From Tepidisphaeraceae bacterium (GTDB taxonomy: Bacteria; Planctomycetota; Phycisphaerae; Tepidisphaerales; Tepidisphaeraceae), in the NCBI GenBank assembly GCA_035998445.1, contig DASYHQ010000017.1:62001-126000 (forward strand): 64,000 nt of DNA, written 5' to 3'. Numbering within the stretch: the stretch's first letter is position 1; every line of letters starts with the position of its first letter. The position numbers and the translations under genes are program-made. This document shows, piece after piece, positions 1 to 64,000 of this stretch. The notes below the pieces were generated by a model. The model did no database searches. It worked only from the letters and a program-made list of their open reading frames with translations, and had not been told where the DNA came from.

Positions 1-189
1 GGCGCGGCGCCAGATGGATGGCCAAGGATAAACGAAACAATTGCACGCCACACGGCCCGACTCACAGCTTCGACAGTCGGGCAACAGTCCTTAATTTCCC
101 ACGGAGTCCGGTTGGCTAGCCGTTGCTTATCAGGAATATAGAGCCAGTCCGGGATAAACCGTACAACCCGATCGTCCGATGCACAGGAT

Positions 190-2073
190 GTGTCTGACCA
201 ACTTCGTAGAAAATCAGACCGTCTCGCCACCGCCGCGCCATCCAACGCCTCGGAAGTGGTGACGACCGATAACCCGAAGGTGCCGCGGCGCACGCTCGGC
301 CACACCGCCGGGCGTCTCGTTACGGCCGCCTACGTCATGCTGATCATGGCCGGCCTCTGGACGGCATGCGTTTGGACGGTTCGCCAGTCGGTGGCACAGG
401 CGTCGGCCGAGGCCCTTAACGCGCACGCCAGCCTGCGGGTCAACACCGTGCGCGATCACCTGCAGCGCAACGACCTCACCGCTGCCCGCCGGCTCGTCAG
501 CGATGCGGTGGCGGACCTGGGCCTGCTGGGCAGTCGACTCGTCCTACCGACCGGCGAGGTGGTCGCCGACCACACGCCAGCGTTGATCAGCGTTCGTTCC
601 CTGCCGCCCGAGTGGCTTGAGGCCGGCCTCGACTTCACGAATGCACCCGTACCCGGTCAAACCGTCGTCCCCTTCGAACTGCCCGGCCGTGGCTGGTTGC
701 GGCTGGAGTTGATCGCCGATCCCGCGCGGCAGCAGGCCAACCTGCTTCCACTGCACGCGACGTTCGCGTTGGGCACCGTCGTGCTGCTGGCGGGCATCAC
801 GTTCGTCGCCCGCCGTTCCAGCAAGCGGATGCGCGGCGCAGAAGAGATCCACCAAGCCCTGATCGCCCTGGACCGCGGCGAGACCGACCTGGCGATCCTG
901 CAGATCTCCGAATCCATCGGCTCCGAGGTTCGCGCCTGGAACACGTTGCTGCAAACGCGCGAGGACGAGGGCCGCGCCGCGCTCGTTACGCGAACCGGGA
1001 CGGCGGCGGCGGCGCTGGGTGGCCGGTCCAGTGGGCAGTTGTTCGCCGCCTGCGACGCGCTGCCGAACGGGCTGGTCGTGGTGGACGCGCAGCAGAACGT
1101 GCGCTTCAGCAACGGCGCCGCCGTCATGATGCTGCGCCTCGGCGACGGTGACCTCGTCGGCAAGCCGTTCGCCGACCTGATCGCCGACGCCAGCGTCGCC
1201 ACGGCCGTCCATGAGGCGGTCGCCGGTGGCCGGAAGCGGTCGAAGCTGGAGTTCGAGCGTGCCGAGGACGGCAACACGAGCTGGTTCCGCGTGAACGTGC
1301 GCCCGCTGCGCCGCGACGACGGTGGCGGCGCCGTGGTCACCGTGGAGGACGTCACGCAGGCTCGCACCGCCGAGCAGGCGCGCGACACGTTCATCGCCCA
1401 GGCCACGCACGAGCTGCGCACCCCGCTGACCAACATCTGCCTGTACGTCGAGGCCGCGATCGACGCCGGCGACGACGCCGTCACCCGCTCGGCCAGCCTG
1501 AACGTCATCAACGAGGAAAGCCGCCGCCTCGAGCGCATCGTCGGCGACATGCTGTCGGTCTCCGAGATCCAGGCCGGATCGTTCAAGGTGGAGATGCGCG
1601 ACGTGCGCCTCGACGCGCTGTTCGACAAGATCCATCGCGACTTCGAGGCGCAGGCCGTCGACAAGCGCATCAAGTTAACCTTCCACCTGCCGCCGAAGTT
1701 CCCCGTGGCGCGCGGCGACCGCGACAAGATCGAGATCGCGATCCAGAACCTCGTCGGCAACGCGATCAAGTACACGCCCGCCGGTGGCCGGGTCGACGTG
1801 AGCGTCGAATCGACCGAACAGCTGCTCAGCATCGCCGTGAAGGACACCGGCTTCGGCATCTCGCCCGACGCGCTGCCCAGGCTCTTCAGTCGCTTCTTCC
1901 GCGCCGACGACCCGCGCGTGCGCGAGGTCACCGGGACCGGGCTCGGGTTGGCGCTGGCGCGCGACGTGGTCCGGCTGCACGGGGGCGACATCACCGTCGA
2001 TTCGCAGCTCAACAAGGGCTCCACGTTCACCATGACGCTGCCGCTCGGCATCGAGGTGCACCAGCCATGCTGA
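190..2073 (+). CDS. membrane sensor histidine kinase with PAS domain
   Basis: Two-component sensor kinase of 627 residues starting at GTG. Membrane segments at about residues 43-63 and 188-207 enclose a periplasmic sensor region of about 120 residues. A PAS domain lies at about 285-390. The HisKA phosphoacceptor is H407 in ATHELRTPL. The ATPase domain shows an N-box (N520, N524), a G1 box DTGFGIS (D552) and a G2 box GTGLGLA (from 582). All catalytic motifs are intact, so it should be active. Its stop overlaps the start of the following STAS gene by 7 bases and it leads the pilus/secretion operon. The CheY-like receiver at the far end of the operon is a natural but unproven partner, since no DNA-binding regulator is adjacent. 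The sensed signal is unknown. Confidence 0.93.
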   Translation: MSDQLRRKSDRLATAAPSNASEVVTTDNPKVPRRTLGHTAGRLVTAAYVMLIMAGLWTACVWTVRQSVAQASAEALNAHASLRVNTVRDHLQRNDLTAARRLVSDAVADLGLLGSRLVLPTGEVVADHTPALISVRSLPPEWLEAGLDFTNAPVPGQTVVPFELPGRGWLRLELIADPARQQANLLPLHATFALGTVVLLAGITFVARRSSKRMRGAEEIHQALIALDRGETDLAILQISESIGSEVRAWNTLLQTREDEGRAALVTRTGTAAAALGGRSSGQLFAACDALPNGLVVVDAQQNVRFSNGAAVMMLRLGDGDLVGKPFADLIADASVATAVHEAVAGGRKRSKLEFERAEDGNTSWFRVNVRPLRRDDGGGAVVTVEDVTQARTAEQARDTFIAQATHELRTPLTNICLYVEAAIDAGDDAVTRSASLNVINEESRRLERIVGDMLSVSEIQAGSFKVEMRDVRLDALFDKIHRDFEAQAVDKRIKLTFHLPPKFPVARGDRDKIEIAIQNLVGNAIKYTPAGGRVDVSVESTEQLLSIAVKDTGFGISPDALPRLFSRFFRADDPRVREVTGTGLGLALARDVVRLHGGDITVDSQLNKGSTFTMTLPLGIEVHQPC

Positions 2074-2408
2074 CCATCGCCGAGATCCAGAGCGGCGCGA
2101 TCCGCGTCTTCAAGCCCAACGGCGCGCTGTGCGCGCCCGACGTCGCGCCGTTCCGCCAGCGCATGCTGGATGCGGTCGACCGTCACCTGGGCCGCTTCGT
2201 GATCGACATGAACGGCGTGCCGTTCATCGACAGCCAGGGATTGGAAGCGTTGGTCGACACCACGCAGGCCCTGTCGCGCCTCGGCCAGGCCCTGCGCCTC
2301 AGCGGCGCGACGAAGACCGTGCGCGAGGTGATGGAGGTCACCGGCCTGGCCGACCAGTTCGAACATTACGACGACACGAACGCCGCCGTACGCAGCTTCC
2401 TGTCGTAG
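2067..2408 (+). CDS. STAS-domain protein, anti-sigma-factor-antagonist type
   Basis: A 113-residue single STAS domain of the SpoIIAA/RsbV type. The family signature is visible as FIDSQGLEAL, with D55-S56 in the place where SpoIIAA-like proteins carry the phosphorylated serine. The C-terminal MEVTGLADQFEHYDD segment is also typical. It overlaps the kinase gene by 7 bases and precedes gspE by 13 bases, so translational coupling is likely. Members of this family normally bind serine-kinase anti-sigma factors. None is present nearby, so it may instead modulate the kinase or the secretion ATPase. The family call is firm and the partner is unknown. Confidence 0.88.
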   Translation: MLTIAEIQSGAIRVFKPNGALCAPDVAPFRQRMLDAVDRHLGRFVIDMNGVPFIDSQGLEALVDTTQALSRLGQALRLSGATKTVREVMEVTGLADQFEHYDDTNAAVRSFLS

Positions 2409-2421
2409 ACCGAAACGCGTC

Positions 2422-4164
<1,743 letters not shown>

Positions 4165-4189
4165 GTCGTGGTGACTCATTGGGAACGAT

Positions 4190-5422
4190 ATGGCATTTCA
4201 GTACAAAGCCATCGACATGAACGGCCGGCAGGTCAGCGACGTGCTGCGCAATGCCGCCAGCGCCGCCGACGCCACCGAGGAGCTGCGCCGCCGCGGTTTG
4301 TTCGTCGTCGAGATCAGCGAAGCGTCCGATGCCCCCCCCGAGGCCGGCACCGGCCGCTGGACCGACCGCTTCACCGCCGGCCGCCGGCTGACGCGCGTGG
4401 CGGCGTTCCTCAGGCAGATGTCGGTCCTGCTCGCATCGGGCACGCCGCTCGTGCAGACGCTGGGCGCGCTGGAGCGCCAGGCGCCGGACGCCACGTTCCA
4501 AGAGGTCATCCGCCAGTTGCGCGAAAGCGTTGAAGAAGGCGAACCGCTCGCGATGGCCATGCAGAGCCACCCCAACTACTTCGACCCCGTCTGCCGCGGC
4601 CTGATCGCCGCCGGTGAGAGTGGCGGCAACTTCCACCTCATCCTCGATCGCCTGGCCAACATGGTGCGCCAACAGTGTCAGACGCGCGCAGCGGTCCGCA
4701 GCGCGATGGTCTACCCGTCGCTGTTGCTGGCGGTCTCGCTCGGCGTGGTCGTGCTGATGATCGGCTTCGTGCTGCCGCGATTCGAGGGCATGTTCGACAC
4801 GATGGGCGCCGAGATGCCGCTGCCCACGAAGGTGCTGCTGAGCATCAGCGCCTGGATGACCACGCACTGGTGGATCGTGCTGCTATCGCTCGGCGGCTTC
4901 GTGGTCGCCAGCTGGAAGTGGCTGGAGAGCGCCCCCGGCCGGCGCATGTTGCACACGTTCGTGGTGCGCGCACCGATCATCGGGCCGACGGTGCGGGCGT
5001 TCTGCGTCGCGCGCATCGCCCGCGTGCTGGGCATGCTGCTGACGAGCCGCGTGCCGTTGAACGAGTCGCTGCAGCTCACGCGCGACGTCGCCGGCAACCG
5101 CCACTTCGCCAGCGCCATCACCGCGGCCGAAGAATCGATCACGCGTGGCGGCTCGCTCGGCCTCGCGCTGGGCGCGTCGGGCCTATTCGCACCGTCCGTC
5201 TGCGAGGCGATCAACAGCGGCGAGCAGGCCGGCAAGCTCGGCGAGCTGCTGACAATGGTGGCCGACTATCTGGATGAGGAGAACAGCGCGATCCTGAAGT
5301 CGGCCACCGCGATGATCGAGCCGGTGATCCTGATCGTGGTCGGCCTGTTCGTCGGCATCGTCGTGCTGAGCATGTTCCTCCCCCTGTTCGACATCGCCGC
5401 TTCGGCCGGGGGGGAACCATGA
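4190..5422 (+). CDS. gspF: inner-membrane platform protein (GspF/PilC family)
   Basis: A 410-residue polytopic platform protein that couples the ATPase to pseudopilin assembly. It shows the duplicated GspF domain. The first copy is FLRQMSVLLASGTPLVQTL and the second is RIARVLGMLLTSRVPLNES. Each is followed by a G-E-x-[SA]-G signature (AAGESGGNF and NSGEQAGKL). Membrane helices lie near residues 175-195, 222-242 and 378-400. The length is the family norm. Its stop overlaps the next start by 4 bases. The best start is the ATG in ATGGCATTTCAGTACAAAGC, which encodes the usual MAFQYKA opening of this family. Confidence 0.95.
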   Translation: MAFQYKAIDMNGRQVSDVLRNAASAADATEELRRRGLFVVEISEASDAPPEAGTGRWTDRFTAGRRLTRVAAFLRQMSVLLASGTPLVQTLGALERQAPDATFQEVIRQLRESVEEGEPLAMAMQSHPNYFDPVCRGLIAAGESGGNFHLILDRLANMVRQQCQTRAAVRSAMVYPSLLLAVSLGVVVLMIGFVLPRFEGMFDTMGAEMPLPTKVLLSISAWMTTHWWIVLLSLGGFVVASWKWLESAPGRRMLHTFVVRAPIIGPTVRAFCVARIARVLGMLLTSRVPLNESLQLTRDVAGNRHFASAITAAEESITRGGSLGLALGASGLFAPSVCEAINSGEQAGKLGELLTMVADYLDEENSAILKSATAMIEPVILIVVGLFVGIVVLSMFLPLFDIAASAGGEP

Positions 5423-6453
5423 GGATCTTCAAGCCGTTATCGACGACGCGCATCGGGATCGACATCGGCCATCACTCGATAAAGGCGGCGGCGATGCGTC
5501 GCGATGGTGCTCGCATCGTTCTGACCCACGCCGCCACCCTAACGTTGCGCACGCCGGGCACGTTCGATACGGTGGAAGCGCAGCGTCTGGCCGACCTGCT
5601 GCGCCGTCGGGACTTCAAGCCTGGGCCGGTCGCGGTGGTGGCGCCGGCGCGGGCACTGATGTGCGCGGTGCTGGAACTGCCACCGGAGAACGGCGCAGCC
5701 CCGATTGCGCAGATCGCGCGGATGGAAGCGGCGCGCATTCACAAGCAGACGCCGGATGCGTTCGAGCAGATGCATTGGCGGCTGCCGGTGCCGGCGCGGT
5801 CGAACCGGGCGGCGCCGGCGTTGTCGGCCGTGGTGCCTCACGCGGCCACCCGATCGGTCGTCGGCCCCCTGACCGCGGCGGGCTTCGATGTCGCCGCCGT
5901 CGACGGCTGGATCTTCGCTGCCGCGCGCGCCTGCCAGCCCTTGCTGGGTGTCGCGCCCGCGATGACGGCAATCCTGGACATGGGCGCCAGTGCGGCGCGA
6001 ATTTTGCTGACGATTGGCGAGACCATCGCCTCGATCCGCGAAGTGCCCGAGGCCGGGATCGACCAGCTGCTGCGCTCGATTGCCGAAGACGTGACTGGCG
6101 ACCCGTTCGTGGCCGCCGAGCTGCTGAAGCGATACACGGTCGAGCCCACCGCGGCGCCGGAACTGGAACAGTCGCTGAGCGCGTACGTGGCCTCGATCGA
6201 GGCCGAGGTGACGGCGTCGTTCGAGTATGCGGCCCAACAGTATCCCGATAGCCCGACGGCGAAGCTGATCCTGATGGGTGCCGGCGCGGCGCTGCCGCAA
6301 CTGGCCGAGCGGCTGGGTGCTGCGTTCGATCGACCCGTGGTTGCGGTGACCGGTGAAGCGCTGGCCGATGCGGCGCCGATCACCATCGATGCGCCCTTCT
6401 CGGCCGCGTACACGCTGGCCCTCGGCGCGGCCCAGCACCCGGAGGCGGCATGA
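5419..6453 (+). CDS. pilM: PilM-like actin-fold ATPase of pilus assembly
   Basis: A 344-residue cytoplasmic protein of the PilM/GspL actin-like fold. The phosphate-1 motif RIGIDIGHHSIKAA lies at residues 11-24 and a second nucleotide-binding segment AILDMGASAARILL near 187. The C-terminal part has LILMGAGAALPQLAERL, the adenosine motif. In T4P systems PilM binds the N-terminus of PilN and links the inner-membrane complex to the ATPase. It overlaps both neighbours by 4 bases (ATGA type), so the block gspF to pilP is translationally coupled. The presence of PilM rather than a membrane-anchored GspL suggests T4P-like architecture. Confidence 0.88.
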   Translation: MRIFKPLSTTRIGIDIGHHSIKAAAMRRDGARIVLTHAATLTLRTPGTFDTVEAQRLADLLRRRDFKPGPVAVVAPARALMCAVLELPPENGAAPIAQIARMEAARIHKQTPDAFEQMHWRLPVPARSNRAAPALSAVVPHAATRSVVGPLTAAGFDVAAVDGWIFAAARACQPLLGVAPAMTAILDMGASAARILLTIGETIASIREVPEAGIDQLLRSIAEDVTGDPFVAAELLKRYTVEPTAAPELEQSLSAYVASIEAEVTASFEYAAQQYPDSPTAKLILMGAGAALPQLAERLGAAFDRPVVAVTGEALADAAPITIDAPFSAAYTLALGAAQHPEAA

Positions 6454-7025
6454 CCTCCGCTGGCCAACACAACTTCCTGCCCCCCGCCGACCGCGCGGCC
6501 CGCCGGTCGAGGAGGATCGTGCGGCCGATCGTCACGATCGGCTCGGTCTACCTCGCACTGCTCGCCGCGGCCGCAGTGGGCATTTCGTTGATCGGCACGA
6601 CGTCGACTGCATCGGCGGTTCAGGCGATCACCGTGCAGGCCGACCTCGACCGAACGACAGCATCGCTACACAACGTGCGACTGCAACTGACCGCGATGGA
6701 GCGCGAGCTGGCCGCGGTGCGGCGCGTGACCGCGCAGCCGGACATCAGCCTGCTGCTGCCGATCGTCGCGCAACAGGTGTGCGTGGACGGCACGCTGCGG
6801 GACCTCCGCGTCGAACCGGCCGGCGAAGGCAAGGGCCGGGAACTGATCGTCAGCCTGCGCGGGTTCACGCGGTCGTACGCCAGCGCGTCCGCCCTGGCAT
6901 TGCGACTGGAACGGGTGAACCTCTTCAAGTCGGTGCAACTTCAACGAACCGATCTGCAACTCGTGGGGGCCGAGGAGTCGGTCTCGTTCGATATCCGCTG
7001 CACACTGGAAGGGGGCGGGCTGTGA
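6450..7025 (+). CDS. pilN: PilN-like inner-membrane pilus assembly protein
   Basis: A 191-residue bitopic membrane protein. A short cytoplasmic N-terminus contains an NFLPPADRAARR segment resembling the PilM-binding INLLP motif of PilN. It is followed by one transmembrane helix at about 32-52, a coiled-coil segment at about 65-95 and an alpha/beta domain. Sequence conservation is weak, so the call rests on size, topology and position directly after the PilM-like gene and before a PilO-like gene, both with 4-base overlaps. A GspL C-terminal-like role is the alternative. Confidence 0.72.
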   Translation: MTSAGQHNFLPPADRAARRSRRIVRPIVTIGSVYLALLAAAAVGISLIGTTSTASAVQAITVQADLDRTTASLHNVRLQLTAMERELAAVRRVTAQPDISLLLPIVAQQVCVDGTLRDLRVEPAGEGKGRELIVSLRGFTRSYASASALALRLERVNLFKSVQLQRTDLQLVGAEESVSFDIRCTLEGGGL

Positions 7026-7627
7026 TCTCGATGATGCAGATGCTAGCGGCGCGCGGGCCGATGATTGCGGCCGGCGTGGCGGTTTGCCTGATCGCCACGG
7101 CTGCGGTTTGCGCGTTCGTCGTCCGGCCCGCCATAACGCGCGGCACGGAGGCATCGGCCCAGGCCGCGGAGGTCGCCGATCGGATGGATGCGCTGCGCGA
7201 CGCCGCACGGCAGCTTCAACAGGCGCGCGAACGCCTCGCGCAGGCCACCGCCAAGGTGGCGGCCGAGCGGCGGCTGCTGGCAGCGCCGGCGCAGTTGAAC
7301 GAGAAGGTCACGCATATCGTGCAGATGGCCGAGCACTACAAGCTGCTCGTCACAGCCATGCGTCCCGAGCAATCCGTGCGCAGCGGCGACCACACGGTGC
7401 AACCGCTGACGTTGACGGCTTCGGCCACCTACGCCGACCTGCGCGCGTTCGCCGCGGAACTGCGGCGCGTTCACCCGGACGTGGTGATCGAGTCGCTCGT
7501 GCTGTCGCAGACCGGCGCGGCCCTGCGCCCAATGAACCTTCAGGCCCGACTGCTCTGGCACGGGCAGCCGCGCGTCGGGGGCACGGCAACCCCATCGGCG
7601 GCGCCGCTCGCGGGGGTGGCACCATGA
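7022..7627 (+). CDS. pilO: PilO-like inner-membrane pilus assembly protein
   Basis: A 201-residue bitopic protein starting at GTG that overlaps the previous stop (GTGA). An ATG three codons in is a possible alternative start. One transmembrane helix near residues 12-35 is followed by a coiled coil at about 40-95 (EVADRMDALRDAARQLQQAR) and a ferredoxin-like periplasmic domain, the architecture of PilO/GspM. The last residues are Gly/Ala/Pro-rich. It overlaps the next gene by 4 bases. The identification is by topology and operon order rather than by strong sequence signature. Confidence 0.7.
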   Translation: MISMMQMLAARGPMIAAGVAVCLIATAAVCAFVVRPAITRGTEASAQAAEVADRMDALRDAARQLQQARERLAQATAKVAAERRLLAAPAQLNEKVTHIVQMAEHYKLLVTAMRPEQSVRSGDHTVQPLTLTASATYADLRAFAAELRRVHPDVVIESLVLSQTGAALRPMNLQARLLWHGQPRVGGTATPSAAPLAGVAP

Positions 7628-8124
7628 AGCTGAACGCAAAGACCGGGGCGTACGCGTCGATCTTGACCGTCGGGGCCGTATGGCTCGCCGTCGACCTGCT
7701 TTCGTCGCCCGCCGAGGCGGACGCGTCGTCGGATCCAGCGAACGATGCAACGGCGACCGCCCTCGTGCTGCCGTCGCGTCCGCCAGCAGGTTCGCCCGGC
7801 GCAACGCTGCGCGACCGGCTTGAGGAAGCGTTTGCTAACACCGTTCGAGACGCCGACCTCGACCCGTTTCACCTGCCCGCGATACAGCAGCAGGCGCCCG
7901 TCGATCCTGCGGCTGCCGATCATGTCGATTCGCCGTATCGGTGGCAGCTGACGGCGATCGTGCGCCTCGGGGCAGATCAGGGAATCGTGTTGGTCGATGG
8001 GCATCGCGTCCGGGTCGGCCAGTCGTTTCGCGGTTATCGGCTGCAAGGGCTGGACGGCAAGCGCGCCGTGTTCATCAACGACAGCGATGGAGTCAGCATT
8101 TCCTTAAAACTTCGTTCAGATTGA
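7624..8124 (+). CDS. PilP/GspC-like periplasmic linker protein
   Basis: A 166-residue protein with an N-terminal membrane anchor or signal at about 10-26, a low-complexity Ala/Ser/Pro linker, and a C-terminal beta-rich domain (WQLTAIVRLGADQGIVLVDG, then RVGQSFRGYRLQGLDGKRAVF). That domain pattern of a value, a depth and a note on how the gene product is used matches the homology region of PilP and GspC, which bind the secretin. It closes the assembly-complex block. The ATG overlaps the previous stop by 4 bases. No secretin gene follows, so its partner must be encoded elsewhere. Confidence 0.65.
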   Translation: MKLNAKTGAYASILTVGAVWLAVDLLSSPAEADASSDPANDATATALVLPSRPPAGSPGATLRDRLEEAFANTVRDADLDPFHLPAIQQQAPVDPAAADHVDSPYRWQLTAIVRLGADQGIVLVDGHRVRVGQSFRGYRLQGLDGKRAVFINDSDGVSISLKLRSD

Positions 8125-8138
8125 TCGCTTGGCGCTAA

Positions 8139-8156
8139 ACAAGGGGAGTCCCTTGT
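8139..8156 (+). promoter_or_regulatory. short hairpin in the leader of the major pseudopilin
   Basis: ACAAGGG-gagt-CCCTTGT is a perfect 7-bp stem with a 4-base loop. It lies 14 bases after the PilP-like stop and 48 bases before the pilin start. An AAAGGAAAAGGAAACGT purine-rich ribosome binding region follows it. It may mark an mRNA processing or stabilising end for the pilin transcript. There is no U-tract, so simple termination is less likely. Confidence 0.4.
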
Positions 8157-8203
8157 CCGATGGAATGGTTAGGAACAAGTAGTCCAAAAGGAAAAGGAAA
8201 CGT

Positions 8204-8665
8204 ATGCAGTACAACACGTCTAACCGGGGTCGAGGTGGGTTCAGCTTGCTGGAACTGGTGGTGGTGATCGTGATCATCGGCATCATCTCGGCGATCGCGA
8301 TCCCCAGGATGAGCAAGGGCGCCAAGGGCGCCAGCGAGAACGCCTCGAAGGCGAACGTCGCGGTGCTGGAGAGCGCGATCGAGCTGTACACCGCCGAGCA
8401 CGGTGGCACGCGCCCAACCGCGGCGGCCATTGCCGACCAACTGACCAAGTGCTCGAACGACGCGGGCACCGTGAAATCCGGCACCGCCGCCGATGTGGTG
8501 ACGCCCGATGCCACCTACGCCTGGGGCCCCTACCTGAAGGTGCTGCCGCCAGCGACGTACGGCGCGTTCAAGGGCAAGTCCGAGATCGCCACGTCCGCCA
8601 CCAAGGATGCGGACACCGGCTGGATCTACGACGAGGCGACCGGCCGCGTCACGATGAACGAGTAA
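8204..8665 (+). CDS. gspG: major pseudopilin (GspG type)
   Basis: A 153-residue prepilin with a 12-residue leader ending in Gly. Cleavage is predicted at G12/F13 and the mature protein has Glu at position 5 (E17), all required for prepilin peptidase processing and assembly. The hydrophobic helix reads FSLLELVVVIVIIGI and continues to about residue 34. The globular part is short and acidic to neutral, like GspG. A purine-rich ribosome binding site (AAGGAAAAGGAAA) just upstream and hairpins on both sides suggest a higher expression level than its neighbours. It is the first of the pilin-type genes, which fits the usual GspG, H, then J/I order. Confidence 0.93.
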   Translation: MQYNTSNRGRGGFSLLELVVVIVIIGIISAIAIPRMSKGAKGASENASKANVAVLESAIELYTAEHGGTRPTAAAIADQLTKCSNDAGTVKSGTAADVVTPDATYAWGPYLKVLPPATYGAFKGKSEIATSATKDADTGWIYDEATGRVTMNE

Positions 8666-8690
8666 ACGTACGGTCCGCGTCATCAACCTT

Positions 8691-8723
8691 GCGGCCGCGC
8701 GGACCTGACCGTCCCGCGGCCGC
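8691..8723 (+). terminator. strong hairpin after the major pseudopilin gene
   Basis: GCGGCCGCGCGGAC, a 6-base loop, then GTCCCGCGGCCGC, followed by TTTCC. The stem is 13 bp with one bulge and very GC-rich. It lies 25 bases after the gspG stop and 46 bases before the next pilin gene. It probably acts as a partial terminator or 3' stabiliser that sets the ratio of major to minor pilins. Confidence 0.55.
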
Positions 8724-8769
8724 TTTCCGTTCGGCCCGCCATGGGCCGACAAGCACGGCAGTTCCCGTC

Positions 8770-9231
8770 ATGCACTTCCCCACGCGTAAACGTCAGCACC
8801 GCGGGATGAGCCTGATCGAGCTGGCGATGGTCGCCGCCATCACCAGCATCATCGCGGCGATCGCGCTGCCCGCGTTCGCGCAGCCCACGGCGCGGCAGCG
8901 GGTGGCGCTCAGCGCGCAGCGCGTCGCCAGCGACCTGCGCTACGCCGCCGCTGTATCGCGGGCAACCGGAACGGCACGAACGGTAACGGTGGATGCCACG
9001 AACCGCACGATCGACGTCACCCCCTCCATCGGCAACGCGCCGCCGGCTCGTCTTGGCGACTGGCCGTTCCAATTGACGTCCGTAAACGCCAGCTTCGGCG
9101 GTGGCGCCACGTCGATCTCGTTCGACATCTGGGGCCAACCGCTGGCCGGCGGCACCGTGACGCTGCGCGTCGGCAGCAACGTGCGCGTAGTGTCGATCGA
9201 CGGCGCAACGGGCGAGGTAGCGGTGCAATGA
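8770..9231 (+). CDS. gspH: minor pseudopilin (GspH/FimT type)
   Basis: A 153-residue prepilin. The basic leader ends at G12, the mature N-terminus is MSLIELAMV with the required Glu at mature position 5 (E17), and a hydrophobic helix runs to about residue 35. The globular domain contains QRVASDLRYAAAVSRATG, a clear GspH/FimT signature, followed by a beta-rich region. The gene starts at the ATG just before HFPTRKRQHRG, because longer in-frame starts would overlap gspG. Its stop overlaps the next start by 4 bases. GspH-type proteins sit at the pseudopilus shaft or tip. Confidence 0.88.
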   Translation: MHFPTRKRQHRGMSLIELAMVAAITSIIAAIALPAFAQPTARQRVALSAQRVASDLRYAAAVSRATGTARTVTVDATNRTIDVTPSIGNAPPARLGDWPFQLTSVNASFGGGATSISFDIWGQPLAGGTVTLRVGSNVRVVSIDGATGEVAVQ

Positions 9232-10289
9232 CGCTCGCCCGCCGCGGCATGTCGATGATGGAGACGATGGCGGCGGTCGCCGTCGCGGGCATCCTCTTCG
9301 CATCGCTGGGCTCGTCGGTCGTCTGGGTCAGCAAGGCCCTGCCCAGCGCCACCGATCCCGTCGTCGCCGGCGCGGTTGCCCGAGATGCGCTCCAACAGTT
9401 CACGACCGACCTGCGCTACGCGATGCGCGTCACCGAACGGGACGCGCGGGCCATCACGTTCGCCGTGCCCGATCGCAACGGTGACGGCGCCGAAGAGACC
9501 ATCCGCTACAGCTGCGAGGCCACCGCCGGCTCGCCACTGCTTCGCGCTTACAACGGTGGAGCGCCGGTGACGATCGTGCCACGCGTGCGCAGCTGGAACA
9601 TCGCCTACCGCGACCGCGCGATCGCCGTGCCGCGCGAGCCGCTGGAGTCGGCCGAGCAGAGCTTCCTCTCGCCAGGCCTGGGGTTGCTCAGTTACGCCCA
9701 TGCGGTCAACGACCACGATTGGCACGGCCAGTACTTCCGCCCATACGTGCCGTTGACGGCGACCGACTATCGCATCACCCGCGTGCGATTCCGGGCGCGC
9801 AGCAGAGGTGGCAACTCCGGTCAGTTCCTCGTGCGGGTGATGCGCAGCGCTCCGACCGGCGTGCCCACGGGCACGGTGCTCGCTGAGACGCTCGTGCTCG
9901 AACAGTCGCTGTCCACCTCGTTCGAGTGGGTCAACGTCACCTTCACCGACCCGATCTGGTTGCCCGCGAGCGAGCAGGCCTCCATCGTCGTGACGCACGT
10001 CAGCGACACCGATGCCTGCGAGGTGCAGGCCTCTTCGATCACGCTCAGCCTGGCGAATACCGCGTTTTTATCCACCGGCAACGCCGCCGCTTCTTGGTCG
10101 GTTCAGCCGCTACGCTCCATGTCGCTGTACGCGTGGGGCACATATCGAACGCCGCAGTCGCCATCAACGGCCCACTCGCTGTTGAGCCTCACCGTCACGC
10201 TAACGCCCGAGGTGGGCACCGGCAGCGCCGGTGGCGCCACGATCGCGGCGGTGGATATGGTGAACCGCCCAGAGGTGCCCGCGCCATGA
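9228..10289 (+). CDS. large minor pseudopilin with inserted beta-sandwich domain
   Basis: A 353-residue prepilin, far longer than a GspJ of about 200. The leader ends at G7 and the mature start MSMMETMAAVAVAGILF has Glu at position 5 (E12). Residues 40-140 look like a GspJ/GspH-type globular start (ALQQFTTDLRYAMRV). Residues about 145-300 form an extra beta-rich domain (HGQYFRPYVP, ITRVRFRAR, FEWVNVTFTDPIWLPASEQ). These phrases are like the choice-of-anchor R/carbohydrate-binding type sandwiches of secreted planctomycete proteins. The last 50 residues return to a pilin-like strand pattern (LSLTVTLTPEVGTGS). The insertion may place an adhesive or substrate-binding module at the pilus tip. Both ends overlap neighbouring genes by 4 bases. 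Confidence 0.8.
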   Translation: MTLARRGMSMMETMAAVAVAGILFASLGSSVVWVSKALPSATDPVVAGAVARDALQQFTTDLRYAMRVTERDARAITFAVPDRNGDGAEETIRYSCEATAGSPLLRAYNGGAPVTIVPRVRSWNIAYRDRAIAVPREPLESAEQSFLSPGLGLLSYAHAVNDHDWHGQYFRPYVPLTATDYRITRVRFRARSRGGNSGQFLVRVMRSAPTGVPTGTVLAETLVLEQSLSTSFEWVNVTFTDPIWLPASEQASIVVTHVSDTDACEVQASSITLSLANTAFLSTGNAAASWSVQPLRSMSLYAWGTYRTPQSPSTAHSLLSLTVTLTPEVGTGSAGGATIAAVDMVNRPEVPAP

Positions 10290-10804
10290 GCAACCGCCAT
10301 CGCACATCTGGCAGGCCGCGCGGCGTGGCGCTCATCGAGGTGCTGATCGCCAGCACCATCACCGCCGTCCTCTTCGTCGCCGCCGTCTCGTCCGCAGCGG
10401 CCGCGCGGGTCACGCGACAGAAGGCGTTCGACGCGACCAACGGCCACATGCTGGGCGCGGCGCTCATGGCCGAGTTGAACGAGCGTGCCTACTGCGAACC
10501 CGGGACCGTGGACAACGCCACCACCTCGCGCGGCCGCGACTTCGGTGAACTTCCCGGCCGGCGCGATCTGTTCGACGACGTCGACGATTACCACGACTAC
10601 CAGAGCCCTTCCCCCACCCTGCTCGACGGCACCGTGCTCGCCGGCCCGCAGTGGTCGTGGTCGGTGCATATCGATCGCCTTTCAAACCTGAACGGCACCG
10701 CAAGCCCCTCCGAGACGGGCCTCAGACGGGTGCGCGTCACCGTGATGAAGGGAACGCGCATCGTCGCGCGCATCGATCAGCTGCGCTCGAGGGCGGCAGG
10801 ATGA
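10286..10804 (+). CDS. minor pseudopilin (GspI/PilV type)
   Basis: A 172-residue prepilin. The leader RHRTSGRPRG ends at G13, the mature start is VALIEVLIASTITAVLF with Glu at mature position 5 (E18), and a hydrophobic helix follows. The VALIEVLIA phrase is typical of GspI/PilV proteins. The globular part is short and ends in VRVTVMKGTRIVARIDQLRS, a GspI-like closing strand pair. It overlaps both neighbours by 4 bases. With GspH, the large J-like protein and the PilX/GspK-like protein it would form the tip complex. Confidence 0.83.
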   Translation: MSNRHRTSGRPRGVALIEVLIASTITAVLFVAAVSSAAAARVTRQKAFDATNGHMLGAALMAELNERAYCEPGTVDNATTSRGRDFGELPGRRDLFDDVDDYHDYQSPSPTLLDGTVLAGPQWSWSVHIDRLSNLNGTASPSETGLRRVRVTVMKGTRIVARIDQLRSRAAG

Positions 10805-12069
10805 TGAGAAGCCGGCCCAACGAATCGATCGGCAGCGTCTACATCGTCACCGTGCTGATGTGCGCGCTGGTGGCCACCATCGCCGCTGCGGCGCTGTCGG
10901 TGTCGCGGCGCCAGTCGCAGCACGCGGCCATCATCAACGATGGCGCAATCGCCGAGTCGCTGTTGACCTCCGGCATCGCGGCGGCGCTGCACTGGCCGGC
11001 GAGCGATGTGGACTGGCGGCGCAACTACCCGAACTACATCGTCAACGGCTTCTCCTCGCGCAGCTGGGACGTCTGGCACGCGCTGCCGGAAGGCCAGATC
11101 AACGTTACCGCCACGCTGGCCGATGGTCTTTCCGGCACGGGCCGGGGGTTGGATAGCGACCCGTTCAACCTGGCGATTCGCACCCAGCGCGGTCGCGCCC
11201 AGCACAGCGCCACCGTCACGGTAGACACGCAGATCAAACCGTACGCGGTGCTCGGCTACGGCCTGTACGCCGCAGGCACGCTCGAGGTGAAGTCGGGCGA
11301 CGCGATCACCGCCAACGGGGTCAGCGTCCGCTGCCAATCGAACAGCCGCATCGACGGCACGATCCACGGCGACCTGCAGACGCTCACGCGCACCGGCAGT
11401 GGCAACGTGCACGGCGCCTTGTCGCTCAGCACCACGGCGCTGCCGCTGCCCGACACGGCGGCCATCAATCGGCTCATCGCGCAGGCGACCGTCCTGCCCG
11501 CCGGCAGCAACATCGACAAACACCTGATCGCACCATCGGTAAACACCTTCAGCGCCAGCGTCGATCCGAACGGCCTCTACTACCTCAACGGCTACGGCAG
11601 CGACGTCACCGTCAAGGACAGTCGTATCCTCGGAACGTTGATCATCAACGTCGGTCCGAGCAAGAAGGTCACGATCGATACGAACGTGTTGATGGAACCG
11701 TACCGCGCCGGGCTGCCGGCGCTGATCGTCATTGGGAACTGCGAGCTAAAGCTTCGGTCGCGAACGGAGTCGCTCAGCGAGGCCTCGATCAAGGTGAACT
11801 TCAATCCGCCGGGCGCGCCGTTCAACGGGGTGACGAACGGTGATCAGCTGGACACGTTCCCGCTCCGCATCGATGGCCTCGTTGCTGTGTTCGGCGAGTT
11901 GAAGGTGACTGAGACCCCGCTCGTCCGCGGACCAGTCATCTGCGCTGGCAACGTGTTGATCGATGGGCCACTAGAACTGCGAGCCGCGCCCGACCCCGCG
12001 GCGCCGGCGCCGTTCTACAACGTTATCGGACACACCCTGCGCGCCGGCACCTGGCGGCGGGCACCGTAG
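10801..12069 (+). CDS. PilX/GspK-like pilus tip protein
   Basis: A 422-residue protein with one N-terminal membrane helix (SVYIVTVLMCALVATIAAAA, about 12-34) but no Glu5 and no canonical prepilin leader, as in many PilX/GspK relatives. A large beta-rich body follows. Residues about 155-190 (TLEVKSGDAITANGVSVRC) and 205-225 read like bactofilin or parallel beta-helix rungs. It is last of the pilin-type genes and overlaps the GspI-like gene by 4 bases. GspK caps the pseudopilus tip. That role is inferred from position and size. Confidence 0.65.
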   Translation: MMRSRPNESIGSVYIVTVLMCALVATIAAAALSVSRRQSQHAAIINDGAIAESLLTSGIAAALHWPASDVDWRRNYPNYIVNGFSSRSWDVWHALPEGQINVTATLADGLSGTGRGLDSDPFNLAIRTQRGRAQHSATVTVDTQIKPYAVLGYGLYAAGTLEVKSGDAITANGVSVRCQSNSRIDGTIHGDLQTLTRTGSGNVHGALSLSTTALPLPDTAAINRLIAQATVLPAGSNIDKHLIAPSVNTFSASVDPNGLYYLNGYGSDVTVKDSRILGTLIINVGPSKKVTIDTNVLMEPYRAGLPALIVIGNCELKLRSRTESLSEASIKVNFNPPGAPFNGVTNGDQLDTFPLRIDGLVAVFGELKVTETPLVRGPVICAGNVLIDGPLELRAAPDPAAPAPFYNVIGHTLRAGTWRRAP

Positions 12070-12137
12070 AATTCCTTGCCCCAGCCGGCGAAACGGCCGA
12101 TACACATCTAGACCGACGACGTATTTAGGGGACCCCC

Positions 12138-12524
12138 ATGTCCAACCGCCATTTCCTGCTCGTGGACGACGAAGCCTACCTGACCACGTTGGTCGCGCAG
12201 GCCCTCAAGAAGCGTGGCGACACGGTGGAGGTCGCACGCGACGGCAACCTAGCGATCGCCGCGGTGCGGCAGCGCCGGCCAGACCTGATCATCACCGATT
12301 ACCAGATGCCAAACTGCGACGGCCTGACGATGGCCACCCGCCTGCGGCAGTCGCCGGAGACGATGCACATCCCGCTGATCATGCTCAGCGGTCGCGGCCA
12401 CCGCATCACGCCCGCGGAGCAGGCGCAGACGAACATCCAACGCATCCTCGAGAAGCCGTTCAGCATGCGCGAGCTGATGACCGTGCTAGATGAAGTGCTC
12501 GCCACCCACGCCGCGGCGGCGTAG
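12138..12524 (+). CDS. CheY-like single-domain response regulator
   Basis: A 128-residue stand-alone receiver domain. Acidic pocket D10/D11, phosphoacceptor D54 (ITDYQMP), switch Ser84 (MLSGRG) and the conserved Lys106 (EKPFS) are all present, so it should be phosphorylatable. There is no output domain, so it would act by protein contact, as CheY and PilG/PilH do. It starts 68 bases after the tip-protein gene with GGGGACC upstream and may be the last gene of the pilus operon. The PAS histidine kinase at the operon head is the obvious candidate donor. Confidence 0.93.
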   Translation: MSNRHFLLVDDEAYLTTLVAQALKKRGDTVEVARDGNLAIAAVRQRRPDLIITDYQMPNCDGLTMATRLRQSPETMHIPLIMLSGRGHRITPAEQAQTNIQRILEKPFSMRELMTVLDEVLATHAAAA

Positions 12525-12555
12525 GACTTTGACAGAACATGCTTGCGTCTGCTCC

Positions 12556-12696
12556 ACACGTAGCATGGGCGTCCCGCCCATGACGGTGGCCGAAGCGGAA
12601 TGCATTGTTATTGCCGACAGACTTGCCGATGCCCGCGGCAACTAATCGAGTTCTTCGTCCTGCTAACGGTCATGGGCGGGACGCCCATGCTACGTG
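12556..12696. repeat. family-1 paired palindrome, copy A
   Basis: The left unit CGTAGCATGGGCGTCCCGCCCATG and the right unit CATGGGCGGGACGCCCATGCTACG are reverse complements of each other and each is itself a palindrome. They are about 85 bases apart. A diverged relative (GGGTGCCACGGGGTGGCTTG...) follows at about 12735-12770. This fills most of the 303-base gap between the receiver gene and urtE. No gene was seen in the gap. Confidence 0.85.
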
Positions 12697-12827
12697 AAGG
12701 GCGAGCCGAGGACGTTGCTCCCCCTCGCTGTCGGGTGCCACGGGGTGGCTTGCCCGCCGGTGGTACCCATACATCCGGCACCCCTACGTCGGCATCCATA
12801 TTTCGTGGGCTCCGTAGATCGTGGCGA

Positions 12828-13523
12828 TCACACGCTCAGGTGCCGCGCGATCACGTCCGACTCCAGTTCGCTGGTCTTGCCCTGTGCCACCACGCTGCCG
12901 CGGTTCATGATGTAGAACATCTGGCCGAACTCGCGGACGAAGTCGAGGTACTGTTCGACGAGCACGACGGTCATGTCCCGCTCGGTCACCAGCTTGCGCA
13001 GCACGTGGCCGATCTGCTGGATCACGTTGGGCTGAATGCCCTCGGTCGGCTCATCCAACAGCAGCACCTTCGGGTCGCCCGCCAGCGCACGGCCGATGGC
13101 CAGTTGCTGTTGTTGGCCACCGGACAGGTCGCCGCCGTTGCGGTTGGCGAACTGTTTGAGGATGGGGAAGAGCTCGAAGATGTCGTCCGGCACGGCCCGT
13201 TTGCCGTCGCTGCGGGCCTGCAGGCCGACGCGCAAATTCTCCATCACAGTGAGCTTCGGGAAGATCTGCCTGCCCTGTGGCACCAGCGCCAGGCCCGCCT
13301 TGGCACGCTTGTTGGCCGGCAGCGGCGTCACGTCACGATCGCCGAGCGCGATCGCCCCGCTGCTGCTGGTGGCGATGCCCATGATGCTGCGCAGCAGCGT
13401 CGTCTTGCCGACGCCGTTGCGCCCCATCACGCAGGTGATCTGGCCTGGCCGCATGACCATGTTGATGTCGTGCAACGCCTGAACGGCGCCGTAGTGGAAG
13501 TTGAGGTTTTTGAGTTGAAGCAT
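12828..13523 (-). CDS. urtE: urea ABC transporter ATP-binding protein UrtE
   Basis: A 231-residue ABC ATPase of the LivF/UrtE class. Visible motifs are Walker A GRNGVGKTT near residue 35, signature LSGGQQQQLAIGRAL, Walker B VLLLDEPTEGIQP and the switch His region. The opening MLQLKNLNFHYGAVQAL is characteristic of UrtE. Longer in-frame starts reach back into a repeat and were rejected. It is the last gene of the urt operon but is separated from urtD by about 650 bases of repeats, which is unusual. It may need read-through or its own promoter. Confidence 0.93.
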   Translation of the reverse strand: MLQLKNLNFHYGAVQALHDINMVMRPGQITCVMGRNGVGKTTLLRSIMGIATSSSGAIALGDRDVTPLPANKRAKAGLALVPQGRQIFPKLTVMENLRVGLQARSDGKRAVPDDIFELFPILKQFANRNGGDLSGGQQQQLAIGRALAGDPKVLLLDEPTEGIQPNVIQQIGHVLRKLVTERDMTVVLVEQYLDFVREFGQMFYIMNRGSVVAQGKTSELESDVIARHLSV

Positions 13524-13581
13524 GGTGTAGTGCGTTATACGACCGACCCGTTCGTCATCCTGAGTGCCACGCCCGCTCGAA

Positions 13582-13722
13582 CCGTGGCATGGGCGTCTCG
13601 CCCATGCGTGTGGACTGGAACAGAGAATACGATTTCTAAACTGGCCGCGCCGATCATGCGGCTGAAACAAATTTTGTCTTCCGGCCTCACACAAGCATGG
13701 GCGAGACGCCCATGCCACGGTC
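13582..13722. repeat. family-1 paired palindrome, copy B
   Basis: CGTGGCATGGGCGTCTCGCCC on the left and GGGCGAGACGCCCATGCCACG on the right, about 80 bases apart, each palindromic and together an inverted pair. It is the first of three repeat elements in the urtD-urtE gap. Confidence 0.85.
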
Positions 13723-13770
13723 GGAGCGCACGTGCCGGGGTCTGATACCGTTGCGATTCGGCAAGGCGAT

Positions 13771-13873
13771 TGTCATCCCGAGGAGAGCGGTAGCGACCCG
13801 AGGGATCTCCCTAGGCTGGCGTCGTCAGACGTTTGAGATCCCTCAGGTCGGCAAGCCTCCCTTCGGGATGACA
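13771..13873. repeat. family-2 inverted repeat (TGTCATCCCGA...), copy 1
   Basis: Imperfect inverted repeat of about 100 bases. The left arm begins TGTCATCCCGAGGAGAGCGG and contains GACCCGAGGGATCTC. The right arm has GAGATCCCTCAGGTC and ends CTTCGGGATGACA. Three further full copies occur at 19995, 58681 and 62489. Confidence 0.85.
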
Positions 13874-13945
13874 CGCGTTGCAGGGCATCCTGGATTCTCT
13901 GCTCACCTGCACACCTGAATCGCAGAGATCATTCGGAGTACCTCA

Positions 13946-14158
13946 GAGGGTGTTAAAGAACAGCGCCGCGTCCGGTCCGACCGTGGCATGGGCGTCTCGC
14001 CCATGCGTGTGGTGGGACCTGAAGACAGCATTGGTTGCAGCGGCTTGGTCGGCGCAGCGGCCAACGAACGAAGCTTCTCCTTGCAGTCCACATGCATGGG
14101 CGAGACGCCCATGCCACGGCAAGGCAGCCGCGACCGTGTTCTTTAACACCCTCTCAGG
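13946..14158. repeat. nested repeat: family-1 pair inside outer inverted arms, copy C
   Basis: Outer arms GAGGGTGTTAAAGAACA and TGTTCTTTAACACCCTC are perfect 17-base reverse complements about 180 bases apart. Between them sits a complete family-1 pair (left at about 13980-14010, right at about 14092-14120). The right outer arm ends 20 bases before the urtD stop, so the element could act as a terminator for urtD. The 654-base urtD-urtE gap holds elements B, family-2 copy 1 and this one, and no gene. Confidence 0.85.
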
Positions 14159-14177
14159 ATGACGTAAGAACTCCAAC

Positions 14178-15080
14178 CTATCTCCCCAAATACGCCTCGA
14201 TCACATCCTCATTATTCGACACCTCATCCAGCGAACCCTCCGCCAGCACCCTGCCGTTGTCCAGGACGGTCACGCGCGAGTTCAGCCGGCGGACGAAGTC
14301 CATGTCGTGCTCGATGCAGATGATCGTGTGGCTGCCCTTTAGCTCCAGCAGCAACTCGGCCGTCAGTTCGGTCTCCTGATCGGTCAAACCCGCGGCGGGT
14401 TCGTCGACGAGCAAGAGCTTGGGCTCGGCGATGATCAGTTTGCTGATGGCCAGCCATTGGCGCTGGCCGTGGCTTAGGCTGCGCGATGGCGTATGCAGGT
14501 GGTCGGCCAGGCGCACGCGCTTCAGGATGGCGTGGATCTTATCGGCGTTGTCGCTCGTGGGGCGGCCACCCATGTTCAGCAGCATGGTGCTGAGCCGGAT
14601 CGCCGCAATGGCGGCCACGCCGTTGGCACGGCTGCGGCGGTTGGCGAACCAGTCGGGCGTGCCGACCCGGCGCGTGGGGTTCGGCAGCGCCAGCAGCATG
14701 TTCTCCCAGACCGTCAGCGAATCGAACACGTTGGGAATCTGAAACTTCCGCCCGATGCCGCGCTGGGCCCGCTGCGTGTCGCTGAGCGCCGAGATGTCCT
14801 CCCCGGCGAAGTAGACCTTGCCGGTGGCGGGCTTGGTCAGGCCGCTGATGACGTCGCACATGGTCGTTTTACCGGCGCCGTTGGGGCCGACGACGACGCG
14901 CAGCTCGTTATGGCCGACGCCAAGGTCGGTGATGTCCAGCGCCTTGAAGCCGTCGAAGACGGCCGTCACGTCCTGCAGGAACAGAGCGTATCGGCTGGAC
15001 CACAACTGGCTGTTGCGCGGGCCTTCAATGCGATAGTGATGCTGGTGCGGGTCGTTTGCCAGCACGTTTGCGTCGGTCAT
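14178..15080 (-). CDS. urtD: urea ABC transporter ATP-binding protein UrtD
   Basis: A 300-residue ABC ATPase of the LivG/UrtD class. Motifs are Walker A GPNGAGKTTMCDVISG, signature SLSHGQRQWLAISKLI and Walker B LLLVDEPAAGLTDQETE, all standard for UrtD. It is some 40 residues longer than most UrtD, because of an N-terminal extension (NVLANDPHQHHYRIEGP) before the usual LFLQDVTAVFDGFKAL start and a 15-residue insert around PNPTRRVGTPDW. Its ATG overlaps the stop of the UrtBC fusion (ATGA), so translation is coupled. Confidence 0.94.
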   Translation of the reverse strand: MTDANVLANDPHQHHYRIEGPRNSQLWSSRYALFLQDVTAVFDGFKALDITDLGVGHNELRVVVGPNGAGKTTMCDVISGLTKPATGKVYFAGEDISALSDTQRAQRGIGRKFQIPNVFDSLTVWENMLLALPNPTRRVGTPDWFANRRSRANGVAAIAAIRLSTMLLNMGGRPTSDNADKIHAILKRVRLADHLHTPSRSLSHGQRQWLAISKLIIAEPKLLLVDEPAAGLTDQETELTAELLLELKGSHTIICIEHDMDFVRRLNSRVTVLDNGRVLAEGSLDEVSNNEDVIEAYLGR

Positions 15081-18046
15081 GCCGACCTCCCATCTGCGAT
15101 CTTTGGTTCGGCCGCAAGCGGCAGGGGCAGCGGGTCGGTCGCGCGGCCGCGGCGCTCGCTCAAGAAGCCGCTGATGACCTTCGGAATGCTCATGATGCCC
15201 CCCGGCAGCAGCAGCGGCACCAGGATGAAGAGCCCGCCGAGCACGAAGTACCAATACTGCGGCGCGACGCTGGTCATGTATTCGTAAACGAGGCTGACGA
15301 AGATCGCGCCGATCACCGCACCCCACAGCGACCCGCGCCCGCCCACCGCCACCCAGGCGACCACCTGAATGGATGCGATGGCGGCGATCATGTGCGGGTT
15401 GATGATGCCCTTCTGCGGCACGTACAGCATGCCCCCCACCGCCGCGAACATCGCCGCCAGCGTGAAGGCGGCCGCCTTGTAGGCCCAGGTTTGGTAGCCG
15501 ACGAACCGCAGGCGCGTCTCGTCATCGCGAATGGCCACCAGCACGCGGCCGAAGCCGGAGTTGACCAGCCACTTGGCGAGCATCAGCACGATTATCAGCG
15601 TGACGAACGACACGATGTACAGCCAGAACCGCGTCTGCATGAACTTGCCCGCGGCGGCGTCGGCCTGAATGGGGAAGCCGAGAATGTGGGTGAAGTTGGT
15701 CAGCCCGTTGGTGCCGCCGAGTTTCAGGTCGTTCTTCTGGAAGATGAGCCAGAACGCGACGGTGATCGCCTGAGTGAGGATGGAGAAGTACACGCCGCGC
15801 ACCCGGCTGCGGAACGTGCTGAGGCCAATCAACAGTGCCAGCGATCCCGGCAGCACGAGCCCCAGCACGAGCGTGAGCGGGAACGATTCGAACATCGAGA
15901 GGAACCACGGCGCCTTGCGGCCACTGACGTCGGACATGACGTAAGACAGCGCCATGGGAATGCCATCGGGCGCCTTCGGGCCGTAGTTGATGAGATACAA
16001 CCCCATGCAGTATCCGCCGAGCGCGAAGAAGAGGAACTGCATGAGACTGAGGATGCCGATGTAGCCCCAGATAAGGTCCAAGCCGATCGCGCAGATCGCA
16101 AACGCCAGCACGTAGCCGAGCTTGTTGACGTACTCGAGGCTCATCAATCCTGTGCCGTACAGGAACGGCACGAGCACCAGCCCGAGGAACACCAGCGCCC
16201 CGCCGAGCATGTAGTCGCCCTTGCGGGTGGTGCTGGTAAGGAACGGCATCGACGTGCGATCGGCCTGATCGGCGGCGCGGCCCTTATCGGGAAACAAACC
16301 CGCCGGCCGGCGCTGCATGAAGAAGATGACCGCCACCAGCGCCGCGACCTGCGCCCAGGTGGCATCGAAGATGCGAAGGGGTTGTTCGATGAGGACGATC
16401 GGTTCGAGCAACTTTTCGGTGAAGCCCAGACCTAAGCCGGAGAAGATCACCCCCGCCAGCTTCCCGACGCCGCCGACCACGACGGTGAGGAACGACTTCA
16501 CGACGAAGGTCTGCCCGATCTCCGGCGACGGATTGCTGGTGAGCACGATTCCGTAACCGGCCAAACCCGCGAGCCCCGCGCCGAAGGCGAAGGTGACCAT
16601 GTCGACGAGGCGCGTGTTGACGCCCAAGGCCTGCGCCATCTCGCGGTTTTGGACCGTGGCGCGGATCATCAGACCGAGGCGCGTGTAGCGGAAAACTGCG
16701 ACGACGCTGAGCAGGCAAAATACGGTTAGAGCGATCAGGAATAGGCGATTGTACGCGAAATTTACGTCCTGCATGACCTCCAGGCTGCGCCCCGCCCAGG
16801 TGGGCTTGCGCATGCCGAGATTATCGCTGAATTGGTTGCGAACGGCCTGAATTAGGACATAACTGACGCCAATCGTCGCTAATAGCGAATCGAGCGGCCG
16901 CTTGTACAGCCAGCGGACGATCGACACCTCGATCAACAGCCCCACGGTCGCAGCGGTCAGGAACGAGACCGGGAACGCGATCACGTAGTACCAGTTGAAC
17001 CATTCCGGTGGCAGCACCTGCCCGACGATGAGGAACTCGTGGCACGCCCACGTGGAGACCGCCCCGATCATCAACATCTCGCCGTGGGCCATGTTGATGA
17101 CGCCCATCAGCCCGAACGTGATCGCAAGCCCAAGCGCCAGCAGCACATAAATCGACCCGGCGCTCAGGCCGAAGAAGATGTTTTTGATCCAGTTGGTGAC
17201 CGAGAGGTGCCACTCGATCTTCTCGATGGCCGTCCGGTAGACCGCAGCGTCGGCAGGGGCGAGGTTGGGTTGGTTGGACTGGTCCTTCAGTAGATCCAAC
17301 GCGCGGATGCTTTCCAGTTCCCCCAGCGCCGCAACGGCGGCTAGCTTCTGCTCGGAAGTGACCGCGGGATCAGTACTTGCGGCGACAATCAAATTGACGC
17401 TTTCACTGGCGGTGTGACGGACCTTGGCATCCGGATCAGACTCGGCGATCTGCCGAAGTTCGGGCAGCGCGTCGGCCTGACGGCGGTTGCCAAGTTCCCT
17501 TGCGGCCACGCGGCGCACCGCGGCGTCGTCCACCTTTAACCCAAGCACCCGCAACGCATTAAGCACCTGCGTCCGCACCGGCCGCGGTGGAGCGAAGTCC
17601 TTCACGTCCGCCTTCGGCACGGTCGCCAGTGGCACGCCGAGCGGCGCGCCGGCCTCGTCGGTCTCGGTGAACAGGTCATAGACATCGGCGACCTGCCCCT
17701 GACTCGGCTCATCCCTAAACCCTGGCAGATAAACGAATTGCCCATCCCACTGGTACAGCGTGCGATCCTGAATGCGCTGGAAGACCCGCAACACCCGCGC
17801 GTCCCGCATCGCCTCCAGTTCCTTCAGCGCGGCTAAGCCGCTCTCACGTTCGCTAAGCGCGGGAAGACGCGCCCGGATCTGATCTTCGACCGACACATCT
17901 CCTGCAGCGGCCACCGGTTGCGTCGCCGGCGCGCCCTGCGCGAGCGAGGGTCGGGCCGTCGCGCCGCTAATGAGCGCGATTGTGACTGCTATTATTGTGC
18001 TCCACCGCCGGGGATCGAAAGAGTCCAGCCGCACCCGTTCCTCCAT
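15077..18046 (-). CDS. urtBC: fused urea ABC transporter permease UrtB-UrtC
   Basis: A single 989-residue polypeptide combining two permeases that are normally separate. The order is: signal peptide (IIAVTIALISGATARPSLAQ), HEAT-like periplasmic region at about 60-285 typical of long UrtB, then the UrtB permease (GSIYVLLALGLAITFGLMGV, MAHGEMLMIGA) to about residue 588. The UrtB C-terminal phrase RRPAGLFPDKGR then runs without a stop into the UrtC permease (LDLIWGYIGILSLMQ, GRGSLWGAVIGAIF) to the end. A Met at the old UrtC start position (plus-strand 16247-16249) has no clear ribosome binding site. The start chosen is MEERVRLDSFDP; a GTG four codons in is an alternative. It is coupled to urtD by a 4-base overlap. 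Confidence 0.92.
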   Translation of the reverse strand: MEERVRLDSFDPRRWSTIIAVTIALISGATARPSLAQGAPATQPVAAAGDVSVEDQIRARLPALSERESGLAALKELEAMRDARVLRVFQRIQDRTLYQWDGQFVYLPGFRDEPSQGQVADVYDLFTETDEAGAPLGVPLATVPKADVKDFAPPRPVRTQVLNALRVLGLKVDDAAVRRVAARELGNRRQADALPELRQIAESDPDAKVRHTASESVNLIVAASTDPAVTSEQKLAAVAALGELESIRALDLLKDQSNQPNLAPADAAVYRTAIEKIEWHLSVTNWIKNIFFGLSAGSIYVLLALGLAITFGLMGVINMAHGEMLMIGAVSTWACHEFLIVGQVLPPEWFNWYYVIAFPVSFLTAATVGLLIEVSIVRWLYKRPLDSLLATIGVSYVLIQAVRNQFSDNLGMRKPTWAGRSLEVMQDVNFAYNRLFLIALTVFCLLSVVAVFRYTRLGLMIRATVQNREMAQALGVNTRLVDMVTFAFGAGLAGLAGYGIVLTSNPSPEIGQTFVVKSFLTVVVGGVGKLAGVIFSGLGLGFTEKLLEPIVLIEQPLRIFDATWAQVAALVAVIFFMQRRPAGLFPDKGRAADQADRTSMPFLTSTTRKGDYMLGGALVFLGLVLVPFLYGTGLMSLEYVNKLGYVLAFAICAIGLDLIWGYIGILSLMQFLFFALGGYCMGLYLINYGPKAPDGIPMALSYVMSDVSGRKAPWFLSMFESFPLTLVLGLVLPGSLALLIGLSTFRSRVRGVYFSILTQAITVAFWLIFQKNDLKLGGTNGLTNFTHILGFPIQADAAAGKFMQTRFWLYIVSFVTLIIVLMLAKWLVNSGFGRVLVAIRDDETRLRFVGYQTWAYKAAAFTLAAMFAAVGGMLYVPQKGIINPHMIAAIASIQVVAWVAVGGRGSLWGAVIGAIFVSLVYEYMTSVAPQYWYFVLGGLFILVPLLLPGGIMSIPKVISGFLSERRGRATDPLPLPLAAEPKIADGRSA

Positions 18047-18171
18047 TCTGCCCACGGGCGTTCGAGCCCATCGCTCCTCAATGGCACAGACAGGGTTGTC
18101 TGCGCCTCCCCCTTGCTCCCGGCGCCTCATCCCTCCAGACGAGATACCGCGCCCCACGCCTCAGGCAAGGC

Positions 18172-18198
18172 CGGCCCACGGCGACAAACCGTGGGCCG
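18172..18198 (-). terminator. perfect 10-bp hairpin between urtA and urtBC
   Basis: CGGCCCACGG, loop CGACAAA, CCGTGGGCCG. It lies 36 bases past the urtA stop and about 125 bases before the urtBC start. There is no strong U-tract, so a partial terminator or 3' stabiliser is likely. Such an element would allow more binding protein than permease to be made, as is common in ABC operons. Confidence 0.5.
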
Positions 18199-18234
18199 AC
18201 CGAAACTTCCGATCGCGATCAACAGCGTCGCGAC

Positions 18235-19509
18235 TTACTTCTTCGGGCCGCCCGAGGGCTCCATCGCGGCCAGTTGTTCGGGTGTGTGCAGCAGCTTGCT
18301 GTAGCTGTCGGGCTCGACCAGGCCGTCGCTGTTCCAGACGATCTTGAACTGACCGTCGGCCTGAATCTCACCGATGTACACCGGCTTGTAGGTGTGCTGG
18401 TTCGACTCGTGCATTTTCTTCTTGCCACCCGGCGCATCGAACTCCATGCCGTACACGGCTTTGCGCACCGCGTCGACGTCGAACGAGCCGGCCTTCTCGG
18501 CGGCGGCGGCCCAGACCTTCACGCCGTAGTACGCGGCTTCGATCGGATCATCCGTCACGCGGCTGTCGCCACCGGGCAGGTTGTTCCGCTTGCAGAAGTC
18601 CTTGAACGCCTGCACGAACTTCTTGTTCTCGGGCGTGTCGATGCTCTGGAAGTAGTTCCAGGCGGCCAAGTGGCCCACCAGCTTGCTCGTATCCATCGCG
18701 CGCAGCTCGTCCTCGGCGACCGAGAAGGCGATGATCGGGCAGTCGTCGGCCGTCAGGCCCTGGTTGGCAAACTCGGTGTAGAACGGCACGTTCGAGTCGC
18801 CGTTGATCGTCGACAGCACGACCGCGCCCCCACCGGCGCTGAACTCCTTAATTTTGCTGACGATCGTCTGGTAATCCTGATGATGGAAGGCGGTGTACTC
18901 TTCCATGATGTTCGACTCGGGCACGCCGCTCTTGATCAGGAACGCCTTCAGCACCTTGTTGGCGGTGCGGGGGAAGACGTAGTCGGTGCCCAGCAGGTAG
19001 AACTTCTTGGCGCCCAGTTCCTTGATCGCGTAGTCGGCCGCCGGCACGAGCTGCTGATTGGGGCTGGCGGCGGTGTAGAAGACGTTCAGCGACTGTTCCT
19101 CACCCTCGTACTGCACGGGGTAGAACAGCAGCGCGTTGTACTCCTCGAACGTCGGCAGGCAGCTCTTGCGGCTGACCGAGGTCCAGCAGCCAAACGTGGC
19201 GGCGACCTTGTGCTGCGTGATCAGTTCCTTGGCCTTCTCGTTGAACAGCGGCCAATCGCTGGCAGGGTCGACGACCACCGGCTCGATCTGCTTCCCGAGC
19301 ACGCCGCCCTTGGCGTTGATCTCCTCGGCGGCCATCAGCACCACGTCCTTCAGCGACGTCTCGCTGATCGCCATCGTGCCGCTCAGCGAGTGCAGCACGC
19401 CGATCTTCACCGTCTCCTGCGCCATCGCGCTCGAGGCGAACGCGATACCGCACGTGGCGACCGCCAGCGCGAGGCTGCGCGTGGCCTTGGTCAGCAAACT
19501 CTTCATCAT
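18235..19509 (-). CDS. urtA: urea ABC transporter substrate-binding protein UrtA
   Basis: A 424-residue periplasmic binding protein. The signal peptide is 1-30 (ending ASSAMAQ). The mature part ETVKIGVLHSLSGTMAISET is diagnostic of UrtA/FmdD-type proteins. Further family phrases are CWTSVSRKSCLPTFEEYN, FYPVQYEGEEQSLNVFYTGA-like, YLLGTDYVFPRTAN and ARVTDDPIEAAYYGVK-like. The ribosome binding site GGGAGGA is 7 bases before the first ATG. It is the first gene of urtA-urtBC-urtD-urtE. No urease genes are in the window, so urea breakdown must be encoded elsewhere. Confidence 0.96.
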   Translation of the reverse strand: MMKSLLTKATRSLALAVATCGIAFASSAMAQETVKIGVLHSLSGTMAISETSLKDVVLMAAEEINAKGGVLGKQIEPVVVDPASDWPLFNEKAKELITQHKVAATFGCWTSVSRKSCLPTFEEYNALLFYPVQYEGEEQSLNVFYTAASPNQQLVPAADYAIKELGAKKFYLLGTDYVFPRTANKVLKAFLIKSGVPESNIMEEYTAFHHQDYQTIVSKIKEFSAGGGAVVLSTINGDSNVPFYTEFANQGLTADDCPIIAFSVAEDELRAMDTSKLVGHLAAWNYFQSIDTPENKKFVQAFKDFCKRNNLPGGDSRVTDDPIEAAYYGVKVWAAAAEKAGSFDVDAVRKAVYGMEFDAPGGKKKMHESNQHTYKPVYIGEIQADGQFKIVWNSDGLVEPDSYSKLLHTPEQLAAMEPSGGPKK

Positions 19510-19725
19510 GAAAGATTCCTCCCGTCAAAGCGGTGACACCGGCAGCTCGACCCGCGCGGGCCGTAGCGCCGAGCACTCCTTGATGCGTAAAAGTTGGACA
19601 AACGACGAAAACGAATCGACTTCCCACAAACCGTCTGCACAAAACCGGACCAGCGGGGACACCAAGAGCTGGGACGAACGCCCGGTTCGACAACCCCGGC
19701 TCTACCCTCCCGCCGAGTGGGTCAT

Positions 19726-19741
19726 AACAAAGCCAGTGCCA
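19726..19741 (-). promoter_or_regulatory. possible sigma-54 promoter of the urt operon
   Basis: On the minus strand TGGCAC-TGGCT-TTGTT resembles the sigma-54 -24/-12 consensus TGGCAC-N5-TTGCW with one mismatch at the important -12 C. It lies about 215 bases before the urtA start. Nitrogen-controlled urt operons often use sigma-54. The mismatch makes this a weak candidate. Confidence 0.25.
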
Positions 19742-19994
19742 TTGCATCGACGGGAGCGAATGTCTTGGGAAAGGCTCGTTTCGACATCAGGAATGGGGGT
19801 CAGACGCCTTAGGAGAGAGATCGACCGTTCAGAATCGCGCGCAGAAAGTAGGCGTTTGAAGTGGAACGACGCGCCGTTGCGCACGCTGTTGAAGCAGGTC
19901 CGCCACGCGGGGGTTGACCGATGACGCGTTGGTCAAGGGTCCCTCATAGACACCTATATAGATGTAAACGCGCGCTCTTCGTTGATCAGGGACG

Positions 19995-20098
19995 TGTCAT
20001 CCCGATGGGAGGCATGCCGACCTGACCATCTCCCAAAGCCGAGAACCCTCTGTTGATTGAAATCCCTCAGGTCGTCTGAGACTCCCATCGGGATGACG
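19995..20098. repeat. family-2 inverted repeat, copy 2 (degenerate)
   Basis: It starts TGTCATCCCGATGGGAGGCA and ends ACTCCCATCGGGATGACGA; the inner arms CCTGACC/GGTCGTC are diverged. It is part of a 1.37-kb gene-free stretch (19510-20880). That stretch holds the urtA leader and promoter region, this repeat, and family-1 copies D and E with an inserted element. No gene was seen in it. Confidence 0.75.
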
Positions 20099-20150
20099 AG
20101 TGCGCGCGATGCAACAGGGTTATGTCCGCCAGCCCTAAGGACCTCTTCGT

Positions 20151-20352
20151 CTCACGTAGCACGGGCGGCCCGCCCGTGGAGCCGCGGTACTCCGCGGTGC
20201 CGGACGGTACTCCGTCTGAGCTAAGAGCGCAAGCGATCTGTACTTCCGACTCGTCAGTCAGTCCCTTCGCTGGCGCGATTGCTGATTCGGATGGAGTACC
20301 ATCCGATGCGTCGGGGTACCGACGCCATGGGCGAGCCGCCCATGCTACGGGA
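20151..20352. repeat. compound family-1 element, copy D, with six palindromes
   Basis: Left arm: CACGGGCGGCCCGCCCGTG, then CCGCGGTACTCCGCGG, then GGACGGTACTCCGTCT. Right arm: GGATGGAGTACCATCC, then GCGTCGGGGTACCGACGC, then CATGGGCGAGCCGCCCATG. Each block is a separate palindrome and the two arms mirror each other in order, with different bases but preserved pairing. CACGTAGC and GCTACGG mark the outer ends. Confidence 0.8.
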
Positions 20353-20375
20353 AGATCGAGCCCGCCTCCGCTCCG

Positions 20376-20672
20376 ACCGTGGCAGGGGCGTCTCGCCCAA
20401 TGCTCGTCGTAAGGCCGAGCGATGCTATCAACGGGTCACCGCTTGACCGGCGCGGCAAGCCAAGTATCAATTTCCTAATTCCAATCCACATGCATGGGGC
20501 GAGACGCGGTTCTGTTGAAAACACTCATTGTTGAACGCCAAGACGCCAAGAACGCCAAGGTAGGAAAGAAGAGATAAGCGGATTCTCTTGCCGTCTCTTC
20601 GCTTGGCGTCCTCGGCGTCTTGGCGTTCAATGTTCTTTTCAACGGAGCCGCAAGACGCCCATGCCACGGTAA
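20376..20672. repeat. family-1 paired palindrome, copy E, interrupted
   Basis: Left unit CCGTGGCAGGGGCGTCTCGCCC at 20377-20398. The right unit CATGGGGCGAGACG stops at 20506 and resumes as CCCATGCCACGG from 20658. The break is filled by a separate inverted-repeat element. Confidence 0.8.
20507..20649. mobile_element. small non-coding inverted-repeat element inserted in copy E
   Basis: A 143-base insertion bounded by GCGAGACG on the left (20499-20506) and GCAAGACG on the right (20650-20657), an 8-base near-duplication with one mismatch. Its ends are inverted (CGGTTCTGTTGAAAA and TTTTCAACGGAGCC), and inside them lies a longer inverted repeat GAACGCCAAGACGCCAAG...CTTGGCG...GTCTTGGCGTTC. It has no coding capacity, so it would be mobilised in trans, like a MITE. 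Confidence 0.6.
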
Positions 20673-20880
20673 AGGCGAGCGCGAGCGCGTGCTTCAACGC
20701 ACTCAGACGGTCAGCCGGAGAACTGGACCGCCATGGCCTTTTCGGAACCCTCCGAATCATCCTCTGAGCTCGCCCAGATTCTCTCCGTCTGAAGTTCAAC
20801 TTAGCACCCCCCTCCCCCTCAGACTCGATTTTCACACCCTAATCGGCGACAATCCCGCGACACCTTACATACAGGACTCT

Positions 20881-22065
20881 ATGAACGACGTACGTATCGG
20901 CATCATCGGTTTCGGCAACATGGGACAGGCGCACGCGGGCTATATGGCCACGGTGAAGGGCGCCAAGATCGGCGCGATCGGCGACGTGGACGACGCCAAG
21001 CGCAAGTCGGCGGCCGAGAAATACGGCGTGCCGACGTTCGCCCACCATCGCGAACTGCTCGCCTCGGGCACGTGTGACGCGGTCATCGTCGCCACGCCCC
21101 ACTACGACCACGTGCCGGTCGCTCGCGACGCGTTCGAGCACAAGCTGCACGTGATGATCGAGAAGCCCGTCGCCGTCTCGGTGACGGCCGCCCGCGAGAT
21201 CAACGAGGCCGCCGCCCGCCACCCTAATCTGCGGTTCGGCATCATGTACAACCAGCGCACCAACCCCCTGTACCGCAAGATGCGCGACCTGATCGCCGAG
21301 GGCGAGCTGGGCGAGGTGACGCGCGTCACCTGGATCGTCACCAACTGGTTCCGCACCTGGACCTACTACGGTTCCGGCGGCTGGCGCGCCACCTGGGCCG
21401 GGGAAGGTGGCGGCGTGCTGATCAACCAGTGCCCCCACAACCTCGACTTGCTCCAGTGGATCACCGGCCTGATGCCCAACCGCGTGACGGCCGTCGGCTT
21501 CGTCGGCAAGACCCACCCGATCGAGGTCGAGGACGAGATGAGCGCCATCCTGGAATACCCCAACGGCGCCATCGGGCACTTCGTCACCTCCACCGGCGAG
21601 GCCCCCGGCACCAACCGCCTGGAGATCTGCGGCGACCGTGGCAAGATGATCTCCGAGGACGGGAAGCTGACCTTCTTCCGCACCCGCGCCAGCGTCTCCG
21701 AGACCAACAAGACCTCGTCCAACGGGTTCACCAGCCCCGAGACGTGGAAGTTCGACATCCCCATCCACCACAACAGCGAGATGGAGCACAAGATCGTCAC
21801 CCAGCGGTTCGTCGACGTCATCCGCCAGGGCCGGCCCAACAGCGATTTGTTCGCCGAGGGCACCGAAGGCGTGCGCGGGCTGGAGATCGGCAACGCGATG
21901 ATGATGAGCGGCCTGAATCGCCAGCCGATCACCCTGCCGATGGACGGCGCCGCCTACGACGCCTTCCTGATCGAGAACGCCACCAAGTACGGCGGCCGCA
22001 AGACCCTCACCGCCCGCCCCGCCGCAGGCGCCGCGGTCGACATGAACGCCAGCTTCGGACGGTAG
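20881..22065 (+). CDS. Gfo/Idh/MocA family NAD(P)-dependent oxidoreductase
   Basis: A 394-residue dehydrogenase. The N-terminal Rossmann fold has GIIGFGNMGQAHAGY (about 7-21), and the conserved lysine motif reads MIEKPVAVSV (near residue 97). The C-terminal alpha/beta domain has GGGVLINQCPHNLDLLQWI, the usual metal-free substrate pocket with the His-Asn-Asp segment. The substrate is likely a sugar or inositol derivative; the family cannot be resolved further by eye. It stands alone, with repeats upstream and a strong terminator downstream. The start is the ATG before NDVRIGI; a longer in-frame reading runs into repeats. Confidence 0.92.
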   Translation: MNDVRIGIIGFGNMGQAHAGYMATVKGAKIGAIGDVDDAKRKSAAEKYGVPTFAHHRELLASGTCDAVIVATPHYDHVPVARDAFEHKLHVMIEKPVAVSVTAAREINEAAARHPNLRFGIMYNQRTNPLYRKMRDLIAEGELGEVTRVTWIVTNWFRTWTYYGSGGWRATWAGEGGGVLINQCPHNLDLLQWITGLMPNRVTAVGFVGKTHPIEVEDEMSAILEYPNGAIGHFVTSTGEAPGTNRLEICGDRGKMISEDGKLTFFRTRASVSETNKTSSNGFTSPETWKFDIPIHHNSEMEHKIVTQRFVDVIRQGRPNSDLFAEGTEGVRGLEIGNAMMMSGLNRQPITLPMDGAAYDAFLIENATKYGGRKTLTARPAAGAAVDMNASFGR

Positions 22066-22101
22066 TACCTGCCTTCGAGCAGAGGCAACGCCAAACGCAA
22101 A

Positions 22102-22136
22102 AACGCCACGGCTTGGATCACCCAAGCCGTGGCGTT
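22102..22136 (+). terminator. rho-independent terminator after the Gfo/Idh gene
   Basis: AACGCCACGGCTTGG, loop ATCAC, CCAAGCCGTGGCGTT, then CTCGTTT. The stem is a perfect 15 bp and starts 36 bases after the stop. The A-rich sequence before it could also serve the opposite strand. Confidence 0.8.
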
Positions 22137-22187
22137 CTCGTTTAACAACCGCACCGTGAATCGCGCGTCACCCCTGCCCGTTGCCAA

Positions 22188-22218
22188 GTTTAGCCGCTGG
22201 CACGCCCGCGGCTAACCC
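22188..22218. repeat. family-3 short inverted repeat (GTTTAGCCGC...), copy 1
   Basis: GTTTAGCCGCTGGCACGCCCGCGGCTAACC, a short form of the TTTAGCCGCG...CGCGGCTAAA family. It lies between two convergent genes and could help termination of the secreted-protein gene on the minus strand. Confidence 0.6.
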
Positions 22219-22250
22219 GGATCGACGCGATCTGAGGACGACCGGATCGT

Positions 22251-25142
22251 TCATCCGACGATGACAGAGTCCAAGTTGACACCCGCGTCGGTCGTGCTGG
22301 TCAGGCGGAGCAGGTTGCTGCCGGCCTTGAGGTCCAGCGTGAGCGTGACCACGTTCCAGTTATTCCACGAGCCGGTGCTGGGCATCGCGACGTTGGTGTA
22401 CGCGACGACGTTGTTCACCGACACGCTCAACGGCCGGCTGGCCGTGTCACCATTGGCGTAGCGCAGTTGTACGGTCGTGGGCCCGGCGAACTCGCCCTCG
22501 ATCTGCATCTGGACGTACGCTCCGGTGCCACCGAAATCGGCGTAGCCGGCGCCGGTGTAGCCGGGGTGCTTCGTATCGACGGCGACGTCGTTGCGGGTGG
22601 CGTTCTCGGCCTGGTAGGTGGTAACGCCCGTAACCAGGAGCGAGTCGAGGTTGGGGCCACCGGCGTCGAGCGCCCGCAGTACCACCGAGTCGTAGCCGAG
22701 GGTGGGCCACTGGGGTAGGTGCACGGTGACCGTCCGCCAGTTGGTCCACGAACCGGTGGATGGGAACGCGATCGTGCTGACGCGGTAGCCTTCGCTGTAG
22801 AGGTCGACCGGCCGGTCGGCGCCGCTACCGTTGGCGTACCGGAACTCAAGGGCAACCGGCCCGAGCGTGTCGCGCCTGACGAACAACTCCGCGATTGAGT
22901 CCTTTCCCCCGAAGTCAGCGTAACCAATGCCGGTGAAGCCGGCGTGTTCCTTGCCGATCGTGGTGCCGGACCGAAGCTGTTGCAGCGCCGCATCAACGGG
23001 TGGGTTGGCCGCCGGCATCTGGAGGAACCCGCTGCGGACGGTGAGCGAATCGAGGTTAGGTCCATCGAACCGGCGGACGACAAGGCGGATCGTGTTGACA
23101 CCGCTGGACAGTCTGACGCCGATCTGGACGTTGCTCCATTCCGACCAAGACGGGGTGTTCGGGAAGAAGTACTCCCCAATGTTGACGCCGTTGACGATGA
23201 CGTCCGTCGTTCGGTCGTCCGCACCGCCATGGGAGTAGCGGAAGTCGAGGACGTGCGGCCCATCGGTCGGGACATTTACGGTAAAGTTCACGCCCGACTC
23301 GCGATTGCCAAAGTCGGCGTACCCACTGCCAGTGTAGCCGGCGTGTTCACTTGTGACGATGGTCCCACCGAAGGGTGACGCCGATTCGGCCTCAATTCTG
23401 GCCGTGGGGACGAGGGGGGTGACCGTCATCTGGTCAACGTTGGGGCCACCGTCCCCGGTGGTGGCGACGATCCGGATGTCGTTGCCACCGGCCAGCAGGT
23501 ACGAATCGGTGGTGACGGTTGCCCAGTTGTTCCAGCCACCGGTCGGCGCGAACTGAAGCGTGACGTTCCGGCCGTTGATGGAGATGTTCATCGGGCGGTT
23601 GGTCATGCCACCGTTGGCATAGCGGATGGCCAGTTGGGTCATGCCACCCGCGTTGCGGTTGACGGTGAACGCGGCGCCCGACCCACCGCCGGCAAAGTCG
23701 GCGTAGCCGGTGCCGTTGTAACCCCCATGCTGACTGGCGGCGACGGTGCCGCCGGTCAACCATGCCGACTCGGCCTGCAACGTCACCGGTGTCCCGCTGT
23801 CGTCAACCGGGTCGCCATCAAGGCGGTACAGGATCGTCCCCGGGAAGGACATGTTGTTCCGAAAGTCAACCGCGCCACCTGCGACGACGATGTGGCCCGA
23901 GGGGTCGTTAGCGATGCCAAAAGTATATGCGGTCTCGAACGGATGATAATAGAATCGCAGCGACGCGCCGTACGGTGTTCCGCTATTCTCGGGCGCGAAC
24001 GTCGTGTCCGGCGACAGATCCGTAGCAAGGTAACGCGAGACATACGACGACGAGTAACCGGACGATCCCGTGACCGTCAGCCGTCCATTAGCATAGGCAA
24101 TCGCTGCGCCGGTAGCCCTCCACCCCGTGCCAGTGTTGTAACTGGTCTCCACCATCCGGCTGGCCTTCAAGTCGCCAGTGGGATCGAGCAGCATAAGACC
24201 GAGGTTCGTCACACGGTCAAAAGATTCGTTGGATCGCGTGGCATCGCCCGAGAGCGCCACGTCGCCATTTGGCAGCACGACCAGATCATTCAGCGAGCCG
24301 CCCTTCCCGTCCGCAAAGAGGTAGGAGCTTTGCGTGAAGACATCCGTGGCGCGGGTGCCGTTGCTGTTCAACGCAAAGACGTTGAACCCCGAGCCGCCGC
24401 TGCCGCTGCCGACGACGATCTTGCCCGTCGGCAGTATGCCGATCGCGCGTCCGGGGAGCCCGTCGGCGGCCGTCGTGCGGTAATACCCGGTGCCTCCGGC
24501 GAACGTGGTATCGGTCGCGCCGGAAACGGTCAGCCGGCCCACGACGGTTCCGTAGTCAGGGTCGGTTTGCCTAATGGTAACGCTAGGCGTCACGCTGCCC
24601 ACGAGCAGCACCTTCCCATCGGCCTGCAGCGCGATGTCGGCAACGTGATCGTTGATCGTGCCGACGTGCCACGTGCGCTTGCCGTCGTCGCTGAACGATG
24701 TGTCGAGCGTGCCGTTGGCGTTCAGTCGAACGATGGCGAAGTCGGTGCCGACGTCGAACGTCGAGGTCGTGAATCCGCCGACCACGATCTTGCCCTGTGG
24801 CGTGAGCGCGACGGCGGTCGCGTAGTCGTCGTCGCGCAAATCCACGTACGCCAAGCCGTCGCCGCTGAAGGTGGTGTCGAGCGTGCCGTTGACGTTGTAG
24901 CGCGCGACGATCATGTCGCGGTCGCCGGTGGTCGTGTTCCCGACGGCGATGATCTTGCCATCCGTCTGGACGACCGTCGCGTTGAACTGGGCGTTGGCCA
25001 GCGTCGGGGCGAACCCACCGGCCCCGAACGTCGTGTCGAGGTCGGACGCCGACAGAAGCGTGCGGGCCTCCAGTTGCTCGATGCACTTGGCAAGCCGAGC
25101 GGACGCCGAATTATTACGATGTTGATGTTTGTGAGCGCGCAT
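22251..25142 (-). CDS. secreted LEPR-XLL protein with delta-60 repeats and four carbohydrate-binding-like modules
   Basis: A 963-residue extracellular protein. The N-terminal CIEQLEARTLLSA (about 21-33) is the planctomycete LEPR-XLL motif, preceded by a basic stretch. Residues about 35-440 contain delta-60/beta-propeller-like repeats (LDTTFGAGGF, DGKIIAVGNT, NGTLDTTFSGDG, ADGKVLLVGS). From about 450 come four modules of 115-130 residues like CBM6/CBM35 (LQAESAWLTGGTVAASQHGG, GYADFGGKDS, GGWNNWATV, LRYANG). The protein ends in LDSVIVG with no visible sorting tail. It probably binds polysaccharide at the cell surface; no catalytic motif was seen. The start is the ATG before RAHKHQHRNN; the longer frame is in a repeat-poor promoter region. 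Confidence 0.85.
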   Translation of the reverse strand: MRAHKHQHRNNSASARLAKCIEQLEARTLLSASDLDTTFGAGGFAPTLANAQFNATVVQTDGKIIAVGNTTTGDRDMIVARYNVNGTLDTTFSGDGLAYVDLRDDDYATAVALTPQGKIVVGGFTTSTFDVGTDFAIVRLNANGTLDTSFSDDGKRTWHVGTINDHVADIALQADGKVLLVGSVTPSVTIRQTDPDYGTVVGRLTVSGATDTTFAGGTGYYRTTAADGLPGRAIGILPTGKIVVGSGSGGSGFNVFALNSNGTRATDVFTQSSYLFADGKGGSLNDLVVLPNGDVALSGDATRSNESFDRVTNLGLMLLDPTGDLKASRMVETSYNTGTGWRATGAAIAYANGRLTVTGSSGYSSSYVSRYLATDLSPDTTFAPENSGTPYGASLRFYYHPFETAYTFGIANDPSGHIVVAGGAVDFRNNMSFPGTILYRLDGDPVDDSGTPVTLQAESAWLTGGTVAASQHGGYNGTGYADFAGGGSGAAFTVNRNAGGMTQLAIRYANGGMTNRPMNISINGRNVTLQFAPTGGWNNWATVTTDSYLLAGGNDIRIVATTGDGGPNVDQMTVTPLVPTARIEAESASPFGGTIVTSEHAGYTGSGYADFGNRESGVNFTVNVPTDGPHVLDFRYSHGGADDRTTDVIVNGVNIGEYFFPNTPSWSEWSNVQIGVRLSSGVNTIRLVVRRFDGPNLDSLTVRSGFLQMPAANPPVDAALQQLRSGTTIGKEHAGFTGIGYADFGGKDSIAELFVRRDTLGPVALEFRYANGSGADRPVDLYSEGYRVSTIAFPSTGSWTNWRTVTVHLPQWPTLGYDSVVLRALDAGGPNLDSLLVTGVTTYQAENATRNDVAVDTKHPGYTGAGYADFGGTGAYVQMQIEGEFAGPTTVQLRYANGDTASRPLSVSVNNVVAYTNVAMPSTGSWNNWNVVTLTLDLKAGSNLLRLTSTTDAGVNLDSVIVG

Positions 25143-25390
25143 GGCGTGTTTGACCTCGTTCGAACAAGCGAATGGTGGGACGCAACAAAATAACGATCGA
25201 AGCCCCTCGAGAGGACGGATCGGCCAAATGCGTGTGGTCACCCGGACACACGCGATCGACGGTCGATCCACGATACCGCACACCCTAATTGAACGGACGA
25301 AGCAATGTCAATCAGCAATCCGCGTGGCGTGCCGGTGCAGTCGCACGTCGACACGCGAGACCGGTTATACGGATTGGGTTTGATTCCTGC

Positions 25391-25456
25391 GCGTACCACG
25401 GGCGGCTCGCCCGTGTCTTGCCGTAACAAACACGGTCGGGCCGCCCGTGGTACGGC
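25391..25456. repeat. family-1 paired palindrome, copy F
   Basis: GTACCACGGGCGGCTCGCCCGTG and CGGGCCGCCCGTGGTACGG, 10 bases apart. Weaker outer arms GGATTGGGTTTGA and TTGAACCCGATCC extend it to about 25370-25495. It fills the 409-base gap upstream of the VOC gene. No gene was seen in the gap. Confidence 0.8.
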
Positions 25457-25551
25457 AGATCAACGCGTACGTATTGAACCCGATCCGTACTACTTCTGCG
25501 CTTGCCCCGCTGCGGTTGAAATGCATGGCCGCAGCGGCGAGCATCAGCCAC

Positions 25552-25947
25552 ATGCAGCTTTCCGTTGAACACGTCGCGTGGCAGGTGGACGATCCCGTCG
25601 CGGTCGCGCAGTGGTACGTGAGGCACCTGGGCTTCCGGGTCGTCCGCCGGAACGACAACGACCCCGCCCGCACGCACTTCCTGGCCGACGCCGGCGGGCG
25701 GTGCGTCGTCGAGATCTACCGCAACCCCGCGGCCAGCGTGCCCAACTACCGCGCGATGCACCACCTGCACCTGCACCTGGCCCTGGCCGTGACCGACCCA
25801 CGGGCCACGCGCGACGCGCTGCTGGCGGCCGGCTGCACGGTCGACGACGACCTCCGCACCACGCCCGCCGGCGACCAGCTCTGCATGCTGCGCGACCCGT
25901 TCGGCTTCGCCGTCCAGCTGTGCAGGCGCGCCCGCCCGCTGATCTGA
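25552..25947 (+). CDS. VOC-superfamily (glyoxalase/dioxygenase-like) protein
   Basis: A 131-residue single-module VOC protein. The N-terminal strand is LSVEHVAWQVDDPVAVAQWY with a possible metal His (H7), the middle segment is CVVEIYRNP with a Glu, the second half is HLHLALAVTDPRATRDAL, and it closes with MLRDPFGFAVQLC. The closing Glu of true glyoxalase I (ELIQ/ELLE) is replaced by Gln. The metal site may therefore be incomplete and the reaction is unknown. The start was chosen at the ATG before QLSVEHV. An in-frame ATG nine codons upstream is possible. Confidence 0.82.
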   Translation: MQLSVEHVAWQVDDPVAVAQWYVRHLGFRVVRRNDNDPARTHFLADAGGRCVVEIYRNPAASVPNYRAMHHLHLHLALAVTDPRATRDALLAAGCTVDDDLRTTPAGDQLCMLRDPFGFAVQLCRRARPLI

Positions 25948-26030
25948 CCGCGGTCGAGCGGGGGCCGGTGGTGCTGCTGCGCGACGCCGTGGGACAACGG
26001 GCGGGCAAGGCCGCGTCATCGCCACCTGTC

Positions 26031-26112
26031 GCGTCCCAAGTTTAGCCGCGGGCTTGCGCGCGATGGAAGCAAACATGCCACCGCGAGCAAGCTCGCGGCG
26101 AAACCCGGGACG
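26031..26112. repeat. family-3 inverted repeat (TTTAGCCGCGGGCTTG...), copy 2
   Basis: Left: GCGTCCCAAGTTTAGCCGCG and GGCTTGCGCGCG. Right: CGCGAGCAAGCTCGCGGCGAAA and CCCGGGACGC. It lies in the gap between convergent genes, about 85 bases after the VOC stop, and could terminate both. Confidence 0.75.
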
Positions 26113-26217
26113 CTACGGTTGGAACTGACGCGCGATACGGTCGACAAACGCTGCGACGCGATTGTGACATCGTGCGATCCCGCGACGAAGGGAGGCGGCA
26201 GGGGGCGGCGGCGGGGG

Positions 26218-27387
26218 TCACGCCACGCGGCGCGCGTGTTCCGGCCAGTTGATCTCGGCCGGGGGGCAGGCGGGCTTGGCAAACAGGAACCCCTGCAGCA
26301 AATCGGCGCCGCAGTCGATGCTCAGCTGCATCTGGCTGGCGGTCTCGATGCCCTCGGCGATCACCTGCGCGCCGGCGTCGTGCGACGCGGTCACCAGTTC
26401 GCATACCCGCGCGCGGGCGGCGGGGTCGGTTTCGGCCCGCACGACCAGGTCGCGGTCGAGCTTCACGAAGTCGGGGTGCAACTCTTCAATGTACTTCACG
26501 CTGCTGAAGCCCGCCCCCATGTCGTCCACCGCCGTCGCGACGCCGCGCTCGCGGTAATAGTTCAGGATGTTCAGCAGGCGATCCATGTCGGGGATCTGCT
26601 CGGTCTCCACGACTTCGAACACGATGCGAGAGAGGTCAACGCGGAACTTGCGGGCGGCCTCCATCGTGGTGCGCAGGCAGATCTCGGGATCGTAGATCGT
26701 GTTGGGCATGAAGTTGATGAACAGCTTCTCATCGCGGGCGATGAACTTCGAGGCGTTGTAGATCGCGCAGCGGCGGGCCCGCTGGTCGAGCTGGTGTTGC
26801 AGGTTCAGCGCCTCGCATGCGCCGATGATCTGCCCGGCGCCGTAGTTCGTGCCGCTGACCGGTTCGCGGGCGCGCATCAGGGCTTCCTGCCCAACGACCT
26901 TGCCCGTGCGGGCGTCGACGATCGGATGGAAGACGCTGTACAGCCAGCCCTCCTCCAGCGCGTCGCGCACCCACTCGTGTTCCCAGGTGGCCAGCATCTT
27001 CGAAAGCGGTTCGGCGAAGATCAGGGCGTTGACGGCGTCGCGGTCGGTGTGAACGCCGCGCGGCGCGTAGGTGGCGCGGATGCAGGACTGCGTGTACGCC
27101 GACACCTGCTTGCGCAGCACGACCGCCACTTCCGACAACTGACGAAGCGAACCGGTCACCACCAGCAGCGCCCCGAGTTGGGTGGCCCGAAAGTTAGCGG
27201 TGGCAAGCACCGCTTCCAGCACCGCCGACGCATCGGCGTCCTGCGCAGCCAGCAGCACGGCACCGATGCCGGGGGCTCGGCCTGGGACCTGTTCGCAGCG
27301 CAGGCAACCGTTGGCCGTCGGGGCACAGGCGGTCTTGCAGGCTTCATGTTGTTTGGGTGACGAGCAGGTGGTGGCAATCTCTTGCAT
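26218..27387 (-). CDS. EAL-domain c-di-GMP phosphodiesterase with Cys-rich N-terminus
   Basis: A 389-residue protein. The EAL domain is at about 150-389. Catalytic residues are all present: E168 in QEALMR, N225 in FINFMPN, E261 in VVETE, D288-D289 in VDDMGAGFSS, K309 in VKLDRD, and the AEGIET glutamate. It should hydrolyse c-di-GMP. The first 31 residues hold five cysteines (C8, C17, C21, C28, C31) with CxxxC and CxxC spacing, possibly a zinc or Fe-S site for redox sensing. Residues 35-150 are an unrecognised alpha/beta region. The start has GGAG 9 bases upstream. An in-frame ATG 15 codons earlier (MNYGV) is possible. No GGDEF domain is present in this protein. Confidence 0.9.
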   Translation of the reverse strand: MQEIATTCSSPKQHEACKTACAPTANGCLRCEQVPGRAPGIGAVLLAAQDADASAVLEAVLATANFRATQLGALLVVTGSLRQLSEVAVVLRKQVSAYTQSCIRATYAPRGVHTDRDAVNALIFAEPLSKMLATWEHEWVRDALEEGWLYSVFHPIVDARTGKVVGQEALMRAREPVSGTNYGAGQIIGACEALNLQHQLDQRARRCAIYNASKFIARDEKLFINFMPNTIYDPEICLRTTMEAARKFRVDLSRIVFEVVETEQIPDMDRLLNILNYYRERGVATAVDDMGAGFSSVKYIEELHPDFVKLDRDLVVRAETDPAARARVCELVTASHDAGAQVIAEGIETASQMQLSIDCGADLLQGFLFAKPACPPAEINWPEHARRVA

Positions 27388-27497
27388 AGCGAACAACTCC
27401 GGTACTACAAAATCGGCAACTCCATAATTCATCGTCTGGTCCGCAAACCGTCTTAATTGCGTCAGAATGACACTTCTCCCGTTATTTGCAGCCGCCC

Positions 27498-27708
27498 GGC
27501 ATGTCGGATACCGTCGCCGATTCGCCGGGCAGCAGTACGACGCGGTGATCGCGACCGACGTGATCAAGCGCGCATCAAAAACGACGTCGCCGTCGTTCGG
27601 GTGATGTAGTCGTTGCTGAAGCCGGGCGGGGATTTGATGATCGCAGTGCCGGCCGGTCCGAAGCTGTTCGGGGATTCCGACGAACAGGTGAAGCACTATC
27701 AACCAGGA
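27498..27708 (+). pseudogene. decayed SAM-dependent methyltransferase fragment
   Basis: In one frame (plus-strand 27498-27580) the DNA reads GYRRRFAGQQYDAVIATDV, like the motif II region of methyltransferases associated with glycan clusters. After a frame change, 27613-27705 reads LLKPGGDLMIAVPAGPKLFG followed by DSDEQVKHYQ, the typical post-II segment. An in-frame TAG at 27607 and the frameshift show it is broken, and N- and C-terminal parts are missing. It directly precedes the glycan cluster, suggesting the cluster once had a further methyltransferase. The rest of the 425-base gap contains only the EAL leader. Confidence 0.65.
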
Positions 27709-27812
27709 CACGCTCAAGATGTACCGCGAGGTGCTGCCGAGCGGGGTGCGGGTGCTCCGGATCGACATGAACACGCGTGCTAGCGCATCGAGATGGAGAA
27801 CAGACCAAACTC

Positions 27813-29423
27813 ATGACGGAACTTTCGCCCCCCTCCTCGTCGATCGACCCACCCCCCTACGCTCCTGTAGCCAACGATTTGCCGTTGGCAGCCCCCGCGG
27901 AAGGTCGATGGGAACGCTGGATTCTGCGCCTCGGCGTGCCGCTGCTGATCCTCGTGATCATGCAGGTCCAGATCTTCTACACTACCTCCGGGCACATGTA
28001 CGGCACGACCAAGAGGGGTGCGCACGCCTGGTGGGGTGGATCGCACTATTACAACGCCTTAGCCGACGGCTTCGTGAAGGGTGAGGTGTCGCTGGCGGAA
28101 CGGCCCTCGGCGGACCTGACGTCGCAGGCCGACCCGTACGACCCAGCTCAAAATTCCGGCCGAAAGCTGCACGACGCCATCCTGTTCAAGGGCGCCGACG
28201 GGGAGTGGCGCTACTACTTGTACTGGGGCCCGGTCCCGGCGGCCCTCGTTGCGGTCGTCAAGTTGATCGCGGGCACGGAGACGGTCGTCCATGACCAGCA
28301 CCTCACGATGCTGTTCTCGTGCATGACGCTCTTGAGCACGGCGCTGATCTTCCTATGGATCCGCAGGCACCTGATACCCGAGACGCCGTTAACGCTGCTG
28401 TTTTTCGTGATCGCGATGGCCGGATTGCTGCCCACGCAGTTGTACTTCATCGCGAGACCGATGGTGTACGAGGCGTCGATCCAAGGCGGGCAGGCGTTCC
28501 TGATCGCCGGGACGTTCTGCGCATTACTGGGTGCGGGCACGCGCGTGCGGTGGGTGGCGCTGCTGCTGGCAGGTCTCTTCTGGGCGATGGCGATGGGGAC
28601 GCGGCCAAGCCTGTCGCCGGCGATTGCGGTGATGTCGTTCATGATCGCTGGCCGGGTCTGGTCGCTGGTGGGCATCCGCAACTGGCGGGCATGGCTGCCG
28701 TCGGCGCTGGCGCTGGGCCTGCCGCTCCTGCTGGCGCTGGGGCTCTGGCTGACCTACAACTACGCGCGGTTCCAGGACCCGCTGGAGTTCGGCTTCATCT
28801 ATCAGTTGGCTGGTACGGACACCCGGCGCCTCGCGGAGCTGGGCTACTCGTCGTGGCGGTTGATCGAGACGAACGTGACGTCGTACCTGACGACCCCGGT
28901 GAAGATCATCGGCACGTTCCCGTTCATCACCGCCACCGGCTCGCTGCCGGAGTTGCCGTTGACCCACTACGTCCCGGCGCACATGGCGTTCGAGTCGACC
29001 GGCGGGCTGCTGTGGACCTCGCCGATCCTGTACTTCGCGGTGGTGCCGCTCCTGCTGGCCGCCCTCGAATGGCGGCGGCGGCGGGCCAACTCGAACGCCG
29101 AGAAGTGGACATCGATGATGTTCATCGTTGGCGCGGTCGTCGGCATCCTGCCTGCGCTGACGCTGACGGCGACCACGATGCGTTACCTGATGGATTGCCT
29201 GCCAATGCTCGCGCTGGCGGCTGGCGTGGGCATCTGGCAGGCGGCGCGACCGTTCGTGCGGGCCGGGCGCACATACTATACACTGGCCGGGATACTGTGG
29301 GTCGTGTCGGCGTGGACGCTGTTGGTCGCGCTGATGTTCGGGTTCACCGGTTACTCACCCGGCGCGTTCGAAGAGCGTAACCCCAAGCTGTGGCAAAAGT
29401 TCCAGGTATTTTTCGCCTCGTAG
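27813..29423 (+). CDS. polytopic membrane protein, GT-C-like glycan enzyme candidate
   Basis: A 536-residue protein with about 10-12 membrane helices (first at about 40-58, WILRLGVPLLILVIMQVQIF minus ends). A conserved-looking periplasmic loop lies after helix 1 (HYYNALADGFVKGEVSLAE, then DPYDPAQN, then YYLYWGPVPAAL). This loop pattern recurs in uncharacterised membrane proteins of glycan loci and resembles GT-C glycosyltransferases of the PMT/ArnT fold, but a clear catalytic Asp/Glu pair could not be assigned. It heads a + cluster with epimerase, methyltransferase and GT2 genes. The start is the ATG before TELSPPSSS. Confidence 0.7.
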   Translation: MTELSPPSSSIDPPPYAPVANDLPLAAPAEGRWERWILRLGVPLLILVIMQVQIFYTTSGHMYGTTKRGAHAWWGGSHYYNALADGFVKGEVSLAERPSADLTSQADPYDPAQNSGRKLHDAILFKGADGEWRYYLYWGPVPAALVAVVKLIAGTETVVHDQHLTMLFSCMTLLSTALIFLWIRRHLIPETPLTLLFFVIAMAGLLPTQLYFIARPMVYEASIQGGQAFLIAGTFCALLGAGTRVRWVALLLAGLFWAMAMGTRPSLSPAIAVMSFMIAGRVWSLVGIRNWRAWLPSALALGLPLLLALGLWLTYNYARFQDPLEFGFIYQLAGTDTRRLAELGYSSWRLIETNVTSYLTTPVKIIGTFPFITATGSLPELPLTHYVPAHMAFESTGGLLWTSPILYFAVVPLLLAALEWRRRRANSNAEKWTSMMFIVGAVVGILPALTLTATTMRYLMDCLPMLALAAGVGIWQAARPFVRAGRTYYTLAGILWVVSAWTLLVALMFGFTGYSPGAFEERNPKLWQKFQVFFAS

Positions 29424-29445
29424 ATCATTGCGACGGGCTTCCCTT

Positions 29446-30420
29446 ATGGCCAAGTATTTCATTGTCGGTGGTGCCGGGTTCATCGGCAGTCACCTCGTGC
29501 GCCACCTGCTGGCCGACGAGCCCGACGCCGCCGTCGCCATTTACGACAACTTCTCCAGTGGCCGCGAGTGGCACCTCGGTGAGAACCTCAGTTCGCCGCG
29601 CGTGACCATTGTTCGAGGCGACGTGAAGGACCTGCCCGCCCTGACGGCCGCCATGGCCGGTCACGAGCACGTTTACCACTTCGCGTCCAACCCCGACATC
29701 GCAAAGGCCGTCAAACAGCCCGACATCGACTTCTGGGAAGGCACCTACCTCACCCAAAACGTTCTGGAAGCCATGCGGCAATCCGGCGTGAAGAAGCTCA
29801 CCTATGCCAGTGGCAGTGGCGTGTACGGCGACACGGGCAGCACGCCGGTTTACGAAGATTACGCCCCCCTGCTTCCCATCAGCACCTACGGCGCCAGCAA
29901 GCTGGCCGGTGAAGCGCTCATCAACGCCTACTGCTACATGTTCGACATGGCCGCCCTGGCGTTCCGCTTCGCCAACGTGGTCGGCCCGCACCAGACGCAC
30001 GGCGTGTCGTACGACTTCATCCGCCGGCTGATGGAGGACCCCACGCAGCTGGCCATCCTGGGCGACGGCCAGCAAAGCAAGTCGTACGTGCACGTGGACG
30101 ACGTCGTCAGCGCCCTGCGCTTCGTCGCGGCGCGGGGCATGAGCGGGTTTGGCTATTACAATGTGGCCACGGAAGATTACGTCACCGTCCGCGAGATCGC
30201 CGACCTAGTCTGCGCCCGCCTGGGCATCACCGGCACGACCTACCACTTCGGGGGTGGCGCCCGCGGCTGGAAGGGCGACGTGCCGCTCGTGCGCTTCGAT
30301 TCGAGCAAGCTGCGCGCGCTCGGTTGGCGCAACGGGCGCACCGCCGTTCAGGCCCTGCAAGACTCGATCGACTCGATGATCGCCGACGCCAAAGAAGGAA
30401 ACCTCTATCGTGCGAGCTGA
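29446..30420 (+). CDS. NAD-dependent epimerase/dehydratase (extended SDR)
   Basis: A 324-residue sugar-nucleotide epimerase. The NAD motif GGAGFIGSH is at 8-16 (Gly8, Gly11, Gly14). The catalytic site is TYASGSGVYG (Ser124 region) with Y148-xxx-K152 (STYGASK). The C-terminus has SYVHVDDVVSAL and a closing region as in UDP-glucose 4-epimerase relatives. It acts in the cytoplasm on a nucleotide-activated sugar; the exact sugar cannot be read. Its stop overlaps the next gene, which begins at GTG 10 bases earlier, so the two are probably coupled. A second, related epimerase lies at 34879. Confidence 0.92.
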   Translation: MAKYFIVGGAGFIGSHLVRHLLADEPDAAVAIYDNFSSGREWHLGENLSSPRVTIVRGDVKDLPALTAAMAGHEHVYHFASNPDIAKAVKQPDIDFWEGTYLTQNVLEAMRQSGVKKLTYASGSGVYGDTGSTPVYEDYAPLLPISTYGASKLAGEALINAYCYMFDMAALAFRFANVVGPHQTHGVSYDFIRRLMEDPTQLAILGDGQQSKSYVHVDDVVSALRFVAARGMSGFGYYNVATEDYVTVREIADLVCARLGITGTTYHFGGGARGWKGDVPLVRFDSSKLRALGWRNGRTAVQALQDSIDSMIADAKEGNLYRAS

Positions 30421-31159
30421 AGAAATCCTGGCCAACGTGAACGAGAAGAACGTCGCCACCACCTGGGACGACGCGCACCACTATTCCCCCGCCCCGCGGC
30501 ATCGCCGGCGGTTGATCATGAAGGCGCTGCGCGGCATTCAGTTCAGCGACTGCCTGGACGCCGGTTGCGCCCAGCCGTTCCTGATCGAGGAGATCGCCCA
30601 GCGGTTCAACGTCAAAGGCTACGGCTGCGACATCTCCGACCAGGTGATGGCCGCGGCGCGCCAGAGCCACCCTGCGATGGAGTTCCAGGCGCTGGACCTC
30701 ACCGCCGAGCGCTGGCCCGGCGACAAGCAGTTCGACCTCGTCGTCTGCAGCGAGGTGCTCGAACACATTCCCGAATGGCGGCTGGCGCTGGCCAATTTGG
30801 TCAAGATGACCCGCAAGCACCTGCTGATCACCGTGCCGGGCGGCAAGATCCGCATCATGGACAAGATGGTCGGGCACCATCAGCACTTCAGTGGCGCCGA
30901 ACTGCGCGAGGAACTGAACAAGCACGACTTCGACGTGCAGTACGTGCGCCGCTGGGGCTTCCCGATGCACTCGATGTACAAGTCGAGCATCAGCATGCTC
31001 TCGCCCGACAAGCTCTACGACTCGTTCGCCGGCGGCAAGTACGGCACCGGTCAGAAGCTCATCAGCAACATGATCTACGGCACCTTCTTCCTCAACGACC
31101 TCTTCGGTGGTGGCGAGCAGGTGCTGTGCATGTCGCACCGCAAGGGGACCAGCCAATGA
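30410..31159 (+). CDS. class I SAM-dependent methyltransferase
   Basis: A 249-residue methyltransferase starting at GTG. Motif I is CLDAGCAQPFLIEEIAQRF (about 46-64), an unusual form with Cys-Ala in place of the common Gly-x-Gly. Motif II is FDLVVCSEVLEHIPEW and post-II is KHLLITVPGGKIRIMD. A purine-rich AAGAAGGAAA before the GTG supports this start. It overlaps the epimerase upstream and the GT2 gene downstream (ATGA). The target is probably a sugar or lipid-linked sugar given its neighbours. The altered motif I should still form the fold but is worth checking. Confidence 0.85.
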   Translation: MRAEEILANVNEKNVATTWDDAHHYSPAPRHRRRLIMKALRGIQFSDCLDAGCAQPFLIEEIAQRFNVKGYGCDISDQVMAAARQSHPAMEFQALDLTAERWPGDKQFDLVVCSEVLEHIPEWRLALANLVKMTRKHLLITVPGGKIRIMDKMVGHHQHFSGAELREELNKHDFDVQYVRRWGFPMHSMYKSSISMLSPDKLYDSFAGGKYGTGQKLISNMIYGTFFLNDLFGGGEQVLCMSHRKGTSQ

Positions 31160-32406
31160 CGGCCGCCGCTACGCAGTCCACCACAACAACGACCCCTGCT
31201 GAGGCAACGCGCCCCGATGGCGCCGCCAACGACGCGCCGCTGGTCACCATCCTCGTCCCCTGCATGAACGAGGAACTGGTCGTCGGCGAGTTCGTCGACT
31301 GGTGCTGGCAGGGCCTGCGCGACGCGGGCGTCACCGGTGAGGTGGTCCTGATCGACTCCAGTTCCGACCGCTCGCCCGAGATCGCCGAGGCGCGCGGTGC
31401 GCGCATCTGCAGCGTGCCGAAGCGCGGGCTGGGACGGGCCTACATCGACGGCCTGAGCGCCGTGCGCGGCAAGTACGTGATCGTGGGCGACTGCGATTTG
31501 ACCTACGACTTCCGCGAGATCGGGCCGTTCATCCAGAAGTTGAACGAGGGATACGACTTCGTGATGGGCACGCGCATGAAGGGCCGCATCGACGAGGGCG
31601 CCATGCCCAAGATGCACCGCTACTTCGGCACGCCCGTGACCACCTGGATGCTCAACCGCATCTACAAGACGCCGTTCAGCGACATCCACTGCGGCATGCG
31701 CGGCTTGACGCTCGACGCGTTCAAACGACTGGATTTGCAGAGCCAGAGCTGGCAGTACGCGTCGGAGATGATCATCAAGTCGGTCCACATGGGCTTCCGC
31801 AACACGGAAGTGCCCATCCACTTCCTGAAGGACCGCGAGGGCCGCGTCAGCCACCTGAAGCGCGGCGGGTACTTCACGTTCCTGGCACCCTGGTACGCCG
31901 GGTGGATCACGCTGCAGGCGATGTTCACCTTCGGCGCCGACTATTTCCTGTTCAAGCCGGGCATCATCCTGCTGGCGCTGGGCCTGCTGCTCACGCTGCC
32001 ACTGAGCTTCGGCCCGCTAACGGTCGGCGGTATCGGTTTGAGCCTGCACTGGATGCTGCTGGGCCTTACGATCAGCCTGCTGGGTTTGCAGATGGTGCTG
32101 ATGGGCATCGTGGCCAAGGTGCTCTACGACTATCAGGGCCACGTCACAAACTGGTGGTTGCGCCTGTTCAACTACAACCGCGCAATGATCGTCGCGATGG
32201 CGTTGTTCGTCGTCGGCGTCGCCTGCGCGATGCCGCTGGTCTGGCTGTACGTCAGCAGCGGCCTGGCGCTGCCACCGGAACTGGGCTGGCAGAACTATCT
32301 CTTGGTGACCGGCCTGCTGGCCGTGGTGGCGTCGTTCCTCGTCTTCTCGTTCACGCTGTTGCTGCACGCGACGGATTCCATCAAGAAACGCAGAGGTGGT
32401 GTTTAG
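31156..32406 (+). CDS. GT2 family glycosyltransferase, DPM1/GtrB-like, with C-terminal membrane helices
   Basis: A 416-residue protein. The N-terminal 20-30 residues are low complexity (Thr/Ala). A GT-A domain at about 35-260 has VTILVPCMNEELVV, DSSSDRSPEIA, VGDCDLTYDF (the D-x-D-like metal site) and MGTRMKGRIDEG. From about 275 there are four membrane helices in a GtrB/PglI-like C-terminal region. Family members transfer a sugar from a nucleotide to polyprenyl phosphate, or extend a lipid-linked glycan. The ATG overlaps the previous stop. The stop codon lies at the foot of a long hairpin. The start is the ATG before TAAATQST; longer frames run through the methyltransferase. Confidence 0.9.
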   Translation: MTAAATQSTTTTTPAEATRPDGAANDAPLVTILVPCMNEELVVGEFVDWCWQGLRDAGVTGEVVLIDSSSDRSPEIAEARGARICSVPKRGLGRAYIDGLSAVRGKYVIVGDCDLTYDFREIGPFIQKLNEGYDFVMGTRMKGRIDEGAMPKMHRYFGTPVTTWMLNRIYKTPFSDIHCGMRGLTLDAFKRLDLQSQSWQYASEMIIKSVHMGFRNTEVPIHFLKDREGRVSHLKRGGYFTFLAPWYAGWITLQAMFTFGADYFLFKPGIILLALGLLLTLPLSFGPLTVGGIGLSLHWMLLGLTISLLGLQMVLMGIVAKVLYDYQGHVTNWWLRLFNYNRAMIVAMALFVVGVACAMPLVWLYVSSGLALPPELGWQNYLLVTGLLAVVASFLVFSFTLLLHATDSIKKRRGGV

Positions 32407-32461
32407 CCGCGAGCTTGCTCGCGATAAACGGTCCACCTCGCGAGCAAGCTCGCGGCTAAAC
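32402..32461 (+). terminator. long hairpin (family-3 repeat, copy 3) overlapping the GT2 stop codon
   Basis: TTTAGCCGCGAGCTTGCTCG and CGAGCAAGCTCGCGGCTAAA are perfect 20-base reverse complements about 18 bases apart; the GT2 stop TAG is the start of the left arm. It lies 43 bases before the next start. It can end or stabilise the transcript, but no U-tract is seen. It is a copy of the family also present at 26031 and 60581. Confidence 0.75.
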
Positions 32462-32503
32462 GGCGACCGACGCGCGGCTTCGTCTATTTGAACGAACTAA
32501 GAC

Positions 32504-33631
32504 ATGCAAAACCTGACCTGGACATCCTCCCCCGACTCAATCGCCTGCCAGGATGGCAACGGCGCCACGGTTTACCGCGACTCGCAGGACCACTGGACGA
32601 ACGCCGTCTGCCGGCTGCTGGGCCTCTCGGACGCCGAGGGCCGCCAATGGGTGGAAACCGTCGCGGCGGTCGCGCGGCAGCAGCATGCGACGCCGTTCGA
32701 CCGCCTGTCGATCGACGCCGCCTTGGCCGTGCTACGACAGGCAACCCACCAGTACTTTTCGATTCCCGAACGCACGCCCGCGCTGCCCCCCACGCCGGGC
32801 CCAACCGGTGCCAAGGCCGACCTCTGGTACGCCACCACGATGCGCGAGGCCCCCGAGTTTGCCGTCGCGGGCAACGCTGCGCATCAGCATGGCTGGCTGA
32901 TCGACACTCGGGCCACCAGCGAACGGTTGACCGAAACGGTCGAGTACGACCAATCCTATTTCGAAGGTGAGACACACGGCCTGGGTTACGGCAAGTACCT
33001 CGAACAGCAGGGCTGGCGGCTGGAGAAGGCCGCGCGGCTCATCCGGCAGATCGACGCCGCCTGCTTATACGCCGGTCACACGCTACCGGCCGACAAGCGC
33101 GCGATCGACATCGGCAGTGGCTACGGCTTCTTCCGCAAGGCGCTCGGCGATGCCGGCTGGCAGCACGATGGCGTCGAGCTGTCCGCTTACGCCTGCGAGG
33201 TCGGCAGAAAGCTCTTCGGCTTCGACACCTACGCCGGCAGCGCCGAGGCCTACTTAGCCGAAATGAACGCCGCCGGGCGGTATCACCTGGCCGGCCTGTG
33301 GGATGTGATCGAGCACGTCCCCGACCCCGCCGAGACGTTCCGCACGATCGCGACGCTGCTGGCGCCCGGCGGCCTGGTCGCCATCCGCACGCCGAGCATC
33401 GCCGCGGTGGAACTGGACGTCTTTGGGCCGGCGTATCACTCGCTGAAGAAGGAACACTTGAACTACTTCTCGCCGGCCAGCCTAGGGCGGCTCCTGGGCG
33501 AGGCGGGACTGTCGCCGCTGTTGATCACAACGCAATCTCACCTGCTGAACGGGTTCTTCCCGGGCAAGGTGCTGACGTACGACAAGGTGTTGAAGGGTTC
33601 GGATATCTTCGCGGTGGCGAGGAAGGTTTGA
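32504..33631 (+). CDS. class I SAM methyltransferase with N-terminal extension
   Basis: A 375-residue protein. Residues 1-155 form an unrecognised, mostly helical region. A methyltransferase domain follows: motif I RAIDIGSGYGFFRKAL (about 202-217), motif II LAGLWDVIEHVPDPAE and post-II LAPGGLVAIRTPS, with a closing HLNYFSPASLGRLLGEAG as in the glycan-associated group (UbiG/Coq3-like). It lies in a glycan cluster after a GT2 gene and before an oxidoreductase. The extension may bind the acceptor. Start ATG before QNLTWTSS. Confidence 0.88.
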   Translation: MQNLTWTSSPDSIACQDGNGATVYRDSQDHWTNAVCRLLGLSDAEGRQWVETVAAVARQQHATPFDRLSIDAALAVLRQATHQYFSIPERTPALPPTPGPTGAKADLWYATTMREAPEFAVAGNAAHQHGWLIDTRATSERLTETVEYDQSYFEGETHGLGYGKYLEQQGWRLEKAARLIRQIDAACLYAGHTLPADKRAIDIGSGYGFFRKALGDAGWQHDGVELSAYACEVGRKLFGFDTYAGSAEAYLAEMNAAGRYHLAGLWDVIEHVPDPAETFRTIATLLAPGGLVAIRTPSIAAVELDVFGPAYHSLKKEHLNYFSPASLGRLLGEAGLSPLLITTQSHLLNGFFPGKVLTYDKVLKGSDIFAVARKV

Positions 33632-33635
33632 GGAA

Positions 33636-33759
33636 GAATGACCAATGTCCAAGCCAGAATGACCAGTCAATGACGAATGTCCAATGACCAATGGGGGGCA
33701 ATCGCTTCTTTGGTCATTGGGATTTGGACATTCATCGGTCATTAGGGTTTGGTCATTGG
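33636..33759. repeat. family-6 inverted repeat (GAATGACCAATGTCC...)
   Basis: Left: GAATGACCAATGTCCAAGCC, CAATGACGAATGTCCAATGACC. Right: GGTCATTGGGATTTGGACATTC and TCATTAGGGTTTGGTCATTGG. The short words ATGACCAATG and CATTGGTCAT are repeated within each arm, making a multi-branched hairpin. It starts 5 bases after the methyltransferase stop and ends 12 bases before the next start. The same words recur near 62412. Confidence 0.75.
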
Positions 33760-33770
33760 ATTTTATAACT

Positions 33771-34799
33771 ATGTCGCAATTGAGAATCGCCATCTTCGGT
33801 GCGGGCCTGTTGGGTCGCGAGCGGCTCAAGGCCGTGCGCACGCTGCAGAAGCGCGGCCGTGACGTCGTGGTCAGTGGGGTGTTCGACCCGCACCTCGGCG
33901 ACGTCGCCAAGTTCAAGGCCGACTTCGACGTGCCGCTGTACAAGGATGAAGCCCAACTGCTGGCCGACAAGCCCGACTGGATCGTCGTAGCCACGCCGCA
34001 CGACAGCGCCCCGGGCATTGCGATCGCCGCGATGGAGCGCGGGTGCAAGGTCTTGCTCGAAAAGCCGATGGGCCGTGGGCTGAGCGAGGCGCAGACGATC
34101 CTGGCGAACGAAAAGTTCCCCGGCCAGCTTTGGGTCGGCTTCAACTACCGCTTCTTCGAAGGCTTGGCCGCGGCGCTGCGCGATTTGCGGGCGGGCGCGT
34201 TCGGCAAGCTGATCTCGATCAACATGCTGCTGGGCCACGGTCACCAACCCGGGGCCGAGAAAAGCTGGAAGCTGGACCCGATCGCAGCGGGCGGTGGCTG
34301 CCTGATTGACCCCGGCATTCACCTGCTGGACCTCTGCCACTACTTCGCCGGGCCAAACGTGACCGCGATCGGTGGCCGGGCCTGGAGCGGGTATTGGAAC
34401 ACCGGCATTGAAGAAGAATGCAACCTGCTGCTGGACGGCGGCGAGGGCGTGACGATCAACCTGCAGGTGTCGATCGTCCGCTGGCGCAGCGCGATGCGCA
34501 TCGAGCTGCACGGCACCGAGGGCTACGCGATCATCACCGGTAAGAACCGCAGCTTCGGCCCGCAGAAGTACGTGCGCGGCAAGCGCTGGGGCTGGCTGGG
34601 TGGCGGCACGCAGGCCGATTCGGAACAGACCGTCATCGAGACCACCGGCGAGGACGTGTTCGCCGACGAACTGGACGCCATGCTGTTCCCCGACCCCAGC
34701 CGTCTGGCCCAACCGTGCGATGCGCAGCAAGGCCTGGCCAGCATGCAACTGCTGGCCGACTGTCGCCGCGTGATGGGCCTGAACGATGGTGTTGCCTGA
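33771..34799 (+). CDS. Gfo/Idh/MocA family oxidoreductase (second copy type)
   Basis: A 342-residue oxidoreductase. The Rossmann motif is RIAIFGAGLLGRERLKAV at about 5-22. The lysine motif is LLEKPMGRGLSE and the C-terminal pocket is GGGCLIDPGIHLLDLCHYF. Related to, but clearly distinct from, the one at 20881. It lies directly after an inverted repeat and 79 bases before an epimerase gene. Members in such loci often oxidise nucleotide sugars before transamination or reduction. No aminotransferase is visible here. The start is the ATG before SQLRIAIF; a longer frame runs through the repeat. Confidence 0.88.
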   Translation: MSQLRIAIFGAGLLGRERLKAVRTLQKRGRDVVVSGVFDPHLGDVAKFKADFDVPLYKDEAQLLADKPDWIVVATPHDSAPGIAIAAMERGCKVLLEKPMGRGLSEAQTILANEKFPGQLWVGFNYRFFEGLAAALRDLRAGAFGKLISINMLLGHGHQPGAEKSWKLDPIAAGGGCLIDPGIHLLDLCHYFAGPNVTAIGGRAWSGYWNTGIEEECNLLLDGGEGVTINLQVSIVRWRSAMRIELHGTEGYAIITGKNRSFGPQKYVRGKRWGWLGGGTQADSEQTVIETTGEDVFADELDAMLFPDPSRLAQPCDAQQGLASMQLLADCRRVMGLNDGVA

Positions 34800-34878
34800 C
34801 CAGAACCGCCGCTGGCGCGCCGTTCGATGCAACGAAGAAGAGATTGAGCTGACTGCCCGATCGTGAAGAAGGATTGTT

Positions 34879-35841
34879 ATGCGTTATTTCGTCACCGGCG
34901 GCGCCGGGTTTATCGGTAGCAACCTGGTCGATCGCCTGCTGGCGGGCGGGCACAGCGTCACCGCGTACGACAACCTCGTCACCGGGCAGCTTCGTTTCCT
35001 GGACGACGCCCACAAGACCGGTGGCGACCGCTTCAAGCTCGTCGAAGGCGACATCCTCGACGACGCCCGACTCGCCGCTGCCATGGCCGGCCACGACTTC
35101 GTCTTCCACCTGGCCGCCAACGCCGACGTGCGCTTCGGCACCGACCACCCGCGCAAGGACCTCGAGCAGAACACGATCGCGACCTACAACGTGCTGGAAT
35201 CGATGCGGCACGCGAAGATCAGCCAGATCGCGTTCTCGTCCACCGGCAGCATCTACGGTGAAAGCCCGGTCATCCCGACGCCGGAGGATGCGCCGTTTCC
35301 CATCCAGACGAGCCTGTACGGCGCCAGCAAGCTGGCCGGTGAAGGTTTGATCGCCGCCTACTGCAGCGGGTTTAACTTCCGCGCGTTCATCTTCCGCTTC
35401 GTCTCCATACTCGGCGAACGCTACACGCACGGTCACGTGTTCGACTTTTACGATCAGCTGGCGCAACACCCCGGCCACATCCGCGTGCTGGGCAACGGCC
35501 TGCAGCGCAAGAGCTACCTCTACGTGCAGGACTGCATCGACGCGATCTTCACCGTCATCGAACGCTCGACCGAGGCGGTGAACATCTACAACCTGGGCAC
35601 CGACCAATACTGCCAGGTAAACGATTCGCTCGGCTGGATCTGCCGCACGATGGACGTGCAACCCGAACGCCAGTACACCGGCGGCGACCGCGGGTGGATC
35701 GGGGACAACCCGTTCATCTTCCTGGACACGAAAAAGGTCCGCTCGCTCGGCTGGCAGCCAAAGCTGTCGATCGAGCAAGGCGTTGTGCGGACCGTCGAAT
35801 ACCTCGCGGCCAACCCGTGGGTGTTCGAAGCACGCAGCTAG
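34879..35841 (+). CDS. NAD-dependent epimerase/dehydratase (extended SDR), second paralogue
   Basis: A 320-residue extended SDR. The NAD motif is TGGAGFIGSN at 6-15. The active site is FSSTGSIYGE (Ser121-Thr122 region) with Y147-xxx-K151 (SLYGASK). The C-terminal YLYVQDCIDAIF segment is typical. It shares the layout and much sequence with the protein at 29446 (both about 320 residues), so the two are paralogues that may act on successive sugars. The ribosome binding site GAAGAAGGA is 7 bases before ATG. A family-4 repeat lies downstream. Confidence 0.92.
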   Translation: MRYFVTGGAGFIGSNLVDRLLAGGHSVTAYDNLVTGQLRFLDDAHKTGGDRFKLVEGDILDDARLAAAMAGHDFVFHLAANADVRFGTDHPRKDLEQNTIATYNVLESMRHAKISQIAFSSTGSIYGESPVIPTPEDAPFPIQTSLYGASKLAGEGLIAAYCSGFNFRAFIFRFVSILGERYTHGHVFDFYDQLAQHPGHIRVLGNGLQRKSYLYVQDCIDAIFTVIERSTEAVNIYNLGTDQYCQVNDSLGWICRTMDVQPERQYTGGDRGWIGDNPFIFLDTKKVRSLGWQPKLSIEQGVVRTVEYLAANPWVFEARS

Positions 35842-35904
35842 GGAGCCACGAAGGCGCGAAGGCACAATGGGAGACACGGCGTGATGCGGGTTGATCTTTC
35901 TTCT

Positions 35905-35996
35905 GTAGGACAGGCATTCCTGCCTGTCTCTCCCCCCGCTCTCCCCCCGTATTCGGTCTTCTGTGGCACAGACATTTTTGTCTATGTCTCCCCCGG
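35905..35996. repeat. family-4 dimeric repeat (GACAGGCATTCCTGCCTGTC), copy 1
   Basis: Two units in tandem. The first is CTTCTGTAGGACAGGCATTC plus CTGCCTGTC, the second CTTCTGTGGCACAGACATTT plus TTGTCTATGTC, both followed by CTCCCCCC. Each core is a palindrome. Preceded by GCCACGAAGGCGCGAAGGCACA, a family-5 word. It lies in the 192-base gap between epimerase and SDR genes. Confidence 0.8.
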
Positions 35997-36033
35997 CTTT
36001 TCTGATCTGCGACACACTGAATAGGATCCCAAC

Positions 36034-36876
36034 GTGCCTGCCGACTACGCAAAACAAATCGCCCTCGTCACCGGCGCCTCGCGCGGCCTCGGCCGCGAGA
36101 TCACGAAACACCTCGCCACCGCCGGCTTCACCGTCGCCGCGGTCGCGCGCGACGCGGCCGCGCTAGATGAAACCGTCACCTACGCCGGCGGCAACGTCAA
36201 ACCCTTCGCTGCGGACCTGGCGAACCTTGATTCGCTTCCCAACCTCATCACGACCATCACCCGCGACCTCGGCCCGATCAACGTGCTGGTAAACAACGCC
36301 GCCATCCAGGGCCCCATGGGCCTGTTCGACGAGTTGGACTTCACCCAATGGCGGGCCGTGTTCGACGCCAACCTGTTTGCCCCGATGCGCCTCTGCCAGC
36401 TCGTGCTGCCCGCGATGCGCCAGCGCAAGGCCGGCAAGATCATCAACCTGTCCGGTGGTGGCGCCACCGCGCCGCGGCCGCACGTGACGGCGTACGCCGG
36501 CAGCAAGTGCGCCATGGCGCGGCTCACCGAAACGCTGGCGACCGAGTACCGCGAGTTTAACGTCGACATCAACGCTGTTGCGCCCGGCGCGATGAACACG
36601 CGCATGCTGCAGGAAACCCTCGCCGCCCAACTGCCGCTCGAACACGCCAAGGCGATCCAGCAACAACAGACCGGTGGCGCCCCACCCGAAAAGGCCGCCG
36701 AGCTGATCGCCTGGCTCGCGTCGCCCACCAGTAATGGCATCACCGGCCGGCTCATCAGCGCCGTGTGGGACGGCTGGCGCGACCTGCCATCCCATCGCGA
36801 CGATCTGGAGAAGTTCGCCGACCTCTACACGCTGCGGCGGGTGATTCCGAAGGACCGTGGGTTGAGCTGGGAGTAG
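36034..36876 (+). CDS. classical short-chain dehydrogenase/reductase
   Basis: A 280-residue SDR with GTG start. The cofactor motif is VTGASRGLG (12-20), NNAA is at 87-90, and the active site is Ser140, Tyr154 and Lys158 (INLSGGG, AYAGSK). The Arg after the cofactor motif (TGASRGLG) leaves NADP possible. It fits the FabG/3-oxoacyl reductase or sugar reductase group; the cluster context favours a sugar. Residues 200-280 are longer than typical, with an RRVIPKDRGLSWE tail. Only 83 bases separate it from the next gene, and these are almost entirely filled by a family-1 palindrome pair. Confidence 0.9.
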   Translation: MPADYAKQIALVTGASRGLGREITKHLATAGFTVAAVARDAAALDETVTYAGGNVKPFAADLANLDSLPNLITTITRDLGPINVLVNNAAIQGPMGLFDELDFTQWRAVFDANLFAPMRLCQLVLPAMRQRKAGKIINLSGGGATAPRPHVTAYAGSKCAMARLTETLATEYREFNVDINAVAPGAMNTRMLQETLAAQLPLEHAKAIQQQQTGGAPPEKAAELIAWLASPTSNGITGRLISAVWDGWRDLPSHRDDLEKFADLYTLRRVIPKDRGLSWE

Positions 36877-36879
36877 CTT

Positions 36880-36956
36880 TCGTACCACGGGCGGCCCGCC
36901 CGTGTTTCCGGATGAACGCGAAGAGAAGACACGGGCGGGCCGCCCGTGGTACGGCA
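36880..36956. repeat. family-1 paired palindrome, copy G, within an operon
   Basis: CGTACCACGGGCGGCCCGCC... and ...GGCGGGCCGCCCGTGGTACG, about 30 bases apart. It starts 3 bases after the SDR stop and ends 3 bases before the next ATG. There is therefore no ordinary ribosome binding site upstream of that ATG. Confidence 0.85.
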
Positions 36957-36959
36957 AAT

Positions 36960-37940
36960 ATGAACATCGCCATCATTGGTTGCGGGCTGATCGGGAACAA
37001 GCGGGCCAAGGCCCTGCCGAAGGACGACGTTCTCATCGCCGCGGCAGACGTGAACACGGCCCGGGCGCAGCAGTTTGCGGCCAGCTACCCGAGTTGCAAG
37101 CACGTCTCGACCGACTGGCAGGCGATCGTCACGCGCGACGACGTCGACGCCGTTGTCGTCGCCACAACGAACGACCAGCTTGCTCCGGTGACGCTGGCGG
37201 CCATCGAAGCGGGTAAGCACGTGCTGGTGGAAAAGCCCGCCGCCCGTAGCGCCGCCGAGATCGCCCCCCTGCTGCCCGCGGCAACGAAACACAAGGTCGC
37301 GGTGAAGGTGGGGTTCAACCATCGCTGTCACCCGGCGTTGCTGAAGGCCCGCGAGATCGTCGACAGTGGCGCGCTCGGTCCCATGATGTTCGTCCGCGGC
37401 CGCTACGGACATGGCGGGCGGTTAGGCATGGAAAAGGAATGGCGCGGCAACCCCGAAATCGCCGGCGGTGGTGAAATGCTGGACCAGGGCGTCCACCTGA
37501 TCGACCTCGCCCGCTGGTTCCTCGGCGACTTCACCGACGTCAGTGGTCACGTCGGCACGTTCTTCTGGAACTGGCCCGTTGAAGACAACGGCTTCGCCCT
37601 CCTGAAAACCGCCGATGCCAAGGTCGCCTGGCTGCACGCCAGTTGCAGCGAGTGGAAGAACCTATTCAGCCTCGAAATCTACGGCCGCGACGGCAAGCTC
37701 GCGATCGACGGCCTCGGTGGCAGTTATGGATTAGAGCGCCTCGCGTTCTACAAAATGCTGCCCCAAATGGGCCCGCCGGAGACGACGATCTGGGAGTATC
37801 CCGGTGAAGACAGGAGCTGGCAGGTCGAGTGGAGCCAGTTCAAGGAAGCGGCCTTCGCTCGCACCGCGCCTGACAGCGGCAACCTGAACGACGCCTACGC
37901 GACGCTGAAGATCATCGATCAACTCTACGGGCGAAACTGA
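36960..37940 (+). CDS. Gfo/Idh/MocA family oxidoreductase
   Basis: A 326-residue oxidoreductase. It opens MNIAIIGCGLIGNKRAKALP with the Rossmann glycines G7, G9 and G12. The lysine motif is VLVEKPAARSAAEIA and the pocket motif EMLDQGVHLIDLARWFLG. It is the last gene of the + glycan cluster and follows an SDR. A C-terminal RGRYGHGGRLGMEKEW segment is as in Gfo/Idh proteins acting on scyllo-inosose or UDP-sugars. The start codon is immediately after a palindromic repeat with no Shine-Dalgarno sequence, so translation may depend on the mRNA hairpin or be weak. Confidence 0.9.
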   Translation: MNIAIIGCGLIGNKRAKALPKDDVLIAAADVNTARAQQFAASYPSCKHVSTDWQAIVTRDDVDAVVVATTNDQLAPVTLAAIEAGKHVLVEKPAARSAAEIAPLLPAATKHKVAVKVGFNHRCHPALLKAREIVDSGALGPMMFVRGRYGHGGRLGMEKEWRGNPEIAGGGEMLDQGVHLIDLARWFLGDFTDVSGHVGTFFWNWPVEDNGFALLKTADAKVAWLHASCSEWKNLFSLEIYGRDGKLAIDGLGGSYGLERLAFYKMLPQMGPPETTIWEYPGEDRSWQVEWSQFKEAAFARTAPDSGNLNDAYATLKIIDQLYGRN

Positions 37941-37963
37941 CGCCCGACTGTGCGATCGACGCA

Positions 37964-38815
37964 TCACCTTCCACTCGACCGCCGGCGGAACTCGGCCGGC
38001 GAGACGCCGACGATCTGCTTGAATCGCTTGGAAAAGTGAAACGCGTCGCAAAAGCCGCAACGCTCGGCCACCGTGGCCAGCGTGAGGCGCGGGTCGACTA
38101 ACATGTTGGCGGCTGCGTCGATCGCGCGGGTGGTGCGGTAGCGGCTGGGCGTCATGCCCGACAGTTTGGCAAACCGCTTGCGAAAGGTGTCGAACGGCAT
38201 CCCCAACTGCCGCGAGACGGTGTTGAGCGACGCCGGGCTGTCCAGCGGTATCGCGTCGATCAATCCCTTGGCCGCCGACAACCACGCCTGCCCCCCTTCC
38301 CCTTGCCGTGATGCCGTCGCGATGTCTGCGAGCAACTGCTGCATGCGGCACAGCGATTCCAACCCCGCCGCCAGATCGCCACCGGTCGGCTCACCGGCCG
38401 CGGTGATGAAGCGGCGCAGCCAATATTCGACCGGTTCGAGGTGAACGATCGGCCCCTCGGCGCCAATCAATCCCGCGGCCCGCCACGCATCGAACACGGG
38501 GCCGTCGAAGACGACGTAGAACTCCTCCCACGTCCCATCCGCCGGCGGGCCATACGTGTGCGCCACCTCTGGGTACACGAAGATCAGATCCCCCGCCCGC
38601 ACGGGAATGCGGGGCCCGTTGGCCTCGCTGTAGTACCCCTGCCCCGCCAGCAGGTAAACGACCGCGTATTTGCCGAAAATCCGCATGCCCATACCACTGC
38701 CCCCCGGCATATGGCGGACAAACCCGGCGCTGTTTACGCCACCTGCCGCGGGAATCGCCGCATTCTGGCAGATAAGCCGGCTCGAATGATCACTGGAATC
38801 AATGGCGACATGCAT
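37964..38815 (-). CDS. AraC-family transcriptional regulator with cupin sensor domain
   Basis: A 283-residue regulator. The N-terminal cupin/AraC-binding region is at about 20-120 (RIPVRAGDLIFVYPEVAHTY). The C-terminal double helix-turn-helix is at about 190-283 (LNTVSRQLGMPFDTFRKRF and LTLATVAERCGFCDAFHFS, KRFKQIVGVSPAEFRR). It is divergent from the PhyH gene, with a 95-base gap that holds a perfect inverted repeat, so it probably controls that operon. The start at MHVAIDSS leaves the operator outside the gene. A start 20 codons upstream (MPCKIRL) would overlap it, and neither has a clear Shine-Dalgarno sequence. Confidence 0.88.
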   Translation of the reverse strand: MHVAIDSSDHSSRLICQNAAIPAAGGVNSAGFVRHMPGGSGMGMRIFGKYAVVYLLAGQGYYSEANGPRIPVRAGDLIFVYPEVAHTYGPPADGTWEEFYVVFDGPVFDAWRAAGLIGAEGPIVHLEPVEYWLRRFITAAGEPTGGDLAAGLESLCRMQQLLADIATASRQGEGGQAWLSAAKGLIDAIPLDSPASLNTVSRQLGMPFDTFRKRFAKLSGMTPSRYRTTRAIDAAANMLVDPRLTLATVAERCGFCDAFHFSKRFKQIVGVSPAEFRRRSSGR

Positions 38816-38829
38816 GCCAAAATATACAT

Positions 38830-38884
38830 GCACTGAACCAATCAGGCCATTCCGTAACCGGATTTTACATGGCATGTTCAGTGC
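38830..38884. promoter_or_regulatory. inverted-repeat operator candidate between araC-type and PhyH genes
   Basis: GCACTGAAC (38830-38838) and GTTCAGTGC (38876-38884) are perfect 9-base reverse complements with 37 bases between. This spacing fits AraC-type dimers bridging two sites, or two monomer sites flanking the divergent promoters. The PhyH start lies 27 bases beyond. Confidence 0.55.
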
Positions 38885-38910
38885 GTAGTCACTCGAACAA
38901 GGGAAACGCA

Positions 38911-39843
38911 ATGTCCGCTTCAACCATGACGCTGCCACGACTGACGATGATGGGCGAGGAGATCGAGGCCGTTGAAAACCTCGACGATTGCACGCCTCTG
39001 CTGAACGACCCCGACGCCTTGCGCCAGCAGATGGCGACGAACGGGTACGTCTACCTCCCCGGCTACCTCGGTCGCGATCGCGTGAAGGCGGCCCGGCGCG
39101 TGTTTATCGATGAACTGCAGCGCCGTGGCATGTTGCATCCCGACCGCGACCCGATGGACGGCTTTTACAACCCCGCCGCTGGCGCGCCCGGCTTTGCCGG
39201 TGGCCGGTTGGAGACGTTGTTCCCCGATCCACAGCCGATTCACGACGCGCTCTACACCGGCCCGATGATGGCCTTCTTCCGCACGCTCTTCGGTGACGGC
39301 ATCGACGTACGCCACTACGACTACACCTGGACGCGCCAGGTGAACCCCGGCCCAGCCACGCCGCTCCACTCCGACGTCGTCTACATGGGCCGTGGCACGC
39401 ATGAGCTGTACACCGCTTGGACGCCGATGGGCGACAACAGCTTCGACCTTGGCGGTTTGATCCTGCTTGAGGGGTCGAATAACCACGCCGGTCTGGCCAA
39501 GTCGTACTGGCGGTCGGACGTCGACTCCTTCTGCAGCAACAAAGCCGACAAACGCGACGGTTGGGCCAAGGCCAACGGTATGGGCGGCAGCCTGCGCGGT
39601 TCCGCCAACCAGATCCGCCGCAGCTTGGGCGGCAAGCGTTGGGTGACGGCCGACTATCGCATGGGCGACGTGGTGCTCTTCAGCGTCTACACCGTACACG
39701 GCGGCACCGACAACCGCAGCGACCGCCTCCGCCTCTCGACCGACACCCGCTATCAGCGCGCCGACCAGCCCGCTGACGAACGCTGGATCGGTGAACAGCC
39801 CGCGGCCCACGGCCCCAACGCCAAACGCGGCCTGATCTGCTGA
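38911..39843 (+). CDS. phytanoyl-CoA dioxygenase (PhyH) family protein
   Basis: A 310-residue Fe(II)/2-oxoglutarate dioxygenase of the PhyH group. The iron-binding facial triad is readable as H153-x-D155 (PLHSDVVYM) with H263 (TVHGGTDN), and Arg272/Arg274 (DRLRLSTDTR) can bind 2-oxoglutarate. GDGIDVRHYDYTWTR and DLGGLILLEGSNNHAG are family phrases. It hydroxylates an unknown substrate; with the GMC dehydrogenase it may form an oxidation pathway. AAGGGAAACGCA precedes the ATG. It is the first gene of a three-gene + operon divergent from the AraC-type regulator. Confidence 0.9.
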   Translation: MSASTMTLPRLTMMGEEIEAVENLDDCTPLLNDPDALRQQMATNGYVYLPGYLGRDRVKAARRVFIDELQRRGMLHPDRDPMDGFYNPAAGAPGFAGGRLETLFPDPQPIHDALYTGPMMAFFRTLFGDGIDVRHYDYTWTRQVNPGPATPLHSDVVYMGRGTHELYTAWTPMGDNSFDLGGLILLEGSNNHAGLAKSYWRSDVDSFCSNKADKRDGWAKANGMGGSLRGSANQIRRSLGGKRWVTADYRMGDVVLFSVYTVHGGTDNRSDRLRLSTDTRYQRADQPADERWIGEQPAAHGPNAKRGLIC

Positions 39844-39916
39844 TGAGGCCTGGCGTTCACCCGCACACCGGTCTTGCCGCTTCAGCGGTAAGGTTTACCA
39901 TTTGCGGGTGAACCCC

Positions 39917-40375
39917 ATGCTCAATCCCCAACAGCTATCCACCTTGCTTGCGGCGATGGACCGCGTCATTCCATCGGATGAGTTCCCATCCGCCTCCCAA
40001 GCGGGCGGGATGACCTTCATCGATCGGCTGTTCCGCACCGACCTCGCGCACCGCACCCCTGAACTGGCTGCGCTGCTCGATCAGATCGATGCCGCGGCTA
40101 AATCGCAGCACGATCGCAGCTTCGCCGACCTCGCCGAAGCGCAACAGGACGCCGCGCTAACCGCGGTCGAAGATTCACCGTCGCGCAAGGCATTCGCGTG
40201 GCTGGTGGACATCATCAACGAAGGCTACTACGCCGACCCCGCCAACGGTGGCAACGCCGATGCGGTATCCTGGAAAATGATCGGCTACGCGCCGCGCGTG
40301 CCGGGCTACGACGGTTCGCAGCAGGTGCTGGGCGACACCGCTCATCCGCGATCATTAGGGGAGAGCGCACGATGA
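39917..40375 (+). CDS. gluconate 2-dehydrogenase subunit 3-like protein
   Basis: A 152-residue protein whose LAAMDRVIPSDEFPSASQAG start and C-terminal KMIGYAPRVPGYDGSQ are typical of the gluconate_2-dh3 family. These small subunits partner GMC-type dehydrogenases and often carry a Tat-type signal, but no twin-arginine signal is visible here. Its stop overlaps the GMC start by 4 bases, which fits a complex. A GTG 3 codons upstream is an alternative start. Confidence 0.85.
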   Translation: MLNPQQLSTLLAAMDRVIPSDEFPSASQAGGMTFIDRLFRTDLAHRTPELAALLDQIDAAAKSQHDRSFADLAEAQQDAALTAVEDSPSRKAFAWLVDIINEGYYADPANGGNADAVSWKMIGYAPRVPGYDGSQQVLGDTAHPRSLGESAR

Positions 40376-42000
40376 GCGAGTACGACACGATCGTAATTGG
40401 CGCCGGTGGTGCCGGCGGCATCGTCGCCGGGCGATTGGCCGAGATGGGCAGGACCGTCCTCCTGCTGGAACGCGGCCAGCAGATGGCCGTCGGTGATGTA
40501 TCTCGCGACCACCTGCGCAACCACCGGCTGCCCGTGTACGGTCACAACACCGGCCCCGACTTGGACCGCAACCCGCGCGTGCTGATCGACGCCCACGGCC
40601 AGCGCCACGAGCTGCGCCCGCACCAAGGGGACTATCACAACAACGCCATGGTGGTGGGTGGCGGCACGCTCGTGTACGGCGCGCAGTCGTGGCGTTTCAT
40701 GCCGCAGGACTTCCGCATGGCCAGCCTGTACGGCGTGCCGGAGGGGTCGTCGCTGGCGGATTGGCCGATCACGTACGACGACCTCGAGCCTTACTACACG
40801 CAGGCCGAGTGGGAACTGGGCGTGGGTGGCGACGGCGACGCGATGGTCCGCCACGGCCCGCGTTCCAAGCCGTTTCCCCTGCCGCCCCATGACGAGACGC
40901 TTCAGCGGCGCGTGCTGCGCCGGGGTGCTGAAAAGCTCGGGCTGGCGACGCAACCCGTGCCGCTGCTCATCAACTTCCAACCGTACAACGGCCGCGGCGC
41001 GTGCGTGCGCTGCGGCATGTGCGTGGGCTTCTCCTGCCCCACCGATGCCAAGACCGGCTCGCAGAACACCCTGCTGCCGCGCGGGCTGGCCACCGGGCGG
41101 CTGACGCTGCTGACCGGCGCGCAGGTCGAGCGCATCGAAACCGACGCCCACGGCCGCGCCACCGGTGTGTGGTACTTTCGCGACGGTCGCCGAACGTTTG
41201 CCGGCGCCAAGGTGATCGTTAGCAGCGCCGGCGCGATCGAGTCGGCCCGCCTGCTGCTCAACAGCGCCGCCGACCACGCCCCGCGCGGCCTGGGCAACCA
41301 CTCCGACCACGTCGGCCGACATTTGCAGGGACACTACTACCCCGGCGCGCACGCTTTGTTCGACGAGATCACCCACGACGGCATCGGCCCGGGTCCGGCG
41401 ATCGCCACTTGCAACTACAACCACGGCAACAAGGGCATCGTGGGCGGCGGCATGCTGGCCAACGAGTTCATCAAGCTGCCCGTGATTTTTAACAAGTGGA
41501 GCTGGCCACCGGGCGTGCCGCGCTGGGGCCTGACCGCCAAGCAATTCATGCGCGACGCCTACCGGCGGACGGTTCACGTGCAGGGCCCGGTGCAGGAGAT
41601 CCCGCACCCCGACGGCCGGGTGACGCTCGACCCACAGGTGCGCGACGCCGTCGGCATGCCCGTCGTGCGCCTCTCCGGCACCACGCATCCCGAAACGGTG
41701 CGCACGTCGCAGTTCATGCGCCAGCGCGCCGTCGACTGGCTGACCGCCAGCGGCGCCAAGCAGGTCTGGAGCGCGTCGCCCGGCCTCAGGCTCGGCGGTG
41801 GCCAGCACCAGTCGGGCACCTGCCGCATGAGCGACGACCCGGCCCACGGCGTCACCGACCGCTACGGTAAGGTCCACGGCACCGACAACGTCTACGTCTG
41901 CGACGGCAGCCTCCACGTCACCAACGGCGGCTTCAACCCGGTGCTGACGCTTATGGCGTTAGCGTTCCGCAATGCGGAGTGGATCGGGAAGCAGATGTAA
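40372..42000 (+). CDS. GMC family FAD-dependent oxidoreductase
   Basis: A 542-residue flavoprotein, the likely catalytic partner of the subunit-3-like protein. The ADP-binding motif is VIGAGGAGG (8-16). A four-Cys segment is C211-VR-C214-GM-C217-VGFS-C222, as in gluconate/fructose-type dehydrogenases. The GMC signature is HQSGTCRMSDDP, and the catalytic region HVTNGGFNPVLTL (H515, N518, N522) is near the C-terminus. The ATG overlaps the previous stop (ATGA). It probably oxidises an alcohol or polyol and passes electrons onward. The Cys segment may hold an Fe-S cluster; a cytochrome c subunit is not present. Confidence 0.9.
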   Translation: MSEYDTIVIGAGGAGGIVAGRLAEMGRTVLLLERGQQMAVGDVSRDHLRNHRLPVYGHNTGPDLDRNPRVLIDAHGQRHELRPHQGDYHNNAMVVGGGTLVYGAQSWRFMPQDFRMASLYGVPEGSSLADWPITYDDLEPYYTQAEWELGVGGDGDAMVRHGPRSKPFPLPPHDETLQRRVLRRGAEKLGLATQPVPLLINFQPYNGRGACVRCGMCVGFSCPTDAKTGSQNTLLPRGLATGRLTLLTGAQVERIETDAHGRATGVWYFRDGRRTFAGAKVIVSSAGAIESARLLLNSAADHAPRGLGNHSDHVGRHLQGHYYPGAHALFDEITHDGIGPGPAIATCNYNHGNKGIVGGGMLANEFIKLPVIFNKWSWPPGVPRWGLTAKQFMRDAYRRTVHVQGPVQEIPHPDGRVTLDPQVRDAVGMPVVRLSGTTHPETVRTSQFMRQRAVDWLTASGAKQVWSASPGLRLGGGQHQSGTCRMSDDPAHGVTDRYGKVHGTDNVYVCDGSLHVTNGGFNPVLTLMALAFRNAEWIGKQM

Positions 42001-42026
42001 CACGGGAACAACCCCGCACAACCCGC

Positions 42027-42054
42027 TTGGACTCCGCCTGCTGACTGGTATGCT
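42027..42054 (+). promoter_or_regulatory. sigma-70-like promoter of moaC
   Basis: TTGGAC, 16 bases, TATGCT, then 33 bases to the moaC ATG. Both hexamers match well and the position is right, starting 27 bases past the GMC stop. Confidence 0.45.
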
Positions 42055-42087
42055 ACGGACAGTTCGATCCCGCACGCCGGAACGTCT

Positions 42088-42582
42088 ATGTCCAACTCTG
42101 ACCTCACCCACCTCGACCCCGCCGGCAACGCGCGAATGGTCGACGTTTCCAGCAAGTCCGCCACGGCCCGCCAGGCGATAGCCGAGGGGTACATCGAGAT
42201 GAACCAGCAGACGCTGGCCGCGATCGCCGAGGGCACCGTGCCCAAGGGCGAGGTGCTGGGCGTCGCGCGACTGGCGGGCATCATGGCCGCCAAACGCACT
42301 GGCGACCTGATCCCGCTGTGCCACCCACTGCCGATCGAGAGCGTCGAAGTCGACTTCGACGTGCCGGCGCTGGAACCCGACGAGGGCAGCCAGACCGTCC
42401 GCCTGTACGCCAAGGCCATCACCCGCATCGTCGCCAAGACCGGCGTCGAGATGGAAGCCCTCACCGCCGTCTCGGTCGCGTTGCTGACCGTCTACGACAT
42501 GTGCAAGGCAATCGACAAAACCATGGTCATCGGCGGCATCAAGGTTCTGAAGAAGACGGGCGGGAAGTCGGACATCGGGTGA
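42088..42582 (+). CDS. moaC: cyclic pyranopterin monophosphate synthase MoaC
   Basis: A 164-residue enzyme that rearranges the MoaA product to cyclic pyranopterin monophosphate in molybdenum cofactor synthesis. Signature phrases are [60 protein letters not shown] and [20 protein letters not shown]. The substrate-binding His in LCHPLP and the Lys in DKTM are present. The length is the family norm. No other moa gene is in the window. Confidence 0.97.
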
Positions 42583-42605
42583 CACCCTTTCGCCCCGCCA
42601 CGCGC

Positions 42606-42692
42606 CCTTCTTCTGTAGGACAGGCATTCCTGCCTGTCTCTCCCCCCGTACTTTCTCTTCTGTGGCACAGGCATTCCTGCCTGTGTCTCTGC
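42606..42692. repeat. family-4 dimeric repeat, copy 2
   Basis: CTTCTGTAGGACAGGCATTC plus CTGCCTGTC, then CTTCTGTGGCACAGGCATTC plus CTGCCTGTGTC, each followed by CTCCCCCC or CTCTGC. The same two-unit order and spacing as copy 1 shows the dimer is the repeating unit. It starts 24 bases after the moaC stop. Confidence 0.85.
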
Positions 42693-42709
42693 GAAGCTTC
42701 GTATGAATG

Positions 42710-43013
42710 AAGAGAACGCGAAGGCGCGATCGCGCGAAGGAAGCCGCGAAGAAATGGGTGGCGTGTTGCGCTGAATCCACCTCAACTGCGCAGCGCGAGC
42801 GTAGAGATGGATAGCGTGCTCTTTGACAACTGAATACGTGACGCAGTAGACCGCACCTTCCATCGGCTCGACCACCCGATGTTGCACAATGGTGCAAAAT
42901 GGTGCACGGATTCGAGTTTTGCCTTACCCAAACCGCCGTCGCGGCGCGAAGTCCGCCTCTTCTTCGCGCCCCTTCGCGTCCGCCCTTCGCGACCTTTGCG
43001 TTCTCTTTTCACC
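42710..43013. repeat. family-5 inverted repeat (GAGAACGCGAAGGCGCGA...)
   Basis: Left (42710-42752) GAGAACGCGAAGGCGCGATC, GCGCGAAGGAAGCCGCGAAG. Right (42959-43010) CTTCTTCGCGCCCCTTCGCG, TTCGCGACCTTTGCGTTCTC. About 200 bases separate them and hold ATGGTGCA-type direct words and CTCTTTGACAACTGAATACG, but no gene. This and the family-4 repeat account for the 494-base gap. Confidence 0.65.
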
Positions 43014-43076
43014 GATTGTGCGAATACAACGAAGGCCACCGGTCCAGATAATCCAGCGACGTTAGAAAAAGTAGAA

Positions 43077-43523
43077 TCAAACCGAGACGTCGATCGCGGG
43101 GAGGCGGCCATCGAGGAAGGCTTGGAGAAAATCCGCGGCGGCCAGCGCGTCGAGCTGTTGCTTCTTTCGGCCGTGCGTCAGCTTCTCACCACCTCGGCGG
43201 CGGGCGTTGAGGGATTGTTCAGCCGCGAAGGAACTGAGCCGTTCGTCGACGTACAGCACCGGCACGTTCGCCGCGGTCGTCAGCTGCTCGCCCCACGCCA
43301 CCGCAGCCCTGGCGGCGGGACCGACGCTGTCGTCCATGTTCAGCGGCAAGCCGACCACCACGCGCGTAACCCCCTCGTTGCGCACCAGCGTTGCGATCGG
43401 CGCAATGGCCGCCTCGGTTCCGTTCACCTGCAACACGTCGTACGGCGTGGCAAACCGCCCGCCTTCGTCGCTCATCGCCAGGCCGACGCGCCGCGTGCCG
43501 AGATCGATGCCGAGGGTTCGCAT
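43077..43523 (-). CDS. ruvX: Holliday junction resolvase-like protein RuvX (YqgF)
   Basis: A 148-residue RNase H-like nuclease. It starts MRTLGIDLGTRRVGLAMSD with catalytic Asp7. Further family motifs are VVVGLPLNMDDS, YVDERLSSFAAE (with the Glu) and DALAAADFLQAFLD (the last Asp). The RuvX/YqgF family is essential in many bacteria and processes rRNA 5' ends or junctions. It is on the minus strand between two repeats, and the start is clear from the family opening. Confidence 0.94.
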   Translation of the reverse strand: MRTLGIDLGTRRVGLAMSDEGGRFATPYDVLQVNGTEAAIAPIATLVRNEGVTRVVVGLPLNMDDSVGPAARAAVAWGEQLTTAANVPVLYVDERLSSFAAEQSLNARRRGGEKLTHGRKKQQLDALAAADFLQAFLDGRLPAIDVSV

Positions 43524-43532
43524 GGAGGTTGG

Positions 43533-43633
43533 GAGATTGCGGAATGCGGAGTTATGGTTGCGGATTGGAACGGGGACCAACTGGCCGACTTCGCTTGCGG
43601 CATTTCAATCCGCAATCCGCAATCCGCAATCTC
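43533..43633. repeat. family-7 inverted repeat (GAGATTGCGGAATGCGGA...)
   Basis: Left GAGATTGCGGAATGCGGA, GGTTGCGGATTG. Right CAATCCGCAATCCGCAAT, CCGCAATCTC. The right arm is built from the heptamer CCGCAAT three times. It lies between ruvX and the mannose-1-phosphate guanylyltransferase gene and ends 3 bases from the latter's stop. Confidence 0.75.
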
Positions 43634-43635
43634 AA

Positions 43636-44745
43636 TTATTGGTACTTCGCCCCGTACCGCTCGTTCACCTTCGCCAGCAGTTCCTTCACGCGTTGCGATT
43701 CGCTCTTGGGGCAGATCATGGTCGCGTCCTTCGTGTGGACGACGATCGTGTCGCTCAGGCCCAGCGCGGCGATCAGGTGGCCGGGGTCGTCGCAGATGAT
43801 GATGTTGTCGTCGGCGTCGACGTAGACGAAGTTGTCGGTCGCGACGGCGTTGTTGTGCTCGTCGGTCTTCAGCGTCTCGGCCAGCGCGGGCCACGAGCCG
43901 ACGTCGAGCCAGTTCACCACCATCTCAACGACCGCCACGTCGGCCTCACCCTTGTGCTGGCTGGCGGATTCCATGACCGCGTAGTCGATGCTGATCTTCG
44001 GCAGCGCGGGGTAGACCTCGTCCATCACCCCTTGCTGGTTCGGCGTGCCCCAGGCGCTGGCGATGGTGGCCAGGCCGATGTGCGAGTCGGGCAAATGCAG
44101 CGCCAGCTCGCGCAGCACCGTGTCGGCGCGCCAGACGAACATGCCGCTGTTCCAGTAGTAGCGGCCCGACTCCACGTACCGGTCGGCCGTCGCCTTGTCG
44201 GGCTTTTCCTTGAAGGCCTGCACCTTGTACACACCGACGTGCGCGGCGGTGCCGAACGGCAGCGTCTCGCCGCGCTGCACGTAGCCCAGGCCGGTGTGAC
44301 CGTAGCTGGGGATGATGCCGAACGTCACCAGCGACTTCGGCCGGGCCGCGGCCACTTCGAAGCCGGTGCGGATGGCGCGCTGGAAGCGCTCGATCGGTTC
44401 AATGACGTGGTCGGCCGACACGACGGCAAGCACCGCGTCCGGGTCGCGTTTGTGCAGCACGGCGGCGGTGAAGCCGACGGCGTTGGCGGTGTCGCGGCCC
44501 TGCGGTTCGCCGAGCAGGTTCTCGCGCGGCAGCTCGGGCAGGTTCGCGTAGACGTCCTCGGCGTAGTTCGAGCCCGTGCAGACGAAGATGCGGTCGGCGG
44601 GCAGCATGCCGCGCAGGCGCTCGTACGCCAGCTGCAGCAGGCTTCGGCCACGCACCATCGGCAGCAATTGCTTGGGCGTGTTCGTGCGCGACAGCGGCCA
44701 CAACCGCGTTCCCGAGCCGCCCGCCATGATGACACCGTATTCCAT
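43636..44745 (-). CDS. manC: mannose-1-phosphate guanylyltransferase
   Basis: A 369-residue GDP-mannose pyrophosphorylase without the C-terminal isomerase domain of bifunctional ManC. The nucleotidyltransferase motif is GVIMAGGSGTRLWPLSR (about 4-20). The family then has FVCTGSNYAEDV, VLAVVSADHVIEP, FKEKPDKATADRYV, WNSGMFVWRADTVL and VVNWLDVGSWPAL. It supplies GDP-mannose for glycan and LPS synthesis, which fits the glycan cluster. It starts about 90 bases from pgi on the same strand. Confidence 0.95.
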   Translation of the reverse strand: MEYGVIMAGGSGTRLWPLSRTNTPKQLLPMVRGRSLLQLAYERLRGMLPADRIFVCTGSNYAEDVYANLPELPRENLLGEPQGRDTANAVGFTAAVLHKRDPDAVLAVVSADHVIEPIERFQRAIRTGFEVAAARPKSLVTFGIIPSYGHTGLGYVQRGETLPFGTAAHVGVYKVQAFKEKPDKATADRYVESGRYYWNSGMFVWRADTVLRELALHLPDSHIGLATIASAWGTPNQQGVMDEVYPALPKISIDYAVMESASQHKGEADVAVVEMVVNWLDVGSWPALAETLKTDEHNNAVATDNFVYVDADDNIIICDDPGHLIAALGLSDTIVVHTKDATMICPKSESQRVKELLAKVNERYGAKYQ

Positions 44746-44836
44746 AGATCGCTTCCGTCCCGTCCGTCCGACTCGCTCTCGCCTGGGTCGCTCGCTTGCA
44801 AGACTGGCCACTGAAGCCGTCAGCTTGGCGAGGAAA

Positions 44837-46219
44837 TCACACGAGGTATTTTCCGTCGCGCTTCGCGACCGTCGACTGCATTTTCGCCAGGAGGTCCGCA
44901 TGTCCCGCCTGACCCATGAGCCCCGCCGCACCCTGCTTACCGAGCGCAACGGCACTGGCCGTGTACGGGTCGACCTGCAACAGCGCCGCCAGATAGCTTA
45001 CGACCGTCTCGTACAGGTAGATGAACTGCCCGACCGTTTCCGAACTCACCTGTGGGAACAACAGCGTAAGCGTCGGCCGGCCGCTTTCCAGCAGCGCGTG
45101 CTCGGTCGCGAGCTTCTGGCTGTTCATCAGCGTTTGCAGGTTAGACCCGTTCATGTGCGCGAGGTTTGGCGCCGATTTGGCGCTGGGCGACATCGCGAGC
45201 TTCGAGCCGAATCGTTCGACCTCAAGCATGGTGATGAGCTTGTCGTTGGCGCCCTCGCGGTACAGCTGAACCTGGCTGTGCTGGTCGGTGGCGCCCAGCG
45301 CCGTCACCGGCGTCAGACCGACGCCGTTCTTGCCGAGACTTTCGGCCCAAAGCTGGCGGAACCAGTCGCCGAGCGCGTACAGCGACGAGCTGTAGGGCAT
45401 CAGCACGTTGATCGACTTGCCCTTCTGCATCAGCAGGAAGTGCACCGCGGCGATGAGGGCCGCGGGGTTGGCCATCAGGTCGGGCTCCTTCACGCGCTTG
45501 TCCATGTCGCGCGCGCCGGCCATGATCGCGTCGACGTCGATGCCGCTTAGCGCCGCGCCGAACAGACCCATCGCTGACAGCGCGCCGAAGCGCCCCTCGA
45601 TGCCGGCCGGCACGTCCAGCGTGCGGTAGCCACCGGCCTTGGCCAACTGGCGAAGCGTGCCGTCGGCGGCGTCGGTGGTGACGATCACGTTTTCGTTGTA
45701 CTTCTTGCCGAGCTTCGACTGGAGCAAATCGCGGAACAGGAAGAACTGCGTCATCGTCTCGACCGTGTCGCCGCTCTTGCTGACGACGTTGACGACGGTC
45801 TTCTTAGCCTTGGCGGCCGTCAGGTCCAGCAGCGACTTCACCTGGTCGGGGTCGACGTTGTCCAGCACGAACACCTGCGGGCCGGGGCGCGTGCGGTCGG
45901 ACATCAGGTTGTACGTGTACGGGTTCAGCGCCCGCTGGAGCGCCGTGCTCGCCAAGGCGCTACCGCCCATGCCCAGCACCACCAGCACTTCGCAGCGATC
46001 GCGGAAGTGTTCGACCTGGCGATGGATGGCGTCGGTGACGTCGTCGTCGTACGGCAGGTCGCGATACGGGAGCTTGCCGGCCTTGCGGTCGTCATTGAGG
46101 GCGCGGGTGAGCGTCTTGATCTGAGGCGCCAGCGCCTTGAGGTCCTTGTCGGCCACCCCATGCTTATCACCCACTGCAGCGGCGGTGGCGTTCTTCCAGT
46201 ACAGCCGGATTTGATCCAT
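44837..46219 (-). CDS. pgi: glucose-6-phosphate isomerase
   Basis: A 460-residue PGI. The first SIS fold holds VLGMGGSALASTALQRAL near 82. The family motifs are VVNVVSKSGDTVETM, PAGIEGRFGALSAMGLF, FRQLWAESLGKNG and ATDQHSQVQLYREG. It has the length and pattern of the short bacterial type (B. subtilis PGI, about 450). It interconverts glucose 6-phosphate and fructose 6-phosphate, and fructose 6-phosphate leads to mannose 1-phosphate, the substrate of the adjacent guanylyltransferase. The start is the ATG before DQIRLYWK. Confidence 0.94.
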   Translation of the reverse strand: MDQIRLYWKNATAAAVGDKHGVADKDLKALAPQIKTLTRALNDDRKAGKLPYRDLPYDDDVTDAIHRQVEHFRDRCEVLVVLGMGGSALASTALQRALNPYTYNLMSDRTRPGPQVFVLDNVDPDQVKSLLDLTAAKAKKTVVNVVSKSGDTVETMTQFFLFRDLLQSKLGKKYNENVIVTTDAADGTLRQLAKAGGYRTLDVPAGIEGRFGALSAMGLFGAALSGIDVDAIMAGARDMDKRVKEPDLMANPAALIAAVHFLLMQKGKSINVLMPYSSSLYALGDWFRQLWAESLGKNGVGLTPVTALGATDQHSQVQLYREGANDKLITMLEVERFGSKLAMSPSAKSAPNLAHMNGSNLQTLMNSQKLATEHALLESGRPTLTLLFPQVSSETVGQFIYLYETVVSYLAALLQVDPYTASAVALGKQGAAGLMGQAGHADLLAKMQSTVAKRDGKYLV

Positions 46220-46320
46220 AACCGTCCCTGCTTCATCGCAAGTGCGAGCCGCAAAGCATACGATTTTTCACCCGCGTTGGCCACCGCCGCAGTCGGCGCA
46301 AATGGACGGTTTGTCGGCCG

Positions 46321-46875
46321 TCACCACTTCCACATCAAACCGACGGCGATCTCGGCGCCGTTCATGCTTGGGTTTCGTTCGGGCCCGTCGATGCGCGCGT
46401 TCGACAAATGCCAGTACCGGGCCGCGACCATCAGGTGCGTGCGATCGCTCAATTGAACCGTCGCGCCGGGCCCCACGCGGGTGATGAAGTTGAAGTACGT
46501 GCCCGCCTCCGGCACGCGCTGCGATGCCTGGTGGGGACCGAACGAGACGTCCATGAAGAACGTCGCGCGGTCCCACCGCACCACGTGATGCCGCAGCACG
46601 CCCGCCAGGCCGAACATTGCCGCGTCCTCGCCCGGTTGCCAGACGCCGGCGGCACTAACCATCGCGCCGAGCGAGACACTATCACTGACGAAGTAGTGCC
46701 CACCGACCAAAAGCGACGGAATCGCCGTTGACCCCAGGCCGGCCACGTAGGCGGTCTCGGTGGTCAGCGTGAAGTCGCCCTTGGACAGCCCGGTCGCAGC
46801 GACGGCGGTGGTGCTGTGCGCGAGCGTGCCTGCGAGTAGCGATGTGACGAATACTGTGAAAAGTTGCCGCCGCAT
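46321..46875 (-). CDS. outer-membrane acyloxyacyl hydrolase (PagL-like) candidate
   Basis: A 184-residue protein with a signal peptide of about 28 residues (ending AVAATG). The beta-barrel pattern has an aromatic C-terminus (VGLMWKW), as in outer-membrane proteins. Near the end RYWHLSNARIDGPERNPSMN matches the PagL active-site phrase H-x-S-N-A, with the His and Ser at the H-x-S spacing. PagL removes a lipid A 3-O-acyl chain. It is divergent from the ankyrin lipoprotein gene. The family call rests on that short motif and topology. Confidence 0.7.
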   Translation of the reverse strand: MRRQLFTVFVTSLLAGTLAHSTTAVAATGLSKGDFTLTTETAYVAGLGSTAIPSLLVGGHYFVSDSVSLGAMVSAAGVWQPGEDAAMFGLAGVLRHHVVRWDRATFFMDVSFGPHQASQRVPEAGTYFNFITRVGPGATVQLSDRTHLMVAARYWHLSNARIDGPERNPSMNGAEIAVGLMWKW

Positions 46876-46928
46876 TTACGGAAGGTAGCATTGGCTGAGT
46901 TCGATTAAAACAGCGAAAGGACGGAACC

Positions 46929-47501
46929 GTGCGGAAGGAAATCCTGTCGATCGGCTTGTTGGTTGGCGCCATGCTGGTGACCGGCTGCGGTGGTGGTGGC
47001 AGCAGTGGTGACGGGGGCGTTGCCTCGCTGTCGGGCAGCAGCCCGGTATACAACGCCGCGGCCGTGGGAGACGACGCGGCGATTCGCTCGGCGATCGAGT
47101 CGGGTGCGGACGTCGACGCGCCGGGCAAGGCGGGTCGCACGGGCCTGTTCATCGCGATCTACAACAGCAACCTGCGCACGGCCAAAATGCTGCTGGACCT
47201 CGGCGCTAAGCCCGATGCCGCCGACAAGAACGGCAAGACCGCCTTGATGTACGCCGCCAGCCGCGGGTTCAACGATCTGCTGAAGGAGATGCTGGCGAAG
47301 AAGCCCGACCTGAACGCGCAGGACAAGGGTGGCTACACCGCCGCCCATCACGCCGCCAACATGAACAACATAATCGGCTACAACCTGCTGAAGTCCGCCG
47401 GTGCCGACGTCACGCTAACCGACAAGCGCGGCCGCACCGCAGAGGACATCGCAGAAGCCAAGCGTCAACAGATGATGTCGACGACCGCGCCGGCGATGTA
47501 A
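46929..47501 (+). CDS. ankyrin-repeat lipoprotein
   Basis: A 190-residue protein starting at GTG. The signal sequence ends with lipobox VTGC and the lipidated residue is Cys20. A Gly/Ser-rich linker is followed by about four ankyrin repeats from residue 39 (SPVYNAAAVGDDAAIRSAIE, GRTGLFIAIYNSNLRTAKML, GKTALMYAASRGFNDLLKEM, GGYTAAHHAANMNN). The tail is GRTAEDIAEAKRQQ. A probably inner- or outer-membrane-anchored scaffold; its partner is unknown. It has 53 bases of shared upstream region with the divergent PagL-like gene. Confidence 0.88.
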   Translation: MRKEILSIGLLVGAMLVTGCGGGGSSGDGGVASLSGSSPVYNAAAVGDDAAIRSAIESGADVDAPGKAGRTGLFIAIYNSNLRTAKMLLDLGAKPDAADKNGKTALMYAASRGFNDLLKEMLAKKPDLNAQDKGGYTAAHHAANMNNIIGYNLLKSAGADVTLTDKRGRTAEDIAEAKRQQMMSTTAPAM

Positions 47502-47529
47502 TGGCCGGTCCGCGTGTTTTCCTTGTTTG

Positions 47530-47757
47530 GTCATCCTGAGGTATTCCGAAGGATCTCCCCCGAGTTCGCTTCGGGAAGAGAGAGATTCTTCGAAGAGCGA
47601 CGACCTCGCTCCGGTCCCTCTCCTGGTACGCCGGGAGAGGCTAGGTGAGGGTGCTTTCGAACTGCTGACGAGTTCCGTCGATCGAAATCACCCTCACCCT
47701 AACCCTCTCCCGGAGTACCGGGAGAGGGGACCAAACTGAATAAACACGCTCTCAGGA
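47530..47757. repeat. family-2-like half repeat plus family-10 inverted repeat
   Basis: GGTCATCCTGAGG plus GAAGGATCTCCC is a diverged family-2 half. Next, GGTCCCTCTCCTGGTACGCC, GGGAGAGGCTAGGTGAGGGT on the left pairs with CACCCTCACCCTAACCCTCT, CCCGGAGTACCGGGAGAGGG on the right. AATAAACACGCTCTCAGGATG at the end matches the outer arm of copy C. It fills the gap between convergent genes and may terminate both. Confidence 0.7.
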
Positions 47758-47790
47758 TGTCGAAATGGATCGCTTGACGGCGACTACTGC

Positions 47791-48546
47791 TTACTTCTCC
47801 CCAACGAATTCGGAGAACATGCCGAGGCTCACGTTCCGCCGAACGTTTGTGAACCCCCCTTCGCGCATCGCGGCCAGCACCGTATCGGGCGGCACGCATT
47901 GGTCGATCGTTTCCCAGTAGTATGTCCACAAGTGCCGCGTTTGCGGCTTGGTGTGGATGACACGCGACAAGGTCGGCAGGATGCCGCGGAAGTAAGCGCC
48001 CATCATCCACCGGCTGGCGGTGCCCGCAGGGCGTGATATCTCAAGAATGCAGACCCGCCCGCCCGGCTTCAGCACGCGATGAAACTCGGCGAACGCGGGA
48101 CGCAAATCGGGCAGGTGACGCAGCGCGTATCCCATCGAGACGAAGTCGAACGCGCCGTCGGCGAACGGGATGGACTGCCCCACGCCGACCACGGCTCGGG
48201 CGCCCATCGTGCTGATCGCCTGCCGCAACATGCCGGCGCTGGGGTCGACGCCAATCACCCGGCCATTTTCGCCGACGATGCGGGTCGCCTCGCGCGCCAC
48301 CAGGCCGGTGCCCATGGCCACGTCCAGCACGCGCATGCCTGAGGTCAGGCCCGACCGCAACAGCGCCTGCCGGCGATACCACCGCCCGCTGCCCAGCGCA
48401 AGAACGCCCTCGACGCGGTCGTATTCGTCGGCCGTCTCGTCGAAAATCTGTTTGAGGAACGCCCCTTTTTCCCGATCGCTGCGATAATATGCACGCAGTT
48501 CCGGGTGCGGCGGCAGGGCTGGCGGATTGGTAACGTCGGACATCAT
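47791..48546 (-). CDS. UbiE/MenG-type class I methyltransferase
   Basis: A 251-residue methyltransferase. Motif I is VLDVAMGTGLVAREATRI (about 72-89). The middle part is VGVGQSIPFADGAFDFVSMG and the post-II segment is LKPGGRVCILEISRP. The FDETADEYDRVEG start and the YYWETIDQCVPPDTV phrase near the end match the UbiE/MenG quinone group. It could methylate the menaquinone precursor, but without other men genes nearby a different target is possible. It is divergent from the GT2-DUF2062 gene. Confidence 0.85.
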   Translation of the reverse strand: MMSDVTNPPALPPHPELRAYYRSDREKGAFLKQIFDETADEYDRVEGVLALGSGRWYRRQALLRSGLTSGMRVLDVAMGTGLVAREATRIVGENGRVIGVDPSAGMLRQAISTMGARAVVGVGQSIPFADGAFDFVSMGYALRHLPDLRPAFAEFHRVLKPGGRVCILEISRPAGTASRWMMGAYFRGILPTLSRVIHTKPQTRHLWTYYWETIDQCVPPDTVLAAMREGGFTNVRRNVSLGMFSEFVGEK

Positions 48547-48625
48547 GCTCCAGTTTACCCGGAACGGTTAAGCGAAAACATCGGCAGCGTCCGGCGCGGT
48601 TCCCGAGTGAAGGTTTCCAGTTCGA

Positions 48626-49930
48626 ATGAGCATTGTTGATCTCCAGCCCGTTCGCCTGGCGGTGGTGGCCCCCACCTATAACAACGCGCGCTGGCTGGGC
48701 GACGTGCTGAGCCAACTGGATGCCACCGGACTCGACGTGATCGCCGTGGACGATGGCTGCACCGACGGCAGCGAGCAGATCATCGTCGACTGGCAGCAAC
48801 GGTCGGCAACCGATCCGCCCCAACGTCGGCACGTCGTGCGGCACGCGAGCAACCGCGGCAAGGCACAGGCGATGCAGAGCGGCTTTGCCGAAGCCCGGCG
48901 GCTGGGGTTCACGCACGCGCTGACCATTGACACCGACGGCCAACACTGCGCCACCGACGTGCTACCGCTGGCGGCGCTGGCGCGGCAGCATCCGGAGGCG
49001 ATGGTGATCGGCGCGCGATCGATCGACGTCGAAGGCTACCCGCGCGGCAGCCGGGTTGGCCGGGCGATCTCGAACTTCCTCGTTTACGTCGAGAGCGGCG
49101 CGCGCGTCAGCGACAGCCAGTGTGGCCTGCGCGTCTACCCGCTCGGCCCGCTTGCGAAGGTTCGCACGTTTGCCGGGCGGTTCGGGTATGAAACGGAAGT
49201 GATCACGCGGTTCGCGTGGGCGGGTGGCGCGATTTGCGAGTCGCCCATCCACTGCGTTTACCGAGTGGCCGGTGGGCGCACGTCGCACTTTCGGCCGTGG
49301 CGCGATTCGGTGTCGGCCAGTCTGATGCACATGCGGCTGCTCGGTCGCGCGGCGATGCCGTGGCCGGTGCGGAAAACGATCGCGCCCAGTGAGGTCACCG
49401 GCACGATCGTCGAGCGGATCGCCGGCTGGCTGAACCCGATGCGCACCTGGCGGCAGGTGCGCCAGAGCGACGCCGCCCGCGAAAAACTGGCGCTGTCGGT
49501 CGCCGCCGGCGCGGGGCTGGCGGCGCTGCCGATCTACGGGCTGAAAACGGTGATAGGCCTGGCGCTGGCGCGGGTGCTGTCGGCCCCCCCGCTGGCGCTG
49601 CTGGCCAGCTCGTCGCTGTTCAACACGCCCCCCATCGGCGCGCTCGTCGCCGCGGCGTCGATCGGAACGGGACACGTGCTGTTGCAGGGCCGCCTGCCCA
49701 CGCTGGCCAGCTACGACCTGTCGGCGGCGGGGTTCTGGCAGACATTCAAACAGGTCGGCATCGAATGGGCCATCGGCGGGTGCGTGGTGGGCGCGGCGAT
49801 GGCGATCACGTCGTACGTCGCGGTGCGCTTGCTGGTGAAACGCATCCCGTCGCGCGAGAGTGGACGCCCTATCGAAACCGACAATGCGCAAGTCGCGCCC
49901 GCAGCGTTGTCGATGTCTTCTCAAGCTTAA
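48626..49930 (+). CDS. GT2 glycosyltransferase fused to DUF2062
   Basis: A 434-residue fusion. The GT-A domain at about 8-240 has VVAPTYNNARWLGDVLSQLD, IAVDDGCTDGSEQI and the metal motif TIDTDGQH. The C-terminal DUF2062 domain at about 290-400 (GLAALPIYGLKTVIGLALAR, FNTPPIGALVAAASIG, GRLPTLASYDL) is membrane-embedded with two to three helices. This fusion is known in several phyla, although the role of DUF2062 is unknown. The last 25 residues are polar. It sits alone on + between a methyltransferase and the convergent subtilase. Confidence 0.9.
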   Translation: MSIVDLQPVRLAVVAPTYNNARWLGDVLSQLDATGLDVIAVDDGCTDGSEQIIVDWQQRSATDPPQRRHVVRHASNRGKAQAMQSGFAEARRLGFTHALTIDTDGQHCATDVLPLAALARQHPEAMVIGARSIDVEGYPRGSRVGRAISNFLVYVESGARVSDSQCGLRVYPLGPLAKVRTFAGRFGYETEVITRFAWAGGAICESPIHCVYRVAGGRTSHFRPWRDSVSASLMHMRLLGRAAMPWPVRKTIAPSEVTGTIVERIAGWLNPMRTWRQVRQSDAAREKLALSVAAGAGLAALPIYGLKTVIGLALARVLSAPPLALLASSSLFNTPPIGALVAAASIGTGHVLLQGRLPTLASYDLSAAGFWQTFKQVGIEWAIGGCVVGAAMAITSYVAVRLLVKRIPSRESGRPIETDNAQVAPAALSMSSQA

Positions 49931-50005
49931 GCGGCCAGCCCCGCGCCGTGCCTCTCGCTCTGTAGTGGCAACGCCTGCGTCGCGCTGCGGCCAAGCCGCA
50001 ATCTC

Positions 50006-50079
50006 GTACCATGGGCGACTCGCCCATGTCTTCCACTTCAACCGAGCCAAGAGCACAAGCGGGCCGCCCGTGGTACGAG
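50006..50079. repeat. family-1 paired palindrome, copy H
   Basis: CGTACCATGGGCGACTCGCCCATG and AGCGGGCCGCCCGTGGTACG, about 30 bases apart. The two arms have diverged (ATGGGCGA versus CGGGCCG) but keep the outer GTACCA/TGGTAC pairing. It lies in the 327-base gap downstream of the GT2-DUF2062 gene. The gap also holds a strong terminator, and no gene was seen. Confidence 0.75.
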
Positions 50080-50135
50080 GATCTCGACGCAGCGCGTCGA
50101 TCGCGACGCGGGCGTCGCCACTACGGGGGAATGAA

Positions 50136-50169
50136 AACGGTCCCACCTCGCACGCGAGATGGGACCGTT
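50136..50169. terminator. bidirectional hairpin terminator between convergent genes
   Basis: AACGGTCCCACCTCGC, 2-base gap, GCGAGATGGGACCGTT. The 16-bp stem has one mismatch and is flanked by GAAA upstream and CTTACTTTTC downstream. It suits both the GT2-DUF2062 gene (+) and the subtilase (-), though it is about 90 bases from the latter's stop. Confidence 0.75.
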
Positions 50170-50257
50170 CTTACTTTTCATTTGCGGGTCGCCAGGTCGA
50201 GCAATGTTCCACCGGCATGGCCGTTGAAGCGGCCATGCTGGTGGTCAGTGCACGGCT

Positions 50258-52879
50258 CTAGTCGAAGTAGACGGCGCTCAGCACGGCACGCTGGTCGTTG
50301 CTTTCCAGGTTGGTGATCTTCACGGTCACGGTACCGTTCAGGTCGAACGTGGCGTACTGCCCGTTCACGAAGTTCACCATGTCGGTCTGGGCGATCAGGT
50401 TGTTGTTGAAATCGAAGATCTCGATGCGCTGCGCCAGGCGGCGTCGCTGGTAATCGGTCGCGTAGAACGAGACGCGCTGCGGGTTGATCTGGACGCCGAG
50501 GTCGAGCGTCAGCGTCATCGAGTCGCGCGTCTCCAACTGGGCCGCGATGCGGTTGGTCGGGCTGGTGTAGCGCTGCACCGCGCCACGGTGCCGCGAGTTC
50601 TGCGACAGCACGTCCACGGTTCCACCGGTCTGGGGAATGTTGAACTCCCGGATGGGCAGTGCCGTATCGTCGCGATCGCCGACGATGAAGGCACCTTCCA
50701 GGCCGTAGTTGCCGCCCCACATGCCGTGGGTGGTCGCGTCCTGACCGATGAAGTGGCCGGTCGCGCCGACCTGTTCGTCGACGAACACACCACTGATGAC
50801 GGCGTTGGGACCCTGCAGGCGCGTGTAGCGGATCGTCACGTCACCGGTGACCTCCCACGTGAGGTAGACACCGTTGGCGAAGTTCGAGATCTCGCGCTGG
50901 TCGATCACGTTGCCGCCGGTGTCCAGCAGTTCGATGCGCTGGGCTCGGCGCTTGCGGTCGAGGTCGACGGCGTACACGGTGACCTGATGCGGCTGACCAT
51001 CGGTGAACGACAGCGCCAGCGTCGCCGACGTCGCCGTGCTCAGGTACGAGCCGGACCCGCGCCGGGTCTCGCCTTCCAGCAACAGCGCCCCGCGGCGCGA
51101 GGTGACCGGGGCGATCGTGACGACCTCGGAGTTGGTGGGCGTCGCGACGATTTCGGTGGCCGAGAAGTCCTTGTAGCCCACGATGTAGGCGCCGTCGGCG
51201 TCGTAGTTGGCGCGCCAGTTGCCGCGGGTGGTCGTGTCCATGCCCTGGAAGCTACCGGTGTTGGCGGCGGCGGCATCGACGAAGATGCCGTTCAGCACGA
51301 CGTTGCGCCCGGCGATCTTGGAGATGCGGACGATCACCTCGCCGGTCAGGTCGAACGTGACGTACTCGCCGCGGGCGAACTTGCTGACCTGCCGTTCGCT
51401 GATCTTCACCAGCGGCGCGTTGACCGGGTCGACCGGGTCGCGGACGAAGACCTCGATGCGCTGCGTGCGACGGCCGCCCTGCAGCTCGGCGAAGTACAGG
51501 CTGAGCTGGTGCGTGGCGGCATCGCCCATGTTCACAATGACGTCCATGAAGTCGTCGGCCTGATAGAAGCTGCCGACGCGCGGGGTGGCGGCGGTGCCGG
51601 CGATCGACTCCAGCGCCCACGGGCGTCGCCCGGCACGAACCGTGACGACCTCGGCGTTGTTAACCGTGACCTGGTTCGCAGCCAGCGTCTGCCCCTCACC
51701 CGGGATCGCGTACCCTTGGGTGCCGTAGGCGGGCTTCCAGTTGCCCTGGGTGATGGCGTCGGTCTTCTCGAAGCCGTTGCGGATGTTCTGCAGCGCCTTG
51801 AACGCGTCGACGCGCCCACCGGTGCTGACCAGCAGGGGCAAGCCGTGCGGACCGTCGAGGCTGGGGATCACGTCGACCCCTTCGAGCAGCGCCTGCTTCA
51901 ACTGCGCCGCCGACGCGTTGGGGGCGATGGACTTCTGCAGCGCCAGGATGCCGGCGACCATCGGCGCGGCCATGCTGGTGCCGCTGATCGTGTTGTAGCC
52001 ACTGACCATCAACGGTTCCGGCCAGGTGCTCTCGATCTCGAAGCCAGGCGCGGCCACGTGCACCGAGGCCGTGCCGCGGTTGCTGAAGCCGACTAGCTCG
52101 TCGTCGGCGTTGGTCGCGGCGACGCCGATCACGTTCGGAAGGCTCAGCGTGAACTTGGACGGGAAGTCCTGAACCGGATCGTTGTTCGCGAAGTCGTTGC
52201 CGGAGGCGACGACGAACAGGATGTCCTGCTCACCGGCGCGGGCGATCGCGTGGTCGAAGTCCTGGTTGTACGGGAAGTCGAACCCACCGAAGCTGCCGTT
52301 GGCCACCACCACGTTGGCGCCGCGGACGCCACCGGTGCTGATCCAGAGGCGCTTCATCTCGGTCAGGTAATCGAGGCCGGCGATGGCGGCCTCGAAGCTG
52401 ACGCTCGTGATGTCGCCGATCTTGATCGGCAGCAGCTTCACGTTCTGGATGATGCCGGTCGTGCCGACGCCGTTGTTGCCGGCGGCGCCGACGATGCCGG
52501 CGACGTGCGTGCCGTGACCGTCGATGTCATCGGGCACGTTGTCGTTATTGAAGAAGTCCCAGCCGTTGATGTCGTCGACGAAGCCGTTGTTATCGTTGTC
52601 GAGTCCGTCGCCGGGCACCTCGACGTCGTTGACGAACAGGTTGGGCGCGATGTCGGGGTGGGTCAGGTCCAGGCCACTGTCGATGATGGCCACGACCAGG
52701 TCGCCGCGCCCCGGCGCGGTCACGCTGCTACCGGTGGTAATGTCCCACGCGGCCGGCGCGTTCACGTTGGTGAACCGGCCATCGGAATCGAAGAGCGGAT
52801 CGTTGGGGATGGCAAACAGGATGCGGGTTTCAAGATTCTCAACGACGGAACGACGGCGGGCAGGATAGGCGTGACCCAT
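50258..52879 (-). CDS. secreted subtilase (S8) with LEPR-XLL-type start and three C-terminal repeats
   Basis: An 873-residue secreted serine protease. The N-terminus ENLETRILFA (14-23) is a LEPR-XLL variant. The catalytic triad is D67 (AIIDSGLD), H122 (DGHGTHVAG) and S302 (SGTSMAAPM), with oxyanion N228 (ASGND). From about 385 come three repeats of 145-160 residues beginning TQGNWKPAYGTQGYAIPG, TTRGNWRANYDADGAYIVG and TTHGMWGGNYGLEGAFIVG, each ending in a VxNGxxxD-type strand (NVVLNGIFVD, NAVISGVFVD, RAVLSAVYFD). The repeats are an uncharacterised beta-rich module that may bind surface polymer. There is no sorting tail. GGAG is 11 bases before the ATG. Confidence 0.9.
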   Translation of the reverse strand: MGHAYPARRRSVVENLETRILFAIPNDPLFDSDGRFTNVNAPAAWDITTGSSVTAPGRGDLVVAIIDSGLDLTHPDIAPNLFVNDVEVPGDGLDNDNNGFVDDINGWDFFNNDNVPDDIDGHGTHVAGIVGAAGNNGVGTTGIIQNVKLLPIKIGDITSVSFEAAIAGLDYLTEMKRLWISTGGVRGANVVVANGSFGGFDFPYNQDFDHAIARAGEQDILFVVASGNDFANNDPVQDFPSKFTLSLPNVIGVAATNADDELVGFSNRGTASVHVAAPGFEIESTWPEPLMVSGYNTISGTSMAAPMVAGILALQKSIAPNASAAQLKQALLEGVDVIPSLDGPHGLPLLVSTGGRVDAFKALQNIRNGFEKTDAITQGNWKPAYGTQGYAIPGEGQTLAANQVTVNNAEVVTVRAGRRPWALESIAGTAATPRVGSFYQADDFMDVIVNMGDAATHQLSLYFAELQGGRRTQRIEVFVRDPVDPVNAPLVKISERQVSKFARGEYVTFDLTGEVIVRISKIAGRNVVLNGIFVDAAAANTGSFQGMDTTTRGNWRANYDADGAYIVGYKDFSATEIVATPTNSEVVTIAPVTSRRGALLLEGETRRGSGSYLSTATSATLALSFTDGQPHQVTVYAVDLDRKRRAQRIELLDTGGNVIDQREISNFANGVYLTWEVTGDVTIRYTRLQGPNAVISGVFVDEQVGATGHFIGQDATTHGMWGGNYGLEGAFIVGDRDDTALPIREFNIPQTGGTVDVLSQNSRHRGAVQRYTSPTNRIAAQLETRDSMTLTLDLGVQINPQRVSFYATDYQRRRLAQRIEIFDFNNNLIAQTDMVNFVNGQYATFDLNGTVTVKITNLESNDQRAVLSAVYFD

Positions 52880-53053
52880 GGTGCAGTGATCTCCGGGAAA
52901 AAGCGGTGCGGCGAATCTCTGCCGGTGCCGACACCCAAACGCAGGATACGAATTACGATTGGGGGGCCCGTCCGCCGGGGATTTAGGGTAGATTCCGCGC
53001 TCGCACAAGTCAACAAAACAGTGGCAACAGGACAACTATAAAGCGCGCATTTT

Positions 53054-54907
53054 TCACGGGTTGGAGCCCGCGAGTTCTCGGACGTTGCCAATCTCGTGGA
53101 TGACCTCGCTATCCAGGTCATACCGGTAGACCTGCCGATCCGGCTGACGGGCGGCGTAGTAGCGGAACAGCTCCGCGTTGCGCGGGCCCAGATCGATGGC
53201 GCGAATGACCGGGGCATCGTCGGGCCACGCGACATCGGAATTGAACACGGGCCACTTGGCGAACTCGGCGTTATCGTCGCCGTAGTGGAACAGCACGATC
53301 GCCGGCGGTTGAACGGTAGCCAGCGCGTCGTCCACCGATTGATGCACATACGGCCACTGCTGGTCATACACGAAACGGTTCGTCTCCGGGAGCGACGTCA
53401 GTGGGAGCGTGATGAGCGACCCGATGAGGAACGTCGCCGTCCATCCGCGTGCCGGCAGCGCGGTGGCCAGCACATGCCGCCCCGCCAGCACCAGTAGCAC
53501 CGCCGCCGGCGCCGCCATGAGCGTGTAGGGGTGCAGGAAGAACGTGTAAAGCCCGTACCCGCCGAGGAATAGCGGCAACACGCTGACGACGACCCACCGC
53601 CGGGCGTTCATGCCCAACAGGCCGACCGGCACCAGCGCCAACAGGAACGCGTGCGGCAGGATGCACTCGAACGTCATCGGCACGCGCTTCGACAGCCACG
53701 CGTTGGCGATCGCGTCCGGCTGCTGTTCCTTTACCAGTGGCACCACCCACTGGTCGTACGCGTCCTGCTTCACCTTCAGCGCCGACTCCGGCCGCACGGT
53801 CGGGTCGAACGCGTGCAGGCCGTACGACGTCTGCGGATAGTCGCGGTCGGCGTACAGGTTGAACGGCGGGCGCAAAAATTGCCCGGTGACGTTGTGGTTG
53901 ATGAATCCCTGCAACAGCAGGAACGGCGCGCCGCCGATGATCAACAGCGCCAGAGTGCGCGCGAGCGAGCGCATTTTCGTGCCCCGTTGGGGTGCCACGG
54001 GCGGTTCGTCCGCCCGTGTTTTTGATCCCGAAGTAAGACACGGGCGGGCAAGCCGCCCGTGGCACACGTTCACCACCATCGCCAGCCCGATCGGCAGCGC
54101 GAAGATGAGCGCATCGAGCGGCCGCGTGATCGCGCCCCAGCCGCAGAGGGCCCCGATCAGCAGCGTCCACCGCCAACGGCCCTCGCCGGCGTTGCGCCAG
54201 CGCAACCACGCCCATGTGGCGGCCAACCCCAGCAGCATCACGGGAATGCGCGACGCGACCATCGTCGAACAGATGCGCAGCCACATCAGCGACACCATCA
54301 ACAGCGCCGCCAGCAGGCCGTCGAAGTCGCTCAGCAGTTCTGCAACGATGCGGTAAACCAACCCCACGATCGCGGCCGCCGCCAGCAGTGGGATGATCCA
54401 AGGCGCCCACCCCAGCCACACGCCCGGCACGAACATCATCGCGGCGCCAGGGAAGTAAATCGACGTGTAGACCGGCTTCACCAGGATGTGCATGGACTCG
54501 AAGAAGTCCGCCAACTCGTGCTGCGGCATCCAGAACCGCCCGCCGGCAAGCATTCGGGTCTGCAGGATATAACTGAAGTCGTCGGCGAAGACCGGCTTCA
54601 GCACGCGGCCCTGCGTGAGAGCGGTAAATGCGAGGTAGGCGCCGGACGCGACGATGACGCCCACCGTCACCCATCGCCGCCTTGGGGCCGCGATGGTGTC
54701 GATCGCGTCGACGGCGCGCAGTACGGACTGTCGCAGGGGTGGAATCGCCGCAGCGACGCACACGCCGACCAGCATCCACAGCTGAAAGTTCCGTCCCCAC
54801 AAGCCGTGGCCGACCACCAGCCACATCTGCACGCCCAACACCAATAGCAGCGGCACCGCGACGCGCTGCATCGATCGACTTAGCGGAAGTTGGACCGGCG
54901 GTGGCAT
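53054..54907 (-). CDS. GT39-like polytopic membrane glycosyltransferase with an in-frame repeat
   Basis: A 617-residue protein with about 10-12 membrane helices. A GT-C/PMT-like first loop has VFADDFSYILQTRML with an Asp-Asp pair, as in glycosyltransferase 39 members. Near residues 285-312 a segment VCHGRLARPCLTSGSKTRAD, EPPVAPQRGTKM lies between two helices; its DNA is a family-1 palindrome pair. The C-terminal 150 residues are soluble, with a degraded-sounding HYGDDNAEFAKWPVFNSDVA region. The gene starts at an ATG overlapping the metH stop (TGATG), so it may be translationally coupled. A GTG one codon earlier is possible. Confidence 0.75.
   Translation of the reverse strand: MPPPVQLPLSRSMQRVAVPLLLVLGVQMWLVVGHGLWGRNFQLWMLVGVCVAAAIPPLRQSVLRAVDAIDTIAAPRRRWVTVGVIVASGAYLAFTALTQGRVLKPVFADDFSYILQTRMLAGGRFWMPQHELADFFESMHILVKPVYTSIYFPGAAMMFVPGVWLGWAPWIIPLLAAAAIVGLVYRIVAELLSDFDGLLAALLMVSLMWLRICSTMVASRIPVMLLGLAATWAWLRWRNAGEGRWRWTLLIGALCGWGAITRPLDALIFALPIGLAMVVNVCHGRLARPCLTSGSKTRADEPPVAPQRGTKMRSLARTLALLIIGGAPFLLLQGFINHNVTGQFLRPPFNLYADRDYPQTSYGLHAFDPTVRPESALKVKQDAYDQWVVPLVKEQQPDAIANAWLSKRVPMTFECILPHAFLLALVPVGLLGMNARRWVVVSVLPLFLGGYGLYTFFLHPYTLMAAPAAVLLVLAGRHVLATALPARGWTATFLIGSLITLPLTSLPETNRFVYDQQWPYVHQSVDDALATVQPPAIVLFHYGDDNAEFAKWPVFNSDVAWPDDAPVIRAIDLGPRNAELFRYYAARQPDRQVYRYDLDSEVIHEIGNVRELAGSNP
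53991..54067. repeat. family-1 paired palindrome, copy I, inside a gene
   Basis: GTGCCACGGGCGGTTCGTCC, GCCCGTG and CACGGGCGGGCAAGCCGCCC, GTGGCAC, 13-14 bases apart. The frame of the GT39-like gene passes through it without a stop, adding about 26 codons (Cys-His-Gly-Arg to Pro-Gln-Arg). Confidence 0.85.
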
Positions 54908-57900
54908 CACACGTCGAAGTACTTCGCCTGCGGGTGGTGAACGACAATCGCATCGGTGCTCTGCTCAGGGATCAGCATGAAGTTCTCGCTGAGCGTGACG
55001 CCGATCGTATCGGGGTGCAGCAGCTGCACGATCTTGGCACGGTCTTCCAAGCTGGGGCAAGCGCCGTAGCCGAAGCTGTACCGACTGCCGCGATAACCCT
55101 GCTGGAAGAGCTGCGGGATCTTCGTCGCGTCCTCGCTGCCAAAGCCCAGTTCCTGACGAACATGCTTGTGCCACAGTTCCGCCAGCGCTTCGGCACATTC
55201 GACGCCGAAACCGTGCAGGTAGAGGTAGTCCTGGTAGCGGTTCTCCTTGAACAGCTCCTGGGCCATTTCGGACGCGCGATCTCCAACGGTTACCAGCTGC
55301 AGTGCCAGCACGTCATACTGGCCCGACTGCTTCGAGCGGAAGAAATCCGCGACGCAGAGCCGCCGTGGCGTGTTTTGGCGCGGGAAGCTGAACCGCAGTT
55401 GCTCGCGTGGCGTTCGGTAGGCGGTGATCTCCTTGCCGCCGTGCTTCACGCCGCAGTCGCACTTGATCGGGTCGAACTCGTCGGTGTGGTAGACGATGAC
55501 GTCGTCGCCGTCGCTTTGCACCGGGAAGTAGCCGTACACCACCTTCGGCGACAGCAGCTTTTCCGCCACCGCCCGCTTCTTCAGTTCCTCGAACACCGGC
55601 CGGGCCTTCTCGTCCAGCAGCTTCTCGTAAGCCGCGTCGTCCAGGCCCTTACGCTTGAAGTCCCATTGGCCGACGAAGAGCGCGTTGGGGTTGATGTACG
55701 GGTACAGCCCGTTGGCCGACACGTTCGTCACCTCCCGGCGGCCCCAGAACGGGGGCATCGGCACGGGATTGTCCGTGGCCACATTCGACCGTTCCGGCAG
55801 GTTCTCTACGACCTTCGGCTTCACGGCGTTGGCACGCAAATCGGCACGGCGCTTGCCGTCGGCCTGTTGGGCTTCGAAGGCTTTCTCACCCTCGCCAGTA
55901 ACGATGCGATCCATGGTGGATAGCCCACCAAACGCGTCCTTACAGTAGAACAGATGGCCCTTGTACAGGTTGGCCAGCTCGTTCACCGCGTAATCCTTCG
56001 TGAGCGCCGCCCCACCCAGCAGCACCGGCACGCCAATGCCGGCGGCGTTCATCTCCTCCAGATTTTCCTTCATCACGGCCACGCTCTTCACGAGCAACCC
56101 GCTCATGCCGACGGCGTCGGCGTTCTTCTCCTTGGCGGCGCGCATGATGTCGGCCACGGGCTGCTTAATGCCCAGGTTGTAAACCGTGTAGCCGTTGTTG
56201 GTCAGGATGATGTCGACGAGGTTCTTACCGATGTCGTGCACGTCTCCCTTCACGGTCGCCAACACGATCTTGCCCTTGCTGCTGCCCTCGATCTTCTCCA
56301 TGAACTGCTCGAGGTGCGCCACCGACGCCTTCATCGTCTCGGCGCTTTGCAGCACGAACGGCAGCTGCATCTGCCCGCTGCCGAACAGCTCGCCGACGAC
56401 CTTCATGCCTTCCAGCAGGATGTTATTCACGATCTCCAGCGGCGAGTACTTCTCACGCGCTTTGTCGAGGTGAACGATGAGGTCGCGCTTCTCGCCATCG
56501 ATGATGTGGCTCTTGAGGATGTCCTCAATCGACATGTCATCGTACTTCCCGCGCGACGCCTCAGGCTTGGCGCCGCCGGCATCGTCGGGGAACAGGCTGA
56601 TGAAGTGCGTCAGCGGATCGAACTGGTCACGCCGGCGGTCATAAATCAGGTCGAGCGCCGCGTTCCACTGCTCGTCCGGGATGCGGTTTTTCGGCAAGAT
56701 CTTTGATGCGTGGACGATGGCGCCCGTCAGCCCCGCCTCGCGCAACTCGTGCAGGAACGCGCTGTTCAGCACCACGCGGGCCGCGGGCTTCAGGCCGAAG
56801 CTGACGTTCGACAGGCCGACGACGGTGTGGCAATCGGGCAGCTGCTGGCTGATCAGCCGCGTGCCCTCGATCGTCTCCAGTGCATTGCGGCGGTCTTCCT
56901 CGATGCCGGTGCTGATCGGCAGCACGAGCGGGTCGAACATGATGTCGCCGTCGCGCATGCCGTACTTTTCGACCGCAAGGTCGCGGATGCGCCGCGCGAT
57001 CGAGATCTTCCGCTCGGCCGTGCGGGCCATGGCGTTTTCTTTGTCCTCGTCGATCGTGCCGGCGACCACCGCGGCGCCGTACTTTTTGGCGATGCCGCAG
57101 ATGTGGGCAATGCGCTCCTCGCCATCCTCGAGGTTCATGCTGTTCAGAATGCAACGGCCACCGGCCAGCTTCAGGCCGGCTTCCATCACGTCGGGGTTGG
57201 TGCTGTCCAGCATCAGCGGCACGTTCACGCTGTTCACGTACCGGCGGACGACCTCGTGCATGTCGCGCACGCCATCTCGGCCGACGAAGTCGACGCAGAC
57301 GTCCAGCACGTGGCTGCCGTCGCGCACCTCATCGCGGGCCATGCTGACCAGGCCGTCCCAGTCCTCCTCCTGAAGCAACCGCTTGAACTGCCGGCTGCCG
57401 TTGGTGTTCGTGCGCTCGGCGACGATGAGGTAGGACAGATCCTGGCGGATGTCGGTCGCGCTGATGAGCGATGAAACCTGCGGCTTGTCGATCACATTGC
57501 GCGGTTTGGCGGAATGCCCAGCCGGCTTGCCCTTGGGCTTGGCGCCGATGCCAAGGGCGTCGCACAGCATGCCCAGATGTTCCGGCATCGTGCCGCAGCA
57601 ACCGCCGACGACGTTCACGCCGAACTCGTCGACGAAGCGCATAATGCCCTTCGTGAAGTCGGGCGGCGTCATCGGGAAGAACGCCCGGCCCTTATCATCC
57701 ATCACCGGCAAACCGGCGTTCGGCAGCGCGCTCACGTAGCGGGGCCAGTTCTCGGCGATAAATCGCACCGTTTCGGTTAGTTCCGGCGGGCCGAAGGCGC
57801 AGTTGACGCCCAGCACGTCGATGTCGCGGTACGACGCCAACGACGTCACGAACGACGACGGGTCCGACCCAGTCAGCATCTGCTGCCCCGCGTTCGTGTC

Positions 57901-58497
57901 GAACGACGCCTGCACCATGATCGGCAGCCGCCGGCCCGCTTCCTTGAACGCAATGTTGGCGGCGGAAACGGCGCACTTGATCGCCAGCAGATCCTGCTGC
58001 GTCTCGATCAGCAGCACGTCCGCCCCGCCGGCAAGCAGGCCGCGCACCTGCTCGGCGTAGCTGTCCTCCATCGTGTCCCAGTCGGTCTGGCCCAGCGTGA
58101 CCAGCTTCGTCCCGGGCCCGATCGAACCAATTACGTACCGCGGGCGCTCGGGCGTCTCGAACTTGTCGCAGGCGCGGCGCGCAATCTCGGCGGCCACCTT
58201 GTTGTTCTCGAAGACCCGGTCGAGCATGTCCGCCTCGGCCATCACGATCTTGTTGGCGCCGAACGTGTTCGTCTCCACCGCGTCGCAGCCAACCTCCAGG
58301 AAGATCTCGTGGATCTCCTGAATCACGTCCGGCCGGGAGAAGTTCAGCACCTCGGAGATGTTCTCCTGCCCCCACCAATCCTTCTGCACGTCCAACGGCC
58401 GCGTCTGAAGGTTGGACCCCATCGCGCCGTCGAGCACGACGACACGCTGTTTCACGAGATCAAGGAATGGCAATCGCACGGGCAAACCTTTCAGCAT
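54907..58497 (-). CDS. metH: cobalamin-dependent methionine synthase MetH
   Basis: A 1196-residue multi-domain enzyme. The homocysteine domain is at about 1-330 (VVVLDGAMGSNLQTRPLD, VNCAFGP and VVGGCCGT give the Zn cysteines). The pterin-binding domain is at about 350-640 (YLIVAERTNTNGSRQFKRLL), and the B12 cap and binding domain at about 660-900 with TVKGDVHDIGKNLV (the Asp-x-His-x-x-Gly cobalt ligand). The SAM-binding activation domain is at 900-1196 (YGACPSLEDRAKIVQLL, NFMLIPEQSTDAIVVHHPQA). It transfers methyl from methyltetrahydrofolate to homocysteine. The ATG was kept. A GTG six codons later (VRLPFLD) has AAAGG 7 bases before it and may be the true start. Confidence 0.97.
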   Translation of the reverse strand: MLKGLPVRLPFLDLVKQRVVVLDGAMGSNLQTRPLDVQKDWWGQENISEVLNFSRPDVIQEIHEIFLEVGCDAVETNTFGANKIVMAEADMLDRVFENNKVAAEIARRACDKFETPERPRYVIGSIGPGTKLVTLGQTDWDTMEDSYAEQVRGLLAGGADVLLIETQQDLLAIKCAVSAANIAFKEAGRRLPIMVQASFDTNAGQQMLTGSDPSSFVTSLASYRDIDVLGVNCAFGPPELTETVRFIAENWPRYVSALPNAGLPVMDDKGRAFFPMTPPDFTKGIMRFVDEFGVNVVGGCCGTMPEHLGMLCDALGIGAKPKGKPAGHSAKPRNVIDKPQVSSLISATDIRQDLSYLIVAERTNTNGSRQFKRLLQEEDWDGLVSMARDEVRDGSHVLDVCVDFVGRDGVRDMHEVVRRYVNSVNVPLMLDSTNPDVMEAGLKLAGGRCILNSMNLEDGEERIAHICGIAKKYGAAVVAGTIDEDKENAMARTAERKISIARRIRDLAVEKYGMRDGDIMFDPLVLPISTGIEEDRRNALETIEGTRLISQQLPDCHTVVGLSNVSFGLKPAARVVLNSAFLHELREAGLTGAIVHASKILPKNRIPDEQWNAALDLIYDRRRDQFDPLTHFISLFPDDAGGAKPEASRGKYDDMSIEDILKSHIIDGEKRDLIVHLDKAREKYSPLEIVNNILLEGMKVVGELFGSGQMQLPFVLQSAETMKASVAHLEQFMEKIEGSSKGKIVLATVKGDVHDIGKNLVDIILTNNGYTVYNLGIKQPVADIMRAAKEKNADAVGMSGLLVKSVAVMKENLEEMNAAGIGVPVLLGGAALTKDYAVNELANLYKGHLFYCKDAFGGLSTMDRIVTGEGEKAFEAQQADGKRRADLRANAVKPKVVENLPERSNVATDNPVPMPPFWGRREVTNVSANGLYPYINPNALFVGQWDFKRKGLDDAAYEKLLDEKARPVFEELKKRAVAEKLLSPKVVYGYFPVQSDGDDVIVYHTDEFDPIKCDCGVKHGGKEITAYRTPREQLRFSFPRQNTPRRLCVADFFRSKQSGQYDVLALQLVTVGDRASEMAQELFKENRYQDYLYLHGFGVECAEALAELWHKHVRQELGFGSEDATKIPQLFQQGYRGSRYSFGYGACPSLEDRAKIVQLLHPDTIGVTLSENFMLIPEQSTDAIVVHHPQAKYFDV

Positions 58498-58515
58498 CTA
58501 CAACAAAGACCGGAA

Positions 58516-58542
58516 CGGATCTGTCCATCCGTTTATCCGGAT
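58516..58542 (-). promoter_or_regulatory. repeat cluster upstream of metH, operator candidate
   Basis: On the minus strand ATCCGGATAAACGGATGGAC, AGATCCG is a run of three CGGAT-type words at 8-base spacing, with ATCCGGAT a palindrome. It lies 19-45 bases before the metH ATG. It may be a repressor or activator site for methionine or SAM control. No SAM or cobalamin riboswitch fold was evident. Confidence 0.3.
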
Positions 58543-58680
58543 TAAATGATATATCCTTGAGGGTCATGTCTCAAGGGGGATGGAGAGTTTAGCGTGCGAC
58601 GCGCGACGACACGAGGACGTCAGGAGCTCGCCAAGAGAAAAGCCAGTTACCGCCTTGCGCATCACGTGCGGGCCAACGCA

Positions 58681-58783
58681 TGTCATCCCGAAGGGAGCGG
58701 TAGCGACCTGAGGGATCGGTATGAGTGATGTTTACCGACCCTGGGAGATCCCTCGAGTCGCTACCGCTCCGCTCGGGATGACA
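58681..58783. repeat. family-2 inverted repeat, copy 3
   Basis: TGTCATCCCGAAGGGAGCGG, TAGCGACCTGAGGGATC on the left; GAGATCCCTCGAGTCGCTAC, CGCTCCGCTCGGGATGACA on the right. The arms are longer and better matched than in the other copies. It lies between the divergent metH and DUF3467 genes, in a 422-base gap that also holds the metH leader. No gene was seen there. Confidence 0.88.
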
Positions 58784-58919
58784 ACTGCGCGCCGTGGCGA
58801 CAGTGCGCATGGCCACCCCATCTGACCCGTCGGATGGTGCCGAATCAGCAAGCGGCCGCTTGCGGGTTCGCTTTTCACGCCTCGCACCTGCGCCGGCGCT
58901 CCCGTACACTCGCCATGCC

Positions 58920-59510
58920 ATGAGCACCCCCAACGACGATCTTCTCGGCAATCCGAACGACGGCCCCAGTCCCAACGAGTTCGGGGGGTTTCGGCAGGAG
59001 TTTAAGCATCACAACGTGTCGGCCCGCGTGCCGGAGAAGGTGGTGCGCGGGGTGTACAGCACCGGCACCGTCGTGCTGCAGGGGCCGACCGAGTTCGTGG
59101 TCGATTTTCTGCTGAACGTGGCCAAGCCGGCGCAGGTGGTGGCGCGGGTGATCATTCCGCCTACGGTTTTCGGGCAGACGGTGGAGGCGCTGAAGGACAA
59201 TCTGCAGAAGTACACCGACCGTTTCGGCCCCCCGCCGACCCTGCCCAAGCCCGCCAAGCCGCCGGTGCCACCGACGATTCAGGAAATGTACGACGACCTG
59301 AAGTTGGCGGACGATCTGTTGCCCGGCGCGTACTGTAACGCGGTGATGATCGGCCATTCCCCGGCCGAGTTCTGCATGGACTTCATCGCCAACGGCTTTC
59401 CGCGCAGCGTCGTCGCGGCCCGCGTGCTGGTGGCCGCCCCGACGTTGCCGCGCGTGCTGGAGACGTTTAGCGGGTCGTATCAGCAGTATCTGAAGAAACA
59501 GGGGGAGTAG
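58920..59510 (+). CDS. tandem DUF3467-domain protein
   Basis: A 196-residue protein built of two related units. The first (about 28-100) has YSTGTVVLQGPTEFVVDFLL and ARVIIPPTVFGQTVEALKDN. The second (about 135-194) has YCNAVMIGHSPAEFCMDFIA and ARVLVAAPTLPRVLETF. These match DUF3467, which is normally a single domain of about 100 residues. A Pro-rich linker (PKPAKPPVPPT) joins them. The function is unknown. The start was placed at the ATG before STPNDDLLG; there is no clear Shine-Dalgarno sequence and an upstream in-frame ATG exists. Confidence 0.85.
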   Translation: MSTPNDDLLGNPNDGPSPNEFGGFRQEFKHHNVSARVPEKVVRGVYSTGTVVLQGPTEFVVDFLLNVAKPAQVVARVIIPPTVFGQTVEALKDNLQKYTDRFGPPPTLPKPAKPPVPPTIQEMYDDLKLADDLLPGAYCNAVMIGHSPAEFCMDFIANGFPRSVVAARVLVAAPTLPRVLETFSGSYQQYLKKQGE

Positions 59511-59760
59511 GAATGGCGGAGCGCGGAGTGCGGATTGAAGAATGAAGCGTAAACGCTTGTGGGTGAGTTCCGTGATATGAGCCGCTCCCGAGCATGTTCC
59601 ACGAGGAGCAGACTGTTTGCATCGTCGGGCCCTCACCCCTGCCCTCTCCCGGAGGGAGAGGGAAAAGTCGCTCGGCGGCATAACACTTTCCCTCGTCCTT
59701 CGCGGCTTCCTTCGCGCCATCGCGCCTTCGCGTTCTGTTCAGCCGCGACCGCGCCCTCAG
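59511..59760. repeat. cluster of half repeats (families 7, 10 and 5)
   Basis: The gap holds GGCGGAGCGCGGAGTGCGGA (family-7 words), CCCTCACCCCTGCCCTCTCC, CGGAGGGAGAGGG (a compressed family-10 unit, 59628-59661) and CCTTCGCGGCTTCCTTCGCG, CCATCGCGCCTTCGCGTTCT (59697-59737), a close copy of the family-5 left arm in reverse. No gene was seen. Confidence 0.6.
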
Positions 59761-59808
59761 CGATCAGACGAGCCCAACCATTTGCCATCTCGCGTCGACC
59801 GCCCTTAA

Positions 59809-60372
59809 ATGGGCCATATGAACGGCTCGCCCATCCTCGTCATTTCCGGAACGAATCGCCCGAATTCCAACACGCTGCGGCTCGCGAACGTGATCCTGTC
59901 GCATTACCAACGCCTGAACGTACCGGCCGAGTTGTACTCGCTGTGCGACCTGCCCTTGGCGATTTACGACCCCGCTGCTTACGCGACCAAGCCGGCGGCG
60001 TTCGTGCCGGTGCAGCAGCGCGTCGTCGAAGCGGCGGGCCTGCACGTGGTGACGCCGGAGTACAACGGGTCGTTCCCCGGTGCGCTGAAGTACTTCATCG
60101 ACATGCTGAAGTTCCCCGAGAGCTTCCAGCATAAACCCGTCGCCTTCGTGGGCGCCGCCAGCGGCGCTTACGGCGCGCTGCGGCCCGTCGAACACCTCCA
60201 GGGCGTCTTCGGCTATCGCAACGCCCACATCTACCCCGATCGCGTCTTCGTCGCCGGCGTGGGTAAGAAGTTCGACGCCAACGGCGTACTGGTCGATACC
60301 GATATCGGTCAACGATTGGCCGTCCAGGCCGAAGGATTCGCGACGTTCATCGGTAAGCTGAAGGCAGCGTAG
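59809..60372 (+). CDS. NADPH-dependent FMN reductase family protein
   Basis: A 187-residue flavodoxin-like reductase. The FMN phosphate loop is ISGTNRPNSNTLRLANVIL (about 12-30) and the ring-binding segment is VVTPEYNGSFPGALKYFIDM. These match the NAD(P)H:quinone/chromate reductase (ChrR/ArsH) group. It should reduce quinones or other electrophiles using NAD(P)H. Longer and shorter starts are possible: the first ATG (MGHMNG) was kept, and the second, three codons in, also fits. It is followed by repeats. Confidence 0.9.
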   Translation: MGHMNGSPILVISGTNRPNSNTLRLANVILSHYQRLNVPAELYSLCDLPLAIYDPAAYATKPAAFVPVQQRVVEAAGLHVVTPEYNGSFPGALKYFIDMLKFPESFQHKPVAFVGAASGAYGALRPVEHLQGVFGYRNAHIYPDRVFVAGVGKKFDANGVLVDTDIGQRLAVQAEGFATFIGKLKAA

Positions 60373-60384
60373 GTGGTGCGACAG

Positions 60385-60567
60385 AACCTTGCGCATCAAA
60401 CATGCGGTCCGTCAAACGAAACGGCCTGCAAGGCCGACGAATGCATCGCCCACGAATGAGCACGAACGAACACGAATGAGAGCCAAACCCATCGCATTCT
60501 CCTTCCCGCCTTTCGTGCTGATTCGTGCCAATTCGTGGGCACGCTTCCCTGCTTGATGCGCAAGGTT
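60385..60567. repeat. nested inverted repeats between the FMN reductase and tRNA genes
   Basis: Outer arms AACCTTGCGCATCAA (60385-60399) and TTGATGCGCAAGGTT (60553-60567) are perfect reverse complements. Inner arms (family 9) are GCCCACGAATGAGCACGAAC at 60447 and TTCGTGCTGATTCGTGCC plus AATTCGTGGGC at 60511-60539. CGACAGAACC flanks both sides. The gap of 447 bases before the tRNA holds this and the next element and no gene. Confidence 0.75.
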
Positions 60568-60580
60568 CGACAGAACCCTC

Positions 60581-60649
60581 TACGCCGTGGCGCTAGCCGC
60601 GGATTCATAGGATTATGGGGTGAAATCCGCGGCTAGCGCTACGGCGCGA
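60581..60649. repeat. family-3-like inverted repeat (CGCCGTGGCGCTAGCCGCGGATT...), copy 4
   Basis: TACGCCGTGGCGCTAGCCGC, GGATT on the left and AATCCGCGGCTAGCGCTACG, GCG on the right, with a short loop. It shares the CTAGCCGCGG core of family 3 but with different flanks. Confidence 0.7.
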
Positions 60650-60819
60650 GTTGCCGTTCAGACGTTGTGCTGGACGCGCTTCAGGTAATACCAGCGAACT
60701 CAGAGCCGAACGCGAGTCCACGCGGATTGCGGATGGAGTCGCCCGGAACGAATGACGATAATAGTCGGCAGTAGTAATCGATTTGCCGTCCGGTTAATCT
60801 ATTCCGGCCGATCGCCAAC

Positions 60820-60892
60820 GCGGGTGTAGCTCAATTGGCAGAGCAGAAGTTTTCCAAACTTCAGGTTGACGGTTCGAGCCCGTTCACCCGCT
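60820..60892 (+). tRNA. tRNA-Gly (UCC)
   Basis: A 73-base cloverleaf. Acceptor GCGGGTG pairs with CACCCGC, the D stem is GCTC...GAGC, and the anticodon stem-loop GAAGT-TTTCCAA-ACTTC gives anticodon TCC (60853-60855). The T arm has GGTTCGAGCCC. The discriminator base is T and no CCA is encoded. The anticodon reads GGA/GGG codons. Confidence 0.96.
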
Positions 60893-60950
60893 TACCCCTC
60901 TCTCCTCACAACTCCACGACCTCCCCTGCCGCCCTGTCTTGATGAAGAAG

Positions 60951-61052
60951 ATGAACCGCGGAGACGCGGAGTGCGGGAGGAGAAGACGAAGATAGTGCCG
61001 AGGCCGATCCAATCTGATCTTCATCCCTCTGTTTCCGCGTCCTCCGCGGTCA
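60951..61052. repeat. family-8 inverted repeat (TGAACCGCGGAGACGCGGA...)
   Basis: Left TGAACCGCGGAGACGCGGAG. Right TTTCCGCGTCCTCCGCGGTC, A. The gap of about 60 bases between holds GGAGGAGAAGACGAAG. It lies 60 bases after the tRNA and 25 bases before a hairpin terminator. Confidence 0.7.
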
Positions 61053-61074
61053 AATCCCCGTTCGCGCGCAACAG

Positions 61075-61107
61075 AACCGTCGCGTGTAAGGACCACACGC
61101 GACGGTT
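61075..61107 (-). terminator. hairpin terminator after the Spy-like gene
   Basis: AACCGTCGCGTGT, loop AAGGACC, ACACGCGACGGTT; a perfect 13-bp stem. It lies 27 bases past the stop of the minus-strand gene and is followed on that strand by CTGTTGC. Confidence 0.75.
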
Positions 61108-61134
61108 GTTACGATTCATGCGAGAGCGATCAGT

Positions 61135-61515
61135 TTACTCGGCCGCGGGCACCGTGGTGGGCGCGTTGGCCTTCTCGGCTTGCTTGGCCTTGCGGGCGGC
61201 GGCGTCGGCTTCTTCCATGGCGGCGATCTGGGCCTTCTGATCGTCGGTCAGGATGGCGGCGATCTCGGTCTGTTCCTTCTCGCGCAGCGCCTTCATCTCG
61301 GCTGCGATGTTCTTGCGAACCTCGGCGATCTGCTGCTTCTGGTCGTCGCTCAGCGTCTCCAGTTGCGAGTACGGCTTGGGCAGCCGAACCTTCCGCTCCT
61401 TCTCAACCTGGGCCGGCTTTTCGGCAGTGGGTTGGGCGGTTTCCTCGGCGACCACGAAAACGGCACTGCCGAGCGTGACGGCGACAAAGAGCGCGGTGTA
61501 CTTGATCCAAGCCAT
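61135..61515 (-). CDS. small periplasmic helical protein, Spy/CpxP-like
   Basis: A 126-residue protein with a signal peptide (ATG before AWIKYTALF, cleavage near VVAEE). The mature part is highly charged and helical. Two repeated segments, SDDQKQQIAEVRKNIAAEMK and TDDQKAQIAAMEEADAA, contain an L-[ST]-D-D-Q-K-x-Q-I motif like the LTxxQ motif of Spy/CpxP chaperones. GGAAGGGG stands 9 bases before the ATG. It may be a stress-related periplasmic chaperone; the two repeats are shorter than in Spy. It ends in a low-complexity tail. Confidence 0.7.
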   Translation of the reverse strand: MAWIKYTALFVAVTLGSAVFVVAEETAQPTAEKPAQVEKERKVRLPKPYSQLETLSDDQKQQIAEVRKNIAAEMKALREKEQTEIAAILTDDQKAQIAAMEEADAAARKAKQAEKANAPTTVPAAE

Positions 61516-61600
61516 TGAGTTCGACCCCTTCCAAGGGAAATTAACGCCCACGCCCGACCGAACGGCCGAGCCGCAAGCAATAGTGATACTGCCAGAACCG

Positions 61601-62377
61601 CTAATCGTTGGACAACTTCCACTGGCGGTCGCGCCAGTCGCGCAGCAGCGCGTAGTCGGTCAGATCGAACTGCAACGGCGTGACGGTGATGTACCGGTCG
61701 CGGAGGTGGGCAACGTCGGTGTCGGACTCGGTCTGGCCAAGCGTGAAGACGCTGCTGGACCAGAAATACTCGCGCCCGCGCGGGTCTTGCCGGCGTTCGT
61801 ATTCATCCGCCCAGGGTTGTACGCACTGGCGGGCAACGCGCACGCCCGCGGGCGATTCACCGGGGCGAAGGGGTGGCAGGTTGACGCTCATGCACTTCCC
61901 ACCGGGCAGGCCGGCGGAGACGATCTGCTCGATCGTCTGCCGGGCGAACATCGCCGGGCGGGCGAAGTCGAGCGGGATCTCGCTTTTGAGGTACAGGCTG
62001 ATCGCGATGCTCGGCAACCCGAGGAACGCCGCCTCGATCGCCGCTGCGACCGTGCCGCTGTACAGCACGTTGATGCCGACGTTGGCCCCGCTGTTCATCC
62101 CACTGACCACCAGGTCCGGCCGGCGTGGCAGGATCTGCGACACCGCCACCTTCACGCAGTCCGCCGGCCGACCCCCGACCGCGGTGCCGGTGAAGGCGTT
62201 TTCGACCGTCACCTTCTGCGTCAGCAGCGGCGTATCGAGCGTAATGCCGTGCCCGGTGGCCGACTGCACGGTCTCGGGCGCCACGACGTGCACCTCGCCG
62301 AGCTTGGTCAGTTCGCGATACATCGCGACGATGCCGGGAGCGCGAATGCCGTCGTCATTGGTGAGTAGGATGAGCAC
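61601..62377 (-). CDS. surE: 5'/3'-nucleotidase SurE
   Basis: A 258-residue nucleoside monophosphate phosphatase starting at GTG, VLILLTNDDGIRAPGIVAMY, with metal-binding D8 and D9. Further motifs are SATGHGITLDTPL (metal Ser), VVSGMNSGANVGINVLYSGT (metal Asn) and NLPPLRPGE. The length is the family norm. GTG was preferred over upstream starts because the family begins just before ILLTNDDG. The product dephosphorylates nucleotides and often lies near surface or repair genes. It is followed by the Spy-like gene on the same strand. Confidence 0.95.
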   Translation of the reverse strand: MLILLTNDDGIRAPGIVAMYRELTKLGEVHVVAPETVQSATGHGITLDTPLLTQKVTVENAFTGTAVGGRPADCVKVAVSQILPRRPDLVVSGMNSGANVGINVLYSGTVAAAIEAAFLGLPSIAISLYLKSEIPLDFARPAMFARQTIEQIVSAGLPGGKCMSVNLPPLRPGESPAGVRVARQCVQPWADEYERRQDPRGREYFWSSSVFTLGQTESDTDVAHLRDRYITVTPLQFDLTDYALLRDWRDRQWKLSND

Positions 62378-62488
62378 GCGGGGAGTATAGAGGGGGGAAA
62401 TCTGAATTCTCAAGCCCCAATGACCAACAAATGACCAACCACCAAACCCCAAGCCGGACAACGTCCTCCGCCAAACCGGTGTAAGGTT

Positions 62489-62591
62489 GTCATCCCGAGG
62501 GGAGCGGTAGCGACCCGAGGGATCTCCGACTGGCGTTAATCGGTCGTCATTCGAGATCCCTCAGGTCGCCAAGGCTCCCATTGGGATGACA
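62489..62591. repeat. family-2 inverted repeat, copy 4
   Basis: TGTCATCCCGAGGGGAGCGG, TAGCGACCCGAGGGATCTCC on the left; GAGATCCCTCAGGTCGCCAA, GGCTCCCATTGGGATGACA on the right. Family-6 words (CAATGACCAACAAATGACCA) precede it at about 62412-62450. The 371-base gap between surE and the PilZ gene holds these and the PilZ terminator. No gene was seen. Confidence 0.85.
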
Positions 62592-62636
62592 ATTGGAGGC
62601 GGAACGCGATCCACTTCAACGTGGGGACAAATAAAA

Positions 62637-62664
62637 AGAGCCGCCCATTTGCATGGGCAGCTCT
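62637..62664 (-). terminator. rho-independent terminator of the PilZ gene
   Basis: On the minus strand AGAGCTGCCCATGCAAATGGGCGGCTCT is followed by a TTTTTATTTG tract. The stem is 12 bp with one mismatch and the U-tract is excellent. It lies 85 bases after the stop. Confidence 0.85.
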
Positions 62665-62748
62665 CGGCGGGGGCGGAACATTGCTTGTTGGCCGCGCGGC
62701 GTGGTGTGGAACACCGCGGGCCGGGTGATTCGTTGTCCCTGTCGCGAC

Positions 62749-63123
62749 TTAGGCGGCGTCCAGGTGCGCGGCGATGTTCGAGATGAACTCGACGCCGGCC
62801 TCCATCGTGCGGTCGCCGGCGCTGCGGTCGATCCAGACCACGCGGGCGGGCATCATGCTGCGGCGGTTGGCCAGGGCCATCCCTGATTCGTTCGGGCCGA
62901 CGTGTACCGTCACCGTCTCGCCCAACCGAACGGTCGCAAAGGCGGGCAGTTCGATGCGCAGGCCCGTCGCGCTGATGTCGCACGTCTGGCCACCGAAATA
63001 TCGGCTGGAGGCGGCGGCGAAGATCTTCAGTGGCCGGGTCTGGCGAATCCGCAGACCGCGGCGGCGTTCGGAACCGTCGGTCGCTTCCACATCATCTACG
63101 AATGGCTCGGTAAGCGTCATCAT
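62749..63123 (-). CDS. PilZ-domain c-di-GMP receptor
   Basis: A 124-residue single PilZ domain. The ligand motif RRRGLR is at 20-25, with the second motif D49-I-S51-A-T-G54 (CDISATGLRIEL), both conserved as needed to bind c-di-GMP. Strands GETVTVHVG and MPARVVWIDRSAG complete the barrel. It may link c-di-GMP, possibly cleared by the EAL protein at 26218, to the pilus machine or glycan synthesis. The start has two adjacent ATGs (MMTL). It is divergent from leuS and has its own strong terminator. Confidence 0.92.
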   Translation of the reverse strand: MMTLTEPFVDDVEATDGSERRRGLRIRQTRPLKIFAAASSRYFGGQTCDISATGLRIELPAFATVRLGETVTVHVGPNESGMALANRRSMMPARVVWIDRSAGDRTMEAGVEFISNIAAHLDAA

Positions 63124-63317
63124 CTGGCATCTCCGACAAACATTGCCCGTATCCCCACGACATAAGTGTTATCGGAGCGACTTCATGGGAACTTGGGAAA
63201 TTCCATCCAGAAAATCGAGAAATCTGCGGCACAGAGCGTAGTGCTCGATAAAATCCGCCTCTGCCCCGCTGCCCCGCCCTATGCCCCGCAGAGCGTTCTC
63301 GATTATCTTTTGTCGAC

Positions 63318-64000
63318 ATGGGTTACAATTTCACCGCGATCGAGAAGAAGTGGCAGGCGCATTGGCTGGCGAACAACACGTTTCGCGCCCTCGACCCCGC
63401 CGACGCCGGTGGCATGCCCAAGGCGTACGTGCTGGACATGTTCCCCTACCCCAGCGGCGCGGGCCTACACGTGGGCCACCCGGAAGGATACACCGCCACC
63501 GATATCTTCTCGCGATACCTGCGCGCTCGGGGGTACAACGTCCTGCATCCCATGGGCTGGGACGCCTTCGGCCTGCCGGCCGAGCAGTACGCGGTAAAGA
63601 CCAACACCCATCCCCGGCAGACCACCGAGGCCAACATCGCCAACTTCCGCAGGCAGATTCAGTCGCTGGGGCTGAGCTACGACTGGGAGCGCGAGGTCGA
63701 CACGACCGACCCCAGGTACTACCGCTGGACGCAGTGGATCTTCCTGCAGCTGTTCAACAGCTACTTCGACCCACAGGACCGCAAGGCCAAGCCCATCGGT
63801 CACCTGCTGAACGAACTGCAGAATGACAACTTCGTGATCGCCCCTGGCGGCGACGTGGTGATCAACCCCACGCAGGAAGGCATGGAGGCGATCAGTGGCG
63901 AGGTGCGCGTCGAACGCCTGTGGCGCGAGCTGTCTCAAGACGAACAGCGGTCCGTCATCGACGGCCAGCGCCTGGCCTACACCGATGAGGTGGCCGTCAA
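63318..64000 (+). CDS. leuS: leucyl-tRNA synthetase, 5' part (runs off the window)
   Basis: The first 227 codons of LeuRS, continuing past the right edge. It opens [16 protein letters not shown]. The HIGH motif is H51-V-G-H54 ([14 protein letters not shown]), preceded by the [13 protein letters not shown] phrase of LeuRS. The family then has [18 protein letters not shown] and [20 protein letters not shown]. After [11 protein letters not shown] the sequence has an insertion [35 protein letters not shown] with no counterpart in E. coli LeuRS, which goes on to a zinc-type segment. The start is clear from the family opening. Confidence 0.96.

Follow-up and report, generated by a model that had tools for sequence, protein, structure and literature searches.

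A single frame for both permease halves

In the Tepidisphaeraceae bacterium studied here, urtB and urtC form one continuous open reading frame. We consider it very probable that this frame encodes a single-polypeptide permease of a urea-type ABC importer, which stems from a one-time joining of overlapping urtB and urtC genes, was kept in a clade of Planctomycetota, folds as a pseudo-dimer similar to FhuB, and goes together with an insertion in UrtD that appeared on the same branch.

The fused gene, supported by the list of open reading frames, by NCBIfam and by nine other genomes, occupies positions 15077..18046 on the minus strand of the window (the whole stretch of 64,000 nucleotides that was analyzed) and ends with a stop codon at 15077-15079. 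It encodes 989 residues if translation starts at the ATG at 18046; the open frame itself reaches back to a GTG at 18157. From N to C terminus, the protein consists of a signal segment, a HEAT-like domain, the UrtB permease, a linker of about 28 residues, and the UrtC permease. Both permease parts score above their curated NCBIfam cutoffs—330.6 bits against TIGR03409 for UrtB (cutoff, 250.3) and 348.7 bits against TIGR03408 for UrtC (cutoff, 296.2)—and the joint, RRPAGLFPDKGR-AADQADRTS-MPFLTSTTRKGD, contains no stop codon. The preliminary description of UrtB and UrtC in one 989-residue frame is therefore borne out. Its span holds as well, to which we add the strand, left unstated there, and the N-terminal ~250 residues, which it did not mention.

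These N-terminal residues (signal segment plus HEAT-like domain) are part of a long form of UrtB: long UrtB proteins of other bacteria match the query from about residue 60 on and cover the N-terminal extension. The HEAT-like domain (17276..17890, minus strand; residues ~53-257) follows the signal or transmembrane segment and is recognized by Pfam HEAT_2, by the helices of the AlphaFold model, and by matches to alpha-solenoid structures; it would face the periplasm. Next come the UrtB permease domain (16277..17185; residues ~288-590; TIGR03409 and PF02653), the linker between the last UrtB helix and the first UrtC helix (16226..16309; residues ~580-607), and the UrtC permease domain (15188..16132; residues ~639-953; TIGR03408), all on the minus strand. 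According to the alignment with the fused relatives, an ATG (Met600; 16247..16249, minus strand) marks the former start codon of UrtC.

Operon context and the link to urea

The operon runs on the minus strand in the order urtA-[urtB-urtC]-urtD-urtE. UrtA, a substrate-binding protein of the urea type, is encoded at 18235..19509 (TIGR03407, 563.3 bits; cutoff, 492.75), and the ATP-binding subunits UrtD and UrtE are encoded at 14178..15080 (TIGR03411, 300.3 bits; cutoff, 304.1) and 12828..13523 (TIGR03410, 326.3 bits; cutoff, 285.8), respectively, all on the minus strand and with the starts of urtD and urtE taken from the sequence reading. The stop codon of the fused gene and the start codon of urtD overlap in an ATGA at 15077-15080, and the fused loci have the gene order A-BC-D-E. 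A scan for promoters and terminators returned nothing above chance.

Four subunits, namely, UrtA, UrtB, UrtC, and UrtE, exceed the curated urea-specific cutoffs. UrtD scores slightly below its own, yet TIGR03411 is by far its best family match, and the extra residues described below may lower the score. This shortfall could also be taken as a hint that the importer carries a related small amide or an amino acid instead of urea, as could the presence in the same genome of another urt-like operon, unfused and located on contig C5, given that one of the two could have diverged. We consider such a substrate unlikely, in view of the four subunits above the urea-specific cutoffs and of the proximity of the urt operon to the urease alpha gene in six fused genomes (G002, G009, G015, G584, G299, and G181) and in the split relative G235. 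All eight fused genomes tested contain a urease alpha gene, near urt in 6 of the 8. In the genome under study, this gene (ureC) is located on a separate contig, C61, and the link to urea is indirect; urea is nevertheless the substrate that the importer would be expected to carry.

The second operon of this genome (L147:5276-10925 on C5) has the order A-B-C-D-E and falls on another branch of the tree. Another feature of the region is a set of palindromes with the core GGCATGGGCGTCTCGCCCATGC, arranged as inverted pairs about 110 bases apart, at 13540-14160, 12557-12696, and 20325-20400 of the window. The window contains seven copies where 0.01 would be expected, and a large share of the 654 bases that separate urtD from urtE is taken up by these palindromes; the frames of the two genes overlap in relatives, G002 among them.

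Occurrence of the fusion across genomes

A search through the family, order, class, and phylum identified the same fusion in ten planctomycete genomes from 8 genera and 3 families (G000, which is the genome under study, G002, G009, G015, G299, G181, G393, G584, G1621, and G1654). Related genomes, which the preliminary description had named as a place to check, thus provide nine further cases, with proteins 54-71% identical to that of G000, and this recurrence excludes chance. Two of the assemblies consist of few contigs (2 in G393 and 6 in G584), both being 99% complete. Two copies are disrupted: the UrtC part of the G015 gene is interrupted by an in-frame TAA about 45 residues past the old start of UrtC, and the G009 gene undergoes a frameshift near its end. 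Both retain an intact linker, and we therefore read them as fused genes that are either damaged or poorly sequenced. In G009 (L154:7489-12715), frame changes break urtA, urtBC, and urtD alike, yet the proteins show good conservation, which suggests either errors in the sequence or a decay that set in recently.

One long frame would also result if a mistake in sequencing or assembly masked a frame break between two overlapping genes, and this appears to have happened in a Tolumonas metagenome-assembled genome (MAG), where a single 900-amino-acid frame spans UrtB and UrtC (L134:903-3602). The two genes are separate and overlap in five relatives (87-98% identity), and we rejected this frame as a true fusion; it is probably a frameshift error at the overlap. 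That the planctomycete fusion has such an origin is extremely improbable, as ten separately assembled genomes share it with a linker that can be aligned, and the eight fused proteins tested form one clade.

Outside the Planctomycetota, 398 genomes of Pseudomonadota were surveyed, 138 of which had a UrtC match. Among the longest frames of the matches listed, no UrtB-UrtC fusion was found in the 27 loci checked: the long open UrtC frames (~590-992 amino acids) were dismissed as candidates, as UrtB lies in another frame in 27/27 loci, although a rare fusion could have escaped a check of the listed matches. Likewise, the 388 genomes of Verrucomicrobiota (41 with a UrtC match) had no frame of sufficient length. 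The literature searched contained no report of a UrtB-UrtC fusion, although absence there is weak evidence. Fused permease halves are already known in general, and the UrtB-UrtC fusion is a variant of them for which this literature gave no report.

The fusion arose once, probably from overlapping genes

A tree of UrtB plus UrtC was built with eight of the fused proteins (G1621 and G1654, identified afterward, are absent from it). All eight form one clade with 100/100 support, and the split G235 is its sister. In G235, the nearest relative of the fused clade, urtB and urtC are separate and overlap: UrtB ends with ...FPDKGRLADA* and UrtC begins with MPEAV, both within the same ATGCCTGA. The fused joint reads FPDKGR-AADQADRTS-MPFL and the like, that is, the UrtB tail, a short new stretch, and the old start of UrtC. 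The Met-Pro of this old start is kept in 6 of the 10 fused proteins and is also present at the UrtC start of G235. Together, the single fully supported clade, its split sister with overlapping genes, and the retained Met-Pro show that the fusion arose once and was then kept in this clade of Planctomycetota. A tree constrained to hold the split G235 inside the fused clade, as expected if its genes had separated again later, was tested in one arrangement and rejected (p-AU 1e-5). The two genomes added later have the linker pattern GRAANAATGEDMPF in common with their relative G584.

Family f1 and family f26 both conserve the linker core ADQAD, and most codon differences in the linker are silent (65 silent and 33 replacing, summed over 15 nonindependent pairs), suggesting that at the sequence level the ADQAD stretch behaves as translated and selected protein. 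It is conceivable that two proteins are still made from the fused gene, if translation initiates internally at the former start of UrtC or if the linker is cleaved. The ATG at this start in 6 of the 10 fused genomes and the predicted disorder of the linker would agree with such a scenario, but we consider it very unlikely: no Shine-Dalgarno-like stretch is apparent just before the Met600 ATG in the genome under study, the corresponding position is Ala in 3 of the 10 fused genomes and lies in a shortened segment in G009, and ADQAD is conserved as protein across two families. Internal initiation at Met600 may be possible in this genome, but judging from the alignment it would not be an option kept throughout the clade. 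We favor one translated protein.

Predicted structure and comparison with known systems

The AlphaFold2 model of the fused protein, computed from 37 alignment rows that were mostly stop-read-through translations of neighboring urtB and urtC genes, reached a mean pLDDT of 83.8 and a pTM of 0.80. Model residues 585-606, in the linker, have low pLDDT and poor order. The top Foldseek match of the model was E. coli FhuB, and VIA-align superimposed 511 residues over both FhuB halves with an rmsd of 6.7 and a Z of 12.3, which is within the chance range of helical bundles; matches of a single half to HmuU, BtuC, and PsaC had scores like that of FhuB. In the model, both halves are predicted to fold as one FhuB-like intramolecular pseudo-dimer, joined by a flexible segment.

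FhuB, the permease of the E. coli ferrichrome importer FhuCDB (PDB accession no. 7lb8), likewise has two ABC-importer permease halves per chain, and the predicted UrtBC pseudo-dimer aligns across both of them. In contrast to FhuB, the fused protein belongs to another sequence family (BPD_transp_2) with another substrate, and its halves are the distinct UrtB and UrtC, preceded by a HEAT-like domain. Pfam found BPD_transp_2 and HEAT_2 only, placing the fused protein outside the FhuB siderophore permease family by sequence. A second point of reference is the branched-chain amino acid transporter, whose LivH and LivM are normally encoded by two genes. PF02653 is common to both systems, with UrtB resembling LivH and UrtC resembling LivM, but the fused protein is far under the LivH and LivM cutoffs.

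The system closest to the one described here is UrtABCDE (TIGR03407-03411), with which it shares UrtA, UrtB, UrtC, and UrtE by sequence, a probable UrtD, the A-B-C-D-E order, and a nearby urease in related genomes. It departs from it in that UrtB and UrtC are one polypeptide and in that UrtD is about 28 residues longer in its helical subdomain; the separate urtB and urtC of the canonical five-gene urt operon are replaced by a single frame that is conserved in ten genomes. Neighboring urt subunits are also fused in the UrtC-UrtD frames of two Planctomycetota genomes and a Nitrospirae MAG, although there a permease is joined to an ATPase and here a permease to a permease. The planctomycete UrtC-UrtD frames are 788 amino acids long (L152:6913-9276 in G185 and L151:1046-3409 in G155, minus strand), and their UrtC holds an inserted piece of ~100 residues that matches the AcrB family (ACR_tran, 32.8 bits; gathering score, 28). 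The Nitrospirae frame (L081:5450-7471) has 674 amino acids.

Overall, a fused urea permease, as first proposed for this region, is upheld by a conserved fusion within a urea-transporter operon and by the predicted FhuB-like pseudo-dimer. What goes beyond that proposal is that the fusion is an inherited trait of a clade, that an extra segment of UrtD accompanies it, and that the overlap of urtB and urtC is already present in the nearest split relative.

An insertion in UrtD accompanies the fusion

The extra residues of UrtD form an insertion of about 28 residues in the helical subdomain (14598..14681, minus strand), which was found only in fused operons: all nine fused operons that could be read have it, and the 53 distinct UrtD sequences from unfused operons all lack it. 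The count of nine comprises eight fused operons plus that of G1621, the contig of G1654 ending too early to be read. The distance from a landmark after the Q-loop to the signature motif is 74-76 residues in UrtD from fused operons, versus 36-47 and nearly always 46 in the 53 unfused sequences. UrtD of the split sister G235 lacks the insertion. Given that fusion and insertion appeared on the same branch, their association amounts to a single evolutionary coincidence and should not be counted nine times; a functional link between the two is suggested by it but not proven. In the UrtD model, the insertion contains a helix that is predicted at low confidence.

In ABC importers, the helical subdomain of the ATPase touches the permease. 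It is tempting to speculate that fusion and insertion are a functional pair, with the insertion in contact with the fused permease or its linker. The insertion might dictate the position of each ATPase beneath the two halves, so that the importer would be asymmetric and obligately ordered, or it might provide a regulatory contact that ordinary urea transporters do not have; we regard this as a possible but doubtful reading.

Proposed mechanism and implications

In the scenario that we propose, urtB and urtC overlapped in an ancestral operon, a small frame change at this overlap would have joined them once, and the joined gene would have been retained in the Planctomycetota clade. Its product would place the HEAT-like domain in the periplasm, followed by UrtB and UrtC, with the flexible linker presumably on the cytoplasmic side. 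The UrtB and UrtC halves would pair within one chain, as in FhuB, while UrtD and UrtE would bind below the permease and UrtA would bring urea from above. The UrtD insertion, having arisen on the same branch, may serve to fit this subunit to the fused permease or to the linker. Because both halves are on one polypeptide, UrtB and UrtC would be fixed at 1:1, and one assembly step would be removed. From sequence and model together, the system is most likely a putative urea importer whose two permease halves are covalently joined in a pseudo-dimer of the FhuB kind.

A search of the PDB by sequence found no chain that matches the fused permease at an E value of 0.01, and a single chain could therefore ease structural work on the UrtB-UrtC permease. 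The fusion and the UrtD insertion also provide a clear example of two components of a single machine changing on the same branch. Finally, the fused protein would offer a natural joined form of a heteromeric urea importer, in which the stoichiometry and arrangement of UrtB and UrtC may be read from one chain.

Follow-up and report, generated by a model that had tools for sequence, protein, structure and literature searches.

A conserved 21-bp direct repeat as the candidate operator of a divergent AraC/PhyH promoter in a Tepidisphaeraceae bacterium

The locus described here raises a simple question: which element of the short gap between an AraC-type regulator gene and a divergent PhyH-family gene could be recognized by the regulator? 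In the window, that is the whole 64-kb stretch of DNA that was analysed, the two genes start at 38815 on the minus strand and at 38911 on the plus strand, leaving a gap of 95 bp (38816-38910). The original prediction, made from this DNA alone, had recognized the divergent pair, which is borne out by the gene starts and the domain matches, and had proposed as operator a perfect 9-bp inverted repeat located in the gap. The features concerned are listed below.

37964-38815, minus strand: gene of an AraC-family regulator (P0001, 283 aa), with an N-terminal AraC_binding cupin and a C-terminal double HTH
38830-38838, plus strand: left arm of the inverted repeat, covering the 7-bp spacer of the direct repeat described below and extending one base into either half-site, over columns that are mostly unconserved
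38876-38884, plus strand: right arm of the inverted repeat, overlapping the candidate PhyH -10 and the bases just after it
38911-39843, plus strand: PhyH-family Fe(II)/2-oxoglutarate dioxygenase-like gene (P0002, 310 aa)

The divergent genes and the inverted repeat between them

By its domain matches, P0001 is assigned to the AraC/XylS family, of which both domains are recognized. The C-terminal double HTH scores 69.5 bits against PF12833 (cut-off 33.6) and 60.3 against PF00165 (cut-off 26.6), the N-terminal cupin scores 48.2 bits against PF02311 (cut-off 21.1), and the protein matches the AraC DNA-binding domain 2k9s with an E of 5e-7. In P0002, residues H153, D155, H263, R272 and R274 are invariant in a 10-sequence alignment. 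These residues, which we take to be the HxD...H facial triad and the 2OG-binding Arg, are consistent with an active Fe(II)/2-oxoglutarate enzyme. The closest solved relatives of P0002 are SnoN/SnoK and 1-deoxypentalenic acid 11-beta hydroxylase (PDB 2rdn and related), with which it shares a PhyH-type fold by sequence profile (E 9e-17); its score of 50.7 against the NCBIfam equivalog of the latter, for a cut-off of 550, indicates that it is not the same enzyme.

The inverted repeat had been described exactly: GCACTGAAC occupies 38830-38838 and its exact reverse complement 38876-38884, 46 bp apart centre to centre with 37 nt between the arms. This spacing had been presented as close to four or five helical turns, whereas at 10.5 bp per turn it amounts to 4.38. 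The 9-mer occurs twice in the window, and the 9-bp inverted pair with a loop of 20-50 nt is found once in the genome (5,844,885 bases, 5.84 Mb). Of 1000 dinucleotide shuffles of the gap, 8 contained a perfect inverted repeat of 9 bp or longer, as did 29 of the 673 95-bp tiles of the window. The window as a whole holds about 62 inverted repeats when arms must reach 9 bp and loops may span 3-60 nt. Judged for one intergenic region, the repeat is weakly above chance; it is unremarkable given the number of regions scanned for the prediction. Consensus scanning of 38700-39000 for promoters and terminators gave no match and no sigma-70 promoter, and an Rfam scan returned one tRNA and no match at the araC/PhyH gap.

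A direct repeat shared by divergent AraC/PhyH promoters

Divergent pairs were collected by combining tblastn for AraC with PhyH searches that covered 101 relatives, 397 genomes of the class, 26 of the family and GTDB species contigs (80 loci kept of 158). The nearest PhyH relatives share about 50-56% identity, and none above 51%, the window's own apart, was found in the 26 family genomes searched. Twenty-two regions with AraC upstream of and divergent from PhyH were extracted, window included. The AraC protein is at least 34% identical in 19 of them (L048 and L059 having another gene between), and 25-28% identical in L053, L071 and L082.

The 21 other regions contain neither of the 9-mer arms, so the pair fails the conservation in orthologous promoters on which the original prediction had staked itself, and the inverted repeat was rejected as operator on this ground. 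What the divergent promoters share is another element of the same gap, CCAAAANNTACAWG-N7-CCARNNNNNCCAT, arranged head-to-tail and located at 38817-38853 in the window. Its CCA boxes stand 21 bp apart, that is two helical turns. The search for an operator in the 95-bp gap had therefore been directed to the right region and to the wrong element, a guess that is superseded by this conserved 37-bp site. Its parts, together with a candidate -10, are as follows.

38817-38830, plus strand: putative operator half-site 1, CCAAAATATACATG; distal to PhyH and one base from the araC start codon (38813-38815)
38838-38851, plus strand: putative operator half-site 2, CCAATCAGGCCATT; 21 bp downstream of half-site 1, abutting or overlapping the expected PhyH -35 region
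38873-38878, plus strand: candidate PhyH -10, CATGTT; weak (3/6 consensus), at the place where relatives have TATAAT-like hexamers

Numbering from 0, columns 1 (C), 4 (A) and 11 (A) do not vary among the 18 aligned sites, five of which form one close group. In the spacer, six of the seven columns carry at most 0.60 bit and the seventh 0.77 bit; the left arm of the inverted repeat, which overlaps the direct repeat, coincides with these least conserved columns. As in AraC-type direct repeats, tandem half-sites about 21 bp apart are found here conserved beside related regulators.

A sequence-only profile, R1, was built from 14 of the 18 sites, with the window, L011, L050 and L058 omitted; the training sites were chosen by eye before the profile was tried on the left-out lineages. 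R1 has a single match in the window, at 38817-38853 (25.8 bits, E 7.3e-7), which is also the sole match reported in the genome at E<=10 (E 6.7e-5; 150 of the 481 first-look candidates scored). With a position weight matrix from which each region's own lineage was left out, the best forward site was unmatched by 1000 shuffles in 16 of the 22 regions. The window site scores 37.6, and the next of about 128,000 positions 10.1. In the remaining regions the site was equalled or exceeded by 1 (L053), 10 (L082), 28 (L035), 28 (L058), 32 (L071) and 175 (L050) of the 1000 shuffles. Visual inspection suggests that L050 and L058 have the shared repeat with its half-sites 22 bp apart, a form beyond the reach of an ungapped matrix. 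In the R1 search of other loci, L011, L050 and L058 were all missing from the matches at E<=10, so the profile misses divergent or 22-bp forms.

Association with the regulator clade and promoter geometry

The motif follows a particular clade of AraC proteins. Among 24 AraC homologues of the class, about half of them loci of the set, the best site in front of the gene has a forward score exceeding the reverse one in 22 (L143 and L151 being the exceptions), and the site score broadly declines with AraC identity; the motif, in the same orientation, also fronts more distant members of the clade. When R1 was run at E<=0.05 on 150 genomes of the class, 11 matches were obtained in 10 genomes. Seven of these are AraC/PhyH gaps already in the set, and three are weak (E 0.027-0.045), with no AraC homologue found on the stretch examined. 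Another match, L126 (G024:C141), is flanked by an AraC with 40% identity and, divergently, by a non-PhyH gene whose translation, on reading, resembles a uroporphyrinogen-decarboxylase-type protein. Among 77 other loci, three more sites were found (L066, L090 and L117), with no AraC homologue found beside them. The genome of the window also encodes a paralogous AraC of about 40% identity (L146, G000:C39) with a weaker copy of the motif; there, another AraC-type ORF precedes on the same strand.

The HTH residues F211, R212, F215, D257 and R264 are invariant in all 19 motif-bearing regulators (those of the 18 sites plus L126), and S262 is kept in 18 of them. In the non-clade regulators of L053 and L082, D257, S262 and R264 are all replaced, and the regulator of L071 gave no HTH match. 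L035, which has no clear site, yet keeps D257, S262 and R264, argues against a simple residue rule.

The position of the repeat relative to the promoter is conserved as well. TATAAT-like hexamers were defined by at least 4/6 matches with A2 and T6, offsets being counted from the first base of the site. Of the 18 sites, among which five are close relatives, 14 have such a hexamer at offset 55-59, for an expectation of 1.34 from shuffles. Outside the training set, L066 and L090 have TATAAT at offset 56, and L117 has TACAAT at offset 46 and no TATAAT at 56. If a -35 hexamer is set 17 bp before such a -10, it comes to lie near offset 33-38, on the border of half-site 2. In class-II geometry, the promoter-proximal half-site lies at the -35, as at araI2. 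This arrangement, with a half-site at the -35 and a fixed distance to the -10, is seen across the relatives, while the hexamer of the window at that place agrees with the consensus at only 3/6 positions; its CATGTT is not among the 14 counted. A weak -10 is consistent with activator dependence, and it is also the weakest point of the argument.

On these grounds, the direct repeat is very probably the regulatory element of the gap. It is best read as a class-II AraC activator operator that would drive PhyH, most likely through a ligand-responsive AraC dimer, with araC itself probably repressed. The divergent AraC protein would occupy half-sites 38817-38830 and 38838-38851 as a dimer. Its subunits, one per half-site, would lie on the same side of the helix, and each would use its two HTH motifs to read the CCA box and the ACAT/CCAT box. 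With a ligand in the cupin domain, the subunit on half-site 2 would recruit RNA polymerase to the weak -10 near 38873-38878 and thereby switch PhyH on. The same binding may block araC transcription; this negative autoregulation is proposed because half-site 1 is one base from the araC start codon.

Other readings of the gap have to be weighed against this one. That the inverted repeat itself is the operator, through a dimer on arms 46 bp apart or two dimers held by a small loop, is very unlikely. Its arms are exact, unique in the genome and located in the correct gap, and AraC-family regulators with inverted half-sites do exist, such as RhaR (PMC3870299); the reading is countered by the lack of either arm in the 21 other gaps, by a left arm placed where the shared motif is least conserved, by a spacing away from whole helical turns and by an excess over chance that is weak. 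Slightly less improbable, though still unlikely, is a lineage-specific accessory, either a hairpin in the araC leader RNA or a second, weaker site added to the operator. Indeed, in the minus-strand RNA of 38826-38890 the two arms pair in a fold of -23.8 kcal/mol (z -3.64), and the PhyH relatives compared, about 50-56% identical at the nearest, leave room for a genus-specific role. Yet this stretch was picked for containing the repeat, a wider one of 85 nt gives a z of -1.82 with 10 of 200 shuffles as stable, the hairpin requires an araC transcript start upstream of 38884, and the relatives are without such a repeat. Most likely, then, the 9-bp pair of arms arose by chance and is incidental.

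It may also be asked whether something else, for instance a different regulator that binds there, keeps the 37-bp block conserved. The L066, L090 and L117 sites could speak for it, as no AraC homologue was found on the stretch examined. Such a cause is hardly to be expected, for the motif tracks the AraC clade even beside the non-PhyH gene of L126 and has no other reported match in the host genome. Moreover, in L003 and L004 the site is separated from the gene by a purine-rich stretch and the araC start, and the block is therefore not araC coding sequence there.

Known AraC systems, spread of the pairing and downstream genes

The proposed operator of the PhyH promoter can be compared with that of E. 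coli AraC at araI1-araI2 of pBAD, which is defined by a half-site consensus, a 21-bp spacing and an overlap with the -35. Both systems have two tandem half-sites, the second beside the -35, and a cupin plus double-HTH protein, in keeping with the 2k9s match. Unlike in E. coli, a distal looping site was not identified here, the half-site reads CCA-N6-ACAT and differs from the AraC consensus, and P0001 scores 47.3 against the NCBIfam AraC equivalog, whose cut-off is 208. The araI1/araI2 operators and activation are described in PMC4760080. A 21-bp direct-repeat motif has been published for several AraC-family regulators, and such operators are reported for rhamnose regulators predicted to be of AraC type in Bacillales, Bacteroides and Enterococcus (PMC3870299). 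These belong to another regulator group with another target, the target here being a PhyH dioxygenase, and the likeness noted is in the spacing. RhaR likewise uses two half-sites, in its case inverted, of 17 bp with a 17-bp spacer (PMC3870299), in contrast to the tandem sites conserved here. The open-licence PMC texts searched held nothing on this AraC/PhyH regulon.

The mechanism proposed is ordinary for a bacterial gene switch; of greater interest is how widely the regulator and the operator occur together, horizontal transfer being only putative. From the comparison of loci it is conceivable, if somewhat short of probable, that the AraC clade and its own operator (CCA-N6-ACAWG, 21-bp repeat) form a portable cassette across several phyla, mostly found with PhyH, with a swappable controlled gene and a one-target regulon. 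The phyla named are Planctomycetota, Verrucomicrobiota, Armatimonadota, Chloroflexota and others. The R1 profile provides a means of searching for the regulon of this uncharacterised AraC clade, and the link between regulator and PhyH dioxygenase across phyla narrows the hunt for inducer and substrate.

Downstream of PhyH lie two further genes, of which the GMC gene had been included in a PhyH-GMC operon.

39917-40375, plus strand: gluconate 2-dehydrogenase subunit 3-like gene, with ATG at 39917 and an upstream in-frame TTG at 39902; possibly co-transcribed
40372-42000, plus strand: GMC oxidoreductase gene, its ORF open further upstream and its start overlapping the end of the previous gene; possibly co-transcribed

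None of the four proteins (P0001, P0002, subunit 3 and GMC) reaches an NCBIfam cut-off. The genes do adjoin in the window. None of the 80 PhyH relatives kept from the GTDB scan (flanks up to 4 kb) was accompanied by a GMC or subunit-3 homologue, and in the window a strong hairpin lies between PhyH and the next gene; the PhyH-GMC operon is a proposal only. Three of the loci compared, titled Verrucomicrobia or Opitutae (L098, L101 and L103), carry two tandem PhyH homologues each. The hairpin, 3' of PhyH at 39848-39920, is a nested stem-loop with 18-nt arms that are 89% complementary, an MFE of -40.4 kcal/mol and a z of -5.67. Its inner part, CTTGCCGC-TTCA-GCGGTAAG, belongs to a dispersed family with part-matches at 21 other places of the genome (77-96% over 18-47 nt, E<=1, its own reverse strand excluded). 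The seven copies inspected have the same TTCA-loop fold, several of them followed by T-rich tracts, and this element is possibly a recurrent terminator or REP-like element.
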